64,000 nt of DNA from Bacillus sp. RO3 (lineage in GTDB: Bacteria; Bacillota; Bacilli; Bacillales; Bacillaceae_B). A model generated the notes under the pieces. It saw nothing but the letters and a program-made list of their open reading frames with translations. It did not search any database and had not been told where the DNA came from. The stretch lies in contig NZ_JAAXCV010000029.1 of NCBI RefSeq assembly GCF_012911895.1, positions 1 to 64,000 on the forward strand. Reading direction: 5' to 3'. Of this stretch, positions 1 to 64,000 are shown one piece after another (within the stretch, counting starts at the first letter, position 1; every line of letters begins with the position of its first letter). The translations under genes were made by a program, and so were the position numbers.

Positions 1-53
1 GAGAGCGTGGGCTTCGAGCCGTATCCGAGTCGCAGGGAGGTCGTGGACTGTAA

Positions 54-827
54 GGCGAACCGGGGTCTCAGGTAGGGCGGGGGCTTCAAGGCGAACGCGG
101 TCCTCAGGGAGAGCGGGGACTTCAAGGCGAACCGGGACCTCAGGGAGAGCGGGGACTTCAAGGCGAACCCGGACCTCAGGGAGAGCGGGGGCTTCAAGGC
201 GAACCGGGACCTCAGGGAGAGCGGGGACTTCAAGGCGAACCGGGATCTCAGGGAGAGCGGGGACTTCAAGGTGAACCCGGACCTCAGGGAGAGCGGGGGC
301 TTCAAGGTGAACCGGGACCTCAGGGAGAGCGGGGACTTCAAGGCGAACCCGGACCTCTTGGATCATGCAATTGTGGTAGTAGTTATTGTACTATTTACAG
401 AACTGGTGGAGACCTCATTATTCCAGATCAGCCTATCCATTTTAATCATACGGGTATCAGTTCAAAAGGGGACTTTATTCACTCAGGAACATCTTTAATA
501 GTAGTTTACGAGGGAGTCTATAAGATAAGTTATAACGTCATATTCACAAGTGGGAAAACAGGGTTCAGTAGAGGAGGGGCTTATGCAATATTCTTGAATG
601 GTTCCATCGTAAATTCCAGCAGGTATGGAAACCAAATGGGGATTTTCACCACAGCTCCAGTGACACTCGACTCTATTTTTCAAGTCAATGGGGAAACAAT
701 CATTACGATACCTGCAGGTGGGAAATTAGAACTTAGGAATATTGGTCAGACATCGGATAATCTAATTAGTAATGTAGATAACACCTCCATAAACAGTGCA
801 GGGTTAACCATAGTAAAAATAAACTAG
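54..827 (+). CDS. Collagen-like surface protein, 5' end missing
   Basis: Tandem 36-base units encode the 12-residue block [12 protein letters not shown], that is uninterrupted Gly-X-Y collagen triplets, to about position 355. A non-repetitive C-terminal domain of about 155 residues follows (starting [10 protein letters not shown]), beta-rich with a [12 protein letters not shown] stretch and ending in a hydrophobic strand (AGLTIVKIN). This resembles the TNF-like C-terminal domain of BclA-type exosporium glycoproteins, which trimerise at the end of a collagen stalk on the spore surface. The N-terminal anchor lies outside the window. The frame is open from base 3, but a TAA at 51-53 stands where the other repeats have CAA, and the first two units are degenerate, so the reading is given from after that stop. 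Family call is secure; exosporium location is inference. Confidence 0.8.
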
Positions 828-914
828 AAATCGTGTGCATCCCTTTATCGGATACCTTCAGAGTGTTAGGATGAAACATCGATTTGAAACTGCTTTCTAT
901 CATTTTTTAGTAGA

Positions 915-944
915 AGTGACGTACGATTATATACATACGTCACT
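915..944 (+). terminator. Hairpin after collagen-like gene
   Basis: Perfect 9-bp inverted repeat AGTGACGTA / TACGTCACT with a 12-base loop, followed by a T-rich stretch. It lies between the collagen-like gene and the converging gene at 1007, so it probably ends transcription of the former. Confidence 0.5.
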
Positions 945-1006
945 TTATTATATTTACGGGAAAGACCGTCTAATAGAAAGATGGAAACTATTTAAATGGT
1001 TTGCCA

Positions 1007-2029
1007 TTACCTTTTCTTTTTCATGATTTCTAACCCCTGTTGATCTAATGCATATTTCACACCCTGTTGAAGAATGGAGAAGGAAGGGATCTGATTCATG
1101 CGATAACCACTCTTCGTTATTTGAATGCTCAATTCAGATGAGATACCCACCAATAAACAGTTGGTTCCTAAAAGTGTCGCTGCACCTACAAATTTCTCGA
1201 TAAATGTAAGTGTATAGTCGTCGACACCACTAAGGCTCGTCAAATCGATAATTAAATACTCTGCTTTGTAACGGGGGAGATTAAGGAGTGTTTTATTAAG
1301 CAGTTCCTCTGCACGCACTTCATTATAACGTCCCACAAGTGGAACGACCAGAATAGATTCGAGTACAGGAATAATAGGTGAAGAGATCTCTTTGATCATA
1401 TTTGACAAGACTTCTGTTCGAAGGTTCGTCACGCGCTCCAATTCTTTTTGTGCCGCTTTGGTTTGTTCTTCCAAGAGGGCATTTACATTTAAGGAAGGAG
1501 ATATATCTGAAGAGAAAAACTCATATACACTGCAGTCATCCCCCTGTATTTGACTCTTCAGAACCCGGTACCAGACGTTTGAGCCAAACAACCCGGTAAA
1601 CACGCCAGCCCAGTGCCCTGGTAGAAATGTCCCTTCGATTTCTTTCCCTTGGGCACGATTTACTTTGTACTCCCAGCCATTGAAGAATTGAACGACAGCT
1701 TTCTTCTCATTGATTGAGTAGGAAAGTATTTCAGTGATTCCCCAACCTGCGGTTACATAAATATTTGGAAGCTTTTCCAATATTTCATGTGTGCTTCCGC
1801 TGGAATCTAAATAAAACTCACTCACTATACGACCAGTTCGATAACCAGCCGTTTCAAGTACCAATCGAGCCTCTTTTTCACCTGCGATTTCCTCGATGGA
1901 GTCAATCAACGTCTTGAATGCAGTATTTACCCAAAAGAGAACGACTTCATCATTCTCAAACATAATGGAACCTTTGTCCAGGTCCCAATCGAATATAGAG
2001 CCATTTACATCAATATCATATTTTGTCAT
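1007..2029 (-). CDS. V4R-like plus STAS domain stress sensor (RsbR-type)
   Basis: 340 residues. The N-terminal ~190 residues (GWGITEILSYS, EGTFLPGHWAGVFTGLFG) look like a V4R/XylR-N type ligand-binding domain; a short coiled segment (about 195-220) leads to a C-terminal STAS domain (about 225-335) with IIDLTSLSGVDDYT. Thr in LTSL corresponds in position to one of the phosphorylated threonines of RsbR co-antagonists. RsbR-type proteins form the stressosome that controls the RsbT switch toward sigma-B, so a role as a stressosome input subunit is inferred. The start is ATG at 2029, seven bases after GGGGG; an upstream GTG at 2032 is too close. Convergent with the collagen-like gene and without partners nearby. 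Confidence 0.75.
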   Translation of the reverse strand: MTKYDIDVNGSIFDWDLDKGSIMFENDEVVLFWVNTAFKTLIDSIEEIAGEKEARLVLETAGYRTGRIVSEFYLDSSGSTHEILEKLPNIYVTAGWGITEILSYSINEKKAVVQFFNGWEYKVNRAQGKEIEGTFLPGHWAGVFTGLFGSNVWYRVLKSQIQGDDCSVYEFFSSDISPSLNVNALLEEQTKAAQKELERVTNLRTEVLSNMIKEISSPIIPVLESILVVPLVGRYNEVRAEELLNKTLLNLPRYKAEYLIIDLTSLSGVDDYTLTFIEKFVGAATLLGTNCLLVGISSELSIQITKSGYRMNQIPSFSILQQGVKYALDQQGLEIMKKKR

Positions 2030-2227
2030 CACTTTACCCCCAACACCATTTTCGTATGTCTATCTCTTTTTCCATGAAATAATAATTCAAATAATATTCT
2101 ATTACCCTTATTCAATAAGATATAAACGAATTATTGTATAAGGTTTTTATTTCACCAGGGTTCTATTTCTCGCACTCCAATGAAGCTCTTGAAAGAGTGG
2201 ACATCTTGATGTACAGCTGAATAATGT

Positions 2228-2282
2228 AAAAACCCGAACAATGTTACCTCCTTACAAAGAAGATAAATGAGTTCGGGTTTTT
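2228..2282 (-). terminator. Terminator of the SDR gene
   Basis: Arms AAAAACCCGAAC (2228-2239) and GTTCGGGTTTTT (2271-2282) pair perfectly. On the minus strand the hairpin is followed by T-rich sequence and lies just after the stop of the SDR gene at 2345. Confidence 0.7.
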
Positions 2283-2344
2283 CGACTAATAAACGTTTGT
2301 TCCGGCCTCCTATGGTATTCTACCAATTGGTAAGAATGCCGGTA

Positions 2345-3106
2345 CTATTTAGTTGATCGCTTCACATATGGATAAATGGGATCGACCAGATTGAATTCAT
2401 ATGTTTCCCCATTTACAATTCCTACGACTTTGTCACTGTCATACAGTTCAAGCAAGAATTCTGCCATTTCCTTGGCAGTATGATATTGGGGGACAGTGCC
2501 GCTATATTCGAAATCAGTCACACCTAACGAACGCTGAGCAAACTCGGTTTCAGTCGCTGCCGGAGCCAATACCTTCGCTTTCATACTGGCTCCTTGTGAT
2601 TGGAGTTCCTGAGCTAGACCTTCTGTGAACGCACTTACATAGAATTTTGTTCCACAGTAAGTTACAGCATCTGCCACGATGGTATATCCACCTCCAGAGG
2701 AAACATTGATGAGCTGAGTGCCAGCCACACTTTTGTATTCACGGACAAACAGGGAAGACAACACGGTCAAGGCTTCGATATTAAGCCTTAACATGCTTTC
2801 AATTTTAGAAAGGTTTTGATCCGAAACGGAATCGAAATTACCAAATCCGGCATTATTAATAAACGTTTCAATATCATAGGGCTTTAAACTCTCATAAAAA
2901 GAATAGACGTTCTCACTTTTAGATAAATCGCTCGTCATGGTGACAACATCCACTTCAGGATTAATGGTCATTATCTCTTCTTTGAGCTTATTTAATTTGT
3001 CTTCTCTCCTGGCGACGGCAATAATATTCTTCCCCCTGGATGCAAATGCAAGGGCTGCTTCATATCCGATTCCAGAGCTTGCTCCTGTTATGACTGTATA
3101 GTTCAT
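2345..3106 (-). CDS. SDR family NAD(P)-dependent oxidoreductase
   Basis: 253 residues, normal length for a classical short-chain dehydrogenase. Visible: the cofactor motif TGASSGIG at residues 7-14, NNAG near 88, and the catalytic Ser / Tyr-x-x-x-Lys set (NVSSGG, then TYCGTK). The reaction is probably reduction of a small carbonyl compound; substrate unknown. Start ATG at 3106 follows AGGAGG. It is transcribed divergently from the MerR gene at 3199, and its promoter has the stretched 19-bp spacer that MerR proteins act on, so the MerR neighbour probably activates it. Confidence 0.85.
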   Translation of the reverse strand: MNYTVITGASSGIGYEAALAFASRGKNIIAVARREDKLNKLKEEIMTINPEVDVVTMTSDLSKSENVYSFYESLKPYDIETFINNAGFGNFDSVSDQNLSKIESMLRLNIEALTVLSSLFVREYKSVAGTQLINVSSGGGYTIVADAVTYCGTKFYVSAFTEGLAQELQSQGASMKAKVLAPAATETEFAQRSLGVTDFEYSGTVPQYHTAKEMAEFLLELYDSDKVVGIVNGETYEFNLVDPIYPYVKRSTK

Positions 3107-3141
3107 GTTTTATTCCTCCTGTCTTGTTATGGTACAATTTT

Positions 3142-3172
3142 ATCGTAAGGGTTAGAGTTCACTCTAAGTCAA
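3142..3172 (-). promoter_or_regulatory. MerR-type promoter and operator for the SDR gene
   Basis: On the minus strand a -35 TTGACT (3172-3167) and -10 TACGAT (3147-3142) are 19 bp apart. The spacer carries the palindrome TAGAGT-GA-ACTCTA (3166-3153). A 19-bp spacer centred on a dyad is the classic layout of promoters untwisted by activated MerR-family regulators; the MerR gene starts 27 bases away on the other strand. Confidence 0.75.
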
Positions 3173-3198
3173 GTATTTATTCTATGGAGGAATCATAC

Positions 3199-3612
3199 AT
3201 GTATAGTATCAGCCAAGTGTCGGAAATCCTGGGGATAAATCCTCATACCCTCCGTTACTACGAAAAAGAAGGTATTATCACACCTGACCGCTCTACAGCA
3301 GGTGTTAGAAGCTACACAGATTCTCACATCAAGTGGTTGAATTTCGTCATGAAGCTGAGGGAAACAGAGATGCCGATTTCCGATATTAAGAAATATACAC
3401 AATTTTACTTGGAAGGACCTCATACAACCAAAGAAAGATTAACCTTGTTAGAAGAGCATCAGTTAAAGATACAGAAACAGATTCAATCATTGGTTTCTAC
3501 AAATGACATGTTGACTTACAAGATCGACACATATAAAGAGCTTATAGGCGTGAAAAAAAGCGAACATAATATACGGGTACTACCAACTACCATTGATCTA
3601 GAAAAAAACTGA
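3199..3612 (+). CDS. MerR family transcriptional regulator
   Basis: 137 residues. N-terminal winged helix-turn-helix (YSISQVSEILGINPHTLRYYEKEGII) is the MerR signature; residues 80-120 form the dimerisation coiled coil. There is no cysteine, which argues against direct metal or thiol sensing of the CueR or AdhR kind. Start ATG at 3199 is set by GGAGG eight bases upstream; an earlier in-frame codon at 3124 lies within the promoter region. It presumably controls the divergent SDR gene through the dyad at 3153-3166. Effector unknown. Confidence 0.85.
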   Translation: MYSISQVSEILGINPHTLRYYEKEGIITPDRSTAGVRSYTDSHIKWLNFVMKLRETEMPISDIKKYTQFYLEGPHTTKERLTLLEEHQLKIQKQIQSLVSTNDMLTYKIDTYKELIGVKKSEHNIRVLPTTIDLEKN

Positions 3613-3723
3613 ATGTCAAACGAGCATGAGATCGATAGGGAGGGAACGATCAAATGAGCTCTTTTCTAACCTAGTCTTTTGAAGCAAGTGAAAATGATAA
3701 TAATAAAGGTGATGGATACAAAG

Positions 3724-4842
3724 ATGAATACTGAACTCGGCAAAGTAACAAATGATTGGTACTTAGCTTTTGAACAGTTCGATTGGATGAATCTCTTAAT
3801 CTTCCTGATTTACGTTTCACTCATCTTTCTAGTGCGAATGATCATCCTTTCATTTACAAAGAGAATGAAGAACAGTGATAAGAAGTGGCTGTTTCAAATG
3901 GATTCCCTCGTCAGGTATCTCTTAAATTGGTTAACGACCTATGGAATATTATTATTTATCTTGTTTTACTTCTCGGATTCCTCTTGGATGTTTCGGGAGA
4001 TTGTATCTGTTGGCAAGGTAAAAGTGACGTTTTTTCTACTTATCATCGCAATCCTCATTATTTCGATTGCCAACCGATCTTCCAAAATGATTACCAAATA
4101 CTTACTTCCTGCTATATATCAGCGCTACGACTTAGATCGAGGCGTCCAATTCACTTTTGATAAAATGTTCCACTACAGTATAATGGTTTTAGCCATTTTC
4201 ATAAGTTTGACAACGGTAGGCATTGACTTAAGTGCATTGACTGTCTTTGCAGGGATAATAGGAGTAGGAATTGGATTCGGTTTACAGAATATCGCATCTA
4301 ATTTCATTTCTGGAATCATTTTATTATTTGAACGGCCAATTAAAGTTGGAGACCGTGTAATCGTGAATGAAGTGATTGGTGATGTGGAAAAAATCAATAT
4401 GAGGGCGACGATCATCAAGACACTGGATAATGAGCATATCATTGTACCCAATTCTTATTTTCTGGAGGAACAGGTAGTGAACCGTTCCTACTCTGATCCA
4501 AGACTCCGTTTAGTCATCCCTGTGGGCGTGGCATATGGAAGTGATGTGGAGCATGTAAGAAAACTGCTTTTGGAAGTCGCAGAGGCAGAAGAAATTGAAT
4601 CAGAAACAGTCCTTATAGAACCAAAGCCCTTTGTCAACTTCGTAGGCTTTGGCAGTTCTTCGTTAGATTTCGAATTATTTGTATGGATTACTAATCCAGA
4701 TAAAGTCATTCCCATCAAGAGCAGTCTGCATTTCCGCATTTATAAAGCCCTAACAGACAACAAGATCGAAATTCCATTTCCACAACAAGATCTACATGTT
4801 CGGACGATAGATAAAGAAGCAGCAGAGTTGTTTAAAAAATAA
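3724..4842 (+). CDS. MscS family mechanosensitive ion channel
   Basis: 372 residues. Several N-terminal membrane segments precede the pore helix TM3 and the family hallmark GVGIGFGLQNIASNF, followed by the beta domain (ISGIILLFERPIKVGDRVIV) and a C-terminal alpha/beta domain facing the cytoplasm. Such channels open under membrane tension and release solutes on hypo-osmotic shock. The start is uncertain: the frame is open from a TTG at 3679, but ATG 3724 has AAAGGTG about 12 bases upstream and puts the first membrane span at a normal distance. Stands alone. Confidence 0.85.
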   Translation: MNTELGKVTNDWYLAFEQFDWMNLLIFLIYVSLIFLVRMIILSFTKRMKNSDKKWLFQMDSLVRYLLNWLTTYGILLFILFYFSDSSWMFREIVSVGKVKVTFFLLIIAILIISIANRSSKMITKYLLPAIYQRYDLDRGVQFTFDKMFHYSIMVLAIFISLTTVGIDLSALTVFAGIIGVGIGFGLQNIASNFISGIILLFERPIKVGDRVIVNEVIGDVEKINMRATIIKTLDNEHIIVPNSYFLEEQVVNRSYSDPRLRLVIPVGVAYGSDVEHVRKLLLEVAEAEEIESETVLIEPKPFVNFVGFGSSSLDFELFVWITNPDKVIPIKSSLHFRIYKALTDNKIEIPFPQQDLHVRTIDKEAAELFKK

Positions 4843-4956
4843 TGTTCTTTTTTCCATTGAGCGGATGTTTTCGGCAGCAAGATCAGAGTTGTATAGTATT
4901 TCTATTCCATATGTGTTACCATTACATCTTAGAGTAAATAAAGGACGTGATCATTC

Positions 4957-5331
4957 ATGATTAACATTCAAATCCCACAAGCGGATATTTCCATAACGGA
5001 ACGAAGCCAGCCAAATAATTCAGATGAACCCAGGATTAAAAGTATCCAAGGCTTCATCGATCTTCATGAAATCCCGAGGGATAAGGGCGGTATTATTTTA
5101 TTTTATAATATCAATGATGAGCTTCTATTCGTTGGGAAAGCAAGAAAACTGAGACAAAGAGTCAAAAAGCACCTTGAAGACAACGTCTCACCGTTACGTA
5201 ACCACAGGGATGAAGTCTATAGAATCGACGTAGCCATTGTAGAAGACGCAATGGACAGAGATATTTACGAAACATACATCATCAATAAGTTACAGGCGAA
5301 ATACAACGTAGATAAAGTTTTCTACCAATAA
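4957..5331 (+). CDS. Stand-alone GIY-YIG nuclease superfamily protein
   Basis: 124 residues. The C-terminal ~80 residues show the UvrC-like GIY-YIG fold: GIILFYN in place of GxYxxY, then LLFVGKARKLRQRVKKHL, and the metal-binding glutamate in DIYETYIINKLQAKYN. It lacks all other UvrC domains and its first 45 residues are unrelated. The first catalytic tyrosine appears replaced, so activity cannot be assumed. Start ATG at 4957 with AAAGGACG upstream. Function in the cell unknown. Confidence 0.65.
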   Translation: MINIQIPQADISITERSQPNNSDEPRIKSIQGFIDLHEIPRDKGGIILFYNINDELLFVGKARKLRQRVKKHLEDNVSPLRNHRDEVYRIDVAIVEDAMDRDIYETYIINKLQAKYNVDKVFYQ

Positions 5332-5340
5332 GAAACACCG

Positions 5341-5380
5341 AAAAGGTACCATTGTCAACTATAAGACACTGGTACCTTTT
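5341..5380 (+). terminator. Bidirectional terminator
   Basis: AAAAGGTACCA (5341-5351) and TGGTACCTTTT (5370-5380) pair perfectly, with A- and T-runs on both sides, between the GIY-YIG gene and the convergent gene ending at 5436. Confidence 0.8.
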
Positions 5381-5435
5381 CAATAGAAAGATTCGATATG
5401 TTCCATTCATTCCATTTAGCTCTTTATGAGCAGTT

Positions 5436-5945
5436 CTATTCAGAATATGGTGGATTCCATTTAGTCATCAGCTCTTCCCGAATTCCGAAATACGTCGTAT
5501 CCGTACGATCAGTTGCGCCATAAGTCACCTCACATTCATCATGTGTCCATCTAATCGTAATGGACACAATAACGGATGTCCTCCTTACACCGGCAATCTC
5601 TATGTCGACCGTCTGATTCAGATTAAATGATGTTTGAAAACCTAGTTCCGTCCTTTTAGTCGAAGGAGGGGAAGGGGCATCGTCAATGTTGACATACTTT
5701 CTATTTCTGTCAACTATGTCATAGGCAATAAAAGATTTTCCTGGTTTCATACAGTATATGATTTGTACGATCCTTCCACTCTTTAAGGTCGAACCTTCAA
5801 AAGCTTCATGAAAAAGATCTTCATACTCGATAACCTCGTTAAGCATAATGGGATTTATCGTTCCATTCACTGGATTACCTCCTAAGTATATGTCTGTAAA
5901 GCTTTTATAGTAATACTTATTGGAGGAGGGCCATACATAGAACAA
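5436..5945 (-). CDS. Hypothetical protein downstream of the cupin gene
   Basis: About 169 residues if read from the TTG at 5945; not recognised. Acidic/aromatic N-terminus (MFYVWPSSNKYYYKSF) and a beta-rich C-terminal half (TVDIEIAGVRRTSVIVSITIRWTHDECEV). It is in the same frame as the cupin gene and opens directly after that gene's TAA (5978-5976), with no Shine-Dalgarno sequence or ATG near its beginning. It may be translated by coupling, start at an internal codon, or be the tail of a once longer protein. Confidence 0.45.
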   Translation of the reverse strand: MFYVWPSSNKYYYKSFTDIYLGGNPVNGTINPIMLNEVIEYEDLFHEAFEGSTLKSGRIVQIIYCMKPGKSFIAYDIVDRNRKYVNIDDAPSPPSTKRTELGFQTSFNLNQTVDIEIAGVRRTSVIVSITIRWTHDECEVTYGATDRTDTTYFGIREELMTKWNPPYSE

Positions 5946-5975
5946 CAGTTGAGAATGAATAGAGGCACATAGATT

Positions 5976-6563
5976 TTATGGCTGTTTATTCGTAACAATA
6001 TTTTCTGAAGGAGGGCCAATGACTACCCCGCTTGTTCCCTCGATGGGTTCGAGTGCTTTTTTCATAACTCTTGGGTTAATGTTATAGGCCTGCTGATAAA
6101 CATCAAGTGGCGTTTTAGTCAACATGGTCGAGCCTTCCTGTGTTTGGAATTGATCGTTATTAAAGAATAGAAGTAACTGAGTGTTATCTGAATTTGCTGC
6201 AATCCAGTGCCAATACCCCATTGGGATAAAGACTGTTTCACCTGATTTCGCAAGATTAAATGTCAGTACATTATTAGTAGTCGGATCCAGGATTCCAATA
6301 GTGACTGAACCTGATACGAGATAAGTAAGTTCCCATGCATTTGGATGCCAATGGGGTTCTCGTATAAAACCTTTGGACATCCTTAAATTCGCAATGGAAC
6401 CTCCAATCATGGCAGGCATTTGGGTAGATGATAGTAAATACGCTATATTTTCAGGATTTCTTTCAAACAGGACACTATTTTCTATGTCAAAAAAAAGGTT
6501 TGGTGAGCCTTTACCTGTCAAATTTCTATTATCGGTGATGTATCCCGATGTTGGATTGGTCAT
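5976..6563 (-). CDS. Mono-cupin protein, oxalate decarboxylase-like
   Basis: 195 residues, one cupin domain (about 45-150). Metal-binding motif 1 is HWHPNAWELTYLVSG (two His and a Glu), motif 2 GETVFIPMGYWHWIAANSDN supplies the third His. The spacing is that of Mn-binding bicupin oxalate decarboxylases, but only one domain is present, so it could be half of a functional dimer or a binding protein. Start ATG 6563 with AAAGGAGA upstream. A second reading frame follows in phase after the stop (5436-5945). Confidence 0.75.
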   Translation of the reverse strand: MTNPTSGYITDNRNLTGKGSPNLFFDIENSVLFERNPENIAYLLSSTQMPAMIGGSIANLRMSKGFIREPHWHPNAWELTYLVSGSVTIGILDPTTNNVLTFNLAKSGETVFIPMGYWHWIAANSDNTQLLLFFNNDQFQTQEGSTMLTKTPLDVYQQAYNINPRVMKKALEPIEGTSGVVIGPPSENIVTNKQP

Positions 6564-6818
6564 TTGATCTTCTCCTTTTCTGTATGATCTTATATATTCT
6601 ATGAAAAAGAGAGAGTTTTGATTGGATACTTGTCCAGGTCTTTTTTCCTCAACATTTCACACCGTTTCTTCCTGTATTCATAGTAGATTCAAAACCTGCC
6701 TAACGAAAGATACAAATAATGATAAAATACAGATGTAAATAGACTCATCCTATTAATTGATATGGATACTTCCACTCCGTATTTCCACTAAATATGATCA
6801 TAAGGAAGGGTGAATGTG

Positions 6819-7352
6819 ATGAATCTTGCTTTTACTAAAATAATTGAACCAGACACAATCGCGGTTAACGCCATGAACCGTTGGGATAATGATCCTGAGT
6901 TAATCCCATTCATCAGACCAAATAGGGACAGAAAAGACCTTGAACATCGCTCTAATATAACATTGAATGAATTGAGTAAGCGATTGGATACTCACCACAT
7001 TTACCTTATCTATCTGGATCAACATCTGATAGGGGAAATGAATTATATGGTCGATCCCGGTCATCTGTACAAAAAAGAAAGAGGTACCGCTTGGGTAGGA
7101 ATCACCATCGGGGAAAGGGAAGGACGGGGAAAAGGAATAGGATTCAAGGCCATTCAATACCTGGAAAAAGAAATTAAGAGGCAGGGACTGAATAGGATTG
7201 AACTGGGAGTATTTGAGTTTAATACTCAAGCATATAAGCTCTATCAAAAACTGGGTTACCAGGAGATAGCCAGAATTTCATCATTCACATTCTGGGATAA
7301 TAGAATGTGGGAGGATATCCGGATGGAAAAGTATGTTGGAGAACGAATATGA
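6819..7352 (+). CDS. GNAT family N-acetyltransferase
   Basis: 177 residues. The acetyl-CoA loop is in EREGRGKGIGFKAIQYL (R-G-K-G-I-G) and the C-terminal YKLYQKLGYQE is the usual motif B. Of the RimJ/RimL-like type. Start ATG at 6819 is chosen over GTG 6810/6816 because AAGGAAGG ends at 6809. Its stop overlaps the next gene's start in an ATGA, so the two acetyltransferases are translationally coupled. Confidence 0.8.
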   Translation: MNLAFTKIIEPDTIAVNAMNRWDNDPELIPFIRPNRDRKDLEHRSNITLNELSKRLDTHHIYLIYLDQHLIGEMNYMVDPGHLYKKERGTAWVGITIGEREGRGKGIGFKAIQYLEKEIKRQGLNRIELGVFEFNTQAYKLYQKLGYQEIARISSFTFWDNRMWEDIRMEKYVGERI

Positions 7353-7825
7353 AAAGACATACAGAGGTGAAAGTGGAGGAAGTTCCCGTAGAAGACAAAT
7401 TCAAATTTTATCCTTATCTCCTTTTAGCAGATGATAGCGATGAACTCGTCAGGGATTATTTATTTGAAGGTGATATGTATTCCATTAAATATGGAAATCA
7501 TATTGCCGGAGTCATTTTAATGCTCTTATCTTCAGAAAACGTAGTGGAAATAAAAAATATGGCTTTGGATGATGCTTATCGTGGAATTGGAATAGGGAAA
7601 ACGGTTCTGAACCAGATTACTGAGATGTATAGGATGAAAGGCATGTTAAAGGTAATTGTGGGGACAGCCAATTCAAGTATCGGCAATCTTGCTTTCTATC
7701 AGAAGGCCGGATTTCGAATGACTGGAATTAGGAAGGATTTCTTCAAAAGGTATCCCGATCCCATTTTTGAAGATGGGATTAGAGCATTGGATATGGTCAT
7801 GTTTGAGATGGTTTTGAGAAAGTAA
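7349..7825 (+). CDS. GNAT family N-acetyltransferase
   Basis: 158 residues. Acetyl-CoA loop AYRGIGIGKTVL; motif B LAFYQKAGFRMTG. Start ATG at 7349 overlaps the stop of the preceding acetyltransferase (ATGA), which decides it against the upstream in-frame ATG at 7307. The C-terminal segment (FFKRYPDPIFEDGIRALDMVMFEMVL) matches a common Bacillus GNAT subgroup of unknown substrate. Confidence 0.8.
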   Translation: MKRHTEVKVEEVPVEDKFKFYPYLLLADDSDELVRDYLFEGDMYSIKYGNHIAGVILMLLSSENVVEIKNMALDDAYRGIGIGKTVLNQITEMYRMKGMLKVIVGTANSSIGNLAFYQKAGFRMTGIRKDFFKRYPDPIFEDGIRALDMVMFEMVLRK

Positions 7826-8126
7826 CCAGCACCCTCCATTGTCATGTTTTTGAAATAATTGTAACAAAAATTCTCCCTCAGCTACATGACGGTCCTATTC
7901 AGCTTGCTTCATGTCCGTATGATGTAACATGAATGGGTTGGTATACCCATAACCCTAATAATAGTTTTCAAATTGATTTAGGATATCCAGTGCGCTTCTG
8001 TGTACAGGATACTCTTTCCTTTAACCTTACCTCGGATTGCAAAATTAAAGTGAATGTAAAATCGTGGTAACCATTAATCTATTGTCTTAAAGTAAAATGA
8101 AAATAGATTAATGAGGGGGCGAGCAC
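7826..8126. other. Intergenic stretch without a gene
   Basis: About 300 bases. No convincing ORF. A short dyad ATGGGT/ACCCAT lies at 7932-7949, and the last 30 bases hold the ribosome binding site (GAGGGGG) of the methyltransferase. Nothing else seen. Confidence 0.5.
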
Positions 8127-8837
8127 ATGGATGAAACGATTTATAATCATGAAGACTTATTTGAGATGCTGGATTCATTATTAAAGGAACCTGCAGAATT
8201 TTGGGATGATTTTTTTGCTGATCGTAATAAATCAGTACCCATTTTTGTAAATGCACCTGATGAGAATCTAGTCTCATATGTGAAAAGCGGGGCAATCACC
8301 GGGGGGAAAGTACTGGAACTAGGATGTGGGCCAGGCAGAAATGCGATTTACTTAGCGGAAAATGGGTTTGAGGTAGATGCAGTCGATGTATCGAAAACTT
8401 CCCTTGAATGGGCAAAGGAACGAGCAGATAAAAGAAAACTGAGCATAAACTTTCTTCACCAAAATATTTTCGATTTTGACAACAAACAAAGAAAGTATGA
8501 TTTTATTTACGATTCAGGATGTTTTCACCATATAGCTCCCCATAGAAGGATGAGTTATATAAATGTTATTGATCAATCATTAAAGAAAGAAGGCTACTTT
8601 GGTATAACATGTTTTCTTAAGGGCGGTAAATTAGGCGGATCCGAAATATCTGATTGGGAAGTGTATAGAAGACGATCCCTTATGGGGGGGTTAGGTTATA
8701 CAAAAGAAAGATTAAAGGATGTATTCCATTTATTAGAACCGATAGAAATCAGAAATATGAAGGATACATTTCCTAATGAAAAGTTATTTGGATCCTCTGA
8801 GTTATTGACAGGATTATTCAGAAAAAGTTCATTATGA
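8127..8837 (+). CDS. Class I SAM-dependent methyltransferase
   Basis: 236 residues. SAM-binding motif I is VLELGCGPGRNAIYLA (about 63-78), followed by VDAVDVS (motif II acidic residue) and YDFIYDSGCFHH (motif IV). Belongs to the broad Methyltransf_25/TehB-like group acting on small molecules; substrate unknown. Start ATG with GAGGGGGCGAG upstream. No operon partner. Confidence 0.8.
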   Translation: MDETIYNHEDLFEMLDSLLKEPAEFWDDFFADRNKSVPIFVNAPDENLVSYVKSGAITGGKVLELGCGPGRNAIYLAENGFEVDAVDVSKTSLEWAKERADKRKLSINFLHQNIFDFDNKQRKYDFIYDSGCFHHIAPHRRMSYINVIDQSLKKEGYFGITCFLKGGKLGGSEISDWEVYRRRSLMGGLGYTKERLKDVFHLLEPIEIRNMKDTFPNEKLFGSSELLTGLFRKSSL

Positions 8838-8960
8838 ACAGTGTTCACGGTGCTTGGTTTCTATTTCGTAACGTTGAAAGGCTCCATTTTCAACAAGAAA
8901 AGATGCATCGAAGATAAGCTTCAAACCTGCTCTAGGGATAGGAGAGAGGTGATTTTTCAG

Positions 8961-9507
8961 ATGAATTCTATAGACTATGTATCTACCTATAAGGGGGCCA
9001 CTATTTTGTTTGAAACAGTATTAGGAGAACCATCACCAAAAAATAATGAATCGGAGGGAAAGATAAAATATAGTATTCCAGGGTAACAGCATACTTCTTA
9101 TGCACTCAAACAGAGGCGATTACAAATTTCCGGGAGGCGGTGTGGAAGAAGGTGAAACATTGTCTGTTGCACTCATCAGGGAAGTGACTGAAGAAGCAGG
9201 CTACCTGCACTGTGTAGTTAAAGAGCCCCTAGGGATTGTTACACAAAGGCATATGGACGTCCATGAAGAAGATGCCTTATTCGAAATGACCTCCCACTAT
9301 TTTCATTGTGAACTAACACACCGGGATAGAATTCCTCAACAGTTAGAAGAGTACGAATGTGAGCTTGAAATGATTCCTAAATGGGTTCCACTTGATGATG
9401 CCATTGAAGAGAACGAAAAGTTGGCGGGAAGGCTCGATCACCCTCGCTGGATCCAAAGGGAAAATTTTGTATTAAGAGAGTTGAAGAGCTTAACGTATCT
9501 GGGTTAA
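8961..9507 (+). pseudogene. Frameshifted NUDIX hydrolase
   Basis: Start ATG 8961 follows AGGAGAGAGGTG and opens with MNSIDYVSTYKGATILFE, which reads into IKYSIPG and a stop at 9084-9086. The NUDIX part continues in another frame: VFQGNSILLMHSNRGDYKFPGGGVEEG, with the Nudix box (GGGVEEGETLSVALIREVTEEAG) from about 9136 to the stop at 9507. A frame change near 9070-9080 joins the two halves into one protein of normal length, although a few residues before VFQGN seem missing. Either a real inactivating indel or a sequencing error; a truncated product could in principle start at ATG 9100. Confidence 0.7.
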
Positions 9508-9561
9508 TGATTATCCTATTCAGTTCAGGGATATTTTTGAGCTTTTGAAATTGATGAGAAA

Positions 9562-9591
9562 AAGGGCTGAGAATCAATGATCCCAGCCCTT
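9562..9591 (+). terminator. Terminator between NUDIX remnant and convergent GNAT
   Basis: AAGGGCTG (9562-9569) and CAGCCCTT (9584-9591) flank a 14-base loop; A-rich before and T-rich after, so it can serve both converging genes. Confidence 0.7.
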
Positions 9592-9602
9592 ATTATGCAT
9601 AG

Positions 9603-10112
9603 TCATTGAAAGGTCAACCCATACTTTTTAAGCTCTTCTGTATCATTCGGCAACGTCACATACCCCTCTAACTGCATATCAAGCTTTTCAAGCAGCTTGG
9701 AGGATGAATCATTATCATGGGTAGTAATCGCTACTAGACGGTTAAACCCCAATTTTTTTGCAAGTTTCACCGTAGCACATGCTGCTTCTAGGGCATATCC
9801 CTTAGATTGATGCTCAGAGAGAAAGGCGAAGCCTATATCTACATCTTCCAGTCCTTCGCGTTTAATCAATCCACACAAACCTATTGGAATATGATCCTCC
9901 TTACGTTCAGTCAAGAATAATCCAAACCCTTCCCTTTCATACATGGCCCTTGGACCGTTCACAATGTAACTCCTTGCATCATCCAATGTCCGGATGCCTT
10001 TATCACCAATATATTTCAGCCATCCGGGTTCATTTAACAATTTTTGAATGAATCCTGCATCAGATAATTCGACCCATCTTAATATGAGTCGGTCTGTTTC
10101 AGTCACGTTCAT
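9603..10112 (-). CDS. GNAT family N-acetyltransferase (RimJ/RimL type)
   Basis: 169 residues. N-terminal ETDRLILRWVELSDA is the typical RimJ/RimL opening; the acetyl-CoA loop is EHQSKGYALEAA and motif B SSKLLEKLDMQLEG. Start ATG 10112 chosen because GGGGTGAT lies immediately upstream; GTG 10121 would overlap it. Substrate unknown. Confidence 0.8.
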   Translation of the reverse strand: MNVTETDRLILRWVELSDAGFIQKLLNEPGWLKYIGDKGIRTLDDARSYIVNGPRAMYEREGFGLFLTERKEDHIPIGLCGLIKREGLEDVDIGFAFLSEHQSKGYALEAACATVKLAKKLGFNRLVAITTHDNDSSSKLLEKLDMQLEGYVTLPNDTEELKKYGLTFQ

Positions 10113-10176
10113 ATGAATCACCCCATTTATAATCGTTCATTCTTTATTCTAGCTTATAAAATAATGAAAATATATA

Positions 10177-10698
10177 TCATTCATTCACAATCTCCAATGT
10201 TCCTTGAATCCTTTCCTTCGCCCCTTTACGCCACTTTTTTACCGCAGAAAGGGATACATCCTCGATCTCAGCAATTTCACTTACCGATAACATATGGAAA
10301 CATGTGTAAATAACCCACTTCCTCTGATTTTCCGTTAATCCTTCACAGTAAGATAAGAGAAATTCTTGTTCAAGTGCAACCTTTGCTTGGTCATCGTTTA
10401 GTAACTCGAAAAAATCTGCTTCCTTGAAGATACTTTTTTCTTCATTTTTATTTTCAATGGTTAATTGTGAAAGAATCCTTCCGCGGATATATGAGTAAGC
10501 ATATGCAGAAAAAGTCCCTTTTTCAGGATCAAATTTCTGATACGATTCCCAGAGAGCGATGAGACCGGTCTGGTAGTATTCAGGTTTGTTTTTGTATATG
10601 TGTAGAGAGTGAATGATCTTATGGATCATCATGTCATATTGCAAATGAAGGTCTTCGAATGTTCCCAACTTTTCTTCCTTCTGATCAGCGCGCTTCAC
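10177..10698 (-). CDS. Sigma-70 family RNA polymerase sigma factor
   Basis: 173 residues. Region 2 is visible at about 20-85 (YYQTGLIALWESYQKFDPEKGTFSAYAYSYIRGRIL), region 4 helix-turn-helix at about 120-165 (LTENQRKWVIYTCFHMLSVSEIAEIEDVSLSAVKKWRKGAKER). Regions 1 and 3 are absent, as in small alternative sigma factors. No anti-sigma gene is adjacent. Start GTG at 10698; the upstream GGGAA is a weak ribosome site. Target promoters unknown. Confidence 0.75.
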   Translation of the reverse strand: MKRADQKEEKLGTFEDLHLQYDMMIHKIIHSLHIYKNKPEYYQTGLIALWESYQKFDPEKGTFSAYAYSYIRGRILSQLTIENKNEEKSIFKEADFFELLNDDQAKVALEQEFLLSYCEGLTENQRKWVIYTCFHMLSVSEIAEIEDVSLSAVKKWRKGAKERIQGTLEIVNE

Positions 10699-10934
10699 TT
10701 TAAATTCCCAGGTATCCTTACCTTAAAAGGAAAGTGAGCGAAGGACAAAAGGGGCAAGTTTGGATTTTAATAGAAGAAACTCAGCTTAAATATGGATGAA
10801 AAACGCAATTCTTCAAGGGTTATAGGGATTACTTTATATCATTCTTATCATGCAGTCCTTATTTGTGATGTGTTTACGACTTCATACAATAAGCAATACT
10901 AAAAGGAAAAGCCTGAATGTAAGAAGGTGAGAAT

Positions 10935-11213
10935 TTGCCAAAGAAGAACAGTTCAGCAACATTAGACCCGGAGAGCAAAATCCTAAAGCTCGAACGAATG
11001 TTAGTAGCTGTATTGGACTATTTATCAGATGATGATGTAGAAGAAATTGATATTGAATATCTCCTCACAAATACTAAGCATCTTCGTGAATGGTGGGATG
11101 AGTATCGTGAGAGAAATAAAAAGGTGGTAGAGGATGAAATAAGAGAATCTTTAAGCAAGTTGACACTCGAAGAATTAAAAAGTATTAGGGAACAGATTAA
11201 GAAAAAAGGATGA
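10935..11213 (+). CDS. Small charged hypothetical protein
   Basis: 92 residues from a TTG at 10935, four bases after AAGGTGA. Highly charged and predicted helical (SKILKLERMLVAVLDYLSDDDVEEIDIEYLL, then KLTLEELKSIREQIKKKG); acidic centre, basic ends. No known family recognised. Confidence 0.6.
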   Translation: MPKKNSSATLDPESKILKLERMLVAVLDYLSDDDVEEIDIEYLLTNTKHLREWWDEYRERNKKVVEDEIRESLSKLTLEELKSIREQIKKKG

Positions 11214-11384
11214 CTAACTCTTAATGGGTGCAGTCATTTTTTATTTATTTCGATGTTGGGGAATGCAAGTCGAACGGGGTGTTCAATAAAAATATTATGT
11301 AAATCATACCCATGATGTCTACGAAGGAATTCATCACTTTAAAGAGAAGTATTATGTAAACGGACTTTAAAGGAGGTCGCTGGC

Positions 11385-11973
11385 ATTAAATCTACAATCC
11401 ATAAGATGATTAGGATCTTCATCCTGGTTACGATCATGATAAGCATTTCTGGCTGCAGGGTTATACTTACACAAGAACAGGCCGCTAAAGAACAAAAGAT
11501 AAAAGCCAGTGAAGTGATTGAAATCGATGCAAAACTATTAGTTCACGGAAAAAGAGTGCATCAGGGGCAAGTCGAATTTGAAACAGGGCGTTAGATTAAC
11601 AGAAACCTTGAAATTGTTTCCCGATTCTGCCACCATGCTAGACGTGTTGAACAGCAGAAGTGACAATGAACCTAAGGAGATCACCGCCAGATATACAACC
11701 GTTGAGGAAGCTGGAGAATTTTCGCTTTCTGTTCCAAGAAGCAGTGACGAAAAAAGGTATCGAGTGGACCTGACTTTCGATCCTTTAAATCAATCAAAGG
11801 AGGTTCAACACAAATATGGGATGTATGGAGAAAAAATGGAATCCAGCTTAGGGATGACAGAAATGACAGTAGATGGAGAAATTGTAACGGGTATTACACT
11901 TAGTGCTCCCATCGTAAAGGCATCTGAAGGGGGAGCAGGTGGAAATTCAGAATATTTTACAAGCAGAAATTGA
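11385..11973 (+). pseudogene. Frameshifted lipoprotein
   Basis: A signal peptide ends in the lipobox ISGC (Cys from TGC at about 11454), followed by a polar linker and VHQGQVEFETGR and a stop at 11592. A second frame picks up at GVRLTETLKLFPDSA and runs to 11973 with a glycine-rich end (EGGAGGNSEYF). Removing one base in ACAGGGCGTTAG (near 11588) joins them as QVEFETGVRLTETL, so a one-base insertion is likely. The consensus AAAGGAGG at 11369-11376 is eight bases before an ATT (11385), the start used here; the first ATG (11406) is 30 bases from that site. Function unknown. Confidence 0.6.
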
Positions 11974-11990
11974 TACGTACTTAATACTAA

Positions 11991-12041
11991 CTGCCAGGAC
12001 TCACCTTTCATCCAATCTAATGAAACGGTGAGTCCTGGCAG
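11991..12041 (+). terminator. Perfect 15-bp hairpin, probable terminator
   Basis: CTGCCAGGACTCACC (11991-12005) and GGTGAGTCCTGGCAG (12027-12041) are exact reverse complements around a 21-base loop. It follows the lipoprotein remnant by 17 bases. There is no strong T-run after it, so termination would be weak, or the hairpin may have another role. Confidence 0.5.
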
Positions 12042-12101
12042 GAGATTGGTTGTTCGGTATTGAATTCTATTCTAGACGCTGGATCAAATGGAGGGAATTT
12101 T

Positions 12102-12467
12102 ATGATAAAAAGCCCGGTCAAAAGTAAGGTCAACCTCGTTTTTATTCCTGTAAGTAACATAGAAAGGTCGAAAAAATGGTATTCAAACATTCTGGGGTTA
12201 GAGGAGGGGGAAGAATATTTCGATCATCTATTCGTCGCAGACATGGATGGAGCAGGTATGGTCCTGGACACAATGCCCATGTGGAAGGATGAGAATGGAA
12301 GTTTACCCAGACTGAATTTCCCGGCTATCCAATTTGCCACAGATAATATCTATGAATCTTATCAATTTATGAAAAACAATGGTGTGGAATTGGTAACGGA
12401 TATCCAAAATGATCAGTTCTTCATCTTTAAAGATCCTGACGGAAATGTATTAATGGTATGCAACTAA
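12102..12467 (+). CDS. VOC family (glyoxalase-like) protein
   Basis: 121 residues. VOC beta-alpha-beta fold: VNLVFIPVSNIERSKKWYSNILGLE at the N-terminus and FFIFKDPDGNVLMVCN at the C-terminus, where the glutamate of metal-dependent members is replaced (DPDGNVLMV). Possibly a binding protein or thiol-transferase-like enzyme. Start ATG 12102 follows GGAGGG; the frame is open from 12060. Confidence 0.75.
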   Translation: MIKSPVKSKVNLVFIPVSNIERSKKWYSNILGLEEGEEYFDHLFVADMDGAGMVLDTMPMWKDENGSLPRLNFPAIQFATDNIYESYQFMKNNGVELVTDIQNDQFFIFKDPDGNVLMVCN

Positions 12468-12474
12468 TCAACAG

Positions 12475-12504
12475 CGACGGGAAACACTTTTGTGTCTCCC
12501 GTCG
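12475..12504 (+). terminator. Terminator of the VOC gene
   Basis: CGACGGGA (12475-12482) pairs with TCCCGTCG (12497-12504), with further inner pairs, then TTTCAAATG. Confidence 0.75.
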
Positions 12505-12573
12505 TTTCAAATGTTAATGAAAGATCGTTTATACATATGAGGTAATGAAAACATATAAGAAGGAGAAATAACC

Positions 12574-13029
12574 ATGTACATTCGAAATTCAGCAAAAGCC
12601 ATCATCAGGAAAGAAAATAAAATTTTACTCACTAAGAATGAAGATGAAAACGGTATCTTTTATTTACTCCCAGGAGGAGGACAGAAGCATGGGGAGACAC
12701 TTCATGAAGCTTTAAGAAGAGAATGCATAGAGGAAACCGGTAGAGAAGTGAAAGTCGGGGAACTTTTACATATAAGGGAGTATATCGGAAAGAACCATGA
12801 ACATGCATCTTTTGATCAACACGTACATCAGATGGAATTCTATTTCGAATGTTTTTTATACAGTGAAGGGGGCCATGATCCTGAGCCTTCCAATCCTGAT
12901 TCCCATCAAGTAGGGATTGAATGGGTGGATCTGAATATGTTAGTCCAATACAGATTATATCCAAAGAAGATCAGGCAGTATCTTACTGAAGAACTGCCTG
13001 GGAGAGTATATCTTGGAGACATCAACTAA
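12574..13029 (+). CDS. NUDIX hydrolase
   Basis: 151 residues. The full Nudix box is present: GGGQKHGETLHEALRRECIEETG (about 40-62), with the catalytic REcxEE glutamates. Such enzymes hydrolyse nucleoside diphosphate derivatives; the substrate cannot be told from sequence. Start ATG 12574 after AAGGAGA. Confidence 0.85.
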   Translation: MYIRNSAKAIIRKENKILLTKNEDENGIFYLLPGGGQKHGETLHEALRRECIEETGREVKVGELLHIREYIGKNHEHASFDQHVHQMEFYFECFLYSEGGHDPEPSNPDSHQVGIEWVDLNMLVQYRLYPKKIRQYLTEELPGRVYLGDIN

Positions 13030-13294
13030 GTAGAATTTGGGACATGACTAATTTATTCATAGCAGAATATCCATCCCAGACCGGTCAAATAGAATGTTGC
13101 CGAAGAATCCGGTCTCTTCATGTCCTCAAATTGTATTTGTCTTCCCTTCATTTCCTTCCACAGGCTTCTCATTCAGATTTTCATTCCAAGCTCATAAAAT
13201 CTTTTCATTCTGCCAGTGGATATTACCATTATATTCTAAAATAGGTTATGATAATGAAAGACTGGGATAGCCTTGTTCAAGATAGGGGATGAAC

Positions 13295-13863
13295 ATGAAT
13301 CTCTTATATGTGACATGGGGGCTTCCAAAGACTGGGATTGAAAAGAGGGACACAGTGAGTACATTGGATCATATTTCACTGGAATTCTACCATGATAAAT
13401 ATAAACCTCAGTTATCAAACTACCATTTATCAGATGAACAAATGAGATACACTTCCCTTCCAATGCGAGCCATAAGCAAATGTTCAGCAGAGAAAGAACG
13501 ATTTCCGATTGTCATCCTGCACGAGGGAGAAGCTGCCGGATTTTTGTGCTTCATGGATGGGATGGAGTGAAGGCATACTGGAATAATCGAAGAGCCATTT
13601 TGGTAAGGGCTTACTCCATTCACCCTGAATTCCAAGGCAAAGGAGTGGCTTCAAAATCTATCAAAATGCTCGATACTTTTCTAAGCGATCACTTTAAGGA
13701 TAAGAATGAAATGATATTAGCTGTCAATCATCAGAATATAGTCGCTCAGCACGTTTACAAGAAAGGAGGTTTTCTTGATACGGGAGTTCATGTGACAGGC
13801 AGGATCGGCGAGATGTTGATTCTCCATAAATTCCTTGGGCAAAGTGCCTGGGATGCTGAATAA
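13295..13863 (+). pseudogene. Frameshifted GNAT family N-acetyltransferase
   Basis: Frame one (MNLLYVTWGLPKTGIEKRD ... EGEAAGFLCFMDGME) stops at 13568-13570. Frame two carries VLHGWDGVKAYWNN, the acetyl-CoA loop EFQGKGVASKSI and motif B AQHVYKKGGFLDTG and ends at 13863. The switch falls at a run of five T (near 13541); six T would give a continuous GFFVLHGWDG and a normal-length enzyme. A one-base loss in a homopolymer is equally compatible with sequencing error. RBS AGGGG before ATG 13295. Confidence 0.75.
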
Positions 13864-13937
13864 ACGTATTAAGCAAAAAAGGGGAAGGAACAATATGTGT
13901 CCATCATGATCCTACGAGATATGGAGGTGATATACGA

Positions 13938-14603
13938 ATGATCAAAGCTGCTTTATTTGACCTGGATGGAACCTTGTTGAACAGGGACGCATCCTTGTAT
14001 GCATATGTAATCAGGCAATATGATAGAATGCATGATTGGCTAGGGCATATTCCAAAAGAATCGTACATGAAACGATTCATCGAACTAGACCAAAGAGGTT
14101 ATGTTTGGAAAGATAAGGTATTCAAGCATCTCATAGAGGAATTTTCAATCCCTGATATAACCTGGGAAGAACTGCTTGATGATTATTTACTAGAATTCAA
14201 GAACAGCTGTAAACCATTTCCACATCTACATGACATGTTGGCCGAATTGAAAGAGAATGATATCAAGCTTGGGATGATCACAAACGGTTATGGCCGTTTT
14301 CAAATGGACAACATTCTGAGCCTAGACATCGAGGAATACTTTGACGAAATTCTTATCTCCGAATGGGAGGGCGTAAAGAAGCCGGCTCGGGAAATCTTTC
14401 GAAGGGCATGTGAGAGGTTGTCTGTAAAACCAATGGAGTGCATATTTATTGGTGACAACCCTGAGAATGATGTTTATGGGGCCCAAAGGGCCGGGATGAA
14501 AGGTGTATGGAAGAAAGATCTTGAATGGGGCAATGCCAATCGGGCAGACTTTGTCATTGATGATCTCATGGAGTTAACCAGGTATATAAGAAGTCTAGAT
14601 TAA
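13938..14603 (+). CDS. HAD family hydrolase
   Basis: 221 residues. HAD motif I DLDGTLLNR (nucleophile Asp and general acid Asp), motif II GMITNGYG, motif III Lys in GVKKPAREIF, motif IV GDNPENDVYGAQRAGM. The helical cap between residues 15 and 95 makes it a C1-cap enzyme of the YfnB/YjjG phosphatase type. Start ATG 13938 with GGAGGTGAT. Probable small-molecule phosphatase, substrate unknown. Confidence 0.85.
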   Translation: MIKAALFDLDGTLLNRDASLYAYVIRQYDRMHDWLGHIPKESYMKRFIELDQRGYVWKDKVFKHLIEEFSIPDITWEELLDDYLLEFKNSCKPFPHLHDMLAELKENDIKLGMITNGYGRFQMDNILSLDIEEYFDEILISEWEGVKKPAREIFRRACERLSVKPMECIFIGDNPENDVYGAQRAGMKGVWKKDLEWGNANRADFVIDDLMELTRYIRSLD

Positions 14604-14783
14604 CTCTTACACCTGACCCTAAAAGGTAAAAGACTCTTTCACAATGGGATAGTAGAAGCTATCCACTTGTTCCGCCCAGATTCACTGAAGGGAAAACACC
14701 GTTCATCAGAGGGAATTTCTTAACAGTGGGAACGGTCTTCCTTTCTGTAAGTAATGGACTATTTATGAAAGTAGTGTTAGCAA

Positions 14784-15266
14784 ATGAATATCCAACCTTT
14801 ATACAAGATTCATAAAGACCAATTGAAGGATTTTTTCCAGTCTCAATGGGGGAGTTCTGTCATGGTGATATCCAGTGGTGTATATGACTGCACCAAATTA
14901 GAAGGGTTTGCTGTTGTACGCGGTGATCACACAATAAATGGATTGATTACTTATGAAATAAAAAACGACGAATGTGAAATCATTTCATTAGACAGCCTGG
15001 AAGAAGGACAGGGAATCGGAACGGTGTTAATGGAGAAGGTGATGTCCGTTTCGAAACATAAAAAATGCAAACAAGTTAAGCTGATCACAACCAATGACAA
15101 TCTTGACGCCCTGAGGTTTTATCAAAAGCGCGGATTTGTATTGAAAAAACTGCTGGTGAACGCCGTGGAGAAAGCAAGATTGGTCAAACCTGAAATCCCT
15201 TTGATTGGAAATGACGGAATCCCGATCAGGGATGAGATTGTCTTGATTAGAAAACTTCATATGTAA
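14784..15266 (+). CDS. GNAT family N-acetyltransferase
   Basis: 160 residues. Acetyl-CoA loop LEEGQGIGTVLMEKV, motif B LRFYQKRGFVLKKL. The ribosome site before ATG 14784 is weak. Eleven bases separate it from the phosphotransferase-like gene at 15278, so the two are probably cotranscribed. Confidence 0.75.
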   Translation: MNIQPLYKIHKDQLKDFFQSQWGSSVMVISSGVYDCTKLEGFAVVRGDHTINGLITYEIKNDECEIISLDSLEEGQGIGTVLMEKVMSVSKHKKCKQVKLITTNDNLDALRFYQKRGFVLKKLLVNAVEKARLVKPEIPLIGNDGIPIRDEIVLIRKLHM

Positions 15267-15277
15267 AGAAGGGTGAA

Positions 15278-16051
15278 ATGATGCAAGCTGAATTAATGGC
15301 TAAGGTAGAAGGGATTATTGGGAAAATATTATCAGTAGATGTTTTGGAAGACCAAGGCTGTACTTCAGAAGTACGGAGACTCTTCACAGAGGATACAACT
15401 TATCTCCTTAAAAGCTCTTATAAAGAAAAATACAGGGAATGGGTAAGGGAAGAGGCTAATAAGCTGGAGTGTCTGAACCGTCATCCTGAAGTACCCGTTC
15501 CTACATATTGTGGCTTGATTGATGAAGAAGATTCCACACATTTGGTGATGTCATTTGAAAGGGGGATCACGCTAACCTCTGCATTAAAATATGCATCGTC
15601 CCAAGCAGAAAGGAGTGACCTTATTCAAAGTTTCGGAAAATTCCTTCAACAGTTTCATGAAAGATTGCCTGTCTCTTCTATAGACCACAAGAGGGATTGG
15701 CTGCAGGAACAACTTTTAAAAGCAAAAGACTATGTCTTGAATAACCAAACGGACGGGACATTGGAATTATTGGATGAGTTGACATCGAATAAACCTAAAA
15801 GCATTAAACAAACGATGATTCATGGAGATTGCACAACCGATAACGTACTCGTTCAAGACGGAGAAGTCCAGCTCTTTATTGATATCGGAGGGATGTCAGT
15901 TGGAGATCCAAGGTACGACGAGGCGCTGGCCATCCGAAAATTCATTAACAGTCCTGAAGACATGGACGCCTTTTATAGAGGATATACCCGCTATAAAGTA
16001 TCCAGAAGTGAGTATGCTTATTTTGAGGAAGGTCTATATGAATTTTTCTGA
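15278..16051 (+). CDS. Aminoglycoside phosphotransferase-like kinase
   Basis: 257 residues with the APH/choline kinase fold. The catalytic loop is MIHGDCTTDNVLV (HGDxxxxN) and the metal-binding aspartate is in LFIDIGGMSVGDPRYDEA. N-lobe lysine in YLLKSSYKEKY. Substrate unknown; resistance to an antibiotic should not be assumed. Start ATG 15278 overlaps a GAAGGGTGAA ribosome site region. Confidence 0.75.
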   Translation: MMQAELMAKVEGIIGKILSVDVLEDQGCTSEVRRLFTEDTTYLLKSSYKEKYREWVREEANKLECLNRHPEVPVPTYCGLIDEEDSTHLVMSFERGITLTSALKYASSQAERSDLIQSFGKFLQQFHERLPVSSIDHKRDWLQEQLLKAKDYVLNNQTDGTLELLDELTSNKPKSIKQTMIHGDCTTDNVLVQDGEVQLFIDIGGMSVGDPRYDEALAIRKFINSPEDMDAFYRGYTRYKVSRSEYAYFEEGLYEFF

Positions 16052-16143
16052 GGATTGATCATGCTATTGAAATTAGAAGATGGACAAGACTCCCGGCAAT
16101 TTGTATTATATGGGATCATTTCATCAAATGTTGGAGGCATCTT

Positions 16144-16443
16144 ATGAATGACATGAAAAAACTTTGTAACTCGATCAATTGTTGCCTATTAAGCTCTGAT
16201 TCTCCCATAGACGAATGGCAAATGGGGGAAATTATTCAAATGTTTCGTGTGAAATCCCATTTGACTCAAGGGGAATTGGCCCGGAGAGCAAACGTGAGCT
16301 CACAAACGATCAAAAGGATCGAAGGAGGAAACGTAAGGGTTAGTGATATCACTTGCCGCGGAATATTTGAGGCACTTGGAGTGAATATTTCATTATTAAC
16401 CGAGTTATTAGATGAAGAACCGGAGCGTAGAATGAGAGAATAA
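16144..16443 (+). CDS. XRE family helix-turn-helix regulator
   Basis: 99 residues. Residues 27-85 form a Cro/C1-type HTH (MFRVKSHLTQGELARRANVSSQTIKRIEGG). The N-terminal 25 residues contain three cysteines (CNSINCC). Start ATG 16144 with GGAGG nine bases upstream. No obvious target gene. Confidence 0.75.
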   Translation: MNDMKKLCNSINCCLLSSDSPIDEWQMGEIIQMFRVKSHLTQGELARRANVSSQTIKRIEGGNVRVSDITCRGIFEALGVNISLLTELLDEEPERRMRE

Positions 16444-16576
16444 TGGATTAATGATTGTGTTATACCCTTAAAAGATGTTTTCAACCTTGACGTTCTGCCT
16501 TGATGCTCATCTAAGGCTGAACGTCAGGGGAGAAGGAAAGAACAGGATTATTGAATATCAAAAAAGGATGAAGTTC

Positions 16577-16876
16577 ATGAAAAAATGGTGGACTCTTTGG
16601 TTTTTATCTATTCCAATATTTCTCATTTCGTTTGTTTTCTCATTTTTTACCGATAGTAAGATTGTCTATTGGTCTCAACAGGATTGCAAACCTGAATTTA
16701 TTTTCACTCCTCAGAGTGTCAAGTACTGCAGTGATATATATGCAATCGATGTGTTACTCATTTCTCTTAGGGATAATCCCATCAGTTATATTTGTTTAAC
16801 CTCGGGATTATATCTTATTGGTTTTATTTTCTATCAGAAGGTTTTAAATAACAGGCAGTGGTTTCGCGGGAAATGA
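16577..16876 (+). CDS. Small two-span membrane protein
   Basis: 99 residues from ATG 16577, which has AAAAGGAT upstream; the frame is open from 16475. Two hydrophobic helices (WWTLWFLSIPIFLISFVFSFF and YICLTSGLYLIGFIFY) flank an extracytoplasmic loop with two cysteines (QDCKPEF, VKYCSD). Family not recognised. Confidence 0.55.
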   Translation: MKKWWTLWFLSIPIFLISFVFSFFTDSKIVYWSQQDCKPEFIFTPQSVKYCSDIYAIDVLLISLRDNPISYICLTSGLYLIGFIFYQKVLNNRQWFRGK

Positions 16877-17069
16877 TATCTCTTATGTAGGACGTTTCAA
16901 GGAATATATAGTTGGTGATGGTAACGAAAGCTAAAACTGTCTTACATTACTAAACATATGGGGAAGGAAAGAATTGAATAGTGCGGGGGATAGGTGCTAT
17001 ATTTATCTGAACAAGGATATATGTACAAACAAACCTTTAATAGAATCCAGTCATACGAAGGGAGAATAT

Positions 17070-17750
17070 ATGAGAAATAAATGGGAATCAGCATTACCTT
17101 CTCTCTCTAAAGTCATCGTGTATTCCACTCCCGATAATGAACCCGTGAGGATGCATGGTGTGGATGACAGTCTAAGATGTATCGGAGTCGGGACGGATGC
17201 AGCCGTCTTTCAATCCATTTATGTTCCAGAGTATGCTTTCAAAGTTTACGCAGAGGAGAAAGCATCCAAAATAAAAATTGAAGAAGCTGTATACAGTGCC
17301 ATTGGAGATTCCCCTTTCTTCCCTACCTGCTATGGAGCTGAAGATCGTGTTCTCGTTTTAAGTTTCGAAGAGGGCCCCACACTATTCGACTGTCTGCTTC
17401 AAGGGATTCACATACCAAAACAAGCGATTCAAGATGTTGAAGAAGCGAGGCAGCATGTCAGAGATATGGGAATGAATCCCCGTGATATCCATCTGAAGAA
17501 TATTCTCCTTCAAAATGGAAGGTCCAAAATCATAGATGTTTCCGAATACGTCCTTCCAGGAAATGATTTCAGATGGGAGCATTTAAAAAAAGCGTACGAA
17601 GAACATTATCATCTCCTTGAAGGTAGAGCCGTACCGTTTTGGTTACTTGAAACGATCAGGAAATGGTATCACTCTTGGAGCAGACACTTCACTACCTTTG
17701 ATGATTTTATGAAAATAGCATTAAAGTTTCTGCCGTCTGCTAAAGACTGA
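17070..17750 (+). CDS. YrzF-like serine/threonine protein kinase
   Basis: 226 residues. A minimal kinase fold: glycine loop-like GVGTDAAVF, the catalytic loop MNPRDIHLKNILL (RDxxxxN), and DVSEY in place of DFG. Resembles Bacillus YrzF-type kinases. ATG 17070 is preceded by GGGAGAAT; the reading frame extends upstream to 16974 but that part lacks family features. Substrate unknown. Confidence 0.7.
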   Translation: MRNKWESALPSLSKVIVYSTPDNEPVRMHGVDDSLRCIGVGTDAAVFQSIYVPEYAFKVYAEEKASKIKIEEAVYSAIGDSPFFPTCYGAEDRVLVLSFEEGPTLFDCLLQGIHIPKQAIQDVEEARQHVRDMGMNPRDIHLKNILLQNGRSKIIDVSEYVLPGNDFRWEHLKKAYEEHYHLLEGRAVPFWLLETIRKWYHSWSRHFTTFDDFMKIALKFLPSAKD

Positions 17751-17758
17751 ATTATCGC

Positions 17759-17786
17759 CCAGAGTCTTAAAAGCTCTGGGTTTTTT
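17759..17786 (+). terminator. Terminator of the kinase gene
   Basis: CCAGAG / CTCTGG stem with a 9-base loop followed by six T. Confidence 0.8.
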
Positions 17787-17970
17787 GATCTCTATCAGCT
17801 CTTGAGGTTATCAAGAAAACCGTAGTCCCAATTTCACAATTCCAGCTTTTACAAACATTAACGCTTGTAATCATATCTGACGAAGGTATAATTTTTGGTA
17901 AGAAAGCGTTCTCTTTTTTAGCTTGAATTATCCCAATAGTTAAAATACAGTGATGTTGTAGGAGGTTCAA

Positions 17971-18660
17971 ATGAGAGAAATATTGCCTGGATCCGTATTG
18001 TCATATATTCAGTATGGATATCAAAAAGTTCCTAAGAAAGTTAAAAGTCGATGTCCAAACTGCTCAAAGGTCAGTGAATTTATTTTGAAAGCCAATTTCT
18101 ATCAAGTGAATAAAACAGGTCTGTTTGCAGAGTCCAATTGTTCAGAATGTAAGAAACCCGCTATTTTCGTTATTATGCTAAATGATGATTCAGGTAGCCG
18201 TGGGGAAGAAGCTGGCTTGTATATTTATGATCCCCTCGCTACAAACGGGCCATTGGATCAGATACAGGGAAATAAACGCATCCCACAAGATTTGGTCCGA
18301 TCATTCCGATCGGCATTGAATGTAAGTCAATCCAAGGATAATTCTGCCACCGCGGTGATGTCAAAGCGTGTATTGGAAAGTGTATTGAAGAATTTTAACG
18401 GTGACAAAACAGTAGGCCAATCTTTAGCAGAACAGTTTGACCAGTTACCGGACAATGTTGATCTGTCGAAGCCGATACAGGCACTGAGTCACCTTGTCTC
18501 TCCAAACACCCCCTTTAATGAAATGCTGGAATTGGAAAGAGACATTGACGATGAAACGGCTGGTTTACTAATTGAATTATTAGAAGGTCTCATTGAGTAC
18601 TTATACGTTCTTCCGGAAAAAATAGAATCACTGCAAGAAAGAATTGAAAAAAAATATTAA
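17971..18660 (+). CDS. Zinc-ribbon protein with DUF4145-like domain
   Basis: 229 residues. Two CxxC pairs (RCPNCSK and NCSECKK, about residues 28-60) form a zinc ribbon. The following part (QDLVRSFRSALNVSQSKDNSATAVMSKRVLESVL) matches the DUF4145 helical signature with its conserved Arg-x-x-Leu-Glu. Often linked with restriction or defence proteins, but no such partner is here. Start ATG after GGAGG. Confidence 0.7.
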   Translation: MREILPGSVLSYIQYGYQKVPKKVKSRCPNCSKVSEFILKANFYQVNKTGLFAESNCSECKKPAIFVIMLNDDSGSRGEEAGLYIYDPLATNGPLDQIQGNKRIPQDLVRSFRSALNVSQSKDNSATAVMSKRVLESVLKNFNGDKTVGQSLAEQFDQLPDNVDLSKPIQALSHLVSPNTPFNEMLELERDIDDETAGLLIELLEGLIEYLYVLPEKIESLQERIEKKY

Positions 18661-18663
18661 TCA

Positions 18664-18699
18664 AGTAGAGTGCCTTAGTCTCGCACTCTACTTTTTTTG
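18664..18699 (+). terminator. Terminator of the DUF4145-like gene
   Basis: AGTAGAGTGC (18664-18673) / GCACTCTACT (18683-18692), then seven T. Confidence 0.85.
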
Positions 18700-18929
18700 A
18701 GCGGTTCACTCCAGGTGCTTACAGTCGTCTATGGTAAAAAACATCTCGTAAAGAAAGGCTGATTGAGGTCCATTCCATTTTCCATTCTTTGTTAGATCCC
18801 CCTTTTAAGTCAAGAACTTTGAGGATTATGAACAGAATTTATTTAAATTTTTCCAAAACTAGTTTATCATTATGAGACAGAAGCAATTTATTCTTAAAAG
18901 AAGTCAACGGAATCAAAGGAAGGTACATT

Positions 18930-20108
18930 ATGACAACAGAACAGGAAAAAAACATTACAAGAATACATATAGATGGGAAGGAATACATTCTCATCGGAAC
19001 GGCACACGTATCGCGATTGAGCGCAGAGCAGGTAAAAGAAGTCATTGAAGGCGAACAGCCAGACACGGTTTGTGTTGAGCTGGATGAACCCAGGTATCAA
19101 TCGATTATTGAGGGAGATAAATGGAGAGACACAGACATTTTTCGGGTCATTAAAGATAAGAAAGCAACGTTATTACTTATGAATCTTGCAATTGGATCTT
19201 TCCAGAGAAGGATGGCCAAACAATTTGGAATCAAGCCGGGCCAGGAAATGATACAAGGAATTGAGTCAGCGAAAGAAACAGGTGCTGAACTTGTCTTAGC
19301 CGACCGAAACATTCAGATTACATTTTCACGAATATGGAATAGCGTCGGTTTTAGTGGCAAGGCCAAGCTTTTGACTCAAATCGTGTACAGCATCTTCAGT
19401 AACGATACCATTACAGAGGAAGAACTTGAGAAAATCAAATCTCAAGATATGTTGGATTCGATGCTGAATGAGTTCACACAGGTGTTCCCTAAATTGAAAA
19501 CACCATTAATCGATGAACGCGATCAATATCTTGCTCAGAAAATAAAGGATGCCCCCGGAGAGAAAGTTGTGGCCGTCCTTGGTGCTGCCCATGTTCCTGG
19601 AATCTCAAAGGAAATCTATAAAGAGCATGATCTGGACAAGCTGAACGAAAGGCCAGCTAAATCAAAATGGCCTAAAATAATCGGTTGGGCTATTCCGGTC
19701 ATGATTCTTGCTGTCATTGCTTATACATTTGTATCTAATCCCGATGCGGGAATCCAGCAGGGTATTAGTTGGATATTGTGGAACGGTGGATTCTCTGCTC
19801 TTGGCGTAGCGATCGCCATGGGGCATCCACTCGCGATATTAACGGCATTCGTAGCGGCACCTTTCACATCGTTGAATCCACTTCTGGCAGCCGGATGGTT
19901 CGCGGGATTTGTTCAAGCATATTTTCGCAGACCAAACGTCGGTGACTTTGACTCACTTTCAGAGGACGTACTTAGCATAAAAGGATTCTGGAGGAATAAA
20001 GTAACCCGTATCCTCCTTATTGTCGTCCTTGCCAATTTGGGAAGTTCTTTGGGAACAGTCATTGGCGGCGCCGATGTAGTACGTTTATTCATTGAAAATG
20101 TAAAGTGA
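18930..20108 (+). CDS. TraB/GumN family membrane protein
   Basis: 392 residues. N-terminal TraB domain (EYILIGTAHVSRLSAEQV, VCVELDEPRYQ, ELVLADRNIQITFSR, VVAVLGAAHVPGI) with the paired GTAH and GAAH histidine motifs of this metalloprotease-like fold. The C-terminal ~140 residues hold four membrane segments (WAIPVMILAVIAYTFV, ALGVAIAMGHPLAILTAFVAAP and others). Homologues in Firmicutes have been linked to pheromone shutdown (TraB/PrgY); here the role is unknown. Start ATG 18930 with AAGGAAGG. Confidence 0.8.
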   Translation: MTTEQEKNITRIHIDGKEYILIGTAHVSRLSAEQVKEVIEGEQPDTVCVELDEPRYQSIIEGDKWRDTDIFRVIKDKKATLLLMNLAIGSFQRRMAKQFGIKPGQEMIQGIESAKETGAELVLADRNIQITFSRIWNSVGFSGKAKLLTQIVYSIFSNDTITEEELEKIKSQDMLDSMLNEFTQVFPKLKTPLIDERDQYLAQKIKDAPGEKVVAVLGAAHVPGISKEIYKEHDLDKLNERPAKSKWPKIIGWAIPVMILAVIAYTFVSNPDAGIQQGISWILWNGGFSALGVAIAMGHPLAILTAFVAAPFTSLNPLLAAGWFAGFVQAYFRRPNVGDFDSLSEDVLSIKGFWRNKVTRILLIVVLANLGSSLGTVIGGADVVRLFIENVK

Positions 20109-20112
20109 ATTA

Positions 20113-20145
20113 AAAAAGCTATCCATTTTGGATGGCTTTATTTCT
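20113..20145 (+). terminator. Terminator of the TraB family gene
   Basis: AAAAGCTATCC / GGATGGCTTTAT around TTTT(T), followed by a T-rich tract. Confidence 0.75.
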
Positions 20146-20205
20146 TTAATAAACTTGGAATATTATGCTAAAATTTCTTCATAAAAAGAATAGGGGGTCC
20201 AGGCT

Positions 20206-20409
20206 ATGAATCAATTCTTCTCTAAATATTCCCATTGGCTCCTTCTCATTTTGGTAGGACTAAGCTTTATGATGGGTTTATCAATGTTTACTAAATCACT
20301 TCAAGGTCTTATCGCTGGAATTTTCGGGTTTTTTGGGTTAATGGGAGTGGCTTATCTGGTGATACATATGGAGATACAAAAGAGGAGAAGAGCAAATTCA
20401 AAGAAATAG
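20206..20409 (+). CDS. Small two-span membrane protein
   Basis: 67 residues, start ATG 20206 after GGGGGTCC. Two hydrophobic helices (LLLILVGLSFMMGLSMF; GLIAGIFGFFGLMGVAYLVI) and a basic C-terminus (KRRRANSKK) that should face the cytoplasm. Not recognised beyond that. Confidence 0.6.
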   Translation: MNQFFSKYSHWLLLILVGLSFMMGLSMFTKSLQGLIAGIFGFFGLMGVAYLVIHMEIQKRRRANSKK

Positions 20410-20636
20410 CTTTTTTCCTGCAGTAGGTAAAAGGATAAGTCCTAGTATTTACATGATCCAGCATGGAAAGGCGAATTCAGATAAGGGGAGGTTTCCAGTC
20501 CGGTAAAAAAAGTAATCCAATTCAAATTTAACAAACTTAGAATACCTGAAATTTTTCGGTTCAGTATGCGTTTTCAAATAGAATCTTTGGGTAAATAAAG
20601 ATTAACCTTTACCCGAAACCTTGTGAGGAGAGAATA

Positions 20637-20841
20637 ATGGGAGCTGTGACTATCGTTGCTTGATATACATGACAGATACTCGATTGTTTTGTATCAAACA
20701 CATATGGCAAAAAAACAGGCTACTCGTAAATCCCAAAAAATTACGATTCAAATGCTTTCCCAATATACAGGTTTCTCTGAAGAAATCATTCTCGAAGCAC
20801 TTGAGTTTGGAACCATTTCACCTGATTCATGTTGTTTATGA
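20637..20841 (+). pseudogene. Small gene, probably frameshifted
   Basis: GTGAGGAGAGAATAATG gives a strong start at 20637 reading MGAVTIVA and stopping at 20661-20663. One base out of phase, from 20656, a frame reads LLDIHDRYSIVLYQTHMAKKQ and a helix-turn-helix-like ITIQMLSQYTGFSEEIILEALEFG to a stop at 20841. Removing one base near 20658 would give MGAVTIVLDIHDRYSIVLYQ, a sensible 65-70 residue protein. The family is not recognised; the frameshift is inferred only from RBS placement and continuity. Confidence 0.4.
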
Positions 20842-21013
20842 TCATATACGTGTAAAGGTCTAAGAAAATTATCCTCTCCTCCAGGGTTCCCCACATGAAA
20901 ACGTGTAATATTGCTGATGCAATTTCGTTACATAATTAATTTTTGAAGAATATATTGAAAAAACAAGCCTATATTTATTATAATAATAGAAAGGATTTAT
21001 AGAGGAGGATCTA

Positions 21014-21193
21014 ATGGACACCCACAGGAGTAAAAGGATATCAAAGTTATACCGAAAGTTGATTACTTCTGATGCAACACAAGCTTTCCTTATTTATAAA
21101 GGCCTAGATGAGACTACGAAAGCAGAATTACTCGATTTGGTGGCAGAGATGGGGTCTCAGCACTCAGAAAAACTTTTGAATAAAATCAGCTAA
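21014..21193 (+). CDS. Small hypothetical protein (59 aa)
   Basis: ATG 21014 follows AGAGGAGGAT. The product is basic at the N-terminus (MDTHRSKRISKLYRKL) and amphipathic after it (AELLDLVAEMGSQHSEKLLNKIS). The strong ribosome site and the terminator right after the stop support expression. Not recognised. Confidence 0.65.
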   Translation: MDTHRSKRISKLYRKLITSDATQAFLIYKGLDETTKAELLDLVAEMGSQHSEKLLNKIS

Positions 21194-21210
21194 TATACAT
21201 CAACAGATTT

Positions 21211-21244
21211 GAAGACCTGGAGGGGTAACCCTTTCAGGTCTTTC
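21211..21244 (+). terminator. Terminator of the 59-aa gene
   Basis: AAGACCTG (21212-21219) / CAGGTCTT (21235-21242) with inner pairs, followed by TTCC and TTTT. Confidence 0.7.
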
Positions 21245-21377
21245 CTAATTTTAGCTGTTTTTTCCATTCTCATGAAATGGATGAAACAGGGGAAGGTTCA
21301 CTGTCAATACCAATCAGTCTGACAGCATCCTTTTCCATTTATAATGAAAAACTTTATTTTTTCTCTTTTAATGCAGA

Positions 21378-21710
21378 TTAACGATCTGTTTCCCTGAACA
21401 TGATATCGATAATTTTCTCCGTATCCGTTTCAAACTCTATATCTACCAACACTCCAAATTCTTTCTCACCACGTCTTAGCCAAAGCTTGAATTTCTCCGT
21501 AGATACTTTTGATCCATTTTCTTTTCCAATATGAAGATAGTCGACGATTTCAGCATCTGGATATTTCTCTTGTGTCTTTTTCACTGCCAGACTTCCCCAT
21601 TTTGCATATGAGGGAATTTCTTGTTGAGCATATACGCCTGGGTTCAAGTCAGAAAAGGGAGCACTCGCACTATATAGCAAACCAAGAACAATGAAGAGTT
21701 TAAATTTCAT
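21378..21710 (-). CDS. Secreted DUF3889-like protein
   Basis: 110 residues. Signal peptide (KFKLFIVLGLLYSASAPFSDLNPGVYA) and then EIPSYAKWGSLAVKKTQEKYP, DYLHIGKENGS and EFGVLVDIEFETDTEKI, which fit the DUF3889 family of secreted Bacillus proteins. Start ATG 21710 six bases after AAGGTG; the frame opens at 21719. Function unknown. Confidence 0.7.
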   Translation of the reverse strand: MKFKLFIVLGLLYSASAPFSDLNPGVYAQQEIPSYAKWGSLAVKKTQEKYPDAEIVDYLHIGKENGSKVSTEKFKLWLRRGEKEFGVLVDIEFETDTEKIIDIMFRETDR

Positions 21711-21906
21711 AATCAACACCTTAACCTTCTTTTTAGTTGTAGGATGAACCTGTCGCCTATAAAATATTCTCTATTCCGAAGTCATTACTATTACGGAGTG
21801 GATTATATATTTTTTAATCAGAATATTCTTTACTTGGGCATCATAACATCTTAAACTGTGATGGAGGAAGAAAATCTTTCCAATCATTTGAAAGGAGGCG
21901 AAGACG

Positions 21907-21972
21907 ATGACCGTAATCGTCAGTGACGTAAAGAGAATGAATGAGGATGAGGTTCTATACTTAAAAACTTAG
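21907..21972 (+). CDS. 21-residue ORF upstream of the GNAT fusion gene
   Basis: ATG 21907 has a near-perfect AAAGGAGGCGAAG ribosome site. The peptide MTVIVSDVKRMNEDEVLYLKT ends 14 bases before the next start codon. The strong initiation signal and tight spacing suggest a translated leader peptide or coupling ORF; no attenuator hairpin is evident between them. Confidence 0.5.
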   Translation: MTVIVSDVKRMNEDEVLYLKT

Positions 21973-21986
21973 CGCAGGAGGATCAT

Positions 21987-24900
21987 ATGAAGACTACGTT
22001 GAATCAAGTGAAGATCGTCGAATATCATGAAGGTTTAGCAAAAGGGATAGCAAAAATGTGGAATGAAAGCCGCGAAAATTGGGGTGGAGATTCCGTGGTC
22101 ACAACAGAACAAGACGTAAAGGATAAAGAAGCAAACTCCACCAACCTGCATCTGTTTATTGCCTTGATAGGAGATGAGGTGGCTGGTTACTGTGGATTAT
22201 CTGAGTATCGAGAAGATGAAGGGTCACTTTACATTCCACTCCTTAATGTACATCCCCACTATCACGGCATGAAGATTGGTAAACAACTTGTGATGAAAGC
22301 GATCGAAAAAACTGCTGAATTAAAATGGCCCAGATTGGATTTATTTACGTGGGCGGGTAATACAAAGGCCGTACCCCTATACAAAAAATGCGGCTTTTTT
22401 TGGGAAGATCGCGAGGATACGGTTCATTTAATGAACTTTATCCCGACAGTACTTCAAATTGAGTGGCTGAAACCATTTTTCGATAAACATGATTGGTATA
22501 AAACAAGTCAACGTTTGATTGAAATCAAGCCTGATGGCTTGAAAGATAAAGAACATACGTATTATGAGTATAAGTGGCAAGCAGGTGAGGAGTTCGTCCG
22601 TATTCAATTTGAGAGAACCGGACGAAGCATACGCTTAATCGAAACACAGGATTTCCTTGTGGAAATGAAGCTGTCAGCCTTTAAGCTTCTCGAAAAGCAA
22701 GAAAATCATGTCTCCTACCACATAGAGAACCGGAGAGAAAATCCATTAGAAATCTCCATGACAGGCATATCTTCCTCTCATGTGAAGCATGAATTAAATG
22801 AGTCTTTATTAGTGAAAAAGAAATGGACGGGAGAATTCCCTGTCACGGTTGATATGCCTCCAAGTGAACCAAGCCCATGGAAAAAACACCCGACAGTCAG
22901 TGTGAATCTTGAAGTGGACGGTCAATCGATACCATTAGCTTTAGGATTATTCCCTAAGCAAGCAGGGAAGGTCCATTTAAGAACGATAAAAAAGAACTGG
23001 AGACCAAAGAGTGCAGGAGTTCTGTATCTAGACTTGGAGAGCCAATTAGAGGAAGAAGCTTCCTGGAAGATCAAGCTTCCCCACAACAAAATAGTTGAAT
23101 GGGAAAAACAGGAAATTTATGTCAACACAGGGGTTAAGGAGCGAATATCTATCCCCATACCCGTACGGTTACTGGTGAATGGCTTATTATCATTGAATCT
23201 TCAAGTAGCTGTAGAAAGAGAAAAGAAGGAAGAGATAGCATTCAGTCCGAGAATCACCCTTGCGCTGCCAGGTTTCGGTGCAAAGTTTGGCGGGGAAACA
23301 GACGAGCATTGGCTAGGCTTTAACGGCCCGAATTTTGTAGAGATTGAAAAAAGGAATCATATCGTTAAAATCGGATCGACAAGATCCATACAGGATCCCA
23401 TCACGTTCTTCACACCAAAATTCGGGAAGCCATATCATGAGGAATTTTCTAAAAGAGAAGCCTGTGCTGTCGAGTACATCGAGCTTCCAGAAGCATTCGT
23501 CATTAAAACCACATTGGAGTCTTTTGCTTTTCCCGCCCTTCTTTTGAACACCTATTTTAGGATTTACGGGGATGGGTTAGTGGAAATCAGTCACGAGGTT
23601 GTCAATAACGGGGAAAATGAAAAGAAGAAGCTTTTTCTTGCTCAACCTGTCTTTACGAATTTCGAAGGAATGGCGATTCCTCAGAAAGAAGGGGTCATGG
23701 TAGGAAATGAGTCACAGGTTCCATTTATAGAATACATCAAAGACAAAGATATGAGTGAACGCTGGGTATTCACACGCTCTACTGAAGGAGAAACCATGGG
23801 CCTTGCTTGGCCGGAAGGGTCCGTAGGGAGAAAAGAAGACTGGCGATTGGCCATTGAATATGAAATAGACGTGATTTCTGCACAGGAAGAAAAGTGTCTA
23901 GGACCGATTCAAGTAGGGATTAATACTTCTACAAACTGGTCCAGATGGAGAGAAATGGTTCGTGATGAAGGAGCAGCTGAAATGCAGGAGATACCTCTGT
24001 ATTCCCTTGAAAAGGAAGGGGGAGATGTGGTTTCTTCCACAGGCGAAAAGATGAGGTACACATTCAGGTCCATGATGACTCCATACCTTCATGGAAAATT
24101 AACGGTAGAACACGGAAATGAAACATTTGTTAAGGAAGTCAGCAAAGAAGAATCCCTTACTCAAATTGATTTAGAAATAGAGAATTCTGATACAGGAATA
24201 AAAAGTCTTAATGGATATTTGAAGTCCGAGACTCAACAAGGTGAAGTAGAGTCTATTCAATTGGTACACGGCACGGGTGAAGTGATGGTTGAGCGTGATG
24301 GGGATCTATGGTCCGTGAATAATGGTGTATTTGTGTTTAAAGCATCTTCAGACTACTATCCTGGCATTTTTTCATTAGTATGCAATGAAAAGGAAGTCTT
24401 CGATCATCAATTTCCTGAACCTGGACCACGAGCATGGTGGAATCCATGGGGGGGAGGAATCCGATACGCATTCCAATCGGTGAGTACCTATTCCATGTTG
24501 AAGGAGCAAACGGATATCAAGCAGGTATTCAAGTTGGACCAGTATGGTCATCAGTGGACAGGTATCTGTCTCACAACAGATTTTAAAGAACACGAAAAGA
24601 TGAAGGGTGTAGTTCTCCGCCAATATGCTTTAACCCTTCCAGAAGTACCAGTCTTAGCTGTATACGCGGAGATCGAACAGGCCTCTGGGAGAACCTACGC
24701 AAAAGAGCAACTGGATCTGGAGGCTTTTTTCAAAAACGGTGAAACTCTTACTTCCACTTTCGTTACACTTCCTGAACAGGGAGTATTTCAAAAATATTAT
24801 GCCGGCATAGAGGAATTCGTTTTAAGAGACACACCTTATATTATGGTTGGATCAGAGGATCAATCCGATTCTTTCACCTTTATCCATTCGAATACTAGAA

Positions 24901-25067
24901 AGCGATCAGAAGCGTATCTAAATAAAGAGGTTCTCCTTATTGCTTCAACAAAAGAGTGGTCTGCAGCTTCAGGAGAAACCATAGTGATAGAACCAAGCAT
25001 TCTTTTCTATGGGAAAGTTCACTCTCCTAAAGCAATCAAGCCGCTACAAAACATTCGCTTCAACTAA
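21987..25067 (+). CDS. GNAT acetyltransferase fused to a large beta-rich protein
   Basis: 1026 residues. Residues 1-150 are a GNAT domain (LYIPLLNVHPHYHGMKIGKQLV, then AVPLYKKCGFFWED). Residues ~170-400 look like beta-sandwich modules with a GGE-like extracellular flavour but no signal peptide. Residues ~430-690 and ~780-1020 contain aromatic-rich strands (FGAKFGGETDEHWLGFNG; FPEPGPRAWWNPWGGGIRYAF; KLDQYGHQWTGI) suggestive of a galactose-mutarotase or glycoside-hydrolase-like supersandwich. No transmembrane segment, so cytoplasmic. Start ATG 21987 after GGAGGATC. The GNAT call is firm; the rest is fold-level inference. Substrate unknown. Confidence 0.7.
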   Translation: MKTTLNQVKIVEYHEGLAKGIAKMWNESRENWGGDSVVTTEQDVKDKEANSTNLHLFIALIGDEVAGYCGLSEYREDEGSLYIPLLNVHPHYHGMKIGKQLVMKAIEKTAELKWPRLDLFTWAGNTKAVPLYKKCGFFWEDREDTVHLMNFIPTVLQIEWLKPFFDKHDWYKTSQRLIEIKPDGLKDKEHTYYEYKWQAGEEFVRIQFERTGRSIRLIETQDFLVEMKLSAFKLLEKQENHVSYHIENRRENPLEISMTGISSSHVKHELNESLLVKKKWTGEFPVTVDMPPSEPSPWKKHPTVSVNLEVDGQSIPLALGLFPKQAGKVHLRTIKKNWRPKSAGVLYLDLESQLEEEASWKIKLPHNKIVEWEKQEIYVNTGVKERISIPIPVRLLVNGLLSLNLQVAVEREKKEEIAFSPRITLALPGFGAKFGGETDEHWLGFNGPNFVEIEKRNHIVKIGSTRSIQDPITFFTPKFGKPYHEEFSKREACAVEYIELPEAFVIKTTLESFAFPALLLNTYFRIYGDGLVEISHEVVNNGENEKKKLFLAQPVFTNFEGMAIPQKEGVMVGNESQVPFIEYIKDKDMSERWVFTRSTEGETMGLAWPEGSVGRKEDWRLAIEYEIDVISAQEEKCLGPIQVGINTSTNWSRWREMVRDEGAAEMQEIPLYSLEKEGGDVVSSTGEKMRYTFRSMMTPYLHGKLTVEHGNETFVKEVSKEESLTQIDLEIENSDTGIKSLNGYLKSETQQGEVESIQLVHGTGEVMVERDGDLWSVNNGVFVFKASSDYYPGIFSLVCNEKEVFDHQFPEPGPRAWWNPWGGGIRYAFQSVSTYSMLKEQTDIKQVFKLDQYGHQWTGICLTTDFKEHEKMKGVVLRQYALTLPEVPVLAVYAEIEQASGRTYAKEQLDLEAFFKNGETLTSTFVTLPEQGVFQKYYAGIEEFVLRDTPYIMVGSEDQSDSFTFIHSNTRKRSEAYLNKEVLLIASTKEWSAASGETIVIEPSILFYGKVHSPKAIKPLQNIRFN

Positions 25068-25073
25068 TATCAC

Positions 25074-25104
25074 ACGAACCTGCCTCTTGGGCAGGTTCGT
25101 CTTT
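25074..25104 (+). terminator. Terminator of the GNAT fusion gene
   Basis: ACGAACCTGCC / GGCAGGTTCGT, 5-base loop, then CTTTTTCTTTT. Confidence 0.9.
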
Positions 25105-25122
25105 TTCTTTTGTTTAATGATA

Positions 25123-25157
25123 GAGGGACGGACCTGTCATCTGTATAAGGTCCGTCC
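25123..25157. repeat. Inverted-repeat element, GGACGGACCT type
   Basis: GAGGGACGGACCT (25123-25135) faces AGGTCCGTCC (25148-25157); ten bases pair exactly around a 12-base spacer. One of several copies of this motif in the window (see 42825, 46246, 49321). It sits between two terminators in a convergent intergenic region. Confidence 0.7.
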
Positions 25158-25160
25158 ATC

Positions 25161-25194
25161 AAAAAAACCGGATACGATCGTATCCGGTTTTTTT
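25161..25194. terminator. Symmetric bidirectional terminator
   Basis: A perfect 34-base palindrome: seven A, then ACCGGATACGA and its complement, then seven T. It ends guaC on the minus strand and backs up the terminator of the GNAT fusion gene. Confidence 0.85.
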
Positions 25195-25206
25195 GATAAA
25201 AGGAGT

Positions 25207-26190
25207 TCAATACACTTTGTCTCCATTAAAGATGGAATTCTTAACGACTACATAATCAACGGTCCTGATGGCTTCAAGCTTTGTTCCACCAGCGTAGGAG
25301 ATAGAAGATTGAAGATCTTGTTCCATTTCGACCAACGTATGATCCAGTGAACCTTTATGTTCAACGTACATTTTTTTTCCCTCAACGTTCTTCTTCTCTC
25401 CTTTTTGGAATTCAGAAGCTGATCCGAAGTATTCTTTAAAGAGTTTACCGTCTTTTTCAATCGTGTCCCCTGGAGATTCTTCGTGGCCCGCAAACAGGGA
25501 ACCGATCATCACCATGGATGCTCCGAAACGGATGGACTTCGCAATATCACCGTGGGTGCGGATGCCGCCATCAGCGATGATCGGTTTAGTTGCCGCTTTT
25601 GCACACCAGCGTAGAGCAGCGAGCTGCCAGCCCCCCGTTCCAAAGCCCGTCTTGATTTTTGTAATGCACACCTTTCCTGGTCCTATACCGACTTTTGTTG
25701 CGTCAGCACCCGCATGCTCTAACTCTCTTACCGCCTCAGGAGTTCCAACGTTACCTGCAATGACAAAGCTTCCCGGTACGTTTTTCTTGATGTGCTGAAT
25801 CATGTTGATGACCGCATTGGAATGACCGTGTGCGATATCAATCGTGATAAACTCAGGAGTCAGCTTTTCTTCAGCTAATTGCTCTATAAATGAATATTCT
25901 TCCTCTTTGACCCCTACAGAAATAGAAGAAATGAAGCCACGGGATTTCATATCCTTTATAAATGAAATGCGTTTTTCAGGCTCAAAGCGGTGCATAATAT
26001 AAAAATAATTATTTTCAGCTAAATACACAGCAATTTTCTCATCAATAATGGTCTGCATATTGGCAGGTACCACAGGTAACTTAAATGTATGGCCGCCAAG
26101 GGTCACACTGGTATCACACTCGGAACGGCTATTCACCACACACTTGGCGGGAATTAATTGAATATCTTCGTAATCAAATACATTTTCCAT
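25207..26190 (-). CDS. guaC: GMP reductase
   Basis: 327 residues, family length for type 2 GMP reductase, which converts GMP to IMP and ammonia with NADPH in purine salvage. Visible: the catalytic cysteine loop [15 protein letters not shown], the phosphate-binding [16 protein letters not shown] and [19 protein letters not shown], and the IMPDH/GMPR barrel start [15 protein letters not shown]. It lacks the CBS domains of IMP dehydrogenase. Start ATG 26190 after GGGGTG; an earlier in-frame codon at 26208 has no ribosome site. Alone in its unit; a palindrome upstream overlaps the likely -35. Confidence 0.95.
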
Positions 26191-26245
26191 TATTACACCC
26201 CTAAACACGAATATTAAACTTTGATGATTTTATAAACGTTCGTAC

Positions 26246-26264
26246 ATAAGGTAATTTACCTTAT
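26246..26264 (-). promoter_or_regulatory. Palindromic operator candidate upstream of guaC
   Basis: ATAAGGTAATTTACCTTAT is a perfect 19-bp palindrome around a central T. On the minus strand its inner half supplies TTACCT as a possible -35, 16 bp before TAAAAT near 26230; a PurBox-like ACGAACGTT lies between. The arrangement fits a repressor site over the guaC promoter. The cognate regulator is unknown. Confidence 0.5.
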
Positions 26265-26445
26265 TTTCTTATTCATGTCAAAGGATTTTATTATCCTGAT
26301 TGGAAAGGTTTTCGCATTTGTAAGATATTTACTTATGAAGATGTAAATAGTCATTAATGGGACCAACCAGGGACGGAGTATGTTACAGTAGGAGGGAGGA
26401 GAGTGTTTATACACAAATCTGAATTCTATGAAAGGTGGTTTACCT

Positions 26446-27003
26446 ATGTACTGGGTAATCGCTCTGTTCGATGAAAAAACGGAAAAGGTAATAGAAGAAA
26501 TTTGGAAGGAACTAACTGCCAAAGACATTTCTTACTATGAAGAAGAAATCAATGATGCACGTCCCCATATCACACTGGGAAGTTATAAGGAACTGGACAA
26601 AGAAACGTACATACAGGCATTAGAGACTTACTATGAAAACAAGAAAAAGATTGATATAACCTTTAATACAGTCGGTTCATTTCTGAATTATGGAACACTT
26701 TTTTTCTCTCCGACTATGACGAAAGAACTTCTTGACTTCCATTCCTCTCACCATGATTTCTTTCGCGATTTCAACGAATCGGCTGTTCCTCTATATCTTC
26801 CTGGAAACTGGATCCCACACTGTACATTGGCCAATAAACTTTCACCAGATAAGTTATCTAAAGGCTTCAAGCATTGTTTAGAAAGAGGTGACACCATTAA
26901 AGGGAAGATTACTGGAATTGCTTTAATTGAATTGGTAGATGATAGCAAGGATTGCGTAGAAGCTCCTATTGTTTATTCCAAAACACTCTTAGATTGGAAA
27001 TAG
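26446..27003 (+). CDS. 2H phosphoesterase (2'-5' RNA ligase family)
   Basis: 185 residues. The two His-x-Thr motifs of the 2H superfamily are RPHITLGSY (about 43-51) and PHCTLANKL (about 124-132). Members act as cyclic phosphodiesterases or RNA ligases on 2',3'- or 2',5'-linked ends; the actual substrate is unknown. Start ATG 26446 follows AAAGGTGG; an in-frame ATG at 26428 lies before that site. Confidence 0.8.
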   Translation: MYWVIALFDEKTEKVIEEIWKELTAKDISYYEEEINDARPHITLGSYKELDKETYIQALETYYENKKKIDITFNTVGSFLNYGTLFFSPTMTKELLDFHSSHHDFFRDFNESAVPLYLPGNWIPHCTLANKLSPDKLSKGFKHCLERGDTIKGKITGIALIELVDDSKDCVEAPIVYSKTLLDWK

Positions 27004-27029
27004 CCAGTGTAGCCTTTTATCTGAAGGGA

Positions 27030-27989
27030 TCATTCCTTTATCCTTTCAAATGATTCTCCGGTCATCACGCTCATAAATCGTTGGAAAAAAAGCTCATAAT
27101 CAAAAGAAAAAGCAATTCTATGCTTCTTTGCTGATTCTTCAAATTCAATATAAGGTCTTATATCTGCTATGCTTTGTCCCCGGTGGATGCCAGTGCTTGC
27201 TGTGACGATATGAACGGGTAATTGGTGAAACATGAACATGTCTTCGTAGACTGGGGCCATCAGGGTGATCGCATCGTGGACAGGGCTGCCTTTAATCAAC
27301 GGATTTCGCTTTTTATAAAACCCATAGTAGTAGTCTAATAGAGGTTTAACCAGCTTGGACTTCCCTTTATAATCGATGTAATCCACCATATCAGGTGTTA
27401 CGAGCGCATGGTCTGTTACATTCAGAGGGATGATGGAAAGATTGTTTGCATAAGTCAATACAATCTTAGCCGCAATGGGATCAGAATGAAAATTAGCTTC
27501 AGAGACAGCTGTTACATTTCCGGGCACCCAGAACGCTCCACCCATAATGTAAATCTTTTTTACCTTGTTCATTAGACTCTGGTACAAAATGAACATATTG
27601 GCAAGGGAGGTCATCCTTCCAATATTTACAATAACCAGATTATCCCCATAGCACTCAATCAGCCTGATGATTTCAAAGAAATTCTCAATAACTCCTTCAT
27701 ACATACCTGGATTTATCGGCCCAAGTCCATATTCCCCATGTATTTCAGGGAAAAATTGAGGCTCCTCTGCAGTCATCGGAACCTCTGCACCTCCAATAAT
27801 TGGAATATGATCTTTAAAGTTCAATAATTTCATAAGATAGTGAACACTCGACACTGCCCGCTTTCTTGGAACATTTCCATAATCCGCAACAACCCCGACC
27901 AATTCAATTTCTTCACTAAGATATGAATAAATCAAAGCAATGGTATCATCAATCCCAATGTCTGCAAATAACAATACTTTCTGCACCAA
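27030..27989 (-). CDS. Nucleoside hydrolase (IU-NH family)
   Basis: About 319 residues. Catalytic N-terminal aspartate cluster is FADIGIDDTIAL (usual form DTDPGxDD; here the first acid is Ala-Asp), with IIGGAEVP, KKIYIMGGAF and SPVHDAITL matching later conserved blocks. The family cleaves the N-glycosidic bond of ribonucleosides for salvage. The changed DxDxGxDD motif leaves activity open. The frame opens at 28043, but AAGGTGAT lies just before TTG 27989 (or GTG 27986), chosen as start. Confidence 0.75.
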   Translation of the reverse strand: MVQKVLLFADIGIDDTIALIYSYLSEEIELVGVVADYGNVPRKRAVSSVHYLMKLLNFKDHIPIIGGAEVPMTAEEPQFFPEIHGEYGLGPINPGMYEGVIENFFEIIRLIECYGDNLVIVNIGRMTSLANMFILYQSLMNKVKKIYIMGGAFWVPGNVTAVSEANFHSDPIAAKIVLTYANNLSIIPLNVTDHALVTPDMVDYIDYKGKSKLVKPLLDYYYGFYKKRNPLIKGSPVHDAITLMAPVYEDMFMFHQLPVHIVTASTGIHRGQSIADIRPYIEFEESAKKHRIAFSFDYELFFQRFMSVMTGESFERIKE

Positions 27990-28096
27990 TCCATCACCTT
28001 CTTCGGAGTATTTATACAAGTATATGGAAAAAAGCATTCTCATTATGTATAAATGAACTCCTCCGAAAGAACCAAATACTTTCCCAAAAAAAGCTT

Positions 28097-28127
28097 GAAC
28101 TTTACGTTAACGTCAATGGTAAACTTG
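28097..28127 (+). promoter_or_regulatory. MerR-type promoter of the acyl-CoA dehydrogenase operon
   Basis: -35 TTGAAC (28097-28102) and -10 TAAACT (28122-28127) are separated by 19 bp. The spacer holds the dyad ACGTTAACGT (28106-28115) within TTTACGTTAACGTCAA, much like the sites of LiuR-type MerR regulators of acyl-CoA degradation genes. The first gene of the unit encodes a MerR protein, so autoregulation is likely. Confidence 0.7.
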
Positions 28128-28153
28128 AAGTATCGAAAAATTCTAACAAAGAG

Positions 28154-28546
28154 ATGATGATGATGTACACGATTACTCAATTGTCTAAGGAATTTAACGT
28201 CAGTACACGTACCTTAAGGTATTACGAGGAACTACATTTATTGCGTCCTGAAAGGAGCGATTCCGGAAGGAGGATCTATTCCAATGGTGATATTACCAAA
28301 CTTAAGTTGATTTTAAGGGGAAAGCGTTTTGGATTTTCCCTTGATGAAATCAAAGAGATGGTACTGCTGTTTGACCATGATCGAACGGGAAGGAAGCAAT
28401 TAGAACGCACTGTTGAATATGGAAACAGAAGAATTCAGGAGGTGACATCATTTATTGAAGAACTTGAAGTCATGAAAGAAGAAATGGTCGAACTGAGGGA
28501 TGAATTTGTCAATAGATTAATTGAGTCAAAGGAGGAAATGAATTGA
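28154..28546 (+). CDS. MerR family regulator of the acyl-CoA dehydrogenase operon
   Basis: 130 residues. MerR winged HTH (YTITQLSKEFNVSTRTLRYYEELHLLRPERS) followed by a long coiled coil. Four consecutive ATG codons (28154-28165) follow AAAGAG; which is used is not decidable, the outermost is given. It precedes an AidB-like dehydrogenase, and its own promoter carries a LiuR-like box, so it probably senses an acyl-CoA intermediate. Confidence 0.8.
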   Translation: MMMMYTITQLSKEFNVSTRTLRYYEELHLLRPERSDSGRRIYSNGDITKLKLILRGKRFGFSLDEIKEMVLLFDHDRTGRKQLERTVEYGNRRIQEVTSFIEELEVMKEEMVELRDEFVNRLIESKEEMN

Positions 28547-28655
28547 GTATCTCAAGTTTGACAACTTATAAAACACCTGTACTTTTGAAGGAAATTACAC
28601 CGTATAAAAAGAACGTGAAACAAGTGTTATGCGGGAAAATACAGGAGGTGAAATG

Positions 28656-30338
28656 ATGAAGAAAATTAAAAACTTTTATCGTGAAGATCCGCATTTCAAG
28701 GAGTTGCTAAAGCAATATTTGAATGAGAATTTTTTTACATGGGCCGATCAGGAGCTGGATTCTTTCGGTGAACTATGTGCCGGTGACATAGATGAACGAG
28801 CGGCACACACAGATCGTGCCGGGCAGCCAAAGCTGATCAGATATGATCGATTGGGTGAAGAAATTTCTTCCATATGGGTGAATGAAGGGTATCGGAAAAC
28901 TGTACACCAAACATATAACAAAGGGATAGTCGGCTATATCCATAAGGACATTCCCGACTTGGGTCACAAAGGAAACTATGTGTACTCCTATGCTCAGGGC
29001 TATCTGTTATCCCAATCTGAACCTGGTTTCTACTGTCCTGTCACTCTCTCTATGGCAACTGCGCTCCTTCTTGAAAAATATGCATCCGTTAGGGTGAGAG
29101 AGAAATTTCTGCCACATGTCCTTTCAACTGGAGAAGTTGAATTATATGAGGGGGCGACTTTCTTAACAGAACGTCAGGGAGGCTCAGATGTTGGTGCGAA
29201 TGAAACGAAAGCTGTCAATAATGGTGATACGTATCAGCTTTTCGGTGAAAAGTATTTTGCATCCAATTCGGGAATGTGCGGAGTGGCCATGGTTCTTGCA
29301 CGTATTGAGGGATCAGGGAATGGGTCAAAAGGACTCAGCCTTTTCGCTGTTCCATGGAGAAAAGAAGATGGCACGTTAAATGGGATTCGCATCAGAAGAT
29401 TGAAAGATAAACTGGGTGTCCGGGCGGTCCCATCAGCAGAAGTGGAATTCGAAGCTACTGAAGCTTATCTTGTGGGTGAGCCCAGTCGCGGTATCTATTA
29501 TATGATGGAGGCGCTGAATCTTTCCCGTGTCTGCAATGCTGTCGCCTCCATTGGAATCATGAGAAGGGCCTATGTTGAAGCGAGGAATTATGCGTTCTAC
29601 CGTGAGGCATTCGGTCAGCCATTGCATCAGTTCCCGATGATTAAAGAAACCTTGACCCGTTTGGCAGCAAAACAGGAAGTAGAAACCAGTTCAGTCTTTT
29701 CCCTCGTAAATCTTTTCGATCGGGTCGTTTCGGACGATATTCCAACAACCGAAGAGGAGTCGGTTCTGAATAGACTCCTTATCGCGATTCTAAAAAAAGA
29801 ATCGGCGGAACAGGCGATTCACTTCTCTCATGAAGCAATAGAAATGCACGGGGGAAATGGGTATATCGAGGATTTCGTCCTTCCGAGACTGCTTCGGGAT
29901 GCTCAGGTATTGACGGTATGGGAAGGCACGGCGAACATTTTAGGCCTGGAAGTAGTAAGACTTATGAACAAGAGCCAGGCACACGTTTATTTTATAAATA
30001 AAATGAAAGAAGAGCTATCGAATCTTCCATCAGATCTGATGGCGATTAGCGATCCGGTAAGAGAAGGGATCACTACCCTCGAACATGTATTGAATAAAGT
30101 ATTGGGGGCAGAAGCAGATAGTCAAACCTACCATGCAAAGAGAATTGCTGAATTAATGGCTAAAATCTTTGAAAGTGTCATTGCCTTGAAAGATGCCCAT
30201 CAAATGAGGGGAGACAGAAAGCGGATGATTGCTGAAGTATTTATCGAGCAGACATGGAATCAAACTGAATGGGTGGATAACCAGATGAAATCCGTCCAAT
30301 ACTTTGATGAGATTGTAGGCATAAACGTGCGGGCATAA
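28656..30338 (+). CDS. AidB-like acyl-CoA dehydrogenase
   Basis: 560 residues, longer than ordinary acyl-CoA dehydrogenases (~380) and close to AidB. Flavin/substrate motifs: ATFLTERQGGSDVGANE, LFGEKYFASNSG, and near the end RDAQVLTVWEGTANILGLEV, where the family catalytic Glu is in WEG. AidB-type proteins bind DNA and protect against alkylation in enterobacteria; in Gram-positives they may simply oxidise acyl-CoAs. Start ATG 28656, seven bases after GGAGG. Second gene of a MerR-controlled unit. Confidence 0.85.
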   Translation: MKKIKNFYREDPHFKELLKQYLNENFFTWADQELDSFGELCAGDIDERAAHTDRAGQPKLIRYDRLGEEISSIWVNEGYRKTVHQTYNKGIVGYIHKDIPDLGHKGNYVYSYAQGYLLSQSEPGFYCPVTLSMATALLLEKYASVRVREKFLPHVLSTGEVELYEGATFLTERQGGSDVGANETKAVNNGDTYQLFGEKYFASNSGMCGVAMVLARIEGSGNGSKGLSLFAVPWRKEDGTLNGIRIRRLKDKLGVRAVPSAEVEFEATEAYLVGEPSRGIYYMMEALNLSRVCNAVASIGIMRRAYVEARNYAFYREAFGQPLHQFPMIKETLTRLAAKQEVETSSVFSLVNLFDRVVSDDIPTTEEESVLNRLLIAILKKESAEQAIHFSHEAIEMHGGNGYIEDFVLPRLLRDAQVLTVWEGTANILGLEVVRLMNKSQAHVYFINKMKEELSNLPSDLMAISDPVREGITTLEHVLNKVLGAEADSQTYHAKRIAELMAKIFESVIALKDAHQMRGDRKRMIAEVFIEQTWNQTEWVDNQMKSVQYFDEIVGINVRA

Positions 30339-30340
30339 TA

Positions 30341-30377
30341 AAACCCCCTGAATGCATCATGAGCGTTCAGGGGGTTT
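30341..30377. terminator. Bidirectional terminator
   Basis: AAACCCCCTGAA / TTCAGGGGGTTT, 13-base loop. It serves the dehydrogenase and the convergent cysteine-rich mini-gene. Confidence 0.85.
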
Positions 30378-30379
30378 CT

Positions 30380-30463
30380 CTATTTTTCACAGCAGCACGG
30401 ACAGTCACATTCTTTTTTCGTTTTGCATGTACAGCGGTCACATGTACATTCCTTTTTCACCAA
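30380..30463 (-). CDS. Cysteine-rich mini-protein (27 aa)
   Basis: AGGAGG at 30478-30473 is nine bases before TTG 30463. The product is 27 residues with nine cysteines, in CTCDRCTC and CDCPCCC blocks separated by KTKKE. This density and the CxC spacing suggest thiolate metal binding (Zn, Cu or Cd), like a miniature metallothionein; this is inference from composition. The stop lies directly at a strong terminator. A longer in-frame reading to 30583 lacks a ribosome site and is low-complexity only at its end. Confidence 0.55.
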   Translation of the reverse strand: MVKKECTCDRCTCKTKKECDCPCCCEK

Positions 30464-30729
30464 GATCCGGCACCTCCTATAGCTGATTGTCTCCTTATTC
30501 ATCGTTTCCAAAATGACAAAATGCATACATTTATAAAACAGCTTCATTATAGGATGAAAGATTCCTGGATGAGTTAAATTCAATCATACAAGAACGAAAT
30601 AATATCTATTATTTTCATAGCATCCAACCAAAAACTTAAAAACTTACCCCAATGAAACCAGTTCCTATACACAAATTGCTATTCATTTCACCTGAACTAT
30701 TTCGAATCATACATAGGTTTATCCATTTG

Positions 30730-30758
30730 TTTACATTTTATATAATATAAGGTAATAT
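30730..30758 (+). promoter_or_regulatory. Sigma-A-type promoter of the lipoprotein gene
   Basis: TTTACA (30730-30735), 17-bp spacer, TAATAT (30753-30758), 38 bases before the lipoprotein start. Confidence 0.5.
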
Positions 30759-30796
30759 ATATATCTGGAAGAAATGAATTTTGAGGAGGATGTAAG

Positions 30797-31354
30797 ATGA
30801 AAAGACTATTATTACCATTTCTTTTACTCTCAATGAGCTTATTTATTGCTGCTTGCAGCAGTGATGACAATAGCTCAACTGATACAGAACAGGAAACAAC
30901 TGCAGAAGAACCTAAGGAAACGTCTGATTCAGATGGAATGGAAATGAAGAGCGCTCTATTAGACTATCAAATGGAGATCATTGACACAGTGAATGCAAAT
31001 GATTCAGCGATCTACGCCTTTGAATCAGCAAAGGCTAAAGAAGAAGACAAGCCCTCTGATGAAGAAATCGCCAAGTTGAAGGCTGATGCAGAAGCTGCAG
31101 CAAAAACCGTGGCAGAAGACGTTCGGGCTCTTGAAGTGCCTGCTGCACTAGATGCTAATAAAGAAGAAATCCAAGGGGCCCTGGAAGATCTTGCTTCTTC
31201 TTATGAAACAAGAGCTGCTAACCTTTCAGATGAAGCAAATGCTGAATATGCAGAATCAGATGAAAAATTTGCTTCGTTTGAGGAAAAAATGGCTGCTTTA
31301 TATGAAGAAGCAGGCTTAACCAAACCTAGTTTTTCAGCAGATATTGTAGATTAA
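30797..31354 (+). CDS. Alanine/glutamate-rich lipoprotein
   Basis: 185 residues. Signal peptide with lipobox FIAAC (Cys at residue 20), then a low-complexity Ser/Thr/Glu linker and a helical region rich in Ala and Glu (AEAAAKTVAEDVRALEVPAAL). The helical part resembles the four-helix, DUF-type lipoproteins of Bacillus with unknown function. Start ATG after GAGGAGG. Transcribed alone. Confidence 0.75.
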   Translation: MKRLLLPFLLLSMSLFIAACSSDDNSSTDTEQETTAEEPKETSDSDGMEMKSALLDYQMEIIDTVNANDSAIYAFESAKAKEEDKPSDEEIAKLKADAEAAAKTVAEDVRALEVPAALDANKEEIQGALEDLASSYETRAANLSDEANAEYAESDEKFASFEEKMAALYEEAGLTKPSFSADIVD

Positions 31355-31370
31355 TAGTGGAATTTAAAAG

Positions 31371-31469
31371 GGAATAATCGAGGTTTCTATTATTCCTTAC
31401 TAGAAATGCGAACCGGAAAGGAATACAAGCATTCAATAATAGAGGGGCTGCACTAGCAGTCCCTCTATT
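31371..31469 (+). terminator. Two consecutive hairpins after the lipoprotein gene
   Basis: First GGAATAAT / ATTATTCC (31371-31396). Second a 14-bp stem AATAGAGGGGCTGC / GCAGTCCCTCTATT (31438-31469) with one G-T pair and a 4-base loop. Neither has a long T-run; together they probably stop transcription. Confidence 0.6.
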
Positions 31470-31559
31470 ACTATTAAAATGAATGGAAGAATAATGTAGA
31501 AAAAAACTGTAATCTAAATGGATAATCATGTTACAGTTAATTAAGTAAGAGGTGCTGTT

Positions 31560-31751
31560 ATGTCAGGTATACTTTTCATCCTTATAACCCCAATTGTATT
31601 TTTCATTATTGTATTAAATCTCACAGGTTCATCCAAAAGAGACCATAAAAGTAACGACGGAGGCTATTACGGGACAGGAGGCAGTGAATTCTCAAACACC
31701 TCAGATAGTGGATTTGACGGAGGTGATGGTGGTGGAGGAGGAGGTGAGTAA
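31560..31751 (+). CDS. Membrane-anchored glycine-rich small protein
   Basis: 63 residues. One N-terminal membrane helix (SGILFILITPIVFFIIVLNL), then a polar tail ending in GFDGGDGGGGGGE. Start ATG after AAGAGGTG. The Gly/Asp tail is reminiscent of the TPM-linked GG-rich tails seen on other membrane proteins; role unknown. Confidence 0.6.
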   Translation: MSGILFILITPIVFFIIVLNLTGSSKRDHKSNDGGYYGTGGSEFSNTSDSGFDGGDGGGGGGE

Positions 31752-31798
31752 TACACTTCCTTCTGTTTTTCACATAATTTCAAAGGAGGTGATACCTT

Positions 31799-32632
31799 AT
31801 AAAGCGTTATTATATACATAACCGAGACAGACAAATACATATCACAGAGTGGGGAGACCCAGCTGCCCCTGTAATATTCTGCCTTCACGGTCTGGGGAGT
31901 ACAGGACTCAGTTTTATTGAAATAGCCGAGGAACTTAAAGGAGAATACCGCATCCTCTCCATTGATGCACCCGGACATGGTCTTACCCCTCCATTTCAGA
32001 GTGGGGAACAATATGAAATGGAAAGAATGGCAGATTGGTTAAATGAACTGATTGAAATGCTTGATATCCATTCATTCTATTTTTTATCCCATTCTTGGGG
32101 AAGTTTTGTGGCCCTTTTTTATGCTGCAAAGTATCCTTCTAAGATAAAGGGAAACATTCTGATTGATGGAGGGTATCAGGGAAAGCGGCATTCGAATCAA
32201 ACCTTGGAAGAGGAAGTGGCATTTTATGAGGAGGACTTTGAACAGGTATTCGATACATGGGATGACTTTCTTTCACTAGTTAAAAGCGAGACCCTGAATT
32301 GGTCCTCTGCAAAATGGAAGGCTGCAAAAGACCTCGCTCTTTATAAAGATAACCGTTACTACTGGCATGCCAGGGGAAAAACAGCCGGATACATCATCCA
32401 GGCTATGCATAAGGATGAAGTCGAGGATATTTATCAGGACATAAGTGGCAACATACTTTTAATGAAAGCCACCCTTCCGGAAAGATTGAAAGATCACAGG
32501 AGTAAAACAGCCGCCATCTTTAGGGAAAAGACAAACGGAGAAGTATTGTCAGTTCCCGGTACCACCCATCTCTTGCACTGGGATCGCCCTGAGGCAGTCA
32601 TTAAGGAGATCAGAAAACGTTGGGAAAGTTGA
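31799..32632 (+). CDS. Alpha/beta hydrolase
   Basis: About 277 residues. Oxyanion segment IFCLHGLGSTG, then LSIDAPGHGLTPP, the nucleophile elbow LSHSWGSFVALF (Ser-x-Ser-x-Gly, with Ser replacing the first Gly) and the catalytic His in TTHLLHWDRPE. The only start compatible with the AAAGGAGG at 31782-31789 is ATA 31799 (nine bases away); the first ATG (32018) would delete the oxyanion strand. Either a rare ATA start, a mutated ATG, or a base error. Confidence 0.7.
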   Translation: MKRYYIHNRDRQIHITEWGDPAAPVIFCLHGLGSTGLSFIEIAEELKGEYRILSIDAPGHGLTPPFQSGEQYEMERMADWLNELIEMLDIHSFYFLSHSWGSFVALFYAAKYPSKIKGNILIDGGYQGKRHSNQTLEEEVAFYEEDFEQVFDTWDDFLSLVKSETLNWSSAKWKAAKDLALYKDNRYYWHARGKTAGYIIQAMHKDEVEDIYQDISGNILLMKATLPERLKDHRSKTAAIFREKTNGEVLSVPGTTHLLHWDRPEAVIKEIRKRWES

Positions 32633-32653
32633 ATATAAGAGGAGGAGTCAAGT

Positions 32654-33124
32654 ATGATTACTTTACAACCCATGAAAGACAGTGATTTTGAGCATTGGAT
32701 TCAAGGTTCGATTAAAGAATATGCAGAGGAAAAGACGAAAGCAGGTAACTTCCAGAAAGAAACTTCAATGGACCAGGCTGAAAACGAATTCAATCAGCTG
32801 CTCCCTGATGGCCTGCATACGAAAGATCATTTTCTATTTACTTTATTAGATGATAAAAATCAGGATAATGTGGGCACTTTATGGATTAACGTGAACGAAG
32901 ACAGTCGAGAACTATTTATTTATGATATTAAAATCCATGAAGATAAAAGAGGACAGGGATACGGTAAAGGTGCATTAAAGGCGCTGGATACATTTGCAGC
33001 AGAACAAGGGATACCCAAAATATCACTCCATGTATTCGGACATAACAAAATTGCTCTGTCCTTATATGAGAATTCCGGATTTGAAGTGACCAATGTGTTA
33101 ATGTCAAAATCGCTTTCCATTTGA
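32654..33124 (+). CDS. GNAT family N-acetyltransferase
   Basis: 156 residues. Acetyl-CoA loop EDKRGQGYGKGALKAL, motif B ALSLYENSGFEVTN. Start ATG after GAGGAGG; 21 bases downstream of the hydrolase, so probably one unit with it. Confidence 0.8.
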   Translation: MITLQPMKDSDFEHWIQGSIKEYAEEKTKAGNFQKETSMDQAENEFNQLLPDGLHTKDHFLFTLLDDKNQDNVGTLWINVNEDSRELFIYDIKIHEDKRGQGYGKGALKALDTFAAEQGIPKISLHVFGHNKIALSLYENSGFEVTNVLMSKSLSI

Positions 33125-33130
33125 CGTAGG

Positions 33131-33153
33131 GCACCCTATTATCGGGTGCTTTT
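33131..33153 (+). terminator. Terminator of the GNAT gene
   Basis: GCACCC / GGGTGC with a 7-base loop and TTTT. Confidence 0.75.
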
Positions 33154-33282
33154 GCCATGAAAAGAGGTTCTACCATATGAATTCATCCAAGGAAGGTTAT
33201 CTTTATTAAGACTCCTATTTTTTTGTAGGCAGCAAAGCTATGCAGATCACCTTAACCATAAAGCAAAGAAAGGAGGAGAAAC

Positions 33283-33726
33283 ATGGAAATCATTACATAT
33301 GCAACAATGCTGGATGTAGATGCCATTCTGAAAATCGATATGGAAGTAATAGGTAACAACAGCAGGTATGAAGAAATCAAGTTGGCAATAGAGGAAAAGA
33401 GATGCTTAATAGCAAGAGAAGAAGACACTTGTAACGGATTCCTTTTATTCAACACCCACTTTTTTGAGTGTACATTTGTTTCCCTCCTGATTGTTTCACC
33501 AACGAAGAGAAGAAGGGGCTATGCTTCCTCACTTTTGAAATTTGCTGAAACCATTTCACCGACAGAAAAGATCTTTTCATCTACTAATCAATCAAACGTG
33601 GAAATGCAAAAAGTATTTCTGATAAACGGGTATTCAGAAAGTGGAAAAATTGAAAACCTGGACCCTGGTGACCCGGAAATTATCTATTTCAAGGAGAAGC
33701 AGCACGAAAAGGAGGCCTTAAAATGA
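33283..33726 (+). CDS. GNAT family N-acetyltransferase
   Basis: 147 residues. Acetyl-CoA loop SPTKRRRGYASSLLKF; motif B EMQKVFLINGYSESG. Start ATG 33283 after AAAGGAGGAG. Its stop overlaps the start of a 43-residue membrane protein (ATGA), so the two are coupled. Confidence 0.8.
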   Translation: MEIITYATMLDVDAILKIDMEVIGNNSRYEEIKLAIEEKRCLIAREEDTCNGFLLFNTHFFECTFVSLLIVSPTKRRRGYASSLLKFAETISPTEKIFSSTNQSNVEMQKVFLINGYSESGKIENLDPGDPEIIYFKEKQHEKEALK

Positions 33727-33854
33727 TCTTTATACTAGCGATATTCCTTTTAATTTTCTCCTTTGATTTCACGAAATTCAGGAAGCAAAATCAAACCATG
33801 ATTGAGCAGAATGAGAAGATTATCAAGCTTCTAGAGGAAATGAAAGATAAATAA
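33723..33854 (+). CDS. Small membrane protein coupled to the GNAT gene
   Basis: 43 residues. One hydrophobic helix (MIFILAIFLLIFSF), then a basic and coiled-coil tail (KFRKQNQTMIEQNEKIIKLLEEMKDK). Start ATG overlaps the acetyltransferase stop and follows AAAGGAGG. Topology of a bitopic mini-protein; function unknown. Confidence 0.6.
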   Translation: MIFILAIFLLIFSFDFTKFRKQNQTMIEQNEKIIKLLEEMKDK

Positions 33855-33864
33855 CCCCTGCGTA

Positions 33865-33893
33865 AAGAAGGCTCACAGGACAGGAGCCTTCTT
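33865..33893. terminator. Terminator between convergent genes
   Basis: AAGAAGGCTC / GAGCCTTCTT, 9-base loop, between the 43-aa gene and the Spo0M-like gene. Confidence 0.8.
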
Positions 33894-33902
33894 CAGCTTG
33901 CA

Positions 33903-34292
33903 TTAACAAATAGAAATATAATCTTCGTCGTAACTCTCTACACCTTGATCGAACGTGAGCTTGGTTTTGAAAAGGTATCGTACCCCGTTTTCATTTGAAT
34001 ATGGAAGAGTCTCAGGTATTCTATAGGTAAAGGCTAATTTGTTTCGTTCTTCAGCTTTGATGCTGTCGGACTTTAATACAGTAGTAGAGTCAATGATCTT
34101 TTCTTTCTTACCATTGTTATCGAGCATCACCAGGTCACATTCTACCCGCTTGAGCTTTTGTTCAATAATCCCTCCTTCCAGAAAGAAATAGCCATGGAGG
34201 AGTTCACCTAGTTTGAACGAATTTTTTGGTAAAACAAGGTCAATCTTTGCAGAACCCACACCAATTAATGACATATATTTCCTTAAAATCAT
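33903..34292 (-). CDS. Spo0M-like (arrestin-fold) protein, one domain
   Basis: 129 residues. GVGSAKIDLVLPKNSFKLGELLHGYFFLEGG is the Spo0M N-terminal signature; Spo0M, a sporulation control protein, has about 258 residues in two domains, so only the first is present. Start ATG 34292 follows GAGGAGG and overlaps the stop of the FbpB-like gene. Both lie behind the manganese riboswitch at 34525-34614. A paralogue is at 38890. Confidence 0.8.
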   Translation of the reverse strand: MILRKYMSLIGVGSAKIDLVLPKNSFKLGELLHGYFFLEGGIIEQKLKRVECDLVMLDNNGKKEKIIDSTTVLKSDSIKAEERNKLAFTYRIPETLPYSNENGVRYLFKTKLTFDQGVESYDEDYISIC

Positions 34293-34426
34293 TTAAAATC
34301 CTCCTCGGCTGAAGAATATTTTTGATCTATCTTTTCTTCGATACCTTCCATGACTTTCTTATCATTTAAGATTTCATTCTTGTTCTGTTCTATAAGTTGA
34401 GTGAGACTGGTTTTTAGTTTTTTCAT
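34289..34426 (-). CDS. FbpB-like small protein
   Basis: 45 residues: basic, Leu-rich start (MKKLKTSLTQLIEQNKNEIL) and NDKKVMEGIEEKIDQK, the layout of the FbpB family, whose B. subtilis member is a Fur-controlled helper of the iron-sparing small RNA FsrA. Start ATG 34426 with AAAGGAAG. Overlaps the Spo0M-like gene by an ATGA and is the first gene after the Mn riboswitch terminator. Confidence 0.65.
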   Translation of the reverse strand: MKKLKTSLTQLIEQNKNEILNDKKVMEGIEEKIDQKYSSAEEDFK

Positions 34427-34461
34427 CGATTTAACTTCCTTTCAACATGAAATGAATATAG

Positions 34462-34495
34462 AAAAAGACCTTTACCGGAGTCGGTAAAGGTCTTT
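34462..34495 (-). terminator. Riboswitch expression-platform terminator
   Basis: AAAGACCTTTACCG (5' on the minus strand 34495-34482) pairs over 14 bp with CGGTAAAGGTCTTT, loop ACTC, then TTTTTC. It stands between the riboswitch aptamer and the FbpB-like gene. Its 5' arm contains CCTTTACC, which can instead pair with GGTGAAGG (34518-34511). Confidence 0.85.
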
Positions 34496-34510
34496 AAGGA
34501 CATATTTAAG

Positions 34511-34614
34511 CCTTCACCAACTGGTAAAGGTCTCGCTAACAACGTAGTTGTCAATAAAGCCGAGAGTAATGTACTCTGTAATGACGACTTTATTGTTAAA
34601 GCTACTCCCCTTTA
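34511..34614 (-). ncRNA. yybP-ykoY manganese riboswitch
   Basis: On the minus strand: CTAAAGGGGAGTAGC at the 5' end and TTAGCGAGACCTTTACC at the 3' end, with CGTCATTACAGAG and CTCGGCTTTATTG between, match the yybP-ykoY consensus that binds Mn2+. P1 is TAAAGG (34614-34609) with CCTTTA (34530-34525). The 3' strand of P1 also pairs with GGTGAAGG (34518-34511), giving two exclusive folds. With P1 formed, GGTGAAGG is free to pair with the terminator arm, so metal binding should permit transcription. Confidence 0.85.
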
Positions 34615-34637
34615 GGAGAATATTAGATTATGTACAT

Positions 34638-34666
34638 ATCATAATCGATGGAGAAAAAGTTGTCAA
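34638..34666 (-). promoter_or_regulatory. Sigma-A promoter of the riboswitch transcript
   Basis: Minus strand TTGACA (34666-34661), exactly 17 bp, TATGAT (34643-34638). Both boxes are near consensus, so the leader is strongly transcribed and control must lie downstream. Confidence 0.85.
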
Positions 34667-34843
34667 TACATCTAGCTGCCCATTATAGGATTTTGAATTT
34701 CAAAGGAACAGGCTTTAACCATTCTGCTCCAGAGTGATATCTGATAAGATATATCATTTGTAGTCCCATAGCAGGAAATCATCTGAAGAATAACGAAGTA
34801 TACGGGGTAGAATAGTAAATGAGAAACAGAAAGGGGTCATCCT

Positions 34844-35266
34844 ATGTATGAATTAAAGACCAAGGAAAATGACAGTAGTGTGATTGAATTCATCGAAGCC
34901 GTTGAAAGTCCCAGGAAAAGGGAGGATGCATACAAGTTACTGGATATTTTCACTGAAACGACAGGATATGATGCAAAAATGTGGGGGCCAAGTATAATTG
35001 GTTTCGGTTCATATCATTATAAGTATCAAACGGGACATGAGGGAGATGCACCATTGGTTGGATTTTCACCAAGAAAGGCAAAAATAAGTCTATATTTCGC
35101 CACAGGAGATCCTGACAGAGAGAAACTATTGGAGTCATTCGGAAAACACACAGCAGGTAAGGCATGTGTTTACATAAACAAAGTCGCGGATATCGATGAG
35201 AACGTATTGAAACAATTGATCAATGAATCCATAAGCTTTCTTCAAAAAACGTATCCTAATCCATAA
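34844..35266 (+). CDS. DUF1801 (YdhG-like) protein
   Basis: 140 residues. SPRKREDAYKLLDIFTETTGYDAKMWGPSIIGFGSYHYKY and FSPRKAKISLYFATG are the hallmark blocks of the DUF1801/YdhG family, a small alpha/beta fold of unknown function. Start ATG 34844 after AAAGGGG. Transcribed away from the riboswitch unit. Confidence 0.8.
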   Translation: MYELKTKENDSSVIEFIEAVESPRKREDAYKLLDIFTETTGYDAKMWGPSIIGFGSYHYKYQTGHEGDAPLVGFSPRKAKISLYFATGDPDREKLLESFGKHTAGKACVYINKVADIDENVLKQLINESISFLQKTYPNP

Positions 35267-35279
35267 GAATGTTTGTGAA

Positions 35280-35316
35280 AGGTAATTAGCCTGAATAAAA
35301 GGACTAATTACCTATT
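35280..35316 (+). terminator. Terminator of the DUF1801 gene
   Basis: AGGTAATTAG (35280-35289) / CTAATTACCT (35304-35313), then ATTTTTATG. Confidence 0.75.
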
Positions 35317-35462
35317 TTTATGATTCGGAACCATATAGTTTGAAATCAAAGTATTTATGCTATATTGTTAATCTCGAATTAAAAATATTTCAGTTCAAGC
35401 TAATTGGTTGTTTTTTCTTGAACTGGGTATTAAAAATCATCCACAGAAAGGTACGATTCTAC

Positions 35463-36098
35463 ATGACAAAAGTTTTATACATTACAGCACATCCACATGA
35501 CGATACACACTCCTACAGTATGGCAGTAGGAAAAGCATTTATTGATTCGTATAAAAAAGTAAATCCGACTCACGAAGTTGTGAATGTAGACTTATACAAA
35601 GAAAACATCCCACAAATCGACGCTGATGTATTCAGTGGTTGGGGAAAATTACAATCCGGCCAAGGATTTGAAGAGCTTTCCCAAGAAGAACAGTCAAAAG
35701 TAGGCCGCCTCGGTGAATTATCTGATCAATTCGTTGAAGCTGATAAGTATATCTTTGTTACACCATTCTGGAACTTCTCATTCCCTCCAGTAATGAAGGC
35801 ATATATCGACTCAGTATCTGTTGCAGGCAAGACCTTTAAGTATACAGAGCAGGGACCTGTCGGGCTTTTAACTGATAAAAAAGCCCTTCATATCCAAGCA
35901 AGGGGAGGTATTTATTCTGAAGGTCCGGCAGCTGCCATGGAAATGGGTCACCGCCATCTTGAAGTGATGATGCAATTCTACGGTGTTCCTTCATTTGAAG
36001 GCTTATTCGTTGAAGGTCACGCTGTGATGCCTGATAAAGCAGAAGAGATCAAAGCTAATGCGATTGAAAGGGCGAAGGATTTAGCTCAAACATTTTAA
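35463..36098 (+). CDS. azoR: FMN-dependent NADH-azoreductase
   Basis: 211 residues, family length. Flavodoxin-like N-terminus [26 protein letters not shown]-binding [21 protein letters not shown] and [10 protein letters not shown]. The enzyme reduces quinones and azo compounds with NADH and protects against electrophilic stress. Start ATG 35463 follows AAAGG; the frame is open from 35340 but that part is outside the family. Confidence 0.9.
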
Positions 36099-36106
36099 TT
36101 CATCTG

Positions 36107-36130
36107 GAGTCAACTTCGGTTGGCTCTTTC
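36107..36130 (+). terminator. Terminator of azoR
   Basis: GAGTCAAC TTCG GTTGGCTC followed by TTTC; UUCG-type loop. Confidence 0.75.
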
Positions 36131-36180
36131 ATTTATTAAGGCTCTTTACGTATACATTGTTGCTAATCAGCAAGATAGAA

Positions 36181-36290
36181 TAAGTTGATTTCCGCTGCAG
36201 GATGCTCGCTTTCCCAGGGGCACGCCGGTGAGCCTTCTAGAGCTTAAGCCATGTGGGGTCTCACGTGTCCAGCTTCAGGGCTTAGGGGTT
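36181..36290. repeat. Degenerate Bacillaceae intergenic repeat
   Basis: The run beginning TTGATTTCCGCTGCAGG and continuing with GCTCGCTTTCC, GGTGAGCC and GGGGTCTCAC resembles a long GC-rich repeat widespread between genes in Bacillaceae; recalled from memory, not searched. GGTGAG / CTCAC halves can pair. The 3' half is truncated here, so the copy looks decayed. Confidence 0.5.
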
Positions 36291-36348
36291 CGAGGTCATA
36301 AGGGAATAATGCCAAAAAGGAAAAAAATGCCTTTAACTACAAACTCTT

Positions 36349-36458
36349 AAAGATGGTGAAGTAAACTTCGTAGACACCTAGGGAAGTTCGGGCTTGCTGA
36401 TGAAGAGAAGCTCCCCACATCTTCCGGCAGAACCAAGTACTTTAATGCAACCATCTTT
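36349..36458. other. Possible structured element
   Basis: AAAGATGGT (36349-36357) and ACCATCTTT (36450-36458) close a 110-base region. Inside are a GAAG-TAAA-CTTC hairpin (36358-36369) and GGAAG (36382-36386) with CTTCC (36421-36425), enclosing GGGCTT (36390-36395) with AAGC-T-CC (36408-36414). No ORF. Family unknown; strand undecided. Confidence 0.35.
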
Positions 36459-36478
36459 TAGAAAAGAGCGTTTAATAA

Positions 36479-36528
36479 AAATAAAGTCTGAGATCCTCCA
36501 TCTTGATAGAGGATCTCAGACTTTATTT
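36479..36528. terminator. Long terminator at the end of the LysM-CAP gene
   Basis: A 20-bp perfect stem beginning AAATAAAGTCTGAG with a 10-base loop; the last two bases overlap the stop codon of the CAP gene. A- and T-rich flanks let it work in both directions. Confidence 0.9.
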
Positions 36529-37156
36529 ATTTCTTTATGAACATTTGCGTCCAATAATGACCGTACGATCCACCCTTCACATATCCCACTCCGATTTCTT
36601 TATACGTAGGTGACAGGATATTTTTTCTGTGTCCTTCGCTGTTCATCCATGCTTCAACAACTTCGGCAGGCGTTCTTTGCCCTGCGGCAATGTTTTCACC
36701 TGCTGCTTGGTAGGAGATTCCAAAATCCTTAATCATTTGGAAAGGAGATCCATAAGTTGGGGAAGTATGACTGAAATAGTTCTTTGCGATCATGTCTTCC
36801 GACTTGTATCTAGCCACACGGGACAATTCCCAATTTTCCTTCAAAGGAGGTAAACCTACTTTTGAGCGTTCCTGATTCACAAGCTTCACCACTTCATATG
36901 TATAACTTTGAGCGGTGTTATTGGCTCCCGGAATCGTAAGAGTTTGACCAGGATAAATCATATTTGGATTGCTGATAGAGGGATTAGCAGAGATCAACTC
37001 TGATACACCCACCTGATGCTTTACGGCAATCTTCCACATCGTGTCTCCATAGCTCACAGTATAGGTACTAGCTGCAGAAACTTTAGAAGTTTGACCAAAA
37101 CCAATGACAAAAGTGACAGACAACAATAAGGTTGAAAGAAGTTTTAAAGTTTTCAT
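36527..37156 (-). CDS. LysM and CAP domain secreted protein
   Basis: 209 residues. Signal peptide (MKTLKLLSTLLLSVTFVIGFG, cleavage near VSA), LysM domain (YTVSYGDTMWKIAVKHQVGVSELISANP, about 30-75) that binds peptidoglycan, and a CAP/SCP domain (about 85-205) with HTSPTYGSPFQM, GENIAAGQRTPAEVVEAWMNSEGHRKNIL and GHYWTQMF. Resembles YkwD/SafA-type coat or wall proteins. Start ATG 37156 is set by the signal peptide; no good ribosome site is seen, and the frame is open to 37183. Confidence 0.85.
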   Translation of the reverse strand: MKTLKLLSTLLLSVTFVIGFGQTSKVSAASTYTVSYGDTMWKIAVKHQVGVSELISANPSISNPNMIYPGQTLTIPGANNTAQSYTYEVVKLVNQERSKVGLPPLKENWELSRVARYKSEDMIAKNYFSHTSPTYGSPFQMIKDFGISYQAAGENIAAGQRTPAEVVEAWMNSEGHRKNILSPTYKEIGVGYVKGGSYGHYWTQMFIKK

Positions 37157-37416
37157 AGTTCTATTGAAATATAATTCTGTCAATTTTAAAACAGGTAGTT
37201 GTTACCACCATACGATCAACCTGTTGAAATCAACATCTAGTAATTATTTCTAGGATTTTTTCAAGTTTATAAGTGGGGACTTATTCATTACTTGAATGCC
37301 CGGTTTCAAGATTAATGGAAAAAAATGAAACCTAACCCTCAAGCTGATCGTAAAATTTAATAGGAAGATTTTTGAAAGATCTTCGCACTTCACTCACTTC
37401 GAAGGGGGAACACATT

Positions 37417-38064
37417 TTGTGGATCAACATCTTTTTCAGTGTCACCTTCATCCTGGGACTCTTGTATCTCATTCGATATCGATTAAACCTTAAATATTCG
37501 GCTGAAAAAGCAGCCAATGCCCTATTTCCCACCAGCGAAGAAGAGATGAACCAAATTCTGATTCCCAGTGAGTTCATGGAGATGCAGCCATTAACAAAGG
37601 GGACAAGATCTTATAAACATGTGAAGTGGGGGACGGTAGGTGTCATATGCCTGTTTGCTGTTTTGATGATGGTAGTATTTTGGACCGATATGCTTCATCA
37701 ATCTATTTTTAGTATTGTTTATCTCTTTTTCTTTCTGATCAGTTCCATTAAACACCGAGGAAATTTTTATATTGTAGCTGGAGGTCTCATACTGAATGGC
37801 TATTATTTTGCATGGGACAGGGTAAAGGGATATGAACTGGAAAAAATCATCAAATGGCATGAGCTATACGGGCTTGATGATAAGATCAATCATGGCTATA
37901 AATTAGCGGTAAAGGTAGATAACAAATGGTTTCAACCGCAGTTTGTAGTGGTTAGAGATGAGGTACATTTGGATCGAATACTATCATTGTTAAACATTCA
38001 TGGAGTAAAAAAAGTAGGAGAAAGCTCGGAGACTCCAGTTTCCTCCTATACAGGTGTTGAATGA
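37417..38064 (+). CDS. Membrane protein of unknown function
   Basis: About 215 residues from TTG 37417 (AAGGGGG nine bases upstream; frame open from 37372). One N-terminal helix (WINIFFSVTFILGLLYLI), a soluble loop, then two or three helices (WGTVGVICLFAVLMMVVFW; SIVYLFFFLISSI), and a C-terminal soluble domain (GYYFAWDRVKGYELEKIIKWHELYG) that resembles small PH-like membrane-linked domains. Not recognised further. Confidence 0.6.
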   Translation: MWINIFFSVTFILGLLYLIRYRLNLKYSAEKAANALFPTSEEEMNQILIPSEFMEMQPLTKGTRSYKHVKWGTVGVICLFAVLMMVVFWTDMLHQSIFSIVYLFFFLISSIKHRGNFYIVAGGLILNGYYFAWDRVKGYELEKIIKWHELYGLDDKINHGYKLAVKVDNKWFQPQFVVVRDEVHLDRILSLLNIHGVKKVGESSETPVSSYTGVE

Positions 38065-38142
38065 TATTTTTACGAATGTCTAAAGAAAAGGCAAGAAACG
38101 ATTGGTGAAGAGTTTAGATTTACATACGAAAGAAGGAGAAAG

Positions 38143-38865
38143 ATGAAGAAACTGCCAGCAATGGAAGCATCCAAAAAATTTGTTTTAGAAACCTTTCCAA
38201 CCTGCACAGGGGCACTTCTTAGTGGAAGCGTCGTAAGAGGAGAGGAGACCAGTACATCTGATCTGGATATAGTCATTATTGACGAAAACCTTTCTTCAGA
38301 ATACAGGAAATCATTCATCTCACATGGATGGCCAATTGAAGTCTTCGTTCACAATCATGAAACCATACTACACTATTTCGAAAAAGACTGCCAGAGAGCG
38401 AGGCCTTCCCTGCCAAGAATGGTACACGAAGGAATCCCGATCATCTATCATCCGATCATTGACACTCTCAAAGGAGAAGCAGAAAAACGTTTGCAGGGCG
38501 GACCACCCAAATGGTCCAGTGAGATGATGGATATGAAGAGATACTTCATCACAGATGCCCTCGATGATTTTATTGGTTCAACAGATAGGGGAGAATGCAT
38601 TTTTATTGCGGGATCCATCGGAGAATCCCTTCATGAATTTGTACTCCGGACTCATGATCATTGGATTGGGTCTTCTAAATGGATCGTAAAGGCATTAAAG
38701 GAATATGATGAATCATTCGCTGAAGAATATGTACTTGCTTTCGATCAGTTTTTCCGTAATGGGGAAAAGCAGCCCATTATCAGATTAGTTGATTCCGTTT
38801 TAAAGCCATTCGGAGGGCGACTATTTGACGGGTTTTCAATCGGTGTGAATGAGTCTTCCAACTAA
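38143..38865 (+). CDS. Nucleotidyltransferase-domain protein
   Basis: 240 residues. The polymerase-beta-like motif LLSGSVVRGEETSTSDLDIVII (GS...SDLD) is at about residues 25-46, with a third acid in WPIEVFVHN. The helical C-terminus (about 130-235) resembles aminoglycoside/MNT-type nucleotidyltransferases. Target unknown. Start ATG after AAGGAGA. Confidence 0.75.
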   Translation: MKKLPAMEASKKFVLETFPTCTGALLSGSVVRGEETSTSDLDIVIIDENLSSEYRKSFISHGWPIEVFVHNHETILHYFEKDCQRARPSLPRMVHEGIPIIYHPIIDTLKGEAEKRLQGGPPKWSSEMMDMKRYFITDALDDFIGSTDRGECIFIAGSIGESLHEFVLRTHDHWIGSSKWIVKALKEYDESFAEEYVLAFDQFFRNGEKQPIIRLVDSVLKPFGGRLFDGFSIGVNESSN

Positions 38866-38889
38866 AAAAAGCCCAAATTGGGCTTTTTA
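38865..38889. terminator. Bidirectional terminator
   Basis: AAAAAGCCCAA A TTGGGCTTTTT; directly follows the nucleotidyltransferase stop and directly follows the convergent Spo0M-like stop. Confidence 0.85.
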
Positions 38890-39285
38890 TTATACTAAAA
38901 TCTGAAAATCATCATGATCGACACTGTTTACTCCGTCATCAAACACCAGACGGGTGACGAACTTATAAGAGACCGTTTCACTGCTGGGGGGAAATGAATC
39001 GGAGAGTCTGCATGAAAAGTGAATGGTGCGTTGTTCGTTTGCCTTCATTGTTGACGAGCTTAATATGGTATTGTGATGAAGAACCGATGATTCATCCGTA
39101 TTTTGATCGTACTGCAAAAGGTCTGTTTCAATTCGTTTCAACTTCTGCTCAACACGCCCGCCAGTCAATTCATATTCCCCTTTAATGACATCTCCCGGGC
39201 GAAACTCTGTCTTATTTAATACCAAATCAATCTTTGTTGCACCTATACCGAACCTGCACATCAGTTTACTGAACATACCTGTCAT
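38890..39285 (-). CDS. Spo0M-like (arrestin-fold) protein, one domain (second copy)
   Basis: 131 residues. FGIGATKIDLVLNKTEFRPGDVIKGEYELTGGRVEQKLKRIE parallels the copy at 33903 (AKIDLVL, GG-EQKLKR, TRLVFDDGVNSVDHD vs TKLTFDQGVESYDED). Again only the N-terminal half of Spo0M. Start ATG 39285 is close to GAGAGG; ATG 39276 is the alternative. No riboswitch precedes this copy. Confidence 0.75.
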   Translation of the reverse strand: MTGMFSKLMCRFGIGATKIDLVLNKTEFRPGDVIKGEYELTGGRVEQKLKRIETDLLQYDQNTDESSVLHHNTILSSSTMKANEQRTIHFSCRLSDSFPPSSETVSYKFVTRLVFDDGVNSVDHDDFQILV

Positions 39286-39597
39286 TCAACCTCTCATTCT
39301 CTAGTTACCAATTCTACGCATCAAGGAGAGTTTTGGTTTCATTCTTCTTCACCTTTTCTACGAGTATATTCTAAAAGAAAAGCAGCCCATTTGTCTATAT
39401 TGCTTCTTCGACATATTTCGATAACTTTCAGTGAACGGAGCTTCTTTTAGATTCATAAGACACAGCATTTCCCAGCGATGTTCATTTAATGTAATTTATT
39501 CCATAAAGAGGTAGAAATATAGGGTGATTTTCTATAAAATAGGACTAGAAACTTATCATATTTTGGTAAAATACTAGCCTGAGAAGGGGTCATTCAT
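39286..39597. other. Divergent intergenic region
   Basis: About 310 bases, AT-rich, holding the promoters of the Spo0M-like gene and the PBP gene (TAAAAT near 39568 is a likely -10 for the latter). No ORF or repeat seen. Confidence 0.4.
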
Positions 39598-41766
39598 GTG
39601 AAGGAAAAGAAGAAAAAGAAAAAAACCCATGTACCATTGAGAATGAATCTATTGTTTATTTCGGTCTTTTTTCTATTTTCACTTCTGATTCTTCGTCTTG
39701 GGGTTGTACAGATCGTGCAGGGAAACCATTATGAAGCAGAAGTGGCAAGAACCGAAAACGTTAAATCACATAATGGAACGCCTCCGAGGGGCAAGGTCTA
39801 TGACCGGTATCGAAATGTGATTGTGGACAACGTTCCTTTAAATGCCATCACTTACACGAGAACACAGACGACGAAGCCTGAGGAAATGCTGAAGGTCGCA
39901 AGGGATTTAGCTGTGTATATTGAGATGGAGACAGATAAAATCACAGATCGGGACCGGAAAGATTTCTGGCTGTTAAGTCATCCTGAAAAAGCCGAAAAGC
40001 TCGTTTCCAAAGAAGAATTAAAAAAGCTGGAAGACAATGAAGATTTGTCAAAGGATGACGTCAACAAAATGGTATATGAGCTTCAGCTTGCACGAATCAG
40101 CGAAAAAGACATCGAATCATTCTCAAAGGAAGAAGAGGAAGTACTGGCTATCTTCCGTGAATTCAATACGGGATATGCCCTTACGCCACAAATCATCAAA
40201 AATAAAGATGTGTCCATGGAAGAGATGGCACGGGTAAGTGAGCGTTTATCGGAACTTCCAGGTGTAAACGTTACCACTGACTGGGAAAGAAGATATGTGC
40301 ATGATCATACCCTAAGAACGATATTGGGTAGAGTCTCGACCTCGCAGCAGGGTCTTCCTAGTGAACTAGTAAATGAATACAAGGCTCTCGGATACGCTCT
40401 CAATGACAGGGTAGGAACAAGCTATTTTGAATCGGAGTACGAAGATGTGCTAAAAGGACAAAAAGAAAAAATTGAGTACATAACGAAAAAAGGAAGTGTC
40501 CTAGATACCAAGCTGATAAGCGAAGGTCACAGCGGAAAAGATGTCGTATTGACCATCGACCTTCAACTGCAGAAAGAAATCGAGAAAATCGTAGAGGAAG
40601 AATTAAGTAAACAAGCATCTCAATACTGGGAATCACCATTCCTCGACCGTGCATTTGTTGTGATGATGGATCCATATACTGGTGAAATCCTTTCCATGGT
40701 CGGAAAGAAATATGGCAAGAATGCCGAGGGTAAGACTGAGATGCAGGATTATGCTTTAGGAACGTTTACCTCGGAATATGGAGTGGGATCAGCGGTTAAG
40801 GGTGCGACTGTGTTGACGGGGTATATGACAGGGGCATTGAACGTCGGGGAATGGCTTTATGATGAACCGATTAAGATAAAGGATACTAAAGTCAAGAAAT
40901 CTTGGTTCAGTGGTTCAAGATACTTGAGTGATATCGGTGCTCTCGAAATTTCATCGAATGTGTACATGTTTAAGACAGCTTTTAAAATTGCAGATGCCAC
41001 TTATCGTCCAAATCAACCATTAAATATTAATCCCCAAGCATTTGATACAATGAGAAATTACTACAGCCAGTTTGGCTTAGGGGTCAAAACCGGAATAGAT
41101 CTCCCGGGTGAGGTTGAGGGACTAAAAGGAAACGAAAAAAAACCAGGTAAACTTATGGACTTCGCCATTGGTCAGTATGATTTATATACACCTATGCAAC
41201 TTGTTCAATACGCTTCCACCATTGCCAACGGCGGATATCGTATGCAGCCTCATATCATGAAAGAAATTCGCGAACCAAGCAGGGAAAGGGGTAAAGTGGG
41301 GCCGCTTTTATATGAGAACGATCCAAAAGTCTTGAACCGTATCGATGCGACTGAACGAGAAATTCAACAAGTTCAACGTGGCTTTTATCAAGTCACACAT
41401 GGGGGGAACGGTACAGCAACAGTCTTTAGAAACGCGGCTTATGACGCGGCAGCCAAATCAGGAACGGCAGAGGCTTTTTATTACAGTCCCGAAGAAAAGA
41501 GACAGTACAGTACGTTCAACACCACATTAGTCGGCTATGCCCCATACAACAACCCGGAAGTGGCGTTTTCTGTCGTGTTGCCATATTCTCACCAAAATAA
41601 AGATCCTTATGTAAATAAAACGATCGCCAAACGGGCAATGGACAAATACTTCGAACTGAAGAAACAGTACGAAAAAGACGGATACTTTGACTCTTCTACC
41701 GAAGAAGAAGTCCGTAATGCTGAAGAGCTTGAAGAAACGGAAAATCAGGAAACAGAAGAGGAATAA
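39598..41766 (+). CDS. Class B penicillin-binding protein (PbpA/PBP2-like)
   Basis: 722 residues. Lysine-rich cytoplasmic tail, one membrane helix (LLFISVFFLFSLLILRLGVVQIV), dimerisation domain (RGKVYDRYRNVIVDNVPLN), and transpeptidase domain with SxxK in GVGSAVKGAT (Ser near 398), SxN in EISSNVYMF and KTG as AAKSGTAEAF (near 619). These cross-link peptidoglycan during elongation; closest in pattern to PbpA/PbpH. The C-terminus is Glu-rich. Start GTG with AGAAGGGG. Confidence 0.9.
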   Translation: MKEKKKKKKTHVPLRMNLLFISVFFLFSLLILRLGVVQIVQGNHYEAEVARTENVKSHNGTPPRGKVYDRYRNVIVDNVPLNAITYTRTQTTKPEEMLKVARDLAVYIEMETDKITDRDRKDFWLLSHPEKAEKLVSKEELKKLEDNEDLSKDDVNKMVYELQLARISEKDIESFSKEEEEVLAIFREFNTGYALTPQIIKNKDVSMEEMARVSERLSELPGVNVTTDWERRYVHDHTLRTILGRVSTSQQGLPSELVNEYKALGYALNDRVGTSYFESEYEDVLKGQKEKIEYITKKGSVLDTKLISEGHSGKDVVLTIDLQLQKEIEKIVEEELSKQASQYWESPFLDRAFVVMMDPYTGEILSMVGKKYGKNAEGKTEMQDYALGTFTSEYGVGSAVKGATVLTGYMTGALNVGEWLYDEPIKIKDTKVKKSWFSGSRYLSDIGALEISSNVYMFKTAFKIADATYRPNQPLNINPQAFDTMRNYYSQFGLGVKTGIDLPGEVEGLKGNEKKPGKLMDFAIGQYDLYTPMQLVQYASTIANGGYRMQPHIMKEIREPSRERGKVGPLLYENDPKVLNRIDATEREIQQVQRGFYQVTHGGNGTATVFRNAAYDAAAKSGTAEAFYYSPEEKRQYSTFNTTLVGYAPYNNPEVAFSVVLPYSHQNKDPYVNKTIAKRAMDKYFELKKQYEKDGYFDSSTEEEVRNAEELEETENQETEEE

Positions 41767-41771
41767 ATATA

Positions 41772-41808
41772 AACGTAATCCTTCAAACAGAAGGGTTGCG
41801 TTTTTTTT
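41772..41808 (+). terminator. Terminator of the PBP gene
   Basis: AACGTAATCCTTC / GAAGGGTTGCGTT with two mismatches, followed by eight T. Confidence 0.85.
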
Positions 41809-41958
41809 GTCGTTATGAACTTCCTCGTTCTAATATGCCTTTAGTAAGCATAATTTTAATGGCGATTATAAAGCTAACCACCCTTCATACATCCATGGGT
41901 AAAGGGACTATTTCCTTATATTCGTATTTTTCATTGACAATCATTTAAATTTTGTAAT

Positions 41959-41973
41959 TGAAAATGATTCTCA
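41959..41973. promoter_or_regulatory. Fur box
   Basis: TGAAAATGATTCTCA matches the 7-1-7 Fur consensus TGATAATNATTATCA at 12 of 14 informative positions. It lies a few bases from the decarboxylase remnant, as expected for a former iron-controlled siderophore gene; a TTGACA is at 41934-41939. Confidence 0.65.
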
Positions 41974-41985
41974 TCACAGAAAAGA

Positions 41986-42262
41986 GGAGTACATAACTCT
42001 GCCGCCACTGTTACGTTTGTATTCTTCATTTCAGGTCTTGGCAATGGATCATCGTACCAGTTGTCCACGGGAGATATTGAATACAGATAGGTCATCTTCC
42101 ATTGCTGCCTGTAAACGCAGGTGATGGGTCCAAAACGAATACTACATAAACTTGTCCTGGCCGTCATTCGGGAAGGGGTGGTAATTTATACTTGGGATAC
42201 ACACAGGCAAATTATCTTCTGCCATTTGATAAACATCCCGATCTTTTATGTATAAAGAATGA
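41986..42262 (-). pseudogene. Inverted internal segment of a type III PLP decarboxylase
   Basis: On the minus strand: THHLRLQAA (42129-42103) in one frame, then, one base shifted, WKMTYLYSISPVDNWYDDPLPRPEMKN and NVTVAAELCTP ending at 41986. GxHHLRL, RPE and ELCTP are conserved blocks of the DAP/siderophore-type PLP decarboxylases (C-terminal barrel). A stop (TAG) and the one-base frameshift break it. The next block of the protein continues on the plus strand from 42263, so this piece is inverted relative to it. Confidence 0.6.
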
Positions 42263-42409
42263 TCAGACACTGTGTTCAGAAAGGACTACGTGGAAAAATT
42301 GAGAGCAGGGGACCTGATTGTCTTTTCATTAGCAGGAGCATATGGATGGACGATTTCTCACCATGATTTCTTATCCCACCCCCATCCTGAATTCCACTAT
42401 TTAGAATAA
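42263..42409 (+). pseudogene. C-terminal fragment of a type III PLP decarboxylase
   Basis: Reads SDTVFRKDYVEKLRAGDLIVF then LAGAYGWTISHHDFLSHPHPEFHYLE and a stop at 42407-42409. GDLIVFxxAGAYGW and HDFLSHPHPE are the end of siderophore-type PLP decarboxylases (acting on ornithine-, lysine- or DAP-like substrates). No start codon or upstream part on this strand; the preceding ELCTP block is in the inverted piece 41986-42262. Confidence 0.7.
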
Positions 42410-42528
42410 GTTTGAGAGTATTCCTGCCTCATTTAATCCCAATTCATTTCAAAGAGAATGAAACTTATCCTTCCTTTAAACGTAGATCTATTTAAAGAAG
42501 TTTTCCGGTCTTTTAAGGAGGGATGATT

Positions 42529-42696
42529 ATGCTTTGGTGGATCTTAGGTATCTCAGTCGGTTTCGGCATACTGAGCGGTCTGATCAGAAACAGATTTTCC
42601 AATCATTCTTTTAAAGCAGGAAATCAAAATGAACAACAGTTGCAGGAGGAAGAACGGGTAAAGGCTGGCAGCTGGTTTGGTGGAGGCCATTCATAA
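42529..42696 (+). CDS. Small membrane-anchored protein (55 aa)
   Basis: ATG 42529 is seven bases after AAGGAGG (ATG 42523 is too close). Helix WWILGISVGFGILSGLI, then a polar tail ending WFGGGHS. Terminator follows immediately. Not recognised. Confidence 0.65.
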   Translation: MLWWILGISVGFGILSGLIRNRFSNHSFKAGNQNEQQLQEEERVKAGSWFGGGHS

Positions 42697-42698
42697 AG

Positions 42699-42731
42699 AA
42701 ATGTCAGGAAAAACTTCCTGGCATTTTTTTA
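42699..42731 (+). terminator. Terminator of the 55-aa gene
   Basis: AAATGTCAGGAA / TTCCTGGCATTTTTTT with one mismatch. Confidence 0.85.
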
Positions 42732-42824
42732 TGGGTTCCAGGAGAGCAGCGATCCATGCCGTTTCCCCAGGTAAAAAATCTTCATCAAAAAACGAAGGAT
42801 ATGGTAAAATAAGTTAATGTAGTG

Positions 42825-42917
42825 GAGGGAAGGACCTCAAATATATGGGAAGGGTTTGGAATACAACGATACACACATTTCCTTTTATTTGAGGTGTCTA
42901 TTTGAGGTGCGTCCCTC
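42825..42917. repeat. Inverted-repeat element, GGACGGACCT type (divergent copy)
   Basis: Arms 42825-42843 (begins GAGGGAAGGACCTCAAATA) and 42899-42917 (ends GTCCCTC) match at 17 of 19 positions, with 55 bases between. It lies upstream of the gene at 42936. Confidence 0.65.
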
Positions 42918-42935
42918 TTATGGAAGGAGAAAGCT

Positions 42936-43415
42936 ATGTCTGTGAAGTATTGGTCTCAGGTGGGTGTGGGGTTATTGGTATTTGGGTTTAGCTCGTTGTT
43001 TTCATGGTATGAAGGGAGTGCGCTATTGGATAATCCATGGGAATGGAAGTATTCAACTCCATTCAGTCAGATGGTCCATGGTCCCGTTTCAATGGGAGAG
43101 AAGATAGTGGAAGTTGATTTCTTCGTATACGCTGCAAAGTTTTCACCACTGTTTCCCAGCATCATGCTGTTGAGTGCCAGTTATCTTTTGGTTCTCTTTG
43201 GGTACAGACTATTTAAACATCCTGTTTTTTCATTATATCTCTGCATGTTTGGAATCATGTACCTTTTAATAAGCGCTACTATCGCATCTTCTCCTACAAC
43301 GGGGGGAGACATTCTCTTTTGGCTATTTGTCTCAAACGGCCTTTTTCTGATCATGCTTGCCATTTTTTTTCATTTCTCTCCCTCTCTTATGAAGGGGCAA
43401 TCCAATCAGGCCTGA
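42936..43415 (+). CDS. YjdJ-like DUF4306 membrane protein
   Basis: 159 residues. WYEGSALLDNPWEWKYSTPFS near the N-terminus fits the DUF4306 family (B. subtilis YjdJ). Four hydrophobic segments (VGVGLLVFGFSSLF; SIMLLSASYLLVLFGY; LYLCMFGIMYLLISATI; ILFWLFVSNGLFLIMLAIFF). Start ATG after GGAAGGAG. Function unknown. Confidence 0.7.
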   Translation: MSVKYWSQVGVGLLVFGFSSLFSWYEGSALLDNPWEWKYSTPFSQMVHGPVSMGEKIVEVDFFVYAAKFSPLFPSIMLLSASYLLVLFGYRLFKHPVFSLYLCMFGIMYLLISATIASSPTTGGDILFWLFVSNGLFLIMLAIFFHFSPSLMKGQSNQA

Positions 43416-43648
43416 ATATTCAGTTTTAGGACTGCTTGTAAAGCTTTGTCACCTGGGATAATGACGATATGAATTCCCTGAAGAAAATGGGTATTGCTTG
43501 ATGAAGCCATCTATCACGATTGAGGGAAGGAATGAAGACATTCAATCATCATTGACTCTTTGAATGTTTTTACATAAAACCATCACGTTTAACTGTACGG
43601 TTTACCTTAAATAAAGTATACTACTTTAGAGGTGATGTCCTTGGGAAG

Positions 43649-44059
43649 TTGTATCGAATAGGAGAACTATCGAAGCACAGTCAAGTGTCCAAAAGGACGA
43701 TTGATTATTATACCAAAATAGGATTATTGGAATGTGATCGATCCCGCAATAACTACCGTTACTACCATGAAGATGCATTAGCTGACCTAAAGCTGATTGA
43801 ACAGTGTCAGCAGATGAACATGACATTAAATGAAATTAAAGATCGATTGATGGTAATGAAATCTGTGGAAGTAGATCCAGCGATTCTAAAGAAACAGGTC
43901 GAACATATTCGAAGTGAAATGGATCATCTGCAAAACGAGCTGCATGAGGTCCTTCTGGCTATGGAAAATCTAGAGGATGACGAGCGCAAACGCGTGCTAA
44001 AGCAGGTATCGCCACAGGCATCCGCACTATTCCAAACATTAACGGTTTTTTCTGGTTAA
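43649..44059 (+). CDS. MerR family regulator next to the transporter gene
   Basis: 136 residues from TTG 43649, about ten bases after GAGGTGAT. MerR HTH (YRIGELSKHSQVSKRTIDYYTKIGLL) and a long coiled coil. No cysteine pair of the CueR kind. It stands 42 bases before a CNNM/CBS transporter gene in the same direction, as yhdQ-yhdP do in B. subtilis, so metal- or Mg-linked control is possible. Confidence 0.8.
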   Translation: MYRIGELSKHSQVSKRTIDYYTKIGLLECDRSRNNYRYYHEDALADLKLIEQCQQMNMTLNEIKDRLMVMKSVEVDPAILKKQVEHIRSEMDHLQNELHEVLLAMENLEDDERKRVLKQVSPQASALFQTLTVFSG

Positions 44060-44101
44060 TCCAGCATAATAGATAAACAACTACAGGAGAGTGACTTTTT
44101 T

Positions 44102-45373
44102 TTGGACGATATACCACTGAATTCATTAGTATTATTAGGAGCATTAATTCTTTTATCTGCCTTTTTCTCATCGGCGGAAACGGCTTACTCAAGCGTTAAC
44201 AAAATCAGACTTATGAACTTTGTAAGTGAAGGAAGAAGAGGGAGCACGAAAGCACATTATATCGCTGAGAACTTTGATAAAGCACTGTCCACGATCTTGG
44301 TAGGAAATAACATCGTGAACATTGCTGCAGCCAGTATTTCAGCAAAGCTTGCAACAGATATTTTCGGGGGAAACACGGGTCTTGTCATCAGTACTTTCGT
44401 CATGACATTATTAATTCTGATATTCGGGGAAATCCTGCCGAAATCATTGGCAAAAGAAAATGCTGAAACCTATTCCCTTACTATATCAGGCGTGCTATAT
44501 TTCTTAATCAAAATCCTTACACCGATCAACTTCTTTTTTATTAAATTAAAAGAGTTGGTATCCAAGTTCTTCTCGAAAAATCATGAGATGCCGTCAGTCA
44601 CAGAGGAAGAATTAAAGGTGATGCTTGATATTAGTGAAGAAGAAGGAGTCATCGATAAAGAAGAAAGAGAATTGATTCATCGCTCCATGGACTTTGATGA
44701 TATCCTTGTAACTGAGGTTCTGACTCCGCGTATCGATGTGAAAGCTGTTGAGGTGAACCAACCGATTGAGGAGATAAAGGAAATGTTCTTTGAAGAACGA
44801 TTCTCCCGTATACCGGTTTATGAGGATCATATTGATAATGTGATCGGGATTCTTTCAGAGAAAGAATTCTTCACCCATCTGATTAAATTTGGAGAAGTGA
44901 ATGTTAGGGAACTGATTCGTGAACCTATGTTTATATTTGAATCTGCCAAGATCTCTTCTCTCCTTACAAAACTTCAAAAGAACAATGTTCATATGGCCAT
45001 TGTAGTGGATGAGTTCGGTGGTACTACTGGAATCATCACACTTGAAGATATTCTGGAAGAGATTGTAGGGGAAATTTGGGATGAGCAGGATGAAAAGACA
45101 CATTCCATGAGAAAGATCAATGAAAAAGAATATACCTTCGATTCTCAATATCAACTGGACGAATTTACAGAGCTTCTTGATGTGCCCGAGCCGGAAAGTT
45201 CCTATCACACGGTGGGTGGATGGGTCGTTGAGAGCTTTGAAGACCTTCCATCCGAAGGGGATAGCTTCGATTATGAAAACCTAAAAGTAAGCGTTGAAGA
45301 AGTTGATAATCGTCGGGTACGTACCATTAAAGTTGAAATACTTGAGAAAAAAACGGAAGATATTGTTCAATAA
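44102..45373 (+). CDS. CNNM/CBS transporter, MpfA-like
   Basis: 423 residues. N-terminal CNNM/DUF21 membrane domain (LVLLGALILLSAFFSSAETAYSSVNKIRL, with ILPKSLAKENAE), two CBS domains (about 205-325; DDILVTEVLTPRIDVKAV and FGGTTGIITLEDILEEIVGE) and a C-terminal CorC/HlyC domain. B. subtilis MpfA of this family exports Mg2+. Start TTG 44102 after AGGAGAGTGA. Confidence 0.85.
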   Translation: MDDIPLNSLVLLGALILLSAFFSSAETAYSSVNKIRLMNFVSEGRRGSTKAHYIAENFDKALSTILVGNNIVNIAAASISAKLATDIFGGNTGLVISTFVMTLLILIFGEILPKSLAKENAETYSLTISGVLYFLIKILTPINFFFIKLKELVSKFFSKNHEMPSVTEEELKVMLDISEEEGVIDKEERELIHRSMDFDDILVTEVLTPRIDVKAVEVNQPIEEIKEMFFEERFSRIPVYEDHIDNVIGILSEKEFFTHLIKFGEVNVRELIREPMFIFESAKISSLLTKLQKNNVHMAIVVDEFGGTTGIITLEDILEEIVGEIWDEQDEKTHSMRKINEKEYTFDSQYQLDEFTELLDVPEPESSYHTVGGWVVESFEDLPSEGDSFDYENLKVSVEEVDNRRVRTIKVEILEKKTEDIVQ

Positions 45374-45378
45374 GTGTA

Positions 45379-45412
45379 AAATAACAGGCTCTTCAATGCC
45401 TGTTATTTTTTT
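45379..45412 (+). terminator. Terminator of the CNNM/CBS gene
   Basis: AAATAACAGGC / GCCTGTTATTT, 8-base loop, then T-run. Confidence 0.9.
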
Positions 45413-45445
45413 GGCTTAATATTGAAAGAAGGAGGCTGCTGTTAT

Positions 45446-46270
45446 ATGCACGAATCAGATACAAAGGAAGCTCTCTTAAGGGAACTGGAAGTTGTAGATA
45501 AATGGGCAGATGATCAAAAAGGGTTATGGTTTTGGGAGAAAATCGGACGCATTCCCTTTATGATCCTGGACCGAATCACCCCTCAAATGGTGCACAACAA
45601 GATTGGGCAGGCGTTGGATGAAATAGGGAGCTACATACAAAAGGGCGGAGGTTATCTTACAAGTGAGAAAGAAGTCGTAAAGCGATTTAGTAAAGTAACA
45701 GGCAACCCCGATTTCTCCGTAGAAAATATCTGCAAACTGCCTCTTTCTGATATGGATGAAGTCAGTGAAGGGATCGTTAGTATAAGGAAGAAGGTTGCCA
45801 TGACCCAGGGAGCGACTACCGGCATCGGCGGTTTTCTGACTCTGAGTATCGATATACCTTTCATCCTTGGTATATCACTCAAGACTTTACAAGAAATCGC
45901 GTTGAGTTATGGATACGACCCAAATGATCAGCAGGAGCGTATTTTCATCATAAAATGTCTTCAGTTCGTTTCATCAGACATCGTCGGGAAGCAGGCTATC
46001 CTCCAAGAGCTATCAGACTTCAACAAAAAGGACATGGAAAAGAGAGAACAAACCCTTTCCCAGCTTCAAGGCTGGAGAGAAGTGATGGTCAGCTTCCGTG
46101 ACAACTTCGGCTGGAAAAAACTATTTCAGATGATCCCCATAGCAGGCATTCTCTTCGGCTCCTTCATCAACAAATCCATGATCACCGACATAGGCGAAAC
46201 CGGTCGCATGCTCTACCGTAAAAGAAGAATCATGGAGAAGCTGGAAGAGGGACGGACCTCTGAAATCTAA
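45446..46270 (+). CDS. EcsC family protein
   Basis: 274 residues. Central helical EcsC domain with the Gly/Thr-rich block QGATTGIGGFLTLSIDIPFILGISLKTLQEIA. EcsC accompanies the EcsAB ABC transporter in some Bacilli, but no EcsAB is here. Start ATG 45446 after AAGGAGG. The last codons (EEGRTSEI) lie inside the left arm of the inverted-repeat element 46246-46341. Confidence 0.8.
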   Translation: MHESDTKEALLRELEVVDKWADDQKGLWFWEKIGRIPFMILDRITPQMVHNKIGQALDEIGSYIQKGGGYLTSEKEVVKRFSKVTGNPDFSVENICKLPLSDMDEVSEGIVSIRKKVAMTQGATTGIGGFLTLSIDIPFILGISLKTLQEIALSYGYDPNDQQERIFIIKCLQFVSSDIVGKQAILQELSDFNKKDMEKREQTLSQLQGWREVMVSFRDNFGWKKLFQMIPIAGILFGSFINKSMITDIGETGRMLYRKRRIMEKLEEGRTSEI

Positions 46271-46341
46271 ACCTATTGTCAAAAAAGGCTATGTAACGGT
46301 CTTTTTTAAACAGGGATAAAGGGGCAGAGGTCCGTCCCTCT
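46246..46341. repeat. Inverted-repeat element, GGACGGACCT type (longest arms)
   Basis: AGAGGGACGGACCTCTG (46246-46262) and CAGAGGTCCGTCCCTCT (46325-46341) are exact 17-base complements. The interval contains AAAAAAGGC and GGTCTTTTTT, a terminator-like hairpin. The left arm forms the 3' end of the EcsC gene, including the stop codon region. Confidence 0.75.
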
Positions 46342-46374
46342 GATCTTTGACTAAAAACCATTGGAGTTAATTAT

Positions 46375-47277
46375 ATGATGAATATAAAAGGGTATATGCT
46401 GGATGAAGACACTTTGAGAAGTTGGGGGAGCAGGCTGATTCCTGAGGTGGAGTGGTTTTATTTTGCTGCTGATGATGGTTTGCTTCCGATGGAGTCCCTT
46501 GATTCACTTGATTATTTCAAGGTCCCTATTGACCTTAGAACCTCTTATGCTACATGGGGGATCAGTAAAAAAGCTCGATTTTATGCGAAAATGACTCCTG
46601 AGTGTTTTGTCTCTTTAGAAAAAGAAACTCAAGATGAAATGGTGAGACGGCAATGGGAGCTTGGAAGAGGACTCCTTTTTACCAAAGAAGATCTCAGTGA
46701 GTTACTTGAAAATCCTAAACTACACCTTCCTGTCACCACACTACATACAGGAGAGGAGATCGTTCTATTCCACCGGATCCTATGGAATTCTCTTTCAGAA
46801 GAATCACACTATACCTTTCTGTTAAACTATGGATCCTTATGGGTAAATGAACAGTCCATATGGAAAGGGTTGTGTGCAGAGAGGAAACAAGAGGTATACA
46901 TACAGGCTCCCCACCTAGAATCACGCTTCGACACATTTTCATCCAAGAATGGACCCAACTGTCTAGGGGCCGTCTCTACGGCTATTACAAAGGATCCATC
47001 TTATTTAGACCAATGGATCATAGGGGAAGAGTTTACCTCGATTCTTCAACAAGCGGAATATGCCCCAATGGATACCTCTGTATATAAACCAGATGATGTA
47101 CTTGTTTGGTTTAATCAAAACAATCAGCCCATACATGCTTCCTATGTACTGACGAATAGCTATGTCTTTAATAAGCACGGACAAACCATGTTTAATCCGT
47201 GGCAAATTTTGAAGATAGGTGATGTATTGACAGCCTGGAGCAAATCCGATACCATCCTCGTTATCTTTAGACGCTAA
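46375..47277 (+). CDS. Hypothetical protein with papain-like C-terminal domain
   Basis: 300 residues. The C-terminal ~130 residues contain NGPNCLGAVSTA (Cys near 197) and QPIHASYVL (His near 255) followed by FNPWQILKIGDVL; Cys-then-His spacing and the surrounding strands resemble NlpC/P60 or related papain-fold peptidases. The N-terminal 170 residues are unrecognised and there is no signal peptide. Start ATG with GGAG eight bases upstream. Whether it is a peptidase is inference. Confidence 0.55.
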   Translation: MMNIKGYMLDEDTLRSWGSRLIPEVEWFYFAADDGLLPMESLDSLDYFKVPIDLRTSYATWGISKKARFYAKMTPECFVSLEKETQDEMVRRQWELGRGLLFTKEDLSELLENPKLHLPVTTLHTGEEIVLFHRILWNSLSEESHYTFLLNYGSLWVNEQSIWKGLCAERKQEVYIQAPHLESRFDTFSSKNGPNCLGAVSTAITKDPSYLDQWIIGEEFTSILQQAEYAPMDTSVYKPDDVLVWFNQNNQPIHASYVLTNSYVFNKHGQTMFNPWQILKIGDVLTAWSKSDTILVIFRR

Positions 47278-47351
47278 TATACGCTTCTAATTTATCATGA
47301 TTAGTCATGTAATAGTGGAAATGCATTCGAGTATCCTGTAGTCAGAAAGTT

Positions 47352-47381
47352 AAAAGGGACCTCCAAAAGGAAGTCCCTTTA
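47352..47381. terminator. Bidirectional terminator
   Basis: AAAGGGAC / GTCCCTTT with inner TCC/GGA, between the hypothetical and the convergent SET gene. Confidence 0.75.
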
Positions 47382-47383
47382 CA

Positions 47384-47776
47384 TTATTCATCTTCGTTCT
47401 TATCTTTATTAAACCAAAGCGGGTCATCGTTATCCACTTCGCCATTGTAATTAATCAGCAATTCTTCTCCTGCTTGAATGTCTTTATAGGCATAAAAGTC
47501 GAAGGTATGGTTATCAAAATTAATTTCGTAAATGGTATTAGGTGAGTACGAATGGTTAAACAACATTCCATACCCTAATAGTAGTGCTGTATGATTGATC
47601 CCGTATTCAAATACATAATCCGCAAGGAAAGTTTTTTCAATATGTTCATGTTCCTCATTGGGATAGGGGATGACTGGCGCTTCATGAACCAGCTCTCCTT
47701 TGGCTATATCTCTTTTTGCAAAAACACCGCGATTAAGATCACCGTCACTCAGAGATGATATTTTCACTTCGATCAT
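47384..47776 (-). CDS. SET domain protein
   Basis: 130 residues, a bare SET domain: RGVFAKRDIAKGELVHEAPV, GMLFNHSYSPNTIY (NHS motif) and AGEELLINYNGE (ELxxxY). SET domains are SAM-dependent lysine methyltransferases; single-domain versions occur in scattered bacteria with unknown targets. Start ATG 47776 with AAGAAGG. Adjacent to dacA but with its own signals. Confidence 0.8.
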   Translation of the reverse strand: MIEVKISSLSDGDLNRGVFAKRDIAKGELVHEAPVIPYPNEEHEHIEKTFLADYVFEYGINHTALLLGYGMLFNHSYSPNTIYEINFDNHTFDFYAYKDIQAGEELLINYNGEVDNDDPLWFNKDKNEDE

Positions 47777-47863
47777 TATGCCACCTTCTTTCTAAATCCT
47801 TTAACTTAGTAAGCTTGACACGAACAGGATAGAAAAGCAACACTAAATCGCTCCTGGTAAAAG

Positions 47864-49180
47864 TTAATTAAACAAATTTCCCAAAAAACCTTGAATGCTA
47901 CGTGCACTTCGTACCAGCCAACTCGCCTTCTCCACTGATTCAACGGCGATGATATCCACTTTATAAGTAGGTTTTAGGTTATTAAAAATATACTCACTCT
48001 TTTCAGGCATTTCAACGATCATTTCTCCAATTTTTTCACCTTTTTCAATTGGAGCTTGAAGAGTACCATCCTCGTTAAGCTTAGCTTCATCTAATTTGAC
48101 AGAAGCCTTTACCTTATCTTTCTCTTCTTTTGCCACTCGGATAGAGATAGGCTTTTGGATTTTGATGCCTACCGATTGTTTCACACCGTCTGGAACGTCT
48201 AACACCCGTTCCTTTTCTTTTTGAATTTCTTCTAGTTGATATTCAACCGTCTCAAACTCGTCAAATCCATAATCAAGAAGTTCTGTTGTTTGTATAAACC
48301 GTTCGGCACTGCTAGGCTGACCATACTCATCCTTGGCATCTAAAATGACAGAAATATATCGGACTCCATCACGTTCTGCCGTCCCGGTAAAAGTGGAACC
48401 TGCAAAGGGAGTGGTACCTGTCTTCAATCCATCCGCACCTTCATAATCATACGATTTTCCTTTTAACAGACCGTTTGTGTTCTTCATTAAAAGTTCTTCA
48501 TCTGTACCCGGCCTGAAAACTTTGGATGGGAGTCCCGATGTTTCCAATACCTCCGTATAATCACGGATGAGGTAAAAGGCCAGAGTGGCTATATCTTCAG
48601 CCGATACCATATTTTCATCATTCACGTCAGTACCTTCCGGAAACATCCCGAGCATATCGTAATTACTCAAGCCTGAGGAATTAACAAATTGATAATGCTC
48701 AAAGCCCAATTCTTTCGCTTTTGCATTCATCTGTTTAACGAATTCACCTTCTGAACCCGCCACCACTTCGGATAATGCAATCGCTGCGCCATTTCCGGAT
48801 TTAATGACCATGGCATCATACAACTCTCTGACCGAATACTCCCTGCCTGCTTGTAACGGGACATTACTCAATCCGGGGGCGTTCGCCAATTGATACACTT
48901 TTTCACTGACTTTATAGGTTTGATCCCACTTTATTCTTCCTTCATGTATGGCTTCAAGGACAAGGTATTCTGTCATCATTTTCGTCATACTGGCAATGCC
49001 GAGTAGCTTGTCCTCATGCTCTTTATATACAATCTTCCCTGTATCTGCTTCCACTAAAATCGCAGCATCTGCATTGATATCCAGTTTTGTTTTTCCTTCT
49101 GCCGTCTGCTGAAAAGGAACCATGACCATAAAGGAAATCATCAAAACCGACAAGCTCTGTTTTATCGCACTCTCATTCAA
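47864..49180 (-). CDS. dacA: D-alanyl-D-alanine carboxypeptidase (PBP5)
   Basis: 438 residues. Signal-like hydrophobic N-terminus, SxxK as ASMTK (Ser 64), SGN as KSGNGAA, KTG as LKTGTTPFAG, and a C-terminal domain ending in an amphipathic helix (ASWLVRSARSIQGFLGNLFN) that anchors PBP5 to the membrane. It trims pentapeptide in peptidoglycan. Start TTG 49180 with GGAGG eight bases upstream; the frame is open to 49216. Confidence 0.9.
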   Translation of the reverse strand: MNESAIKQSLSVLMISFMVMVPFQQTAEGKTKLDINADAAILVEADTGKIVYKEHEDKLLGIASMTKMMTEYLVLEAIHEGRIKWDQTYKVSEKVYQLANAPGLSNVPLQAGREYSVRELYDAMVIKSGNGAAIALSEVVAGSEGEFVKQMNAKAKELGFEHYQFVNSSGLSNYDMLGMFPEGTDVNDENMVSAEDIATLAFYLIRDYTEVLETSGLPSKVFRPGTDEELLMKNTNGLLKGKSYDYEGADGLKTGTTPFAGSTFTGTAERDGVRYISVILDAKDEYGQPSSAERFIQTTELLDYGFDEFETVEYQLEEIQKEKERVLDVPDGVKQSVGIKIQKPISIRVAKEEKDKVKASVKLDEAKLNEDGTLQAPIEKGEKIGEMIVEMPEKSEYIFNNLKPTYKVDIIAVESVEKASWLVRSARSIQGFLGNLFN

Positions 49181-49320
49181 ATTAAAGACCTCCAGAAAAC
49201 CAATATCACACAACAAATCATTCTACCATACAAGCACTAAAACCATCCACTTCCCTATAACCTTTTCAAATCGTTCATAACATTGTAAATAATTGTTTAG
49301 CAGAAATAGATCTCTTCAAT

Positions 49321-49393
49321 AGAGGGACGGACCTTTAATCGCTGGAAAAAAGAAAAACTGACCTATTCATCCTCATTGAAGGTCCGTCCCTCT
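49321..49393. repeat. Inverted-repeat element, GGACGGACCT type
   Basis: AGAGGGACGGACCTT (49321-49335) and AAGGTCCGTCCCTCT (49379-49393) are exact 15-base complements with 43 A-rich bases between. It lies in the divergent region between dacA and the LD-carboxypeptidase gene. Confidence 0.75.
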
Positions 49394-49483
49394 TCCGCAC
49401 TCCATCACCAAATTGGAAAATAATTCTTGTAATGAATCTTTTAATCTGTTAAAATCACGTAAACCGTTAGGAGGAGAAAGACG

Positions 49484-50497
49484 ATGATTACATATCCACA
49501 GCTTGTGAAAGGCGCAACCATAGGAGTTACTGCTCCATCATCCGGGGTTCCCGATGAACTTCATGATATCCTTAACCAGTCAATCAAAAAGATGGAAGAT
49601 AAAGGCTATGCCGTTCAAAGCGGAAACACGGCCTGGACCCAGCACAAAGCCAAATCGTCCACAGCCGAAAAGCGAGCAGCAGAACTGAATCAGATGCTGC
49701 AGGATGAAGAAATTTCCCTGATCATCCCTCCATGGGGAGGACAGCTGCTGATTGAAATCCTAAACCTCATTGACTATGAAAAAGTCAAAACGAAATGGGT
49801 GCTTGGATATTCCGATACAAGTGTACTACTGATGGCTCTCACTTTAAAGACGGGCATAGCAACTGCCCATGGTACCAATCTCATCGACTTAAGAGGGAAA
49901 TACACCGACTCGACGACAGTTCAATGGGAAACCGTTCTCTCATCAGGAGCGGGATCATCAGTGACCCAGTACTCATCTGAACACTACCAAAAGGAATGGA
50001 ATCACGAGGTGCCTTCACCATACGTTTTTCATTTAACCGAGCCAACCGTGTGGAAAACGATGGGGGATCAAGATGTAAAAGTGAAAGGACGAATACTGGG
50101 CGGGTGTATTGATGTAATCCGACACCTAATTGGCACTCCTTTTGGAAATATTAAAGAGTTCAGGGAAAAGCATATTAAAGGTGAAAAGATCCTCTGGTAT
50201 TTTGAAAACTGTGAACTAACGACAGCCGATCTGCGCCGTACACTGGTGCAAATGAATTTCGCCGGATGGTTCGAACATTCATCTGGAATCCTCTTTGGAA
50301 GAAGTGATGCCAACACGCCAGTCGGTGATTATACAGTCGAAGATGTTTACGAGGACCTTTCAACGGAACTTGGCATTCCTATCGTGTATGATATTGACTG
50401 CGGCCATCAGCCTCCTCAAATTACGTTAATTAATGGAGCGTTCGGAGAGGTAGTAGTATCCAATGGAATAGGGAAAGTCACCCAAACATTTAGTTAA
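49484..50497 (+). CDS. S66 family LD-carboxypeptidase (MccF-like)
   Basis: 337 residues. Nucleophile serine in LGYSDTSVLLMAL (near 109), and the Glu and His of the triad in WYFENCELTTADL and DCGHQPPQITL. The fold is that of LD-carboxypeptidases, which trim tetrapeptides in wall recycling, or MccF self-immunity peptidases. Start ATG after GGAGGAG. Confidence 0.85.
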   Translation: MITYPQLVKGATIGVTAPSSGVPDELHDILNQSIKKMEDKGYAVQSGNTAWTQHKAKSSTAEKRAAELNQMLQDEEISLIIPPWGGQLLIEILNLIDYEKVKTKWVLGYSDTSVLLMALTLKTGIATAHGTNLIDLRGKYTDSTTVQWETVLSSGAGSSVTQYSSEHYQKEWNHEVPSPYVFHLTEPTVWKTMGDQDVKVKGRILGGCIDVIRHLIGTPFGNIKEFREKHIKGEKILWYFENCELTTADLRRTLVQMNFAGWFEHSSGILFGRSDANTPVGDYTVEDVYEDLSTELGIPIVYDIDCGHQPPQITLINGAFGEVVVSNGIGKVTQTFS

Positions 50498-50503
50498 AAC
50501 TCA

Positions 50504-50535
50504 AAAAAACGTCCTTCTGAAGGGACGTTTTTTTC
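50504..50535. terminator. Bidirectional terminator
   Basis: Seven A, ACGTCC / GGACGT, eight-base loop, seven T; between the LD-carboxypeptidase gene and the convergent membrane protein gene. Confidence 0.85.
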
Positions 50536-50538
50536 TAA

Positions 50539-50928
50539 TCACTCTGAATCTCCATATCGTTTCTCATTTAACAACCAAATAATCAATCCCCAAAGCCATC
50601 CACCTGTGACACAGATAACAATGATGAGAATGAGATGATCCTTCAAAACTCCGTATAAAGTGATCGTAAAAATGAAGCCTGCAAAACACCCTCCATAAAG
50701 AACCGAAAAGAACCATTTTTCTCTGACGCGAACCGCTATCCACCATTTTCGGTATGGTCCGTTTGGATCTCTGCTATTGATGAAGAACACACAGGCATTC
50801 AAAAAAAAGATAAGACTGATTATCAGGTACATGTATGATTCCGGGTCTAACCAAAACACCAGGAAGTTTATGACTGAAGTGAAGGTGAACATCAGAAAGA
50901 TCACCTTATTCTGCTTTAATTTATCCAT
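50539..50928 (-). CDS. Four-span membrane protein
   Basis: 129 residues. Hydrophobic segments KVIFLMFTFTSVINFLVFWL, YLIISLIFFLNACVFFI, WFFSVLYGGCFAGFIFTITL and LILIIVICVTGGWLWGLIIWL; basic loop with RKWWIAVRVREKW. No family recognised. Confidence 0.6.
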   Translation of the reverse strand: MDKLKQNKVIFLMFTFTSVINFLVFWLDPESYMYLIISLIFFLNACVFFINSRDPNGPYRKWWIAVRVREKWFFSVLYGGCFAGFIFTITLYGVLKDHLILIIVICVTGGWLWGLIIWLLNEKRYGDSE

Positions 50929-51257
50929 TTACTAGCCCCCGATCACTTGTATTATATCAGATCATGTTCGACAGGGACCAACAAATTCCAACTCTTAAAA
51001 GGAATTTCCCTTCAGTTTCAAGAAGATTAGTAATGCCATCATTTATGGAAGGGAGTAAAGAATTGAGAGTGAAGGAAAGTATCAAAATGATAAGAGGACA
51101 GGTTTACAAATAGATACATAGGGTTCGGAAGATAGACGGACATGGTCCCATCACTTTAAAAAAGCAGTATCAGATTTCGTAATGATAAAAGGCGATTATG
51201 CCTGTCATAAAACCTGTAAAGAAAGTTCATGATTAGAATAGATAAAGGGGAAATGAG
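50929..51257. other. Intergenic stretch without a gene
   Basis: About 330 bases between divergent genes. No ORF of note; the last 15 bases include the ribosome site (AAAGGGGAAA) of the following gene. Nothing else seen. Confidence 0.4.
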
Positions 51258-51803
51258 ATGTTTACATATATGTTGAACGAAAACCTGGAATTGAGATTAC
51301 TAGAATTACAGGATGCAGAACGTATTCATGATTTAATCGACCAGTCCAGGAACCATTTGCGGGAGTGGCTGCCATGGGTGGATCATTCAACAACCGTTGA
51401 AGATACAATCGCCTTCATCAAGGGGACACGAACAGGCTTTGCAAACAATACAAGCTTGAAGGCAGGGATCGTCTATAACGATGAACTGGCCGGTGTCGCC
51501 GGTTTCAATGAAATGAACTGGTCAAACAAACTCGCTGTCATGGGATATTGGCTGGGTGAAGGATTTCAAGGGAAGGGCATCATGACCAAGGTGTCAAAGG
51601 GACTGACGGATTACGCATTTTCCTATTTAAAAATGAATAAGGTCGAAATAACTGCTGCAGAATTCAACTATCGGAGCAGGGCGATTCCTGAAAGGCTTGG
51701 TTTCACCATGGAAGGAAAGATCAGACATAGGGAATGGGTCAACGGTCAGTTTGTTGATCATATTGTCTACGGAATCCTCAGAGACGAGTGGAAGAAATCT
51801 TGA
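51258..51803 (+). CDS. GNAT acetyltransferase, RimL/YdaF type
   Basis: 181 residues. N-terminal RNHLREWLPWVD and GFNEMNWSNKLAVMGYWLGEGFQGKGIMTKVSKGL (acetyl-CoA loop GFQGKGIM) are typical of YdaF/RimL ribosomal-protein-type acetyltransferases. Start ATG after AAAGGGG. The end overlaps the next gene by 16 bases. Confidence 0.85.
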   Translation: MFTYMLNENLELRLLELQDAERIHDLIDQSRNHLREWLPWVDHSTTVEDTIAFIKGTRTGFANNTSLKAGIVYNDELAGVAGFNEMNWSNKLAVMGYWLGEGFQGKGIMTKVSKGLTDYAFSYLKMNKVEITAAEFNYRSRAIPERLGFTMEGKIRHREWVNGQFVDHIVYGILRDEWKKS

Positions 51804-52816
51804 ATCAGGCATGGACAGACCGGTTTGATGGCCTGATTTCCTGGGTTGAAGACATCAAACAAAGAAACGGAAGCTCGGCTGCAGGCCTGTATATACTAAA
51901 AGATTCCCAGGTGGTTCTGGAGCATTATAGCGGAAATCACTCTCACGAGAAAGATGCCCCGCCAATCACCGCACGATCGCAATTCAATGTAGCTTCGGCA
52001 CGCAAAAGCTATTTAGGGCTTGCTGTCGCTTATGCATTGCACGACAAATGTATCTCGGGGATGGATGACCCGATCTTACGATATTTCCCAGAGTATGATC
52101 GACCACTTTACGAAGGCACCACCATCCGCCATCTTGTCACCCATTCCCATGGCCTCGCTTCCAATATGGACGGAGTCATCTTCAGGGAATTTAAGGCTGG
52201 TACCAACTGGGCTTATCGTAACGTGGGAGTGGACATCTTGACAAGCTTAATTCATCGACTGTATGGGAAAGGGTTCCCGCAACTTTTGGACGAAAGGGTG
52301 TTCACTCCAATGGGTTTCAGTGAAACAGGCTGGAGGACAGAATCAAACGAACACCTGGTCCCCATTATTGATCGTAAGGATGAACCTCCTCTTTCCGGTC
52401 TGGAAAAGAATTCGGACGGGAGTGAAAAAAATCTTTTTGTTTCTGCAAGAGAATTCGCCCGCTGGGGGCAGCTCCATCTTCAGCATGGGAAGATGGGGGA
52501 AACACAAATCGTTCCTCCAGAGGTGATTAAGTTGGCCACTTCCATTCAACATTCACCCTACACGGATCCCAGCCTTCCTGCTAATGGAATGTTCTGGTAC
52601 ACTCAAGATATCCCTAGGGACAAAAGTGAATTGGGGGAAAGAGTCCCAGCCGGATCTTATCAAATCTTAGGTGTTACAGGTCTTACGATTCTTGTGATAC
52701 CTGCATATAAAGTTGTGGTGGCAAAAATGTATAATAAGCGCTACAACTACGGGGGAGAGCATTACCTGAAGTATTTAAGGGAGTTCAGTAACCAAGTGTG
52801 TGATTTGTTTAGCTGA
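51788..52816 (+). CDS. Beta-lactamase-related serine hydrolase
   Basis: 342 residues. Class C-like motifs: SxxK as SARKSY, YxN as WAYRNVG, and a late motif around GVTGLTILVIP. No signal peptide, so cytoplasmic; such enzymes are often esterases. Start GTG 51788 overlaps the previous stop, a sign of coupled translation. No clear ribosome site. Confidence 0.8.
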   Translation: MEEILNQAWTDRFDGLISWVEDIKQRNGSSAAGLYILKDSQVVLEHYSGNHSHEKDAPPITARSQFNVASARKSYLGLAVAYALHDKCISGMDDPILRYFPEYDRPLYEGTTIRHLVTHSHGLASNMDGVIFREFKAGTNWAYRNVGVDILTSLIHRLYGKGFPQLLDERVFTPMGFSETGWRTESNEHLVPIIDRKDEPPLSGLEKNSDGSEKNLFVSAREFARWGQLHLQHGKMGETQIVPPEVIKLATSIQHSPYTDPSLPANGMFWYTQDIPRDKSELGERVPAGSYQILGVTGLTILVIPAYKVVVAKMYNKRYNYGGEHYLKYLREFSNQVCDLFS

Positions 52817-52943
52817 GTTTTGATTAGAAAAATCTGCTGATAGTTTAATCGTATCTCAAGAGGCAGGGACTGGGAGAAATGAATTTCAATGAAGGATCAT
52901 GTAGAAAATGATTTTTATTCTTTAACAGGTCTCAGGGAATGAA

Positions 52944-52988
52944 AAAAGTAAAAGGGAAATCTCTTTAGGAAACGTACCTTTTACTTTT
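52944..52988. terminator. Terminator between convergent genes
   Basis: AAAAGTAAAAGG / CCTTTTACTTTT, perfect 12-bp stem, 21-base loop. Confidence 0.8.
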
Positions 52989-52996
52989 ACATCCCG

Positions 52997-53500
52997 TTAT
53001 AAAAATAAGACCATTAAATCCTCATCGAAATATTCATTTTTATATTTCAATGCCCGTTTCTCAGTACCGTATGGTTTAAATCCGCAGGAGAGGTAAAGTC
53101 CTTTAGCTGTTTCATTGGTAGAGACAACGGTCAGCATGACTTGTTCGATTCCTTCCACCGCTTTAGCATGTGAAATGCAGGCTTCAATCAGCCTCCTGGC
53201 ATATCCGTTCCCTCTATAGACTGGGGAAACATACATGGCAAAAATGGACGCTTTATGTCTCATTTTCAGGGCACTTTCACGTACGAGGGTGGCTGTACCC
53301 ACCAGTTTCTCCCCAACAAAGCAGCCGAATGTGTGGCTGTCCTTCTGGATCAGTCTCCCTGCGGTCACTTCAATTGGATTCGGGCGCGCGAGAGCTTCTT
53401 CATAGCTGCTCCCGAAGCTTGAAGGACTTTGCTTCAGCATTTCCAGGCGAAGCTCCCAATACGCTTCGGCATGATTTTCATTAAGTAGTTGGATTTCCAT
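52997..53500 (-). CDS. GNAT family N-acetyltransferase
   Basis: 167 residues. Acetyl-CoA loop VSPVYRGNGYARRLIEA, motif B AKGLYLSCGFKPYG. Start ATG 53500, with AAGGTCAG upstream (frame open to 53527). Substrate unknown. Confidence 0.8.
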   Translation of the reverse strand: MEIQLLNENHAEAYWELRLEMLKQSPSSFGSSYEEALARPNPIEVTAGRLIQKDSHTFGCFVGEKLVGTATLVRESALKMRHKASIFAMYVSPVYRGNGYARRLIEACISHAKAVEGIEQVMLTVVSTNETAKGLYLSCGFKPYGTEKRALKYKNEYFDEDLMVLFL

Positions 53501-53612
53501 ATTTTTCTGACCTTCTTTCCTATACATGATATGATGAGAGGAGTCCTTATTTCAGCTACTCAAACCATTTTCGACATCAAGAGTCAAATCCCTTTAAATT
53601 GGAGGAATAGGA

Positions 53613-54050
53613 ATGGAAAATTGTCTCGGCTGCCGCCTGGCAAATAAACAAGAAAGAACATTTATGATATATGAAAATGATCACGTTGCCTGCTTTTTGG
53701 ATCATGTCCCCCATCATCCCGGTCATACCCTGATCCTGCCCAAGCAACATAAAATAGAACTGACAGAGTTAAATAAGGATGAGAGTCTCTTCATCATGGA
53801 GGCTTCAAAGCTAGTTGCAAGAACCATTCAGGCATTATATGGTCCAAACGGTATAACCATATGCCAAAATGGCGGCATCTATAACGAGCTGACTCATTAT
53901 CATATGCATGTGATCCCCCGTAATGAAGAACCGGATCGGTTCGGAGACTTATTCTATGGAAATGCGGAAATAGGAACCCACAACGAATCAATTGAAGAAA
54001 CCCATATCAAGATGAAGACAACTATCAATAGATTACTGGAAGAGGAGTAA
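53613..54050 (+). CDS. HIT family protein
   Basis: 145 residues. The histidine triad is THYHMHVIPRNEEP, preceded by PHHPGHTLILPKQH. HIT proteins hydrolyse nucleoside phosphoramidates or dinucleotides. Start ATG after GGAGGAA. Five bases before the aminopeptidase gene, so one unit. Confidence 0.85.
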   Translation: MENCLGCRLANKQERTFMIYENDHVACFLDHVPHHPGHTLILPKQHKIELTELNKDESLFIMEASKLVARTIQALYGPNGITICQNGGIYNELTHYHMHVIPRNEEPDRFGDLFYGNAEIGTHNESIEETHIKMKTTINRLLEEE

Positions 54051-54055
54051 CCAAA

Positions 54056-55297
54056 ATGACCATACATAGCAATCCTGAAGAAAGATTAAAGCGATACGCA
54101 GAACTCGCCATCAAGGTGGGGGTGAATGTTCAACCCGGACAGCCCCTTTGGATTTCAGCCCCATTGGGCACAGAAACATTTGTGCGTATCGTTGTGAAAG
54201 AAGCCTATCTTGCCGGAGCAAAAAATGTGCATGTACAGTGGTATGACGAGGAAATCCTCCGAACACATTATGAATTGGCACCGGAGGAAACCTTTTATGA
54301 ATACCCAAGCTGGCTCGCTGCCGCTCATGAATGGGTGGTTGACCATAAAGGAGCATTTCTGCAAATAGAAGCAAATGACCCGGACCTTTTGAAAGGCATC
54401 GATTCGGATCGAATTCTTAACTTTGAAAAAGCAAGTGGAGATGCACTGGATCGCTTCTATGAAGCAATCGAAAAGGATCAAATCAGCTGGTCGATCGTCG
54501 CCATCCCCTCCAAGAAATGGGCAGATAAGGTATTTCCCGAATTACCAGAGAAAGAAAGAATCCCGAGCCTATGGAACCGGATATTCACATCCGTCCGTCT
54601 CGACCAAGAGGATCCCGTCATGGCTTGGAAAACACATATCGAAACCTTAACCAACAAAGCATCCGAACTCAATAGCTTAAAACTCAAAAGTCTCCACTAT
54701 GAGTCAGAAGGGACGGACCTTACTGTAGAACTCCACGAAGATCACCTGTGGCTGACAGGGGCAAGCATCACCCCACAAGGGACGCACTTCATCGCCAATA
54801 TGCCTACAGAAGAGGTTTACACCGTACCAATCAAGTCTGGAGTGAATGGTACGGTCAAAAGCACCAAACCACTGGCCTACAACGGCAATGTAATCGACGA
54901 TTTCACCCTTACCTTCTTAGATGGGGAAATCATTAAGGTGACAGCAAGGGAAGGGGAAGAAATTCTGAAGAAACTAATATTGACTGATGAAGGTGCAGCG
55001 TACCTTGGCGAGGTGGCACTTGTTCCGCATCGATCACCAATCTCTGATTCAGGCGTATTATTCTTCAACACTCTATTTGATGAGAACGCATCGAATCATT
55101 TAGCAATCGGTTCCTCTTATCCAACTTGTATGAAAGACGGCAACATCCTGTCTGATGAAGAGCGGGAGGAAAGGGGACTGAATGAAAGTGTGGTTCATGA
55201 AGATTTCATGATAGGATCAGCTCAGATGAATATCGACGGTGTGTGCCGTGATGGCAAGAGAGTCGCCATCTTCCGAAATGGAAACTGGGCATTCTGA
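54056..55297 (+). CDS. ampS: M29 family aminopeptidase
   Basis: 413 residues, full length for the AmpS/PepS (thermophilic aminopeptidase) family. The metal-site region is visible in ANMPTEEVYTVP, HRSPISDSGVLFFNTLFDENASNHLAIG and VHEDFMIGSAQMNIDG. It removes N-terminal residues from peptides in the cytoplasm. Start ATG follows GAGGAGTAA. The sequence GAAGGGACGGACCTT (54707-54721) of the dispersed repeat occurs in its frame as EGTDL. Confidence 0.9.
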   Translation: MTIHSNPEERLKRYAELAIKVGVNVQPGQPLWISAPLGTETFVRIVVKEAYLAGAKNVHVQWYDEEILRTHYELAPEETFYEYPSWLAAAHEWVVDHKGAFLQIEANDPDLLKGIDSDRILNFEKASGDALDRFYEAIEKDQISWSIVAIPSKKWADKVFPELPEKERIPSLWNRIFTSVRLDQEDPVMAWKTHIETLTNKASELNSLKLKSLHYESEGTDLTVELHEDHLWLTGASITPQGTHFIANMPTEEVYTVPIKSGVNGTVKSTKPLAYNGNVIDDFTLTFLDGEIIKVTAREGEEILKKLILTDEGAAYLGEVALVPHRSPISDSGVLFFNTLFDENASNHLAIGSSYPTCMKDGNILSDEEREERGLNESVVHEDFMIGSAQMNIDGVCRDGKRVAIFRNGNWAF

Positions 55298-55376
55298 AGA
55301 TAGAATGGCTGCATCCAACTCATTCCACGAGTTCTCACCAATGTAACACTTCTTTAATAATGAAAGGAGACGACAG

Positions 55377-55769
55377 ATGATCTATGAAATGACTGTTCAG
55401 CTAAGGGTTCCTGACATAAAAAAGGGACAAGAATGGTATGAAACTCTTTTACATCGACCACCTGATTTTATCCCTCATGAAGGGTTTGCAGAATGGGAGC
55501 TTGTTCCCGGATGTTGGCTGCAGGTAGCAGAAGGCAGTCCTTCGGTCCATTCAGGTCCCATCCGTTTAGGGGTAGAAGATATCTGTAAAGAAAGAGAAAG
55601 GCTGACATCCCTATTAGGGACGGAACACTTTGAGATCCATGCAAGAGAAGAGGTCCCTGTGAAATGGGGAACTTTTCGGGATCCATGGGGAAATGGAATC
55701 GGCTTGTTTCAATATCATGATAAATCTGAAATGATGAGACGTATCGATATGCTTAGAAATGAGGTATGA
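55377..55769 (+). CDS. VOC family protein
   Basis: 130 residues. VPDIKKGQEWYETLLHRPPDFIPHEGFAEWELVPGCWLQVAEG and FRDPWGNGIGLFQYH show the glyoxalase/VOC fold; the last motif has GIGLF in place of the metal Glu. Start ATG after AAAGGAG. Overlaps the next gene. Confidence 0.75.
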   Translation: MIYEMTVQLRVPDIKKGQEWYETLLHRPPDFIPHEGFAEWELVPGCWLQVAEGSPSVHSGPIRLGVEDICKERERLTSLLGTEHFEIHAREEVPVKWGTFRDPWGNGIGLFQYHDKSEMMRRIDMLRNEV

Positions 55770-56241
55770 TCCAAGAAGGGAAGGTTCTTATGGAAAGCCC
55801 GCTGGCAAAAACGGAAGCGGAAGAAAATTTCTTGATTTCATTCCTATACATGAAGAGGAAATATGGGATCACAACCCGATTGCCGGCTCTTTTTCGGTTA
55901 TCATGGTAGGAGAAAAGGTACTTATGTGCTATAACGTTTTTCGTCAACAATGGGAACTTCCTGCCGGAAAAAGAGAAGGAAACGAAACTACCCGTGAATG
56001 TGCTCTAAGGGAGTTATATGAAGAAACGGGGCAGCATTTGCAATACCTTCATTTCAAGGGTTTAATGAAGGTCAAAAAAGCTTCTGTTGCTGTTCAATAT
56101 AACCCTGTCTATACAGCCTCCCTAAAAGAACTGCAGCCATTCATCCCTAATCCGGAGACCAATGAGATCATCTTATGGGATCAAAAAATGGATATTGGCA
56201 CGATGGATGCTGTGGATGTGAAATTATTACTGTACCTTTAG
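55759..56241 (+). CDS. NUDIX hydrolase
   Basis: 160 residues. FLDFIPIHEEEIWDHNPIAGSF and the Nudix box AGKREGNETTRECALRELYEETG match a Bacillus NUDIX group. ATG 55759 overlaps the VOC stop by 11 bases without a ribosome site. A better site, AAGAAGGGAAGG, precedes ATG 55791 in another frame that soon stops; a frame change near 55800 is therefore possible. Confidence 0.75.
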   Translation: MRYDPRREGSYGKPAGKNGSGRKFLDFIPIHEEEIWDHNPIAGSFSVIMVGEKVLMCYNVFRQQWELPAGKREGNETTRECALRELYEETGQHLQYLHFKGLMKVKKASVAVQYNPVYTASLKELQPFIPNPETNEIILWDQKMDIGTMDAVDVKLLLYL

Positions 56242-56270
56242 ATCCCTGGTTTTCTGAACAGTATGCGAAC

Positions 56271-56307
56271 AATAAGCCCCCCTTCCTTTTCTGGAAGGGG
56301 GGCTTAT
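56271..56307. terminator. Bidirectional terminator
   Basis: AATAAGCCCCCCTTCC / GGAAGGGGGGCTTAT; very strong, between the NUDIX gene and the convergent oxidoreductase. Confidence 0.9.
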
Positions 56308-56317
56308 AAGGGCATAT

Positions 56318-57433
56318 TTATTCCTCGATGTTCATCTGAAGCTCATATTCTTTTACGTACGCCTGCGGCAGTAAAATTTTCTCGAAATCAAACCCTTTTA
56401 AGTCGATTCCTTTATCAACCTTATTTGGAAGGTCGGGATTCGCTAGTGCACTGGTTCCCAGGCTGATGAATTCCGCATGTTGTTTTTGTAGGAGACCCTC
56501 CGCTTTGGAGGGGTCACCCAATTGCCCGTTGGCAATTACCGGAAGCCTGCTATAAAACGTCGCCGCTTCAGCAAGTGTCATTCCACCTTCACCAAATGAA
56601 GATACGGCACCATCGCCGTCGGTCGTATGGATATAATCAAGTTCTGTTTTCCCCAATGAAGTGAAGATCACCTCAGCCGCATTTTGCCCTTCCGGCCATT
56701 TGTAGCCTTGATCGGCGACTTTACCTTGGGAAACGCGTATTCCTATCACAAAGTCTTCTCCAACGGCACTCCGTACCTCGTGAATGACTTCGATCATAAG
56801 GCGCAGCCTATTGTCTAACGCCCCACCGTATTCATCATCGCGTTCATTTAAATAATCAGTCAGAAACTGATCAAGTAAATATCCGTTTGCTCCGTGTATT
56901 TCGACACCTTCAAAACCTGCTTCCTTGGCATTCACTGCACTTTCTACGAAGGATTTTTTAACCGCTTCTATTTCCTCACCTGTCATTGCTTCTGGAATAG
57001 GAAAGTCCCCAGACCCACCGTAAAACCCAAGTTGTTCCCCTCTAGGCGCAATAGCCGAAGGAGCCTTGGTGGTATCTTGATATGGATTTCCCTGGCTTTG
57101 CCCTCCTGCATGCATCAGTTGGGCAATCATCAAAGCACCGTGATTGTGAGCAGTCTGAACAATTTTCCTCCATGCGTCTGTTTGCTCCTGATCGACAATG
57201 CCGGGTTGGTTAAAGTATCCCTGGCTGTATCGTTTATCAGTATAGATACCTTCTGTGATGATGACGCCAAATCCGCCTTTTGCGAACCGTTCATAATAGT
57301 TTTCCATGATTTCATTGGGGATTCCGTTCTCTTCTGCACTCACACGGGTCATGGGTGCCACGATATACCGATTCTTTGTCAGGCCTGCACCCAGGTTTCC
57401 TTTGGAGAATAATTTCGTATATTGTGAACTCAT
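56318..57433 (-). CDS. NADH:flavin oxidoreductase (old yellow enzyme family)
   Basis: 371 residues. FMN/substrate signatures IVAPMTRVSAEENG, QLMHAGGQSQG, EIHGANGYLLDQFLTDYLNERDDEYGG and IGIRVSQG. Members reduce activated alkenes and nitro compounds; physiological substrate uncertain. Start ATG 57433, six bases after AAGGAGTG (57442 is open but unlikely). Confidence 0.85.
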   Translation of the reverse strand: MSSQYTKLFSKGNLGAGLTKNRYIVAPMTRVSAEENGIPNEIMENYYERFAKGGFGVIITEGIYTDKRYSQGYFNQPGIVDQEQTDAWRKIVQTAHNHGALMIAQLMHAGGQSQGNPYQDTTKAPSAIAPRGEQLGFYGGSGDFPIPEAMTGEEIEAVKKSFVESAVNAKEAGFEGVEIHGANGYLLDQFLTDYLNERDDEYGGALDNRLRLMIEVIHEVRSAVGEDFVIGIRVSQGKVADQGYKWPEGQNAAEVIFTSLGKTELDYIHTTDGDGAVSSFGEGGMTLAEAATFYSRLPVIANGQLGDPSKAEGLLQKQHAEFISLGTSALANPDLPNKVDKGIDLKGFDFEKILLPQAYVKEYELQMNIEE

Positions 57434-57643
57434 ATATAACACTCCTTTATAAAAACTTAATGATGATTATATCTTTCACCCAGGTGAAAATCGAATCTTA
57501 CGACTGTATAATGTGCTTACTCCCACTAGATGTAATAATGTGGTAAAATCATGAAGGACATATTTATAAAAAGTATATACGCTTCTATGGTATAATTCTT
57601 CCTCGTGAAAAATAATATACTAAAATTAAGAGGGGGTAACGAA

Positions 57644-58204
57644 ATGACATTTGCGGGTCAAAAGATTTTGCCTGCCATCCGCTCCATGAAGGACTTTGAT
57701 AAAATGCTTGAAACCTCTTTTGAGTACGGGGTTTTTCTCGATCTTCACGTGGGGATGCTGAAAAGTGTTTTCGAATATGCTAAGAAACAGAACCGGAAAA
57801 TGTTTTTACATCTAGATTTAATTCATGGATTATCCAGTGATGAATACGCCACTGAATATATCTGTCAGGAAATCAAGCCCTACGGGATCATATCAACAAA
57901 GGGAAATGTGATAAAAAAAGCCAGACAAAAAGGGGTATATGCCACACAAAGGATGTTTGTGATCGATTCCAGCGCAATGAAAAGAAGTATTGAACTTATA
58001 CATAAGACTGAACCCGACTTCATTGAAGTGCTGCCGGGAGTGGTTCCAAAAATCATTAAAGAAATAAGAGAAAAAACCGGTAAACCCATTTTTGCAGGTG
58101 GACTCATTGATACGGTGGAGGAAGTGGATGCTGCCCTGCAGGCAGGGGCAACGGCCATCACAACCTCAGATCGGGCATTATGGAAACACTTTGATAGTAA
58201 ATAA
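57644..58204 (+). CDS. glpP: Glycerol-3-phosphate responsive antiterminator
   Basis: 186 residues, normal for GlpP. Characteristic FLHLDLIHGLSSDEYATEYI, GIISTKGNVIKKARQKG and IFAGGLIDTVEEVDAALQAGATAITTSDRALW. GlpP binds glycerol-3-phosphate and the leader RNAs of glp operons, allowing readthrough. Start ATG 57644 after GAGGGGG; a TATAAT is at 57591-57596. Its targets follow directly. Confidence 0.95.
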   Translation: MTFAGQKILPAIRSMKDFDKMLETSFEYGVFLDLHVGMLKSVFEYAKKQNRKMFLHLDLIHGLSSDEYATEYICQEIKPYGIISTKGNVIKKARQKGVYATQRMFVIDSSAMKRSIELIHKTEPDFIEVLPGVVPKIIKEIREKTGKPIFAGGLIDTVEEVDAALQAGATAITTSDRALWKHFDSK

Positions 58205-58221
58205 TTTTTTATAGATAAATC

Positions 58222-58250
58222 TTGACAACGTTTTCATAACAAGCTAATCT
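58222..58250 (+). promoter_or_regulatory. glpF promoter with overlapping cre site
   Basis: TTGACA (58222-58227), 17-bp spacer, TAATCT (58245-58250). TGACAACGTTTTCA (58223-58236) matches the CcpA cre consensus TGWAANCGNTNWCA at 13 of 14 positions and covers the -35, so carbon catabolite repression by CcpA is expected. Confidence 0.85.
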
Positions 58251-58285
58251 TATAGACAAGTTAATACTTTGTGAAAGAGATTAAG

Positions 58286-58340
58286 AGACTCACGTGAAGT
58301 GCCCTTATTAATTGGGCATATTCCGTGAGTCTTTTTATTT
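58286..58340 (+). terminator. GlpP-controlled leader terminator of glpFK
   Basis: AGACTCACG (58286-58294) / CGTGAGTCT (58324-58332) with an inner GCCC / GGGC stem and a T-run, placed between the promoter and glpF. This is the expected target of GlpP antitermination. Confidence 0.85.
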
Positions 58341-58372
58341 TTTTCCATAACGAATGAAGAGAGGGAACAAAT

Positions 58373-60711
<2,339 letters not shown>

Positions 60712-60754
60712 AATGAATGTATGATATACTTTTTACAAGTTAATAAATTCGGTT

Positions 60755-60825
60755 AGAGACCACGAGAGACCAGACCTGCATTATGGAACCATTGACCATA
60801 ATGTTCGTTTCGGTCTCTTTTTTTA
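60755..60825 (+). terminator. GlpP-controlled leader terminator of glpD
   Basis: AGAGACC occurs at 60755-60761 and GAGACC at 60766-60771; either can pair with GGTCTC (60812-60817), followed by T7. CATTATGG / CCATAATG closes the inner part. The alternative 5' copy allows an antiterminator. A possible -10 TATACT is at 60725. Confidence 0.8.
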
Positions 60826-60885
60826 TGGTTAAACAAAAAACAGTGAGTGTAAAGACTACTTATCATGATTTAGGAGGATACAATT

Positions 60886-62550
60886 ATGCCATTTTCGAGT
60901 ACTTCAAGAACAGAAGTAAAACAAACATTAGCTTCTACTGACTTTGATCTAATTGTTATTGGAGGGGGAATTACAGGAGCAGGGATTGCCCTCGATGCCT
61001 CAAAACGGGGGATGAAAGTTGCATTGGTCGAAATGCAGGATTTCGCAGCTGGTACTTCGAGCCGATCTACGAAACTCGTTCATGGAGGTTTACGGTATTT
61101 AAAGCAATTTGAAGTGAAGATGGTCGCTGAAGTCGGAAAAGAACGTGAAATCGTTTATGAAAACGGACCTCATGTCACCACTCCGGAATGGATGCTGCTT
61201 CCTCTTCATAAAGGAGGTACATTCGGTAAATTCAGCACTTCCATCGGATTAAAGGTATACGACTACCTTGCCGGCGTAAAGAGAAGTGAAAGGAGATCCA
61301 TGCTTTCTGTTTCAGAAACACTAAACAAGGAACCTCTCATAAAAAAAGACGGTCTGAAAGGCGGAGGCTACTACGTTGAATACCGCACAGATGATGCCCG
61401 ATTAACGATCGAAGTCATGAAGGAAGCCGTTGCTCATGGCGCCACCATCATAAATTATATGAAATCCCAGAGATTTATCTATGAAAATAAGAAAGCTACA
61501 GGGATAGAAGCAGAAGACTTGATGACGGGGGAGACCATTGAAATCCGCGGATCTAAAATCGTCAACGCCGCTGGTCCATGGGTGGATGATGTCAGGGGGA
61601 AAGATTATAGTACAAATGACAAACAGCTTCGTTTAACGAAAGGAGCTCATATTGTCATTGATCAAAGCAAGTTCCCCCTTCAACAGGCGGTTTATTTCGA
61701 TACACCGGATGGACGAATGGTATTCGCAATCCCAAGGGATGGTAAAGCATACGTAGGCACAACAGATACCTTTTTCGACCAGGAAAAATCATCTCCCCAT
61801 ATGACTTCTGAAGACAGAGACTATATTTTGAACGCGATTCATTATATGTTCCCTGATGTATCTCTAAACAAAGAGGACGTGGAATCGAGCTGGGCAGGAG
61901 TCCGTCCATTGATTTTTGAAAAAGGCAAAGATCCTTCAGAAATTTCCCGGAAGGATGAAATCTGGGAAGGGGAAAGCGGCCTCATCACCATCGCCGGTGG
62001 TAAATTGACAGGTTACCGTAAAATGGCAGAGACCGTGGTCGACCTTGTATCAAAACGGTTAAAAGAAGAAAATAAAAAGAAGTTTCCCTCTTCTTCAACG
62101 AAACATATGCCGATCTCAGGAGGCCATGTCGGAGGCTCAAGAAAATTCCAATCGTATGTGGAGCAAAAGGTAGCAGAAGCGCTTCAATATGGGTTGTCAG
62201 AAGCAGAAGGAAGAAGGCTTGCCGGCATGTACGGTTCCAATGTGGATCAGATTTTCAAACTCGCTCATGCTTATAGCGGTACATCTGGTGAAAGGTCCGT
62301 CCCAGCCTATTTATATGCTCAACTCATATACTCGATTCAGGAGGAAATGGCCGCGACTCCCGTTGATTTCTTCATGAGACGTACAGGCGCATTATTCTTC
62401 GATCGTGAGTGGGTAGAGAAATGGAAGGAGCCAGTAATCATGATCATGTCAAAGCTTTTGAACTGGACTCAGGAGCAGGAACAACAGTATCGAGCTGATT
62501 TAAATCATGAGCTGGAGAGTGCTGTAGTGCCGGTAGATTTGCAGTCATAA
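60886..62550 (+). CDS. glpD: Aerobic glycerol-3-phosphate dehydrogenase
   Basis: 554 residues. FAD-binding [22 protein letters not shown] at about 24-45, [16 protein letters not shown], and [19 protein letters not shown]. It oxidises glycerol-3-phosphate to dihydroxyacetone phosphate at the membrane, feeding the respiratory chain. Start ATG after GGAGGAT. Separate leader from glpFK. Confidence 0.95.
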
Positions 62551-62555
62551 GGTAG

Positions 62556-62583
62556 AAACGGCAGGTGTTTCCTGCCGTTTTTC
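62556..62583 (+). terminator. Terminator of glpD
   Basis: AAACGGCAGG / CCTGCCGTTT, 5-base loop, TTTC. Confidence 0.9.
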
Positions 62584-62911
62584 ATTGGTTTTGGTATCAA
62601 AAAAGATATGAATGAACGATACCTGTTCAATGATAGACTATGCCTATAATTATAGAAATATATGAATTTACGCTGAAATCGACCATAGCTTACTCTTCAT
62701 TTCCGGAGAGACACTGTCACAACTTCCAAGAGAAGTTGATACCAAAAGTGAGATGCAGTAGATTTGACATAGAAATTGACTCGACTTCCTCGTTAAAAGG
62801 GTGGCTTCAATGGGATGAAACCACCTTTTTTTTGTTTAGTTTGATTTACGCTCTTTGGACAATACCCATTTTTGCTATAATAAGTGAGAGAAAAATACAG
62901 GGGGAGTTGGA
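62584..62911 (+). other. Leader region of the SDR gene
   Basis: About 330 bases without a credible gene. A terminator-like hairpin (AAAAGGGTGGCTT with AAACCACC and T8, 62797-62834) lies before the promoter of the next gene: TTTGGA (62854-62859), 16 bp, TATAAT (62876-62881). Confidence 0.5.
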
Positions 62912-63781
62912 ATGAATCACAAGATAGCCGTAGTGACAGGATCAAATAGCGGAATCGGTTTTCTCTCTACACTGGAACTTGCCCAATTAGGATATACAGT
63001 TATCGCCACCATGAGAGATCCTGATAAAGGAAATGCATTGATACAACAAGCTGAGAAAAGGAAGGTGAAGGATTTAGTTCAAATCCTCCCACTGGATGTA
63101 ACTTCTGAAGCATCCGTCAAAGCATTTGCGAATTACCTTAAACAAATCGGCAGAGTGGACCTGCTCCTTAACAATGCTGGATATGCTTCTGGTGGATTCT
63201 CAGAGGAAGTGACCATCAATGAGTACAGAAACCAATTTGAAACGAATGTATTTGGTGTAATGAGAATCACTCAATGTGCCCTCCCTTATATGAGAAAGCA
63301 AGGGAATGGCAAAATCATCAATATGAGCAGCATTAGCGGAAAATTCGGGTTTCCGGGTCTGAGCCCTTATGTCTCCTCTAAACATGCCCTTGAAGGATAC
63401 AGTGAAAGTCTGCGATTGGAACTTAAACCCTTTGGCATTACCGTTCATTTAATTGAACCGGGCTCTTATCGAACGAATATCTGGGATACTGGAAAGAGAA
63501 TCACCCCCCGTTCCCTGGAAAAAAACTCTCCCTATTATGCGTACATGAAGGCCATCAACAACGAAATCGAAGCTGGTGCGGAATCCCTTGGTGATCCCAT
63601 GGAGATCGCTGCAGTTGTCCGTGAAATAGCTCTTAATAGGAAGAATTCATTCAGAATACCTGTCGGAAAAGGAGTACGGCTTACCTTGCTGATGAAAGCC
63701 GTACTCCCATGGACGTTGATTGAAAAGCTCATACTTAAAAAGCTCGGGATTAACTTTGATCAAGGTGAGGGACGGACCTGA
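62912..63781 (+). CDS. SDR family oxidoreductase
   Basis: 289 residues. TGSNSGIG cofactor motif, NNAG at about 89, and Ser / YVSSK catalytic set (NMSSISG, then YVSSKHAL). Its C-terminal codons end DQGEGRT, made by the dispersed GAGGGACGGACCT motif at 63767-63779, so the element forms the stop region. Start ATG after GGGGGAG. Confidence 0.85.
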   Translation: MNHKIAVVTGSNSGIGFLSTLELAQLGYTVIATMRDPDKGNALIQQAEKRKVKDLVQILPLDVTSEASVKAFANYLKQIGRVDLLLNNAGYASGGFSEEVTINEYRNQFETNVFGVMRITQCALPYMRKQGNGKIINMSSISGKFGFPGLSPYVSSKHALEGYSESLRLELKPFGITVHLIEPGSYRTNIWDTGKRITPRSLEKNSPYYAYMKAINNEIEAGAESLGDPMEIAAVVREIALNRKNSFRIPVGKGVRLTLLMKAVLPWTLIEKLILKKLGINFDQGEGRT

Positions 63782-63886
63782 AAAAGCGATTATGAAAGTT
63801 AGAATTTTACGAATTCTTTTCTGTTGAAGGAGAATTTTGTCAAAAAAGCGAATATCCAAGAGAGGTTGCCATATAGGGGGGATGAC

Positions 63887-64000
63887 ATGTATAGTTGGAA
63901 GGGTGCTTCGGCCCTTTGTATGCATGAAGGGCGTTTATTAATGGTTTTACAAGGGAATGCACAAGAAGAGAAACGATGGTCTGTTCCTTCTGGAGGACTG
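63887..64000 (+). CDS. NUDIX hydrolase, 3' end missing
   Basis: ATG 63887 follows GGGGGGATGA. Only 38 codons lie in the window: WKGASALCMHEGRLLMVLQ and ending RWSVPSGGL, the start of a NUDIX domain up to the beginning of the Nudix box. Confidence 0.75.
   Translation, partial: MYSWKGASALCMHEGRLLMVLQGNAQEEKRWSVPSGGL

Follow-up and report, generated by a model that had tools for sequence, protein, structure and literature searches.

In the DNA analysed here, the first 64,000 nucleotides of contig NZ_JAAXCV010000029.1 of Bacillus sp. RO3 (hereafter, the window), a two-gene operon encoding an FbpB-like small protein and a one-domain Spo0M appears to be controlled by a yybP-ykoY-class (Mn2+) riboswitch that lacks helix P2 and acts as a transcriptional ON switch. 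The probability of this reading is put at about 0.87, where we infer the ligand, the direction of the response and the roles of the two proteins. The class itself is known; what is new is the P2-less structural variant and its gene set. No report of a P2-less Mn riboswitch subclass with this regulon was found in the open-access literature.

A P2-less aptamer in the leader

The promoter and the aptamer region comprise the following features.

34666-34638, minus strand: sigma-A promoter, TTGACA-17-TATGAT, 11/12 consensus bases
34620-34523, minus strand: predicted P2-less yybP-ykoY (Mn2+) aptamer with helices P1, P1.2, P3, P3.2 and P4, from RF00080, our own covariance model R1 and pairing in relatives
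34609..34614, minus strand: 5' arm of P1, UAAAGG, with L1 GGGGAGUAG overlapping and following
34578..34584, minus strand: internal loop L3, UCAUUAC, with UCA invariant in 23 sequences

A near-perfect sigma-A promoter had been claimed in a preliminary description made from the sequence, and it was recovered as listed, its TTGACA being kept in relatives. An imperfectly conserved inverted repeat, ATTATG-N7-CATAAT, lies over the -10 box (34645-34627, minus strand) and was considered as a possible operator, a reading that was dropped because the first arm is not preserved in loci L013, L014, L021 and L023. A consensus scan of the window for the Fur box TGATAATNATTATCA with up to 3 mismatches gave 11 matches against 9 expected, none of them over the promoter and the nearest at 34742-34756.

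The leader, from 34620 to 34464 (minus strand), holds GGGGAGUAGC...UUAGCGAGACC and a 14-bp terminator, and folding of the full leader is much stronger than in shuffles (z -6.6). RF00080 is by far the best Rfam family for it, matching at 34622-34538 (minus strand) with 35.1 bits (E 4.3e-8) in an Rfam search by E-value; at the gathering score, which for this family is curated at 45 bits, no Rfam family is found in the window. Matches of 31-41 bits to RF00080 were obtained in 20/20 loci of the nearest relatives. With R1, of which the window sequence was part, the window aptamer scores 117 bits (E 3.5e-32).

In the RF00080 alignment the helix P2 segment of the window leader is deleted, and this absence would explain the score under the cut-off. 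The four-way junction with P2 is absent, and of 159 related leaders 151 have the same 11-nt linker between L1 strand and P3 loop in its place, a constancy that argues for a three-way-junction subclass and not a decayed copy. The three-way-junction structure, 30 pairs taken from the window sequence, is paired in 690 of 690 cells across 23 sequences, with compensatory (both-sided) changes at 3 of the 30 pairs, and slid controls gave at most 49% paired. The core of L1 (GGGGAGUAG...GC.AGACC) and L3 (GUCGUCA), with P1, P3 and P4, is invariant or almost so in the same 23 sequences. By its position the A at 34582 in L3 is likely to be the Mn2+ ligand, the role of the invariant A being known from yybP-ykoY crystal structures (PMC6754395). 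As judged by these features, the leader very probably contains a Mn2+-class aptamer, a structural variant without P2 with Mn2+ as the predicted ligand. The earlier claim of a yybP-ykoY aptamer thus stands on the E-value and the conserved structure, though under the gathering score; a low covariance score had been named as evidence against it, and the score is indeed sub-threshold, yet the element is real and differs only in lacking P2.

The same absence of P2, which extends across the whole subclass, could instead indicate a variant with a shifted ligand (Fe2+, Co2+, Ni2+ or Cd2+), the operon then belonging to iron or general metal metabolism. The B. subtilis FbpB family is Fur-regulated and iron-linked (PMC8464778), and GCCAGACC-type changes are present in some members of the subclass; however, the L1 and L3 core is preserved, in many genomes the subclass precedes a TerC of the YkoY type, which is a manganese protein, the consensus scan found no Fur box at the promoter, and the FbpB equivalog cut-off is not reached by the window protein. 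A change of ligand is accordingly considered improbable.

Predicted switching by four mutually exclusive arms

The expression platform consists of four successive 8-nt arms, the 3' arm of P1 being at the same time arm A.

34530-34523, minus strand: arm A, CCUUUACC, 3' arm of P1 and alternative partner of B or D
34518-34511, minus strand: arm B, GGUGAAGG, predicted to pair with A (OFF) or with C (antiterminator, ON)
34490-34483, minus strand: arm C, CCUUUACC, within the terminator
34476-34469, minus strand: arm D, GGUAAAGG, within the terminator
34495-34464, minus strand: intrinsic terminator of 14 pairs, formed by arms C and D

The strong terminator and the exact positions of arms A, B and C agree with the preliminary description, to which arm D has been added. 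In unconstrained folds of growing transcripts A/B is formed first, followed by A/D around B/C, and both leave the U-tract-adjacent arm paired once made. When P1 is imposed on the fold, the B/C antiterminator is preferred at lengths 138 to 152, as long as D is unfinished, and it gives way only to the longer terminator at length 157; in folds lacking P1, A is paired with B or D. Once the whole terminator has been transcribed, C/D outcompetes B/C at equilibrium even with P1 forced, and hence the ON state must be kinetic. Since B/C is optimal with P1 forced between lengths 138 and 152, the switch is predicted to be ON with Mn2+, by kinetics, and these folds support the ON-type transcriptional platform proposed earlier. 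The L. lactis member is an ON switch via P1.1 (PMC11087558).

B/C pairing is complete (8/8) in 109 of 140 leaders, and in Mesobacillus-type loci, where A is CCUUUGCC, B is GGUGAAGG and C is CCUUCACC, C follows B and not A, which suggests that this pairing is under selection. The number of paired B/C cells, 987 versus at most 982 in 1000 shuffles, exceeds the controls by a small margin that ignores relatedness, and the agreement between B and C might partly come from duplication of the A/B hairpin. Beyond Rossellomorea, a U-rich tail often follows the A/B hairpin itself (6 or more U within 11 positions in 140/159, by a loose count), possibly giving two terminators in series. The U tail is weak in Rossellomorea, and A/B probably acts there as an anti-P1 only.

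Without Mn2+, arm A of P1 would pair with B and/or D, the terminator would form and transcription would end upstream of the FbpB-like gene. With Mn2+, docking of L1 and L3 would stabilise P1 and hold arm A, so that B could capture C as soon as it is transcribed, leaving D without a free partner. RNA polymerase would then read through, and the FbpB-like and one-domain Spo0M genes would be ON at high Mn.

The window switch resembles those of L. lactis yoaB and B. subtilis ykoY (RF00080) in the L1 and L3 motifs, in P1, P3 and P4, and in a transcriptional ON design in which the 3' arm of P1 is common with the terminator. It differs from them in the lack of P2, in a platform of four mutually exclusive arms, and in its first genes, which encode an FbpB-like protein and a one-domain Spo0M and not a transporter.

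Genes and gene orders behind P2-less switches

Downstream of the terminator lie two genes and a probable end of the operon.

34426-34289, minus strand: FbpB-like small protein of 45 aa (PF13040), RBS AGGAAG at 34440-34435
34292-33903, minus strand: one-domain Spo0M (arrestin-fold) of 129 aa (PF07070), RBS GAGGAGG
33864..33893, minus strand: probable end-of-operon hairpin with a 10-bp stem, AAGAAGGCUC/GAGCCUUCUU, and a short U tail, read from the sequence

The hairpin was not picked by the terminator consensus scan, which covers loops of 3-8 only. The preliminary description of a 45-residue FbpB-like protein followed, with an ATGA overlap (34292-34289), by a 129-residue one-domain Spo0M-like protein was confirmed by matches to PF13040 (E 2.1e-13, 50 bits versus a cut-off of 25) and PF07070 (E 3.5e-19, 69.7 bits versus a cut-off of 23, profile positions 1-134 of 213). 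As judged by the family models, the 45-aa protein is FbpB-like and not an FbpB equivalog, scoring 37.3 bits under the 60-bit cut-off of NCBIfam NF033227. Like B. subtilis FbpB, it is a small PF13040 protein; unlike it, it is approximately net neutral rather than basic, and its gene is under a predicted riboswitch. The B. subtilis Fbp proteins have merely been postulated to be RNA chaperones (PMC8464778).

The second Spo0M arrestin-like domain is absent from the 129-aa protein, and a similar short length is found in other genomes, so it is not the product of a local frameshift. Its AlphaFold model is all-beta (pLDDT 82) and matches residues 13-135 of 5cl2, the N-terminal arrestin-fold domain of the two-domain B. 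subtilis Spo0M, with Z 15.9, well above other matches, and 28% identity. Control also differs, B. subtilis spo0M being under sigma-H (PMC2515105) and the window gene under a predicted Mn riboswitch. A second one-domain Spo0M gene, at 38890-39285 (minus strand) of the window, encodes 131 aa that are 41% identical; it is conserved in the genus and has no Mn aptamer.

R1 was run on 79 named genome loci from Bacillaceae, fetched by a Spo0M protein alignment built from riboswitch-linked proteins, and the aptamer was found upstream on the same strand in 76 of them, that of L107 being weak (44.8 bits). Given this query, 76/79 is a rate for this clade and not for all Spo0M, and it shows that the window arrangement is not a local deletion. 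The three exceptions are L106, which starts 300 bases before the gene, and L117 and L141, which are distant or partial copies. An identical Spo0M protein is present in Rossellomorea sp. AcN35-11, the window being assigned to Rossellomorea, and the other hosts include Metabacillus, Mesobacillus, Peribacillus, Domibacillus, Priestia, Neobacillus, Halalkalibacter, Heyndrickxia and Bacillus sp. SG-1.

Gene families in the 76 loci were assigned by homology models built here, and representatives were checked against Pfam. An FbpB-like gene is present in 54, DUF1232 in 23, and TerC in the same operon in 18. The orders are FbpB-Spo0M (31), FbpB-Spo0M-DUF1232 (12), Spo0M alone (9), FbpB-Spo0M-TerC (8), Spo0M-DUF1232 (6) and smaller classes; in L107, L115 and L116 the switch is followed by TerC and then Spo0M. 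Among 83 R1-type switches sampled across the taxonomic order, 23 were viewed only 1.5 kb downstream, and the counts of TerC (at least 38), FbpB-like (at least 40), Spo0M (at least 26) and DUF1232 (at least 16) are therefore lower bounds. At least 66 of these switches are followed by one or more of the four families, 17 by none within view, and TerC stands alone behind 17. As gene orders vary behind a common switch, the modules have been shuffled and yet kept under one RNA class. From conservation and gene context, this is a P2-less subclass of predicted Mn riboswitches whose regulon includes FbpB-like proteins, one-domain Spo0M, DUF1232 and TerC.

Other genes were also seen behind P2-less Mn switches. 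A kinase-like protein of ~204-213 aa recurs (L148, L058, L168 and L182), as does a protein of 93 aa whose cysteine motif resembles CxCxGxxxxCxxCxGxG (L149, L156 and L200); Pfam gave no match for the L148 and L149 copies, respectively. An EcsC gene was confirmed by Pfam in L181, one of a group (L181, L193, L056, L178, L204 and L145) in which DedA-like, UppP-like and CPA2-antiporter-like genes were recognised by eye.

The preliminary description had noted that no transporter follows this switch, and had regarded an exporter merely deleted here as grounds against its reading. No transporter lies behind the pair in the window, but TerC of the YkoY type shares the operon in 18 of the 76 loci. This number, and the switches with TerC alone, could mean that the switch belongs to a TerC gene lost here, leaving FbpB and Spo0M as passengers without function in Mn biology. 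An exporter of this kind is thus found in part of the relatives, whereas in Rossellomorea the pair has a switch to itself. In nearly all sampled Rossellomorea Spo0M lies directly behind the switch, and in most the FbpB-like gene and the start/stop coupling are present as well. Across the loci Spo0M may lie before or after TerC or have no TerC beside it, the FbpB-like gene recurs with and without Spo0M, and the Spo0M protein is 83-91% identical in nearer relatives. The gene census of the switches weakens a TerC-only model, and loss of TerC from around functionless passengers is given little credence. That the leader is no riboswitch, and only the remnant of an RNA or an ordinary leader ending in a terminator, would fit the sub-threshold Rfam score but is very improbable, because the structure and the switching arms are conserved over many genera.

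A possible connection between Spo0M and TerC

The P2-less riboswitch has predicted counterparts elsewhere in the genome.

C11:67785-67887: second P2-less Mn switch (L142), before a YkoY-type TerC gene, with the same tandem hairpin platform
C28: canonical Mn switch (L001/L143) before TerC, RF00080 56.1 bits
C19:84634-84744: weak fourth Mn-aptamer match (L144, 33.8 bits), before a Na/Ca-exchanger-type gene

In the genus of the window, one switch serves only the FbpB-Spo0M pair, and a second one without P2 precedes a related TerC elsewhere. This TerC (C11:67000; NCBIfam R_switched_YkoY) belongs to the same branch as the operon TerC. The canonical C28 copy is of the same class as the window switch but has P2 (UAGGUGUCCUACCUA) and a single hairpin platform, and directly controls TerC. 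YkoY/MeeY-type TerC shares the Mn-riboswitch regulon and, in relatives, the operon, although it has no copy at the window locus. In B. subtilis, MeeY/YkoY, whose own gene is controlled by a Mn riboswitch, is active in Mn efflux and participates in the metalation of enzymes that are exported (PMC10550928). An operon FbpB-Spo0M-TerC is found in Bacillus sp. SG-1, a known Mn-oxidising marine strain, and in B. salacetis (L105 and L112).

From this context, the FbpB-like protein and Spo0M would be induced at sufficient or high Mn2+, and most likely function alongside YkoY-type TerC when Mn is sufficient or in excess. A further proposal, speculative and rather unlikely as it stands, is that one-domain Spo0M is a soluble arrestin-fold partner or regulator of the multi-pass membrane protein TerC; induced by Mn2+ and with the FbpB-like protein as a helper, Spo0M would bind TerC or the Sec/TerC complex and set Mn2+ export or the metalation of exported enzymes. 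In 2008 it was suggested, speculatively and on other grounds, that Spo0M is connected with seven-transmembrane proteins (PMC2515105). No open-access paper covering both yybP-ykoY and Spo0M was found, and those on Spo0M plus riboswitch or manganese deal, by their titles and abstracts, with other subjects.

The P2-less Mn riboswitch subclass defined here has members that the Rfam cut-off can miss, and the regulon is therefore probably under-annotated. Two families, one-domain Spo0M and an FbpB-like peptide probably outside Fur control, would join the manganese regulon of many Bacillaceae, DUF1232 being the third, and operon sharing ties the first two to TerC. The old speculation that Spo0M, the bacterial representative of the arrestin clan, acts together with a membrane protein of the multi-pass type is thereby made testable, and a pairing of Spo0M with TerC, if true, would be a bacterial parallel to the arrestin-type control of membrane transporters.
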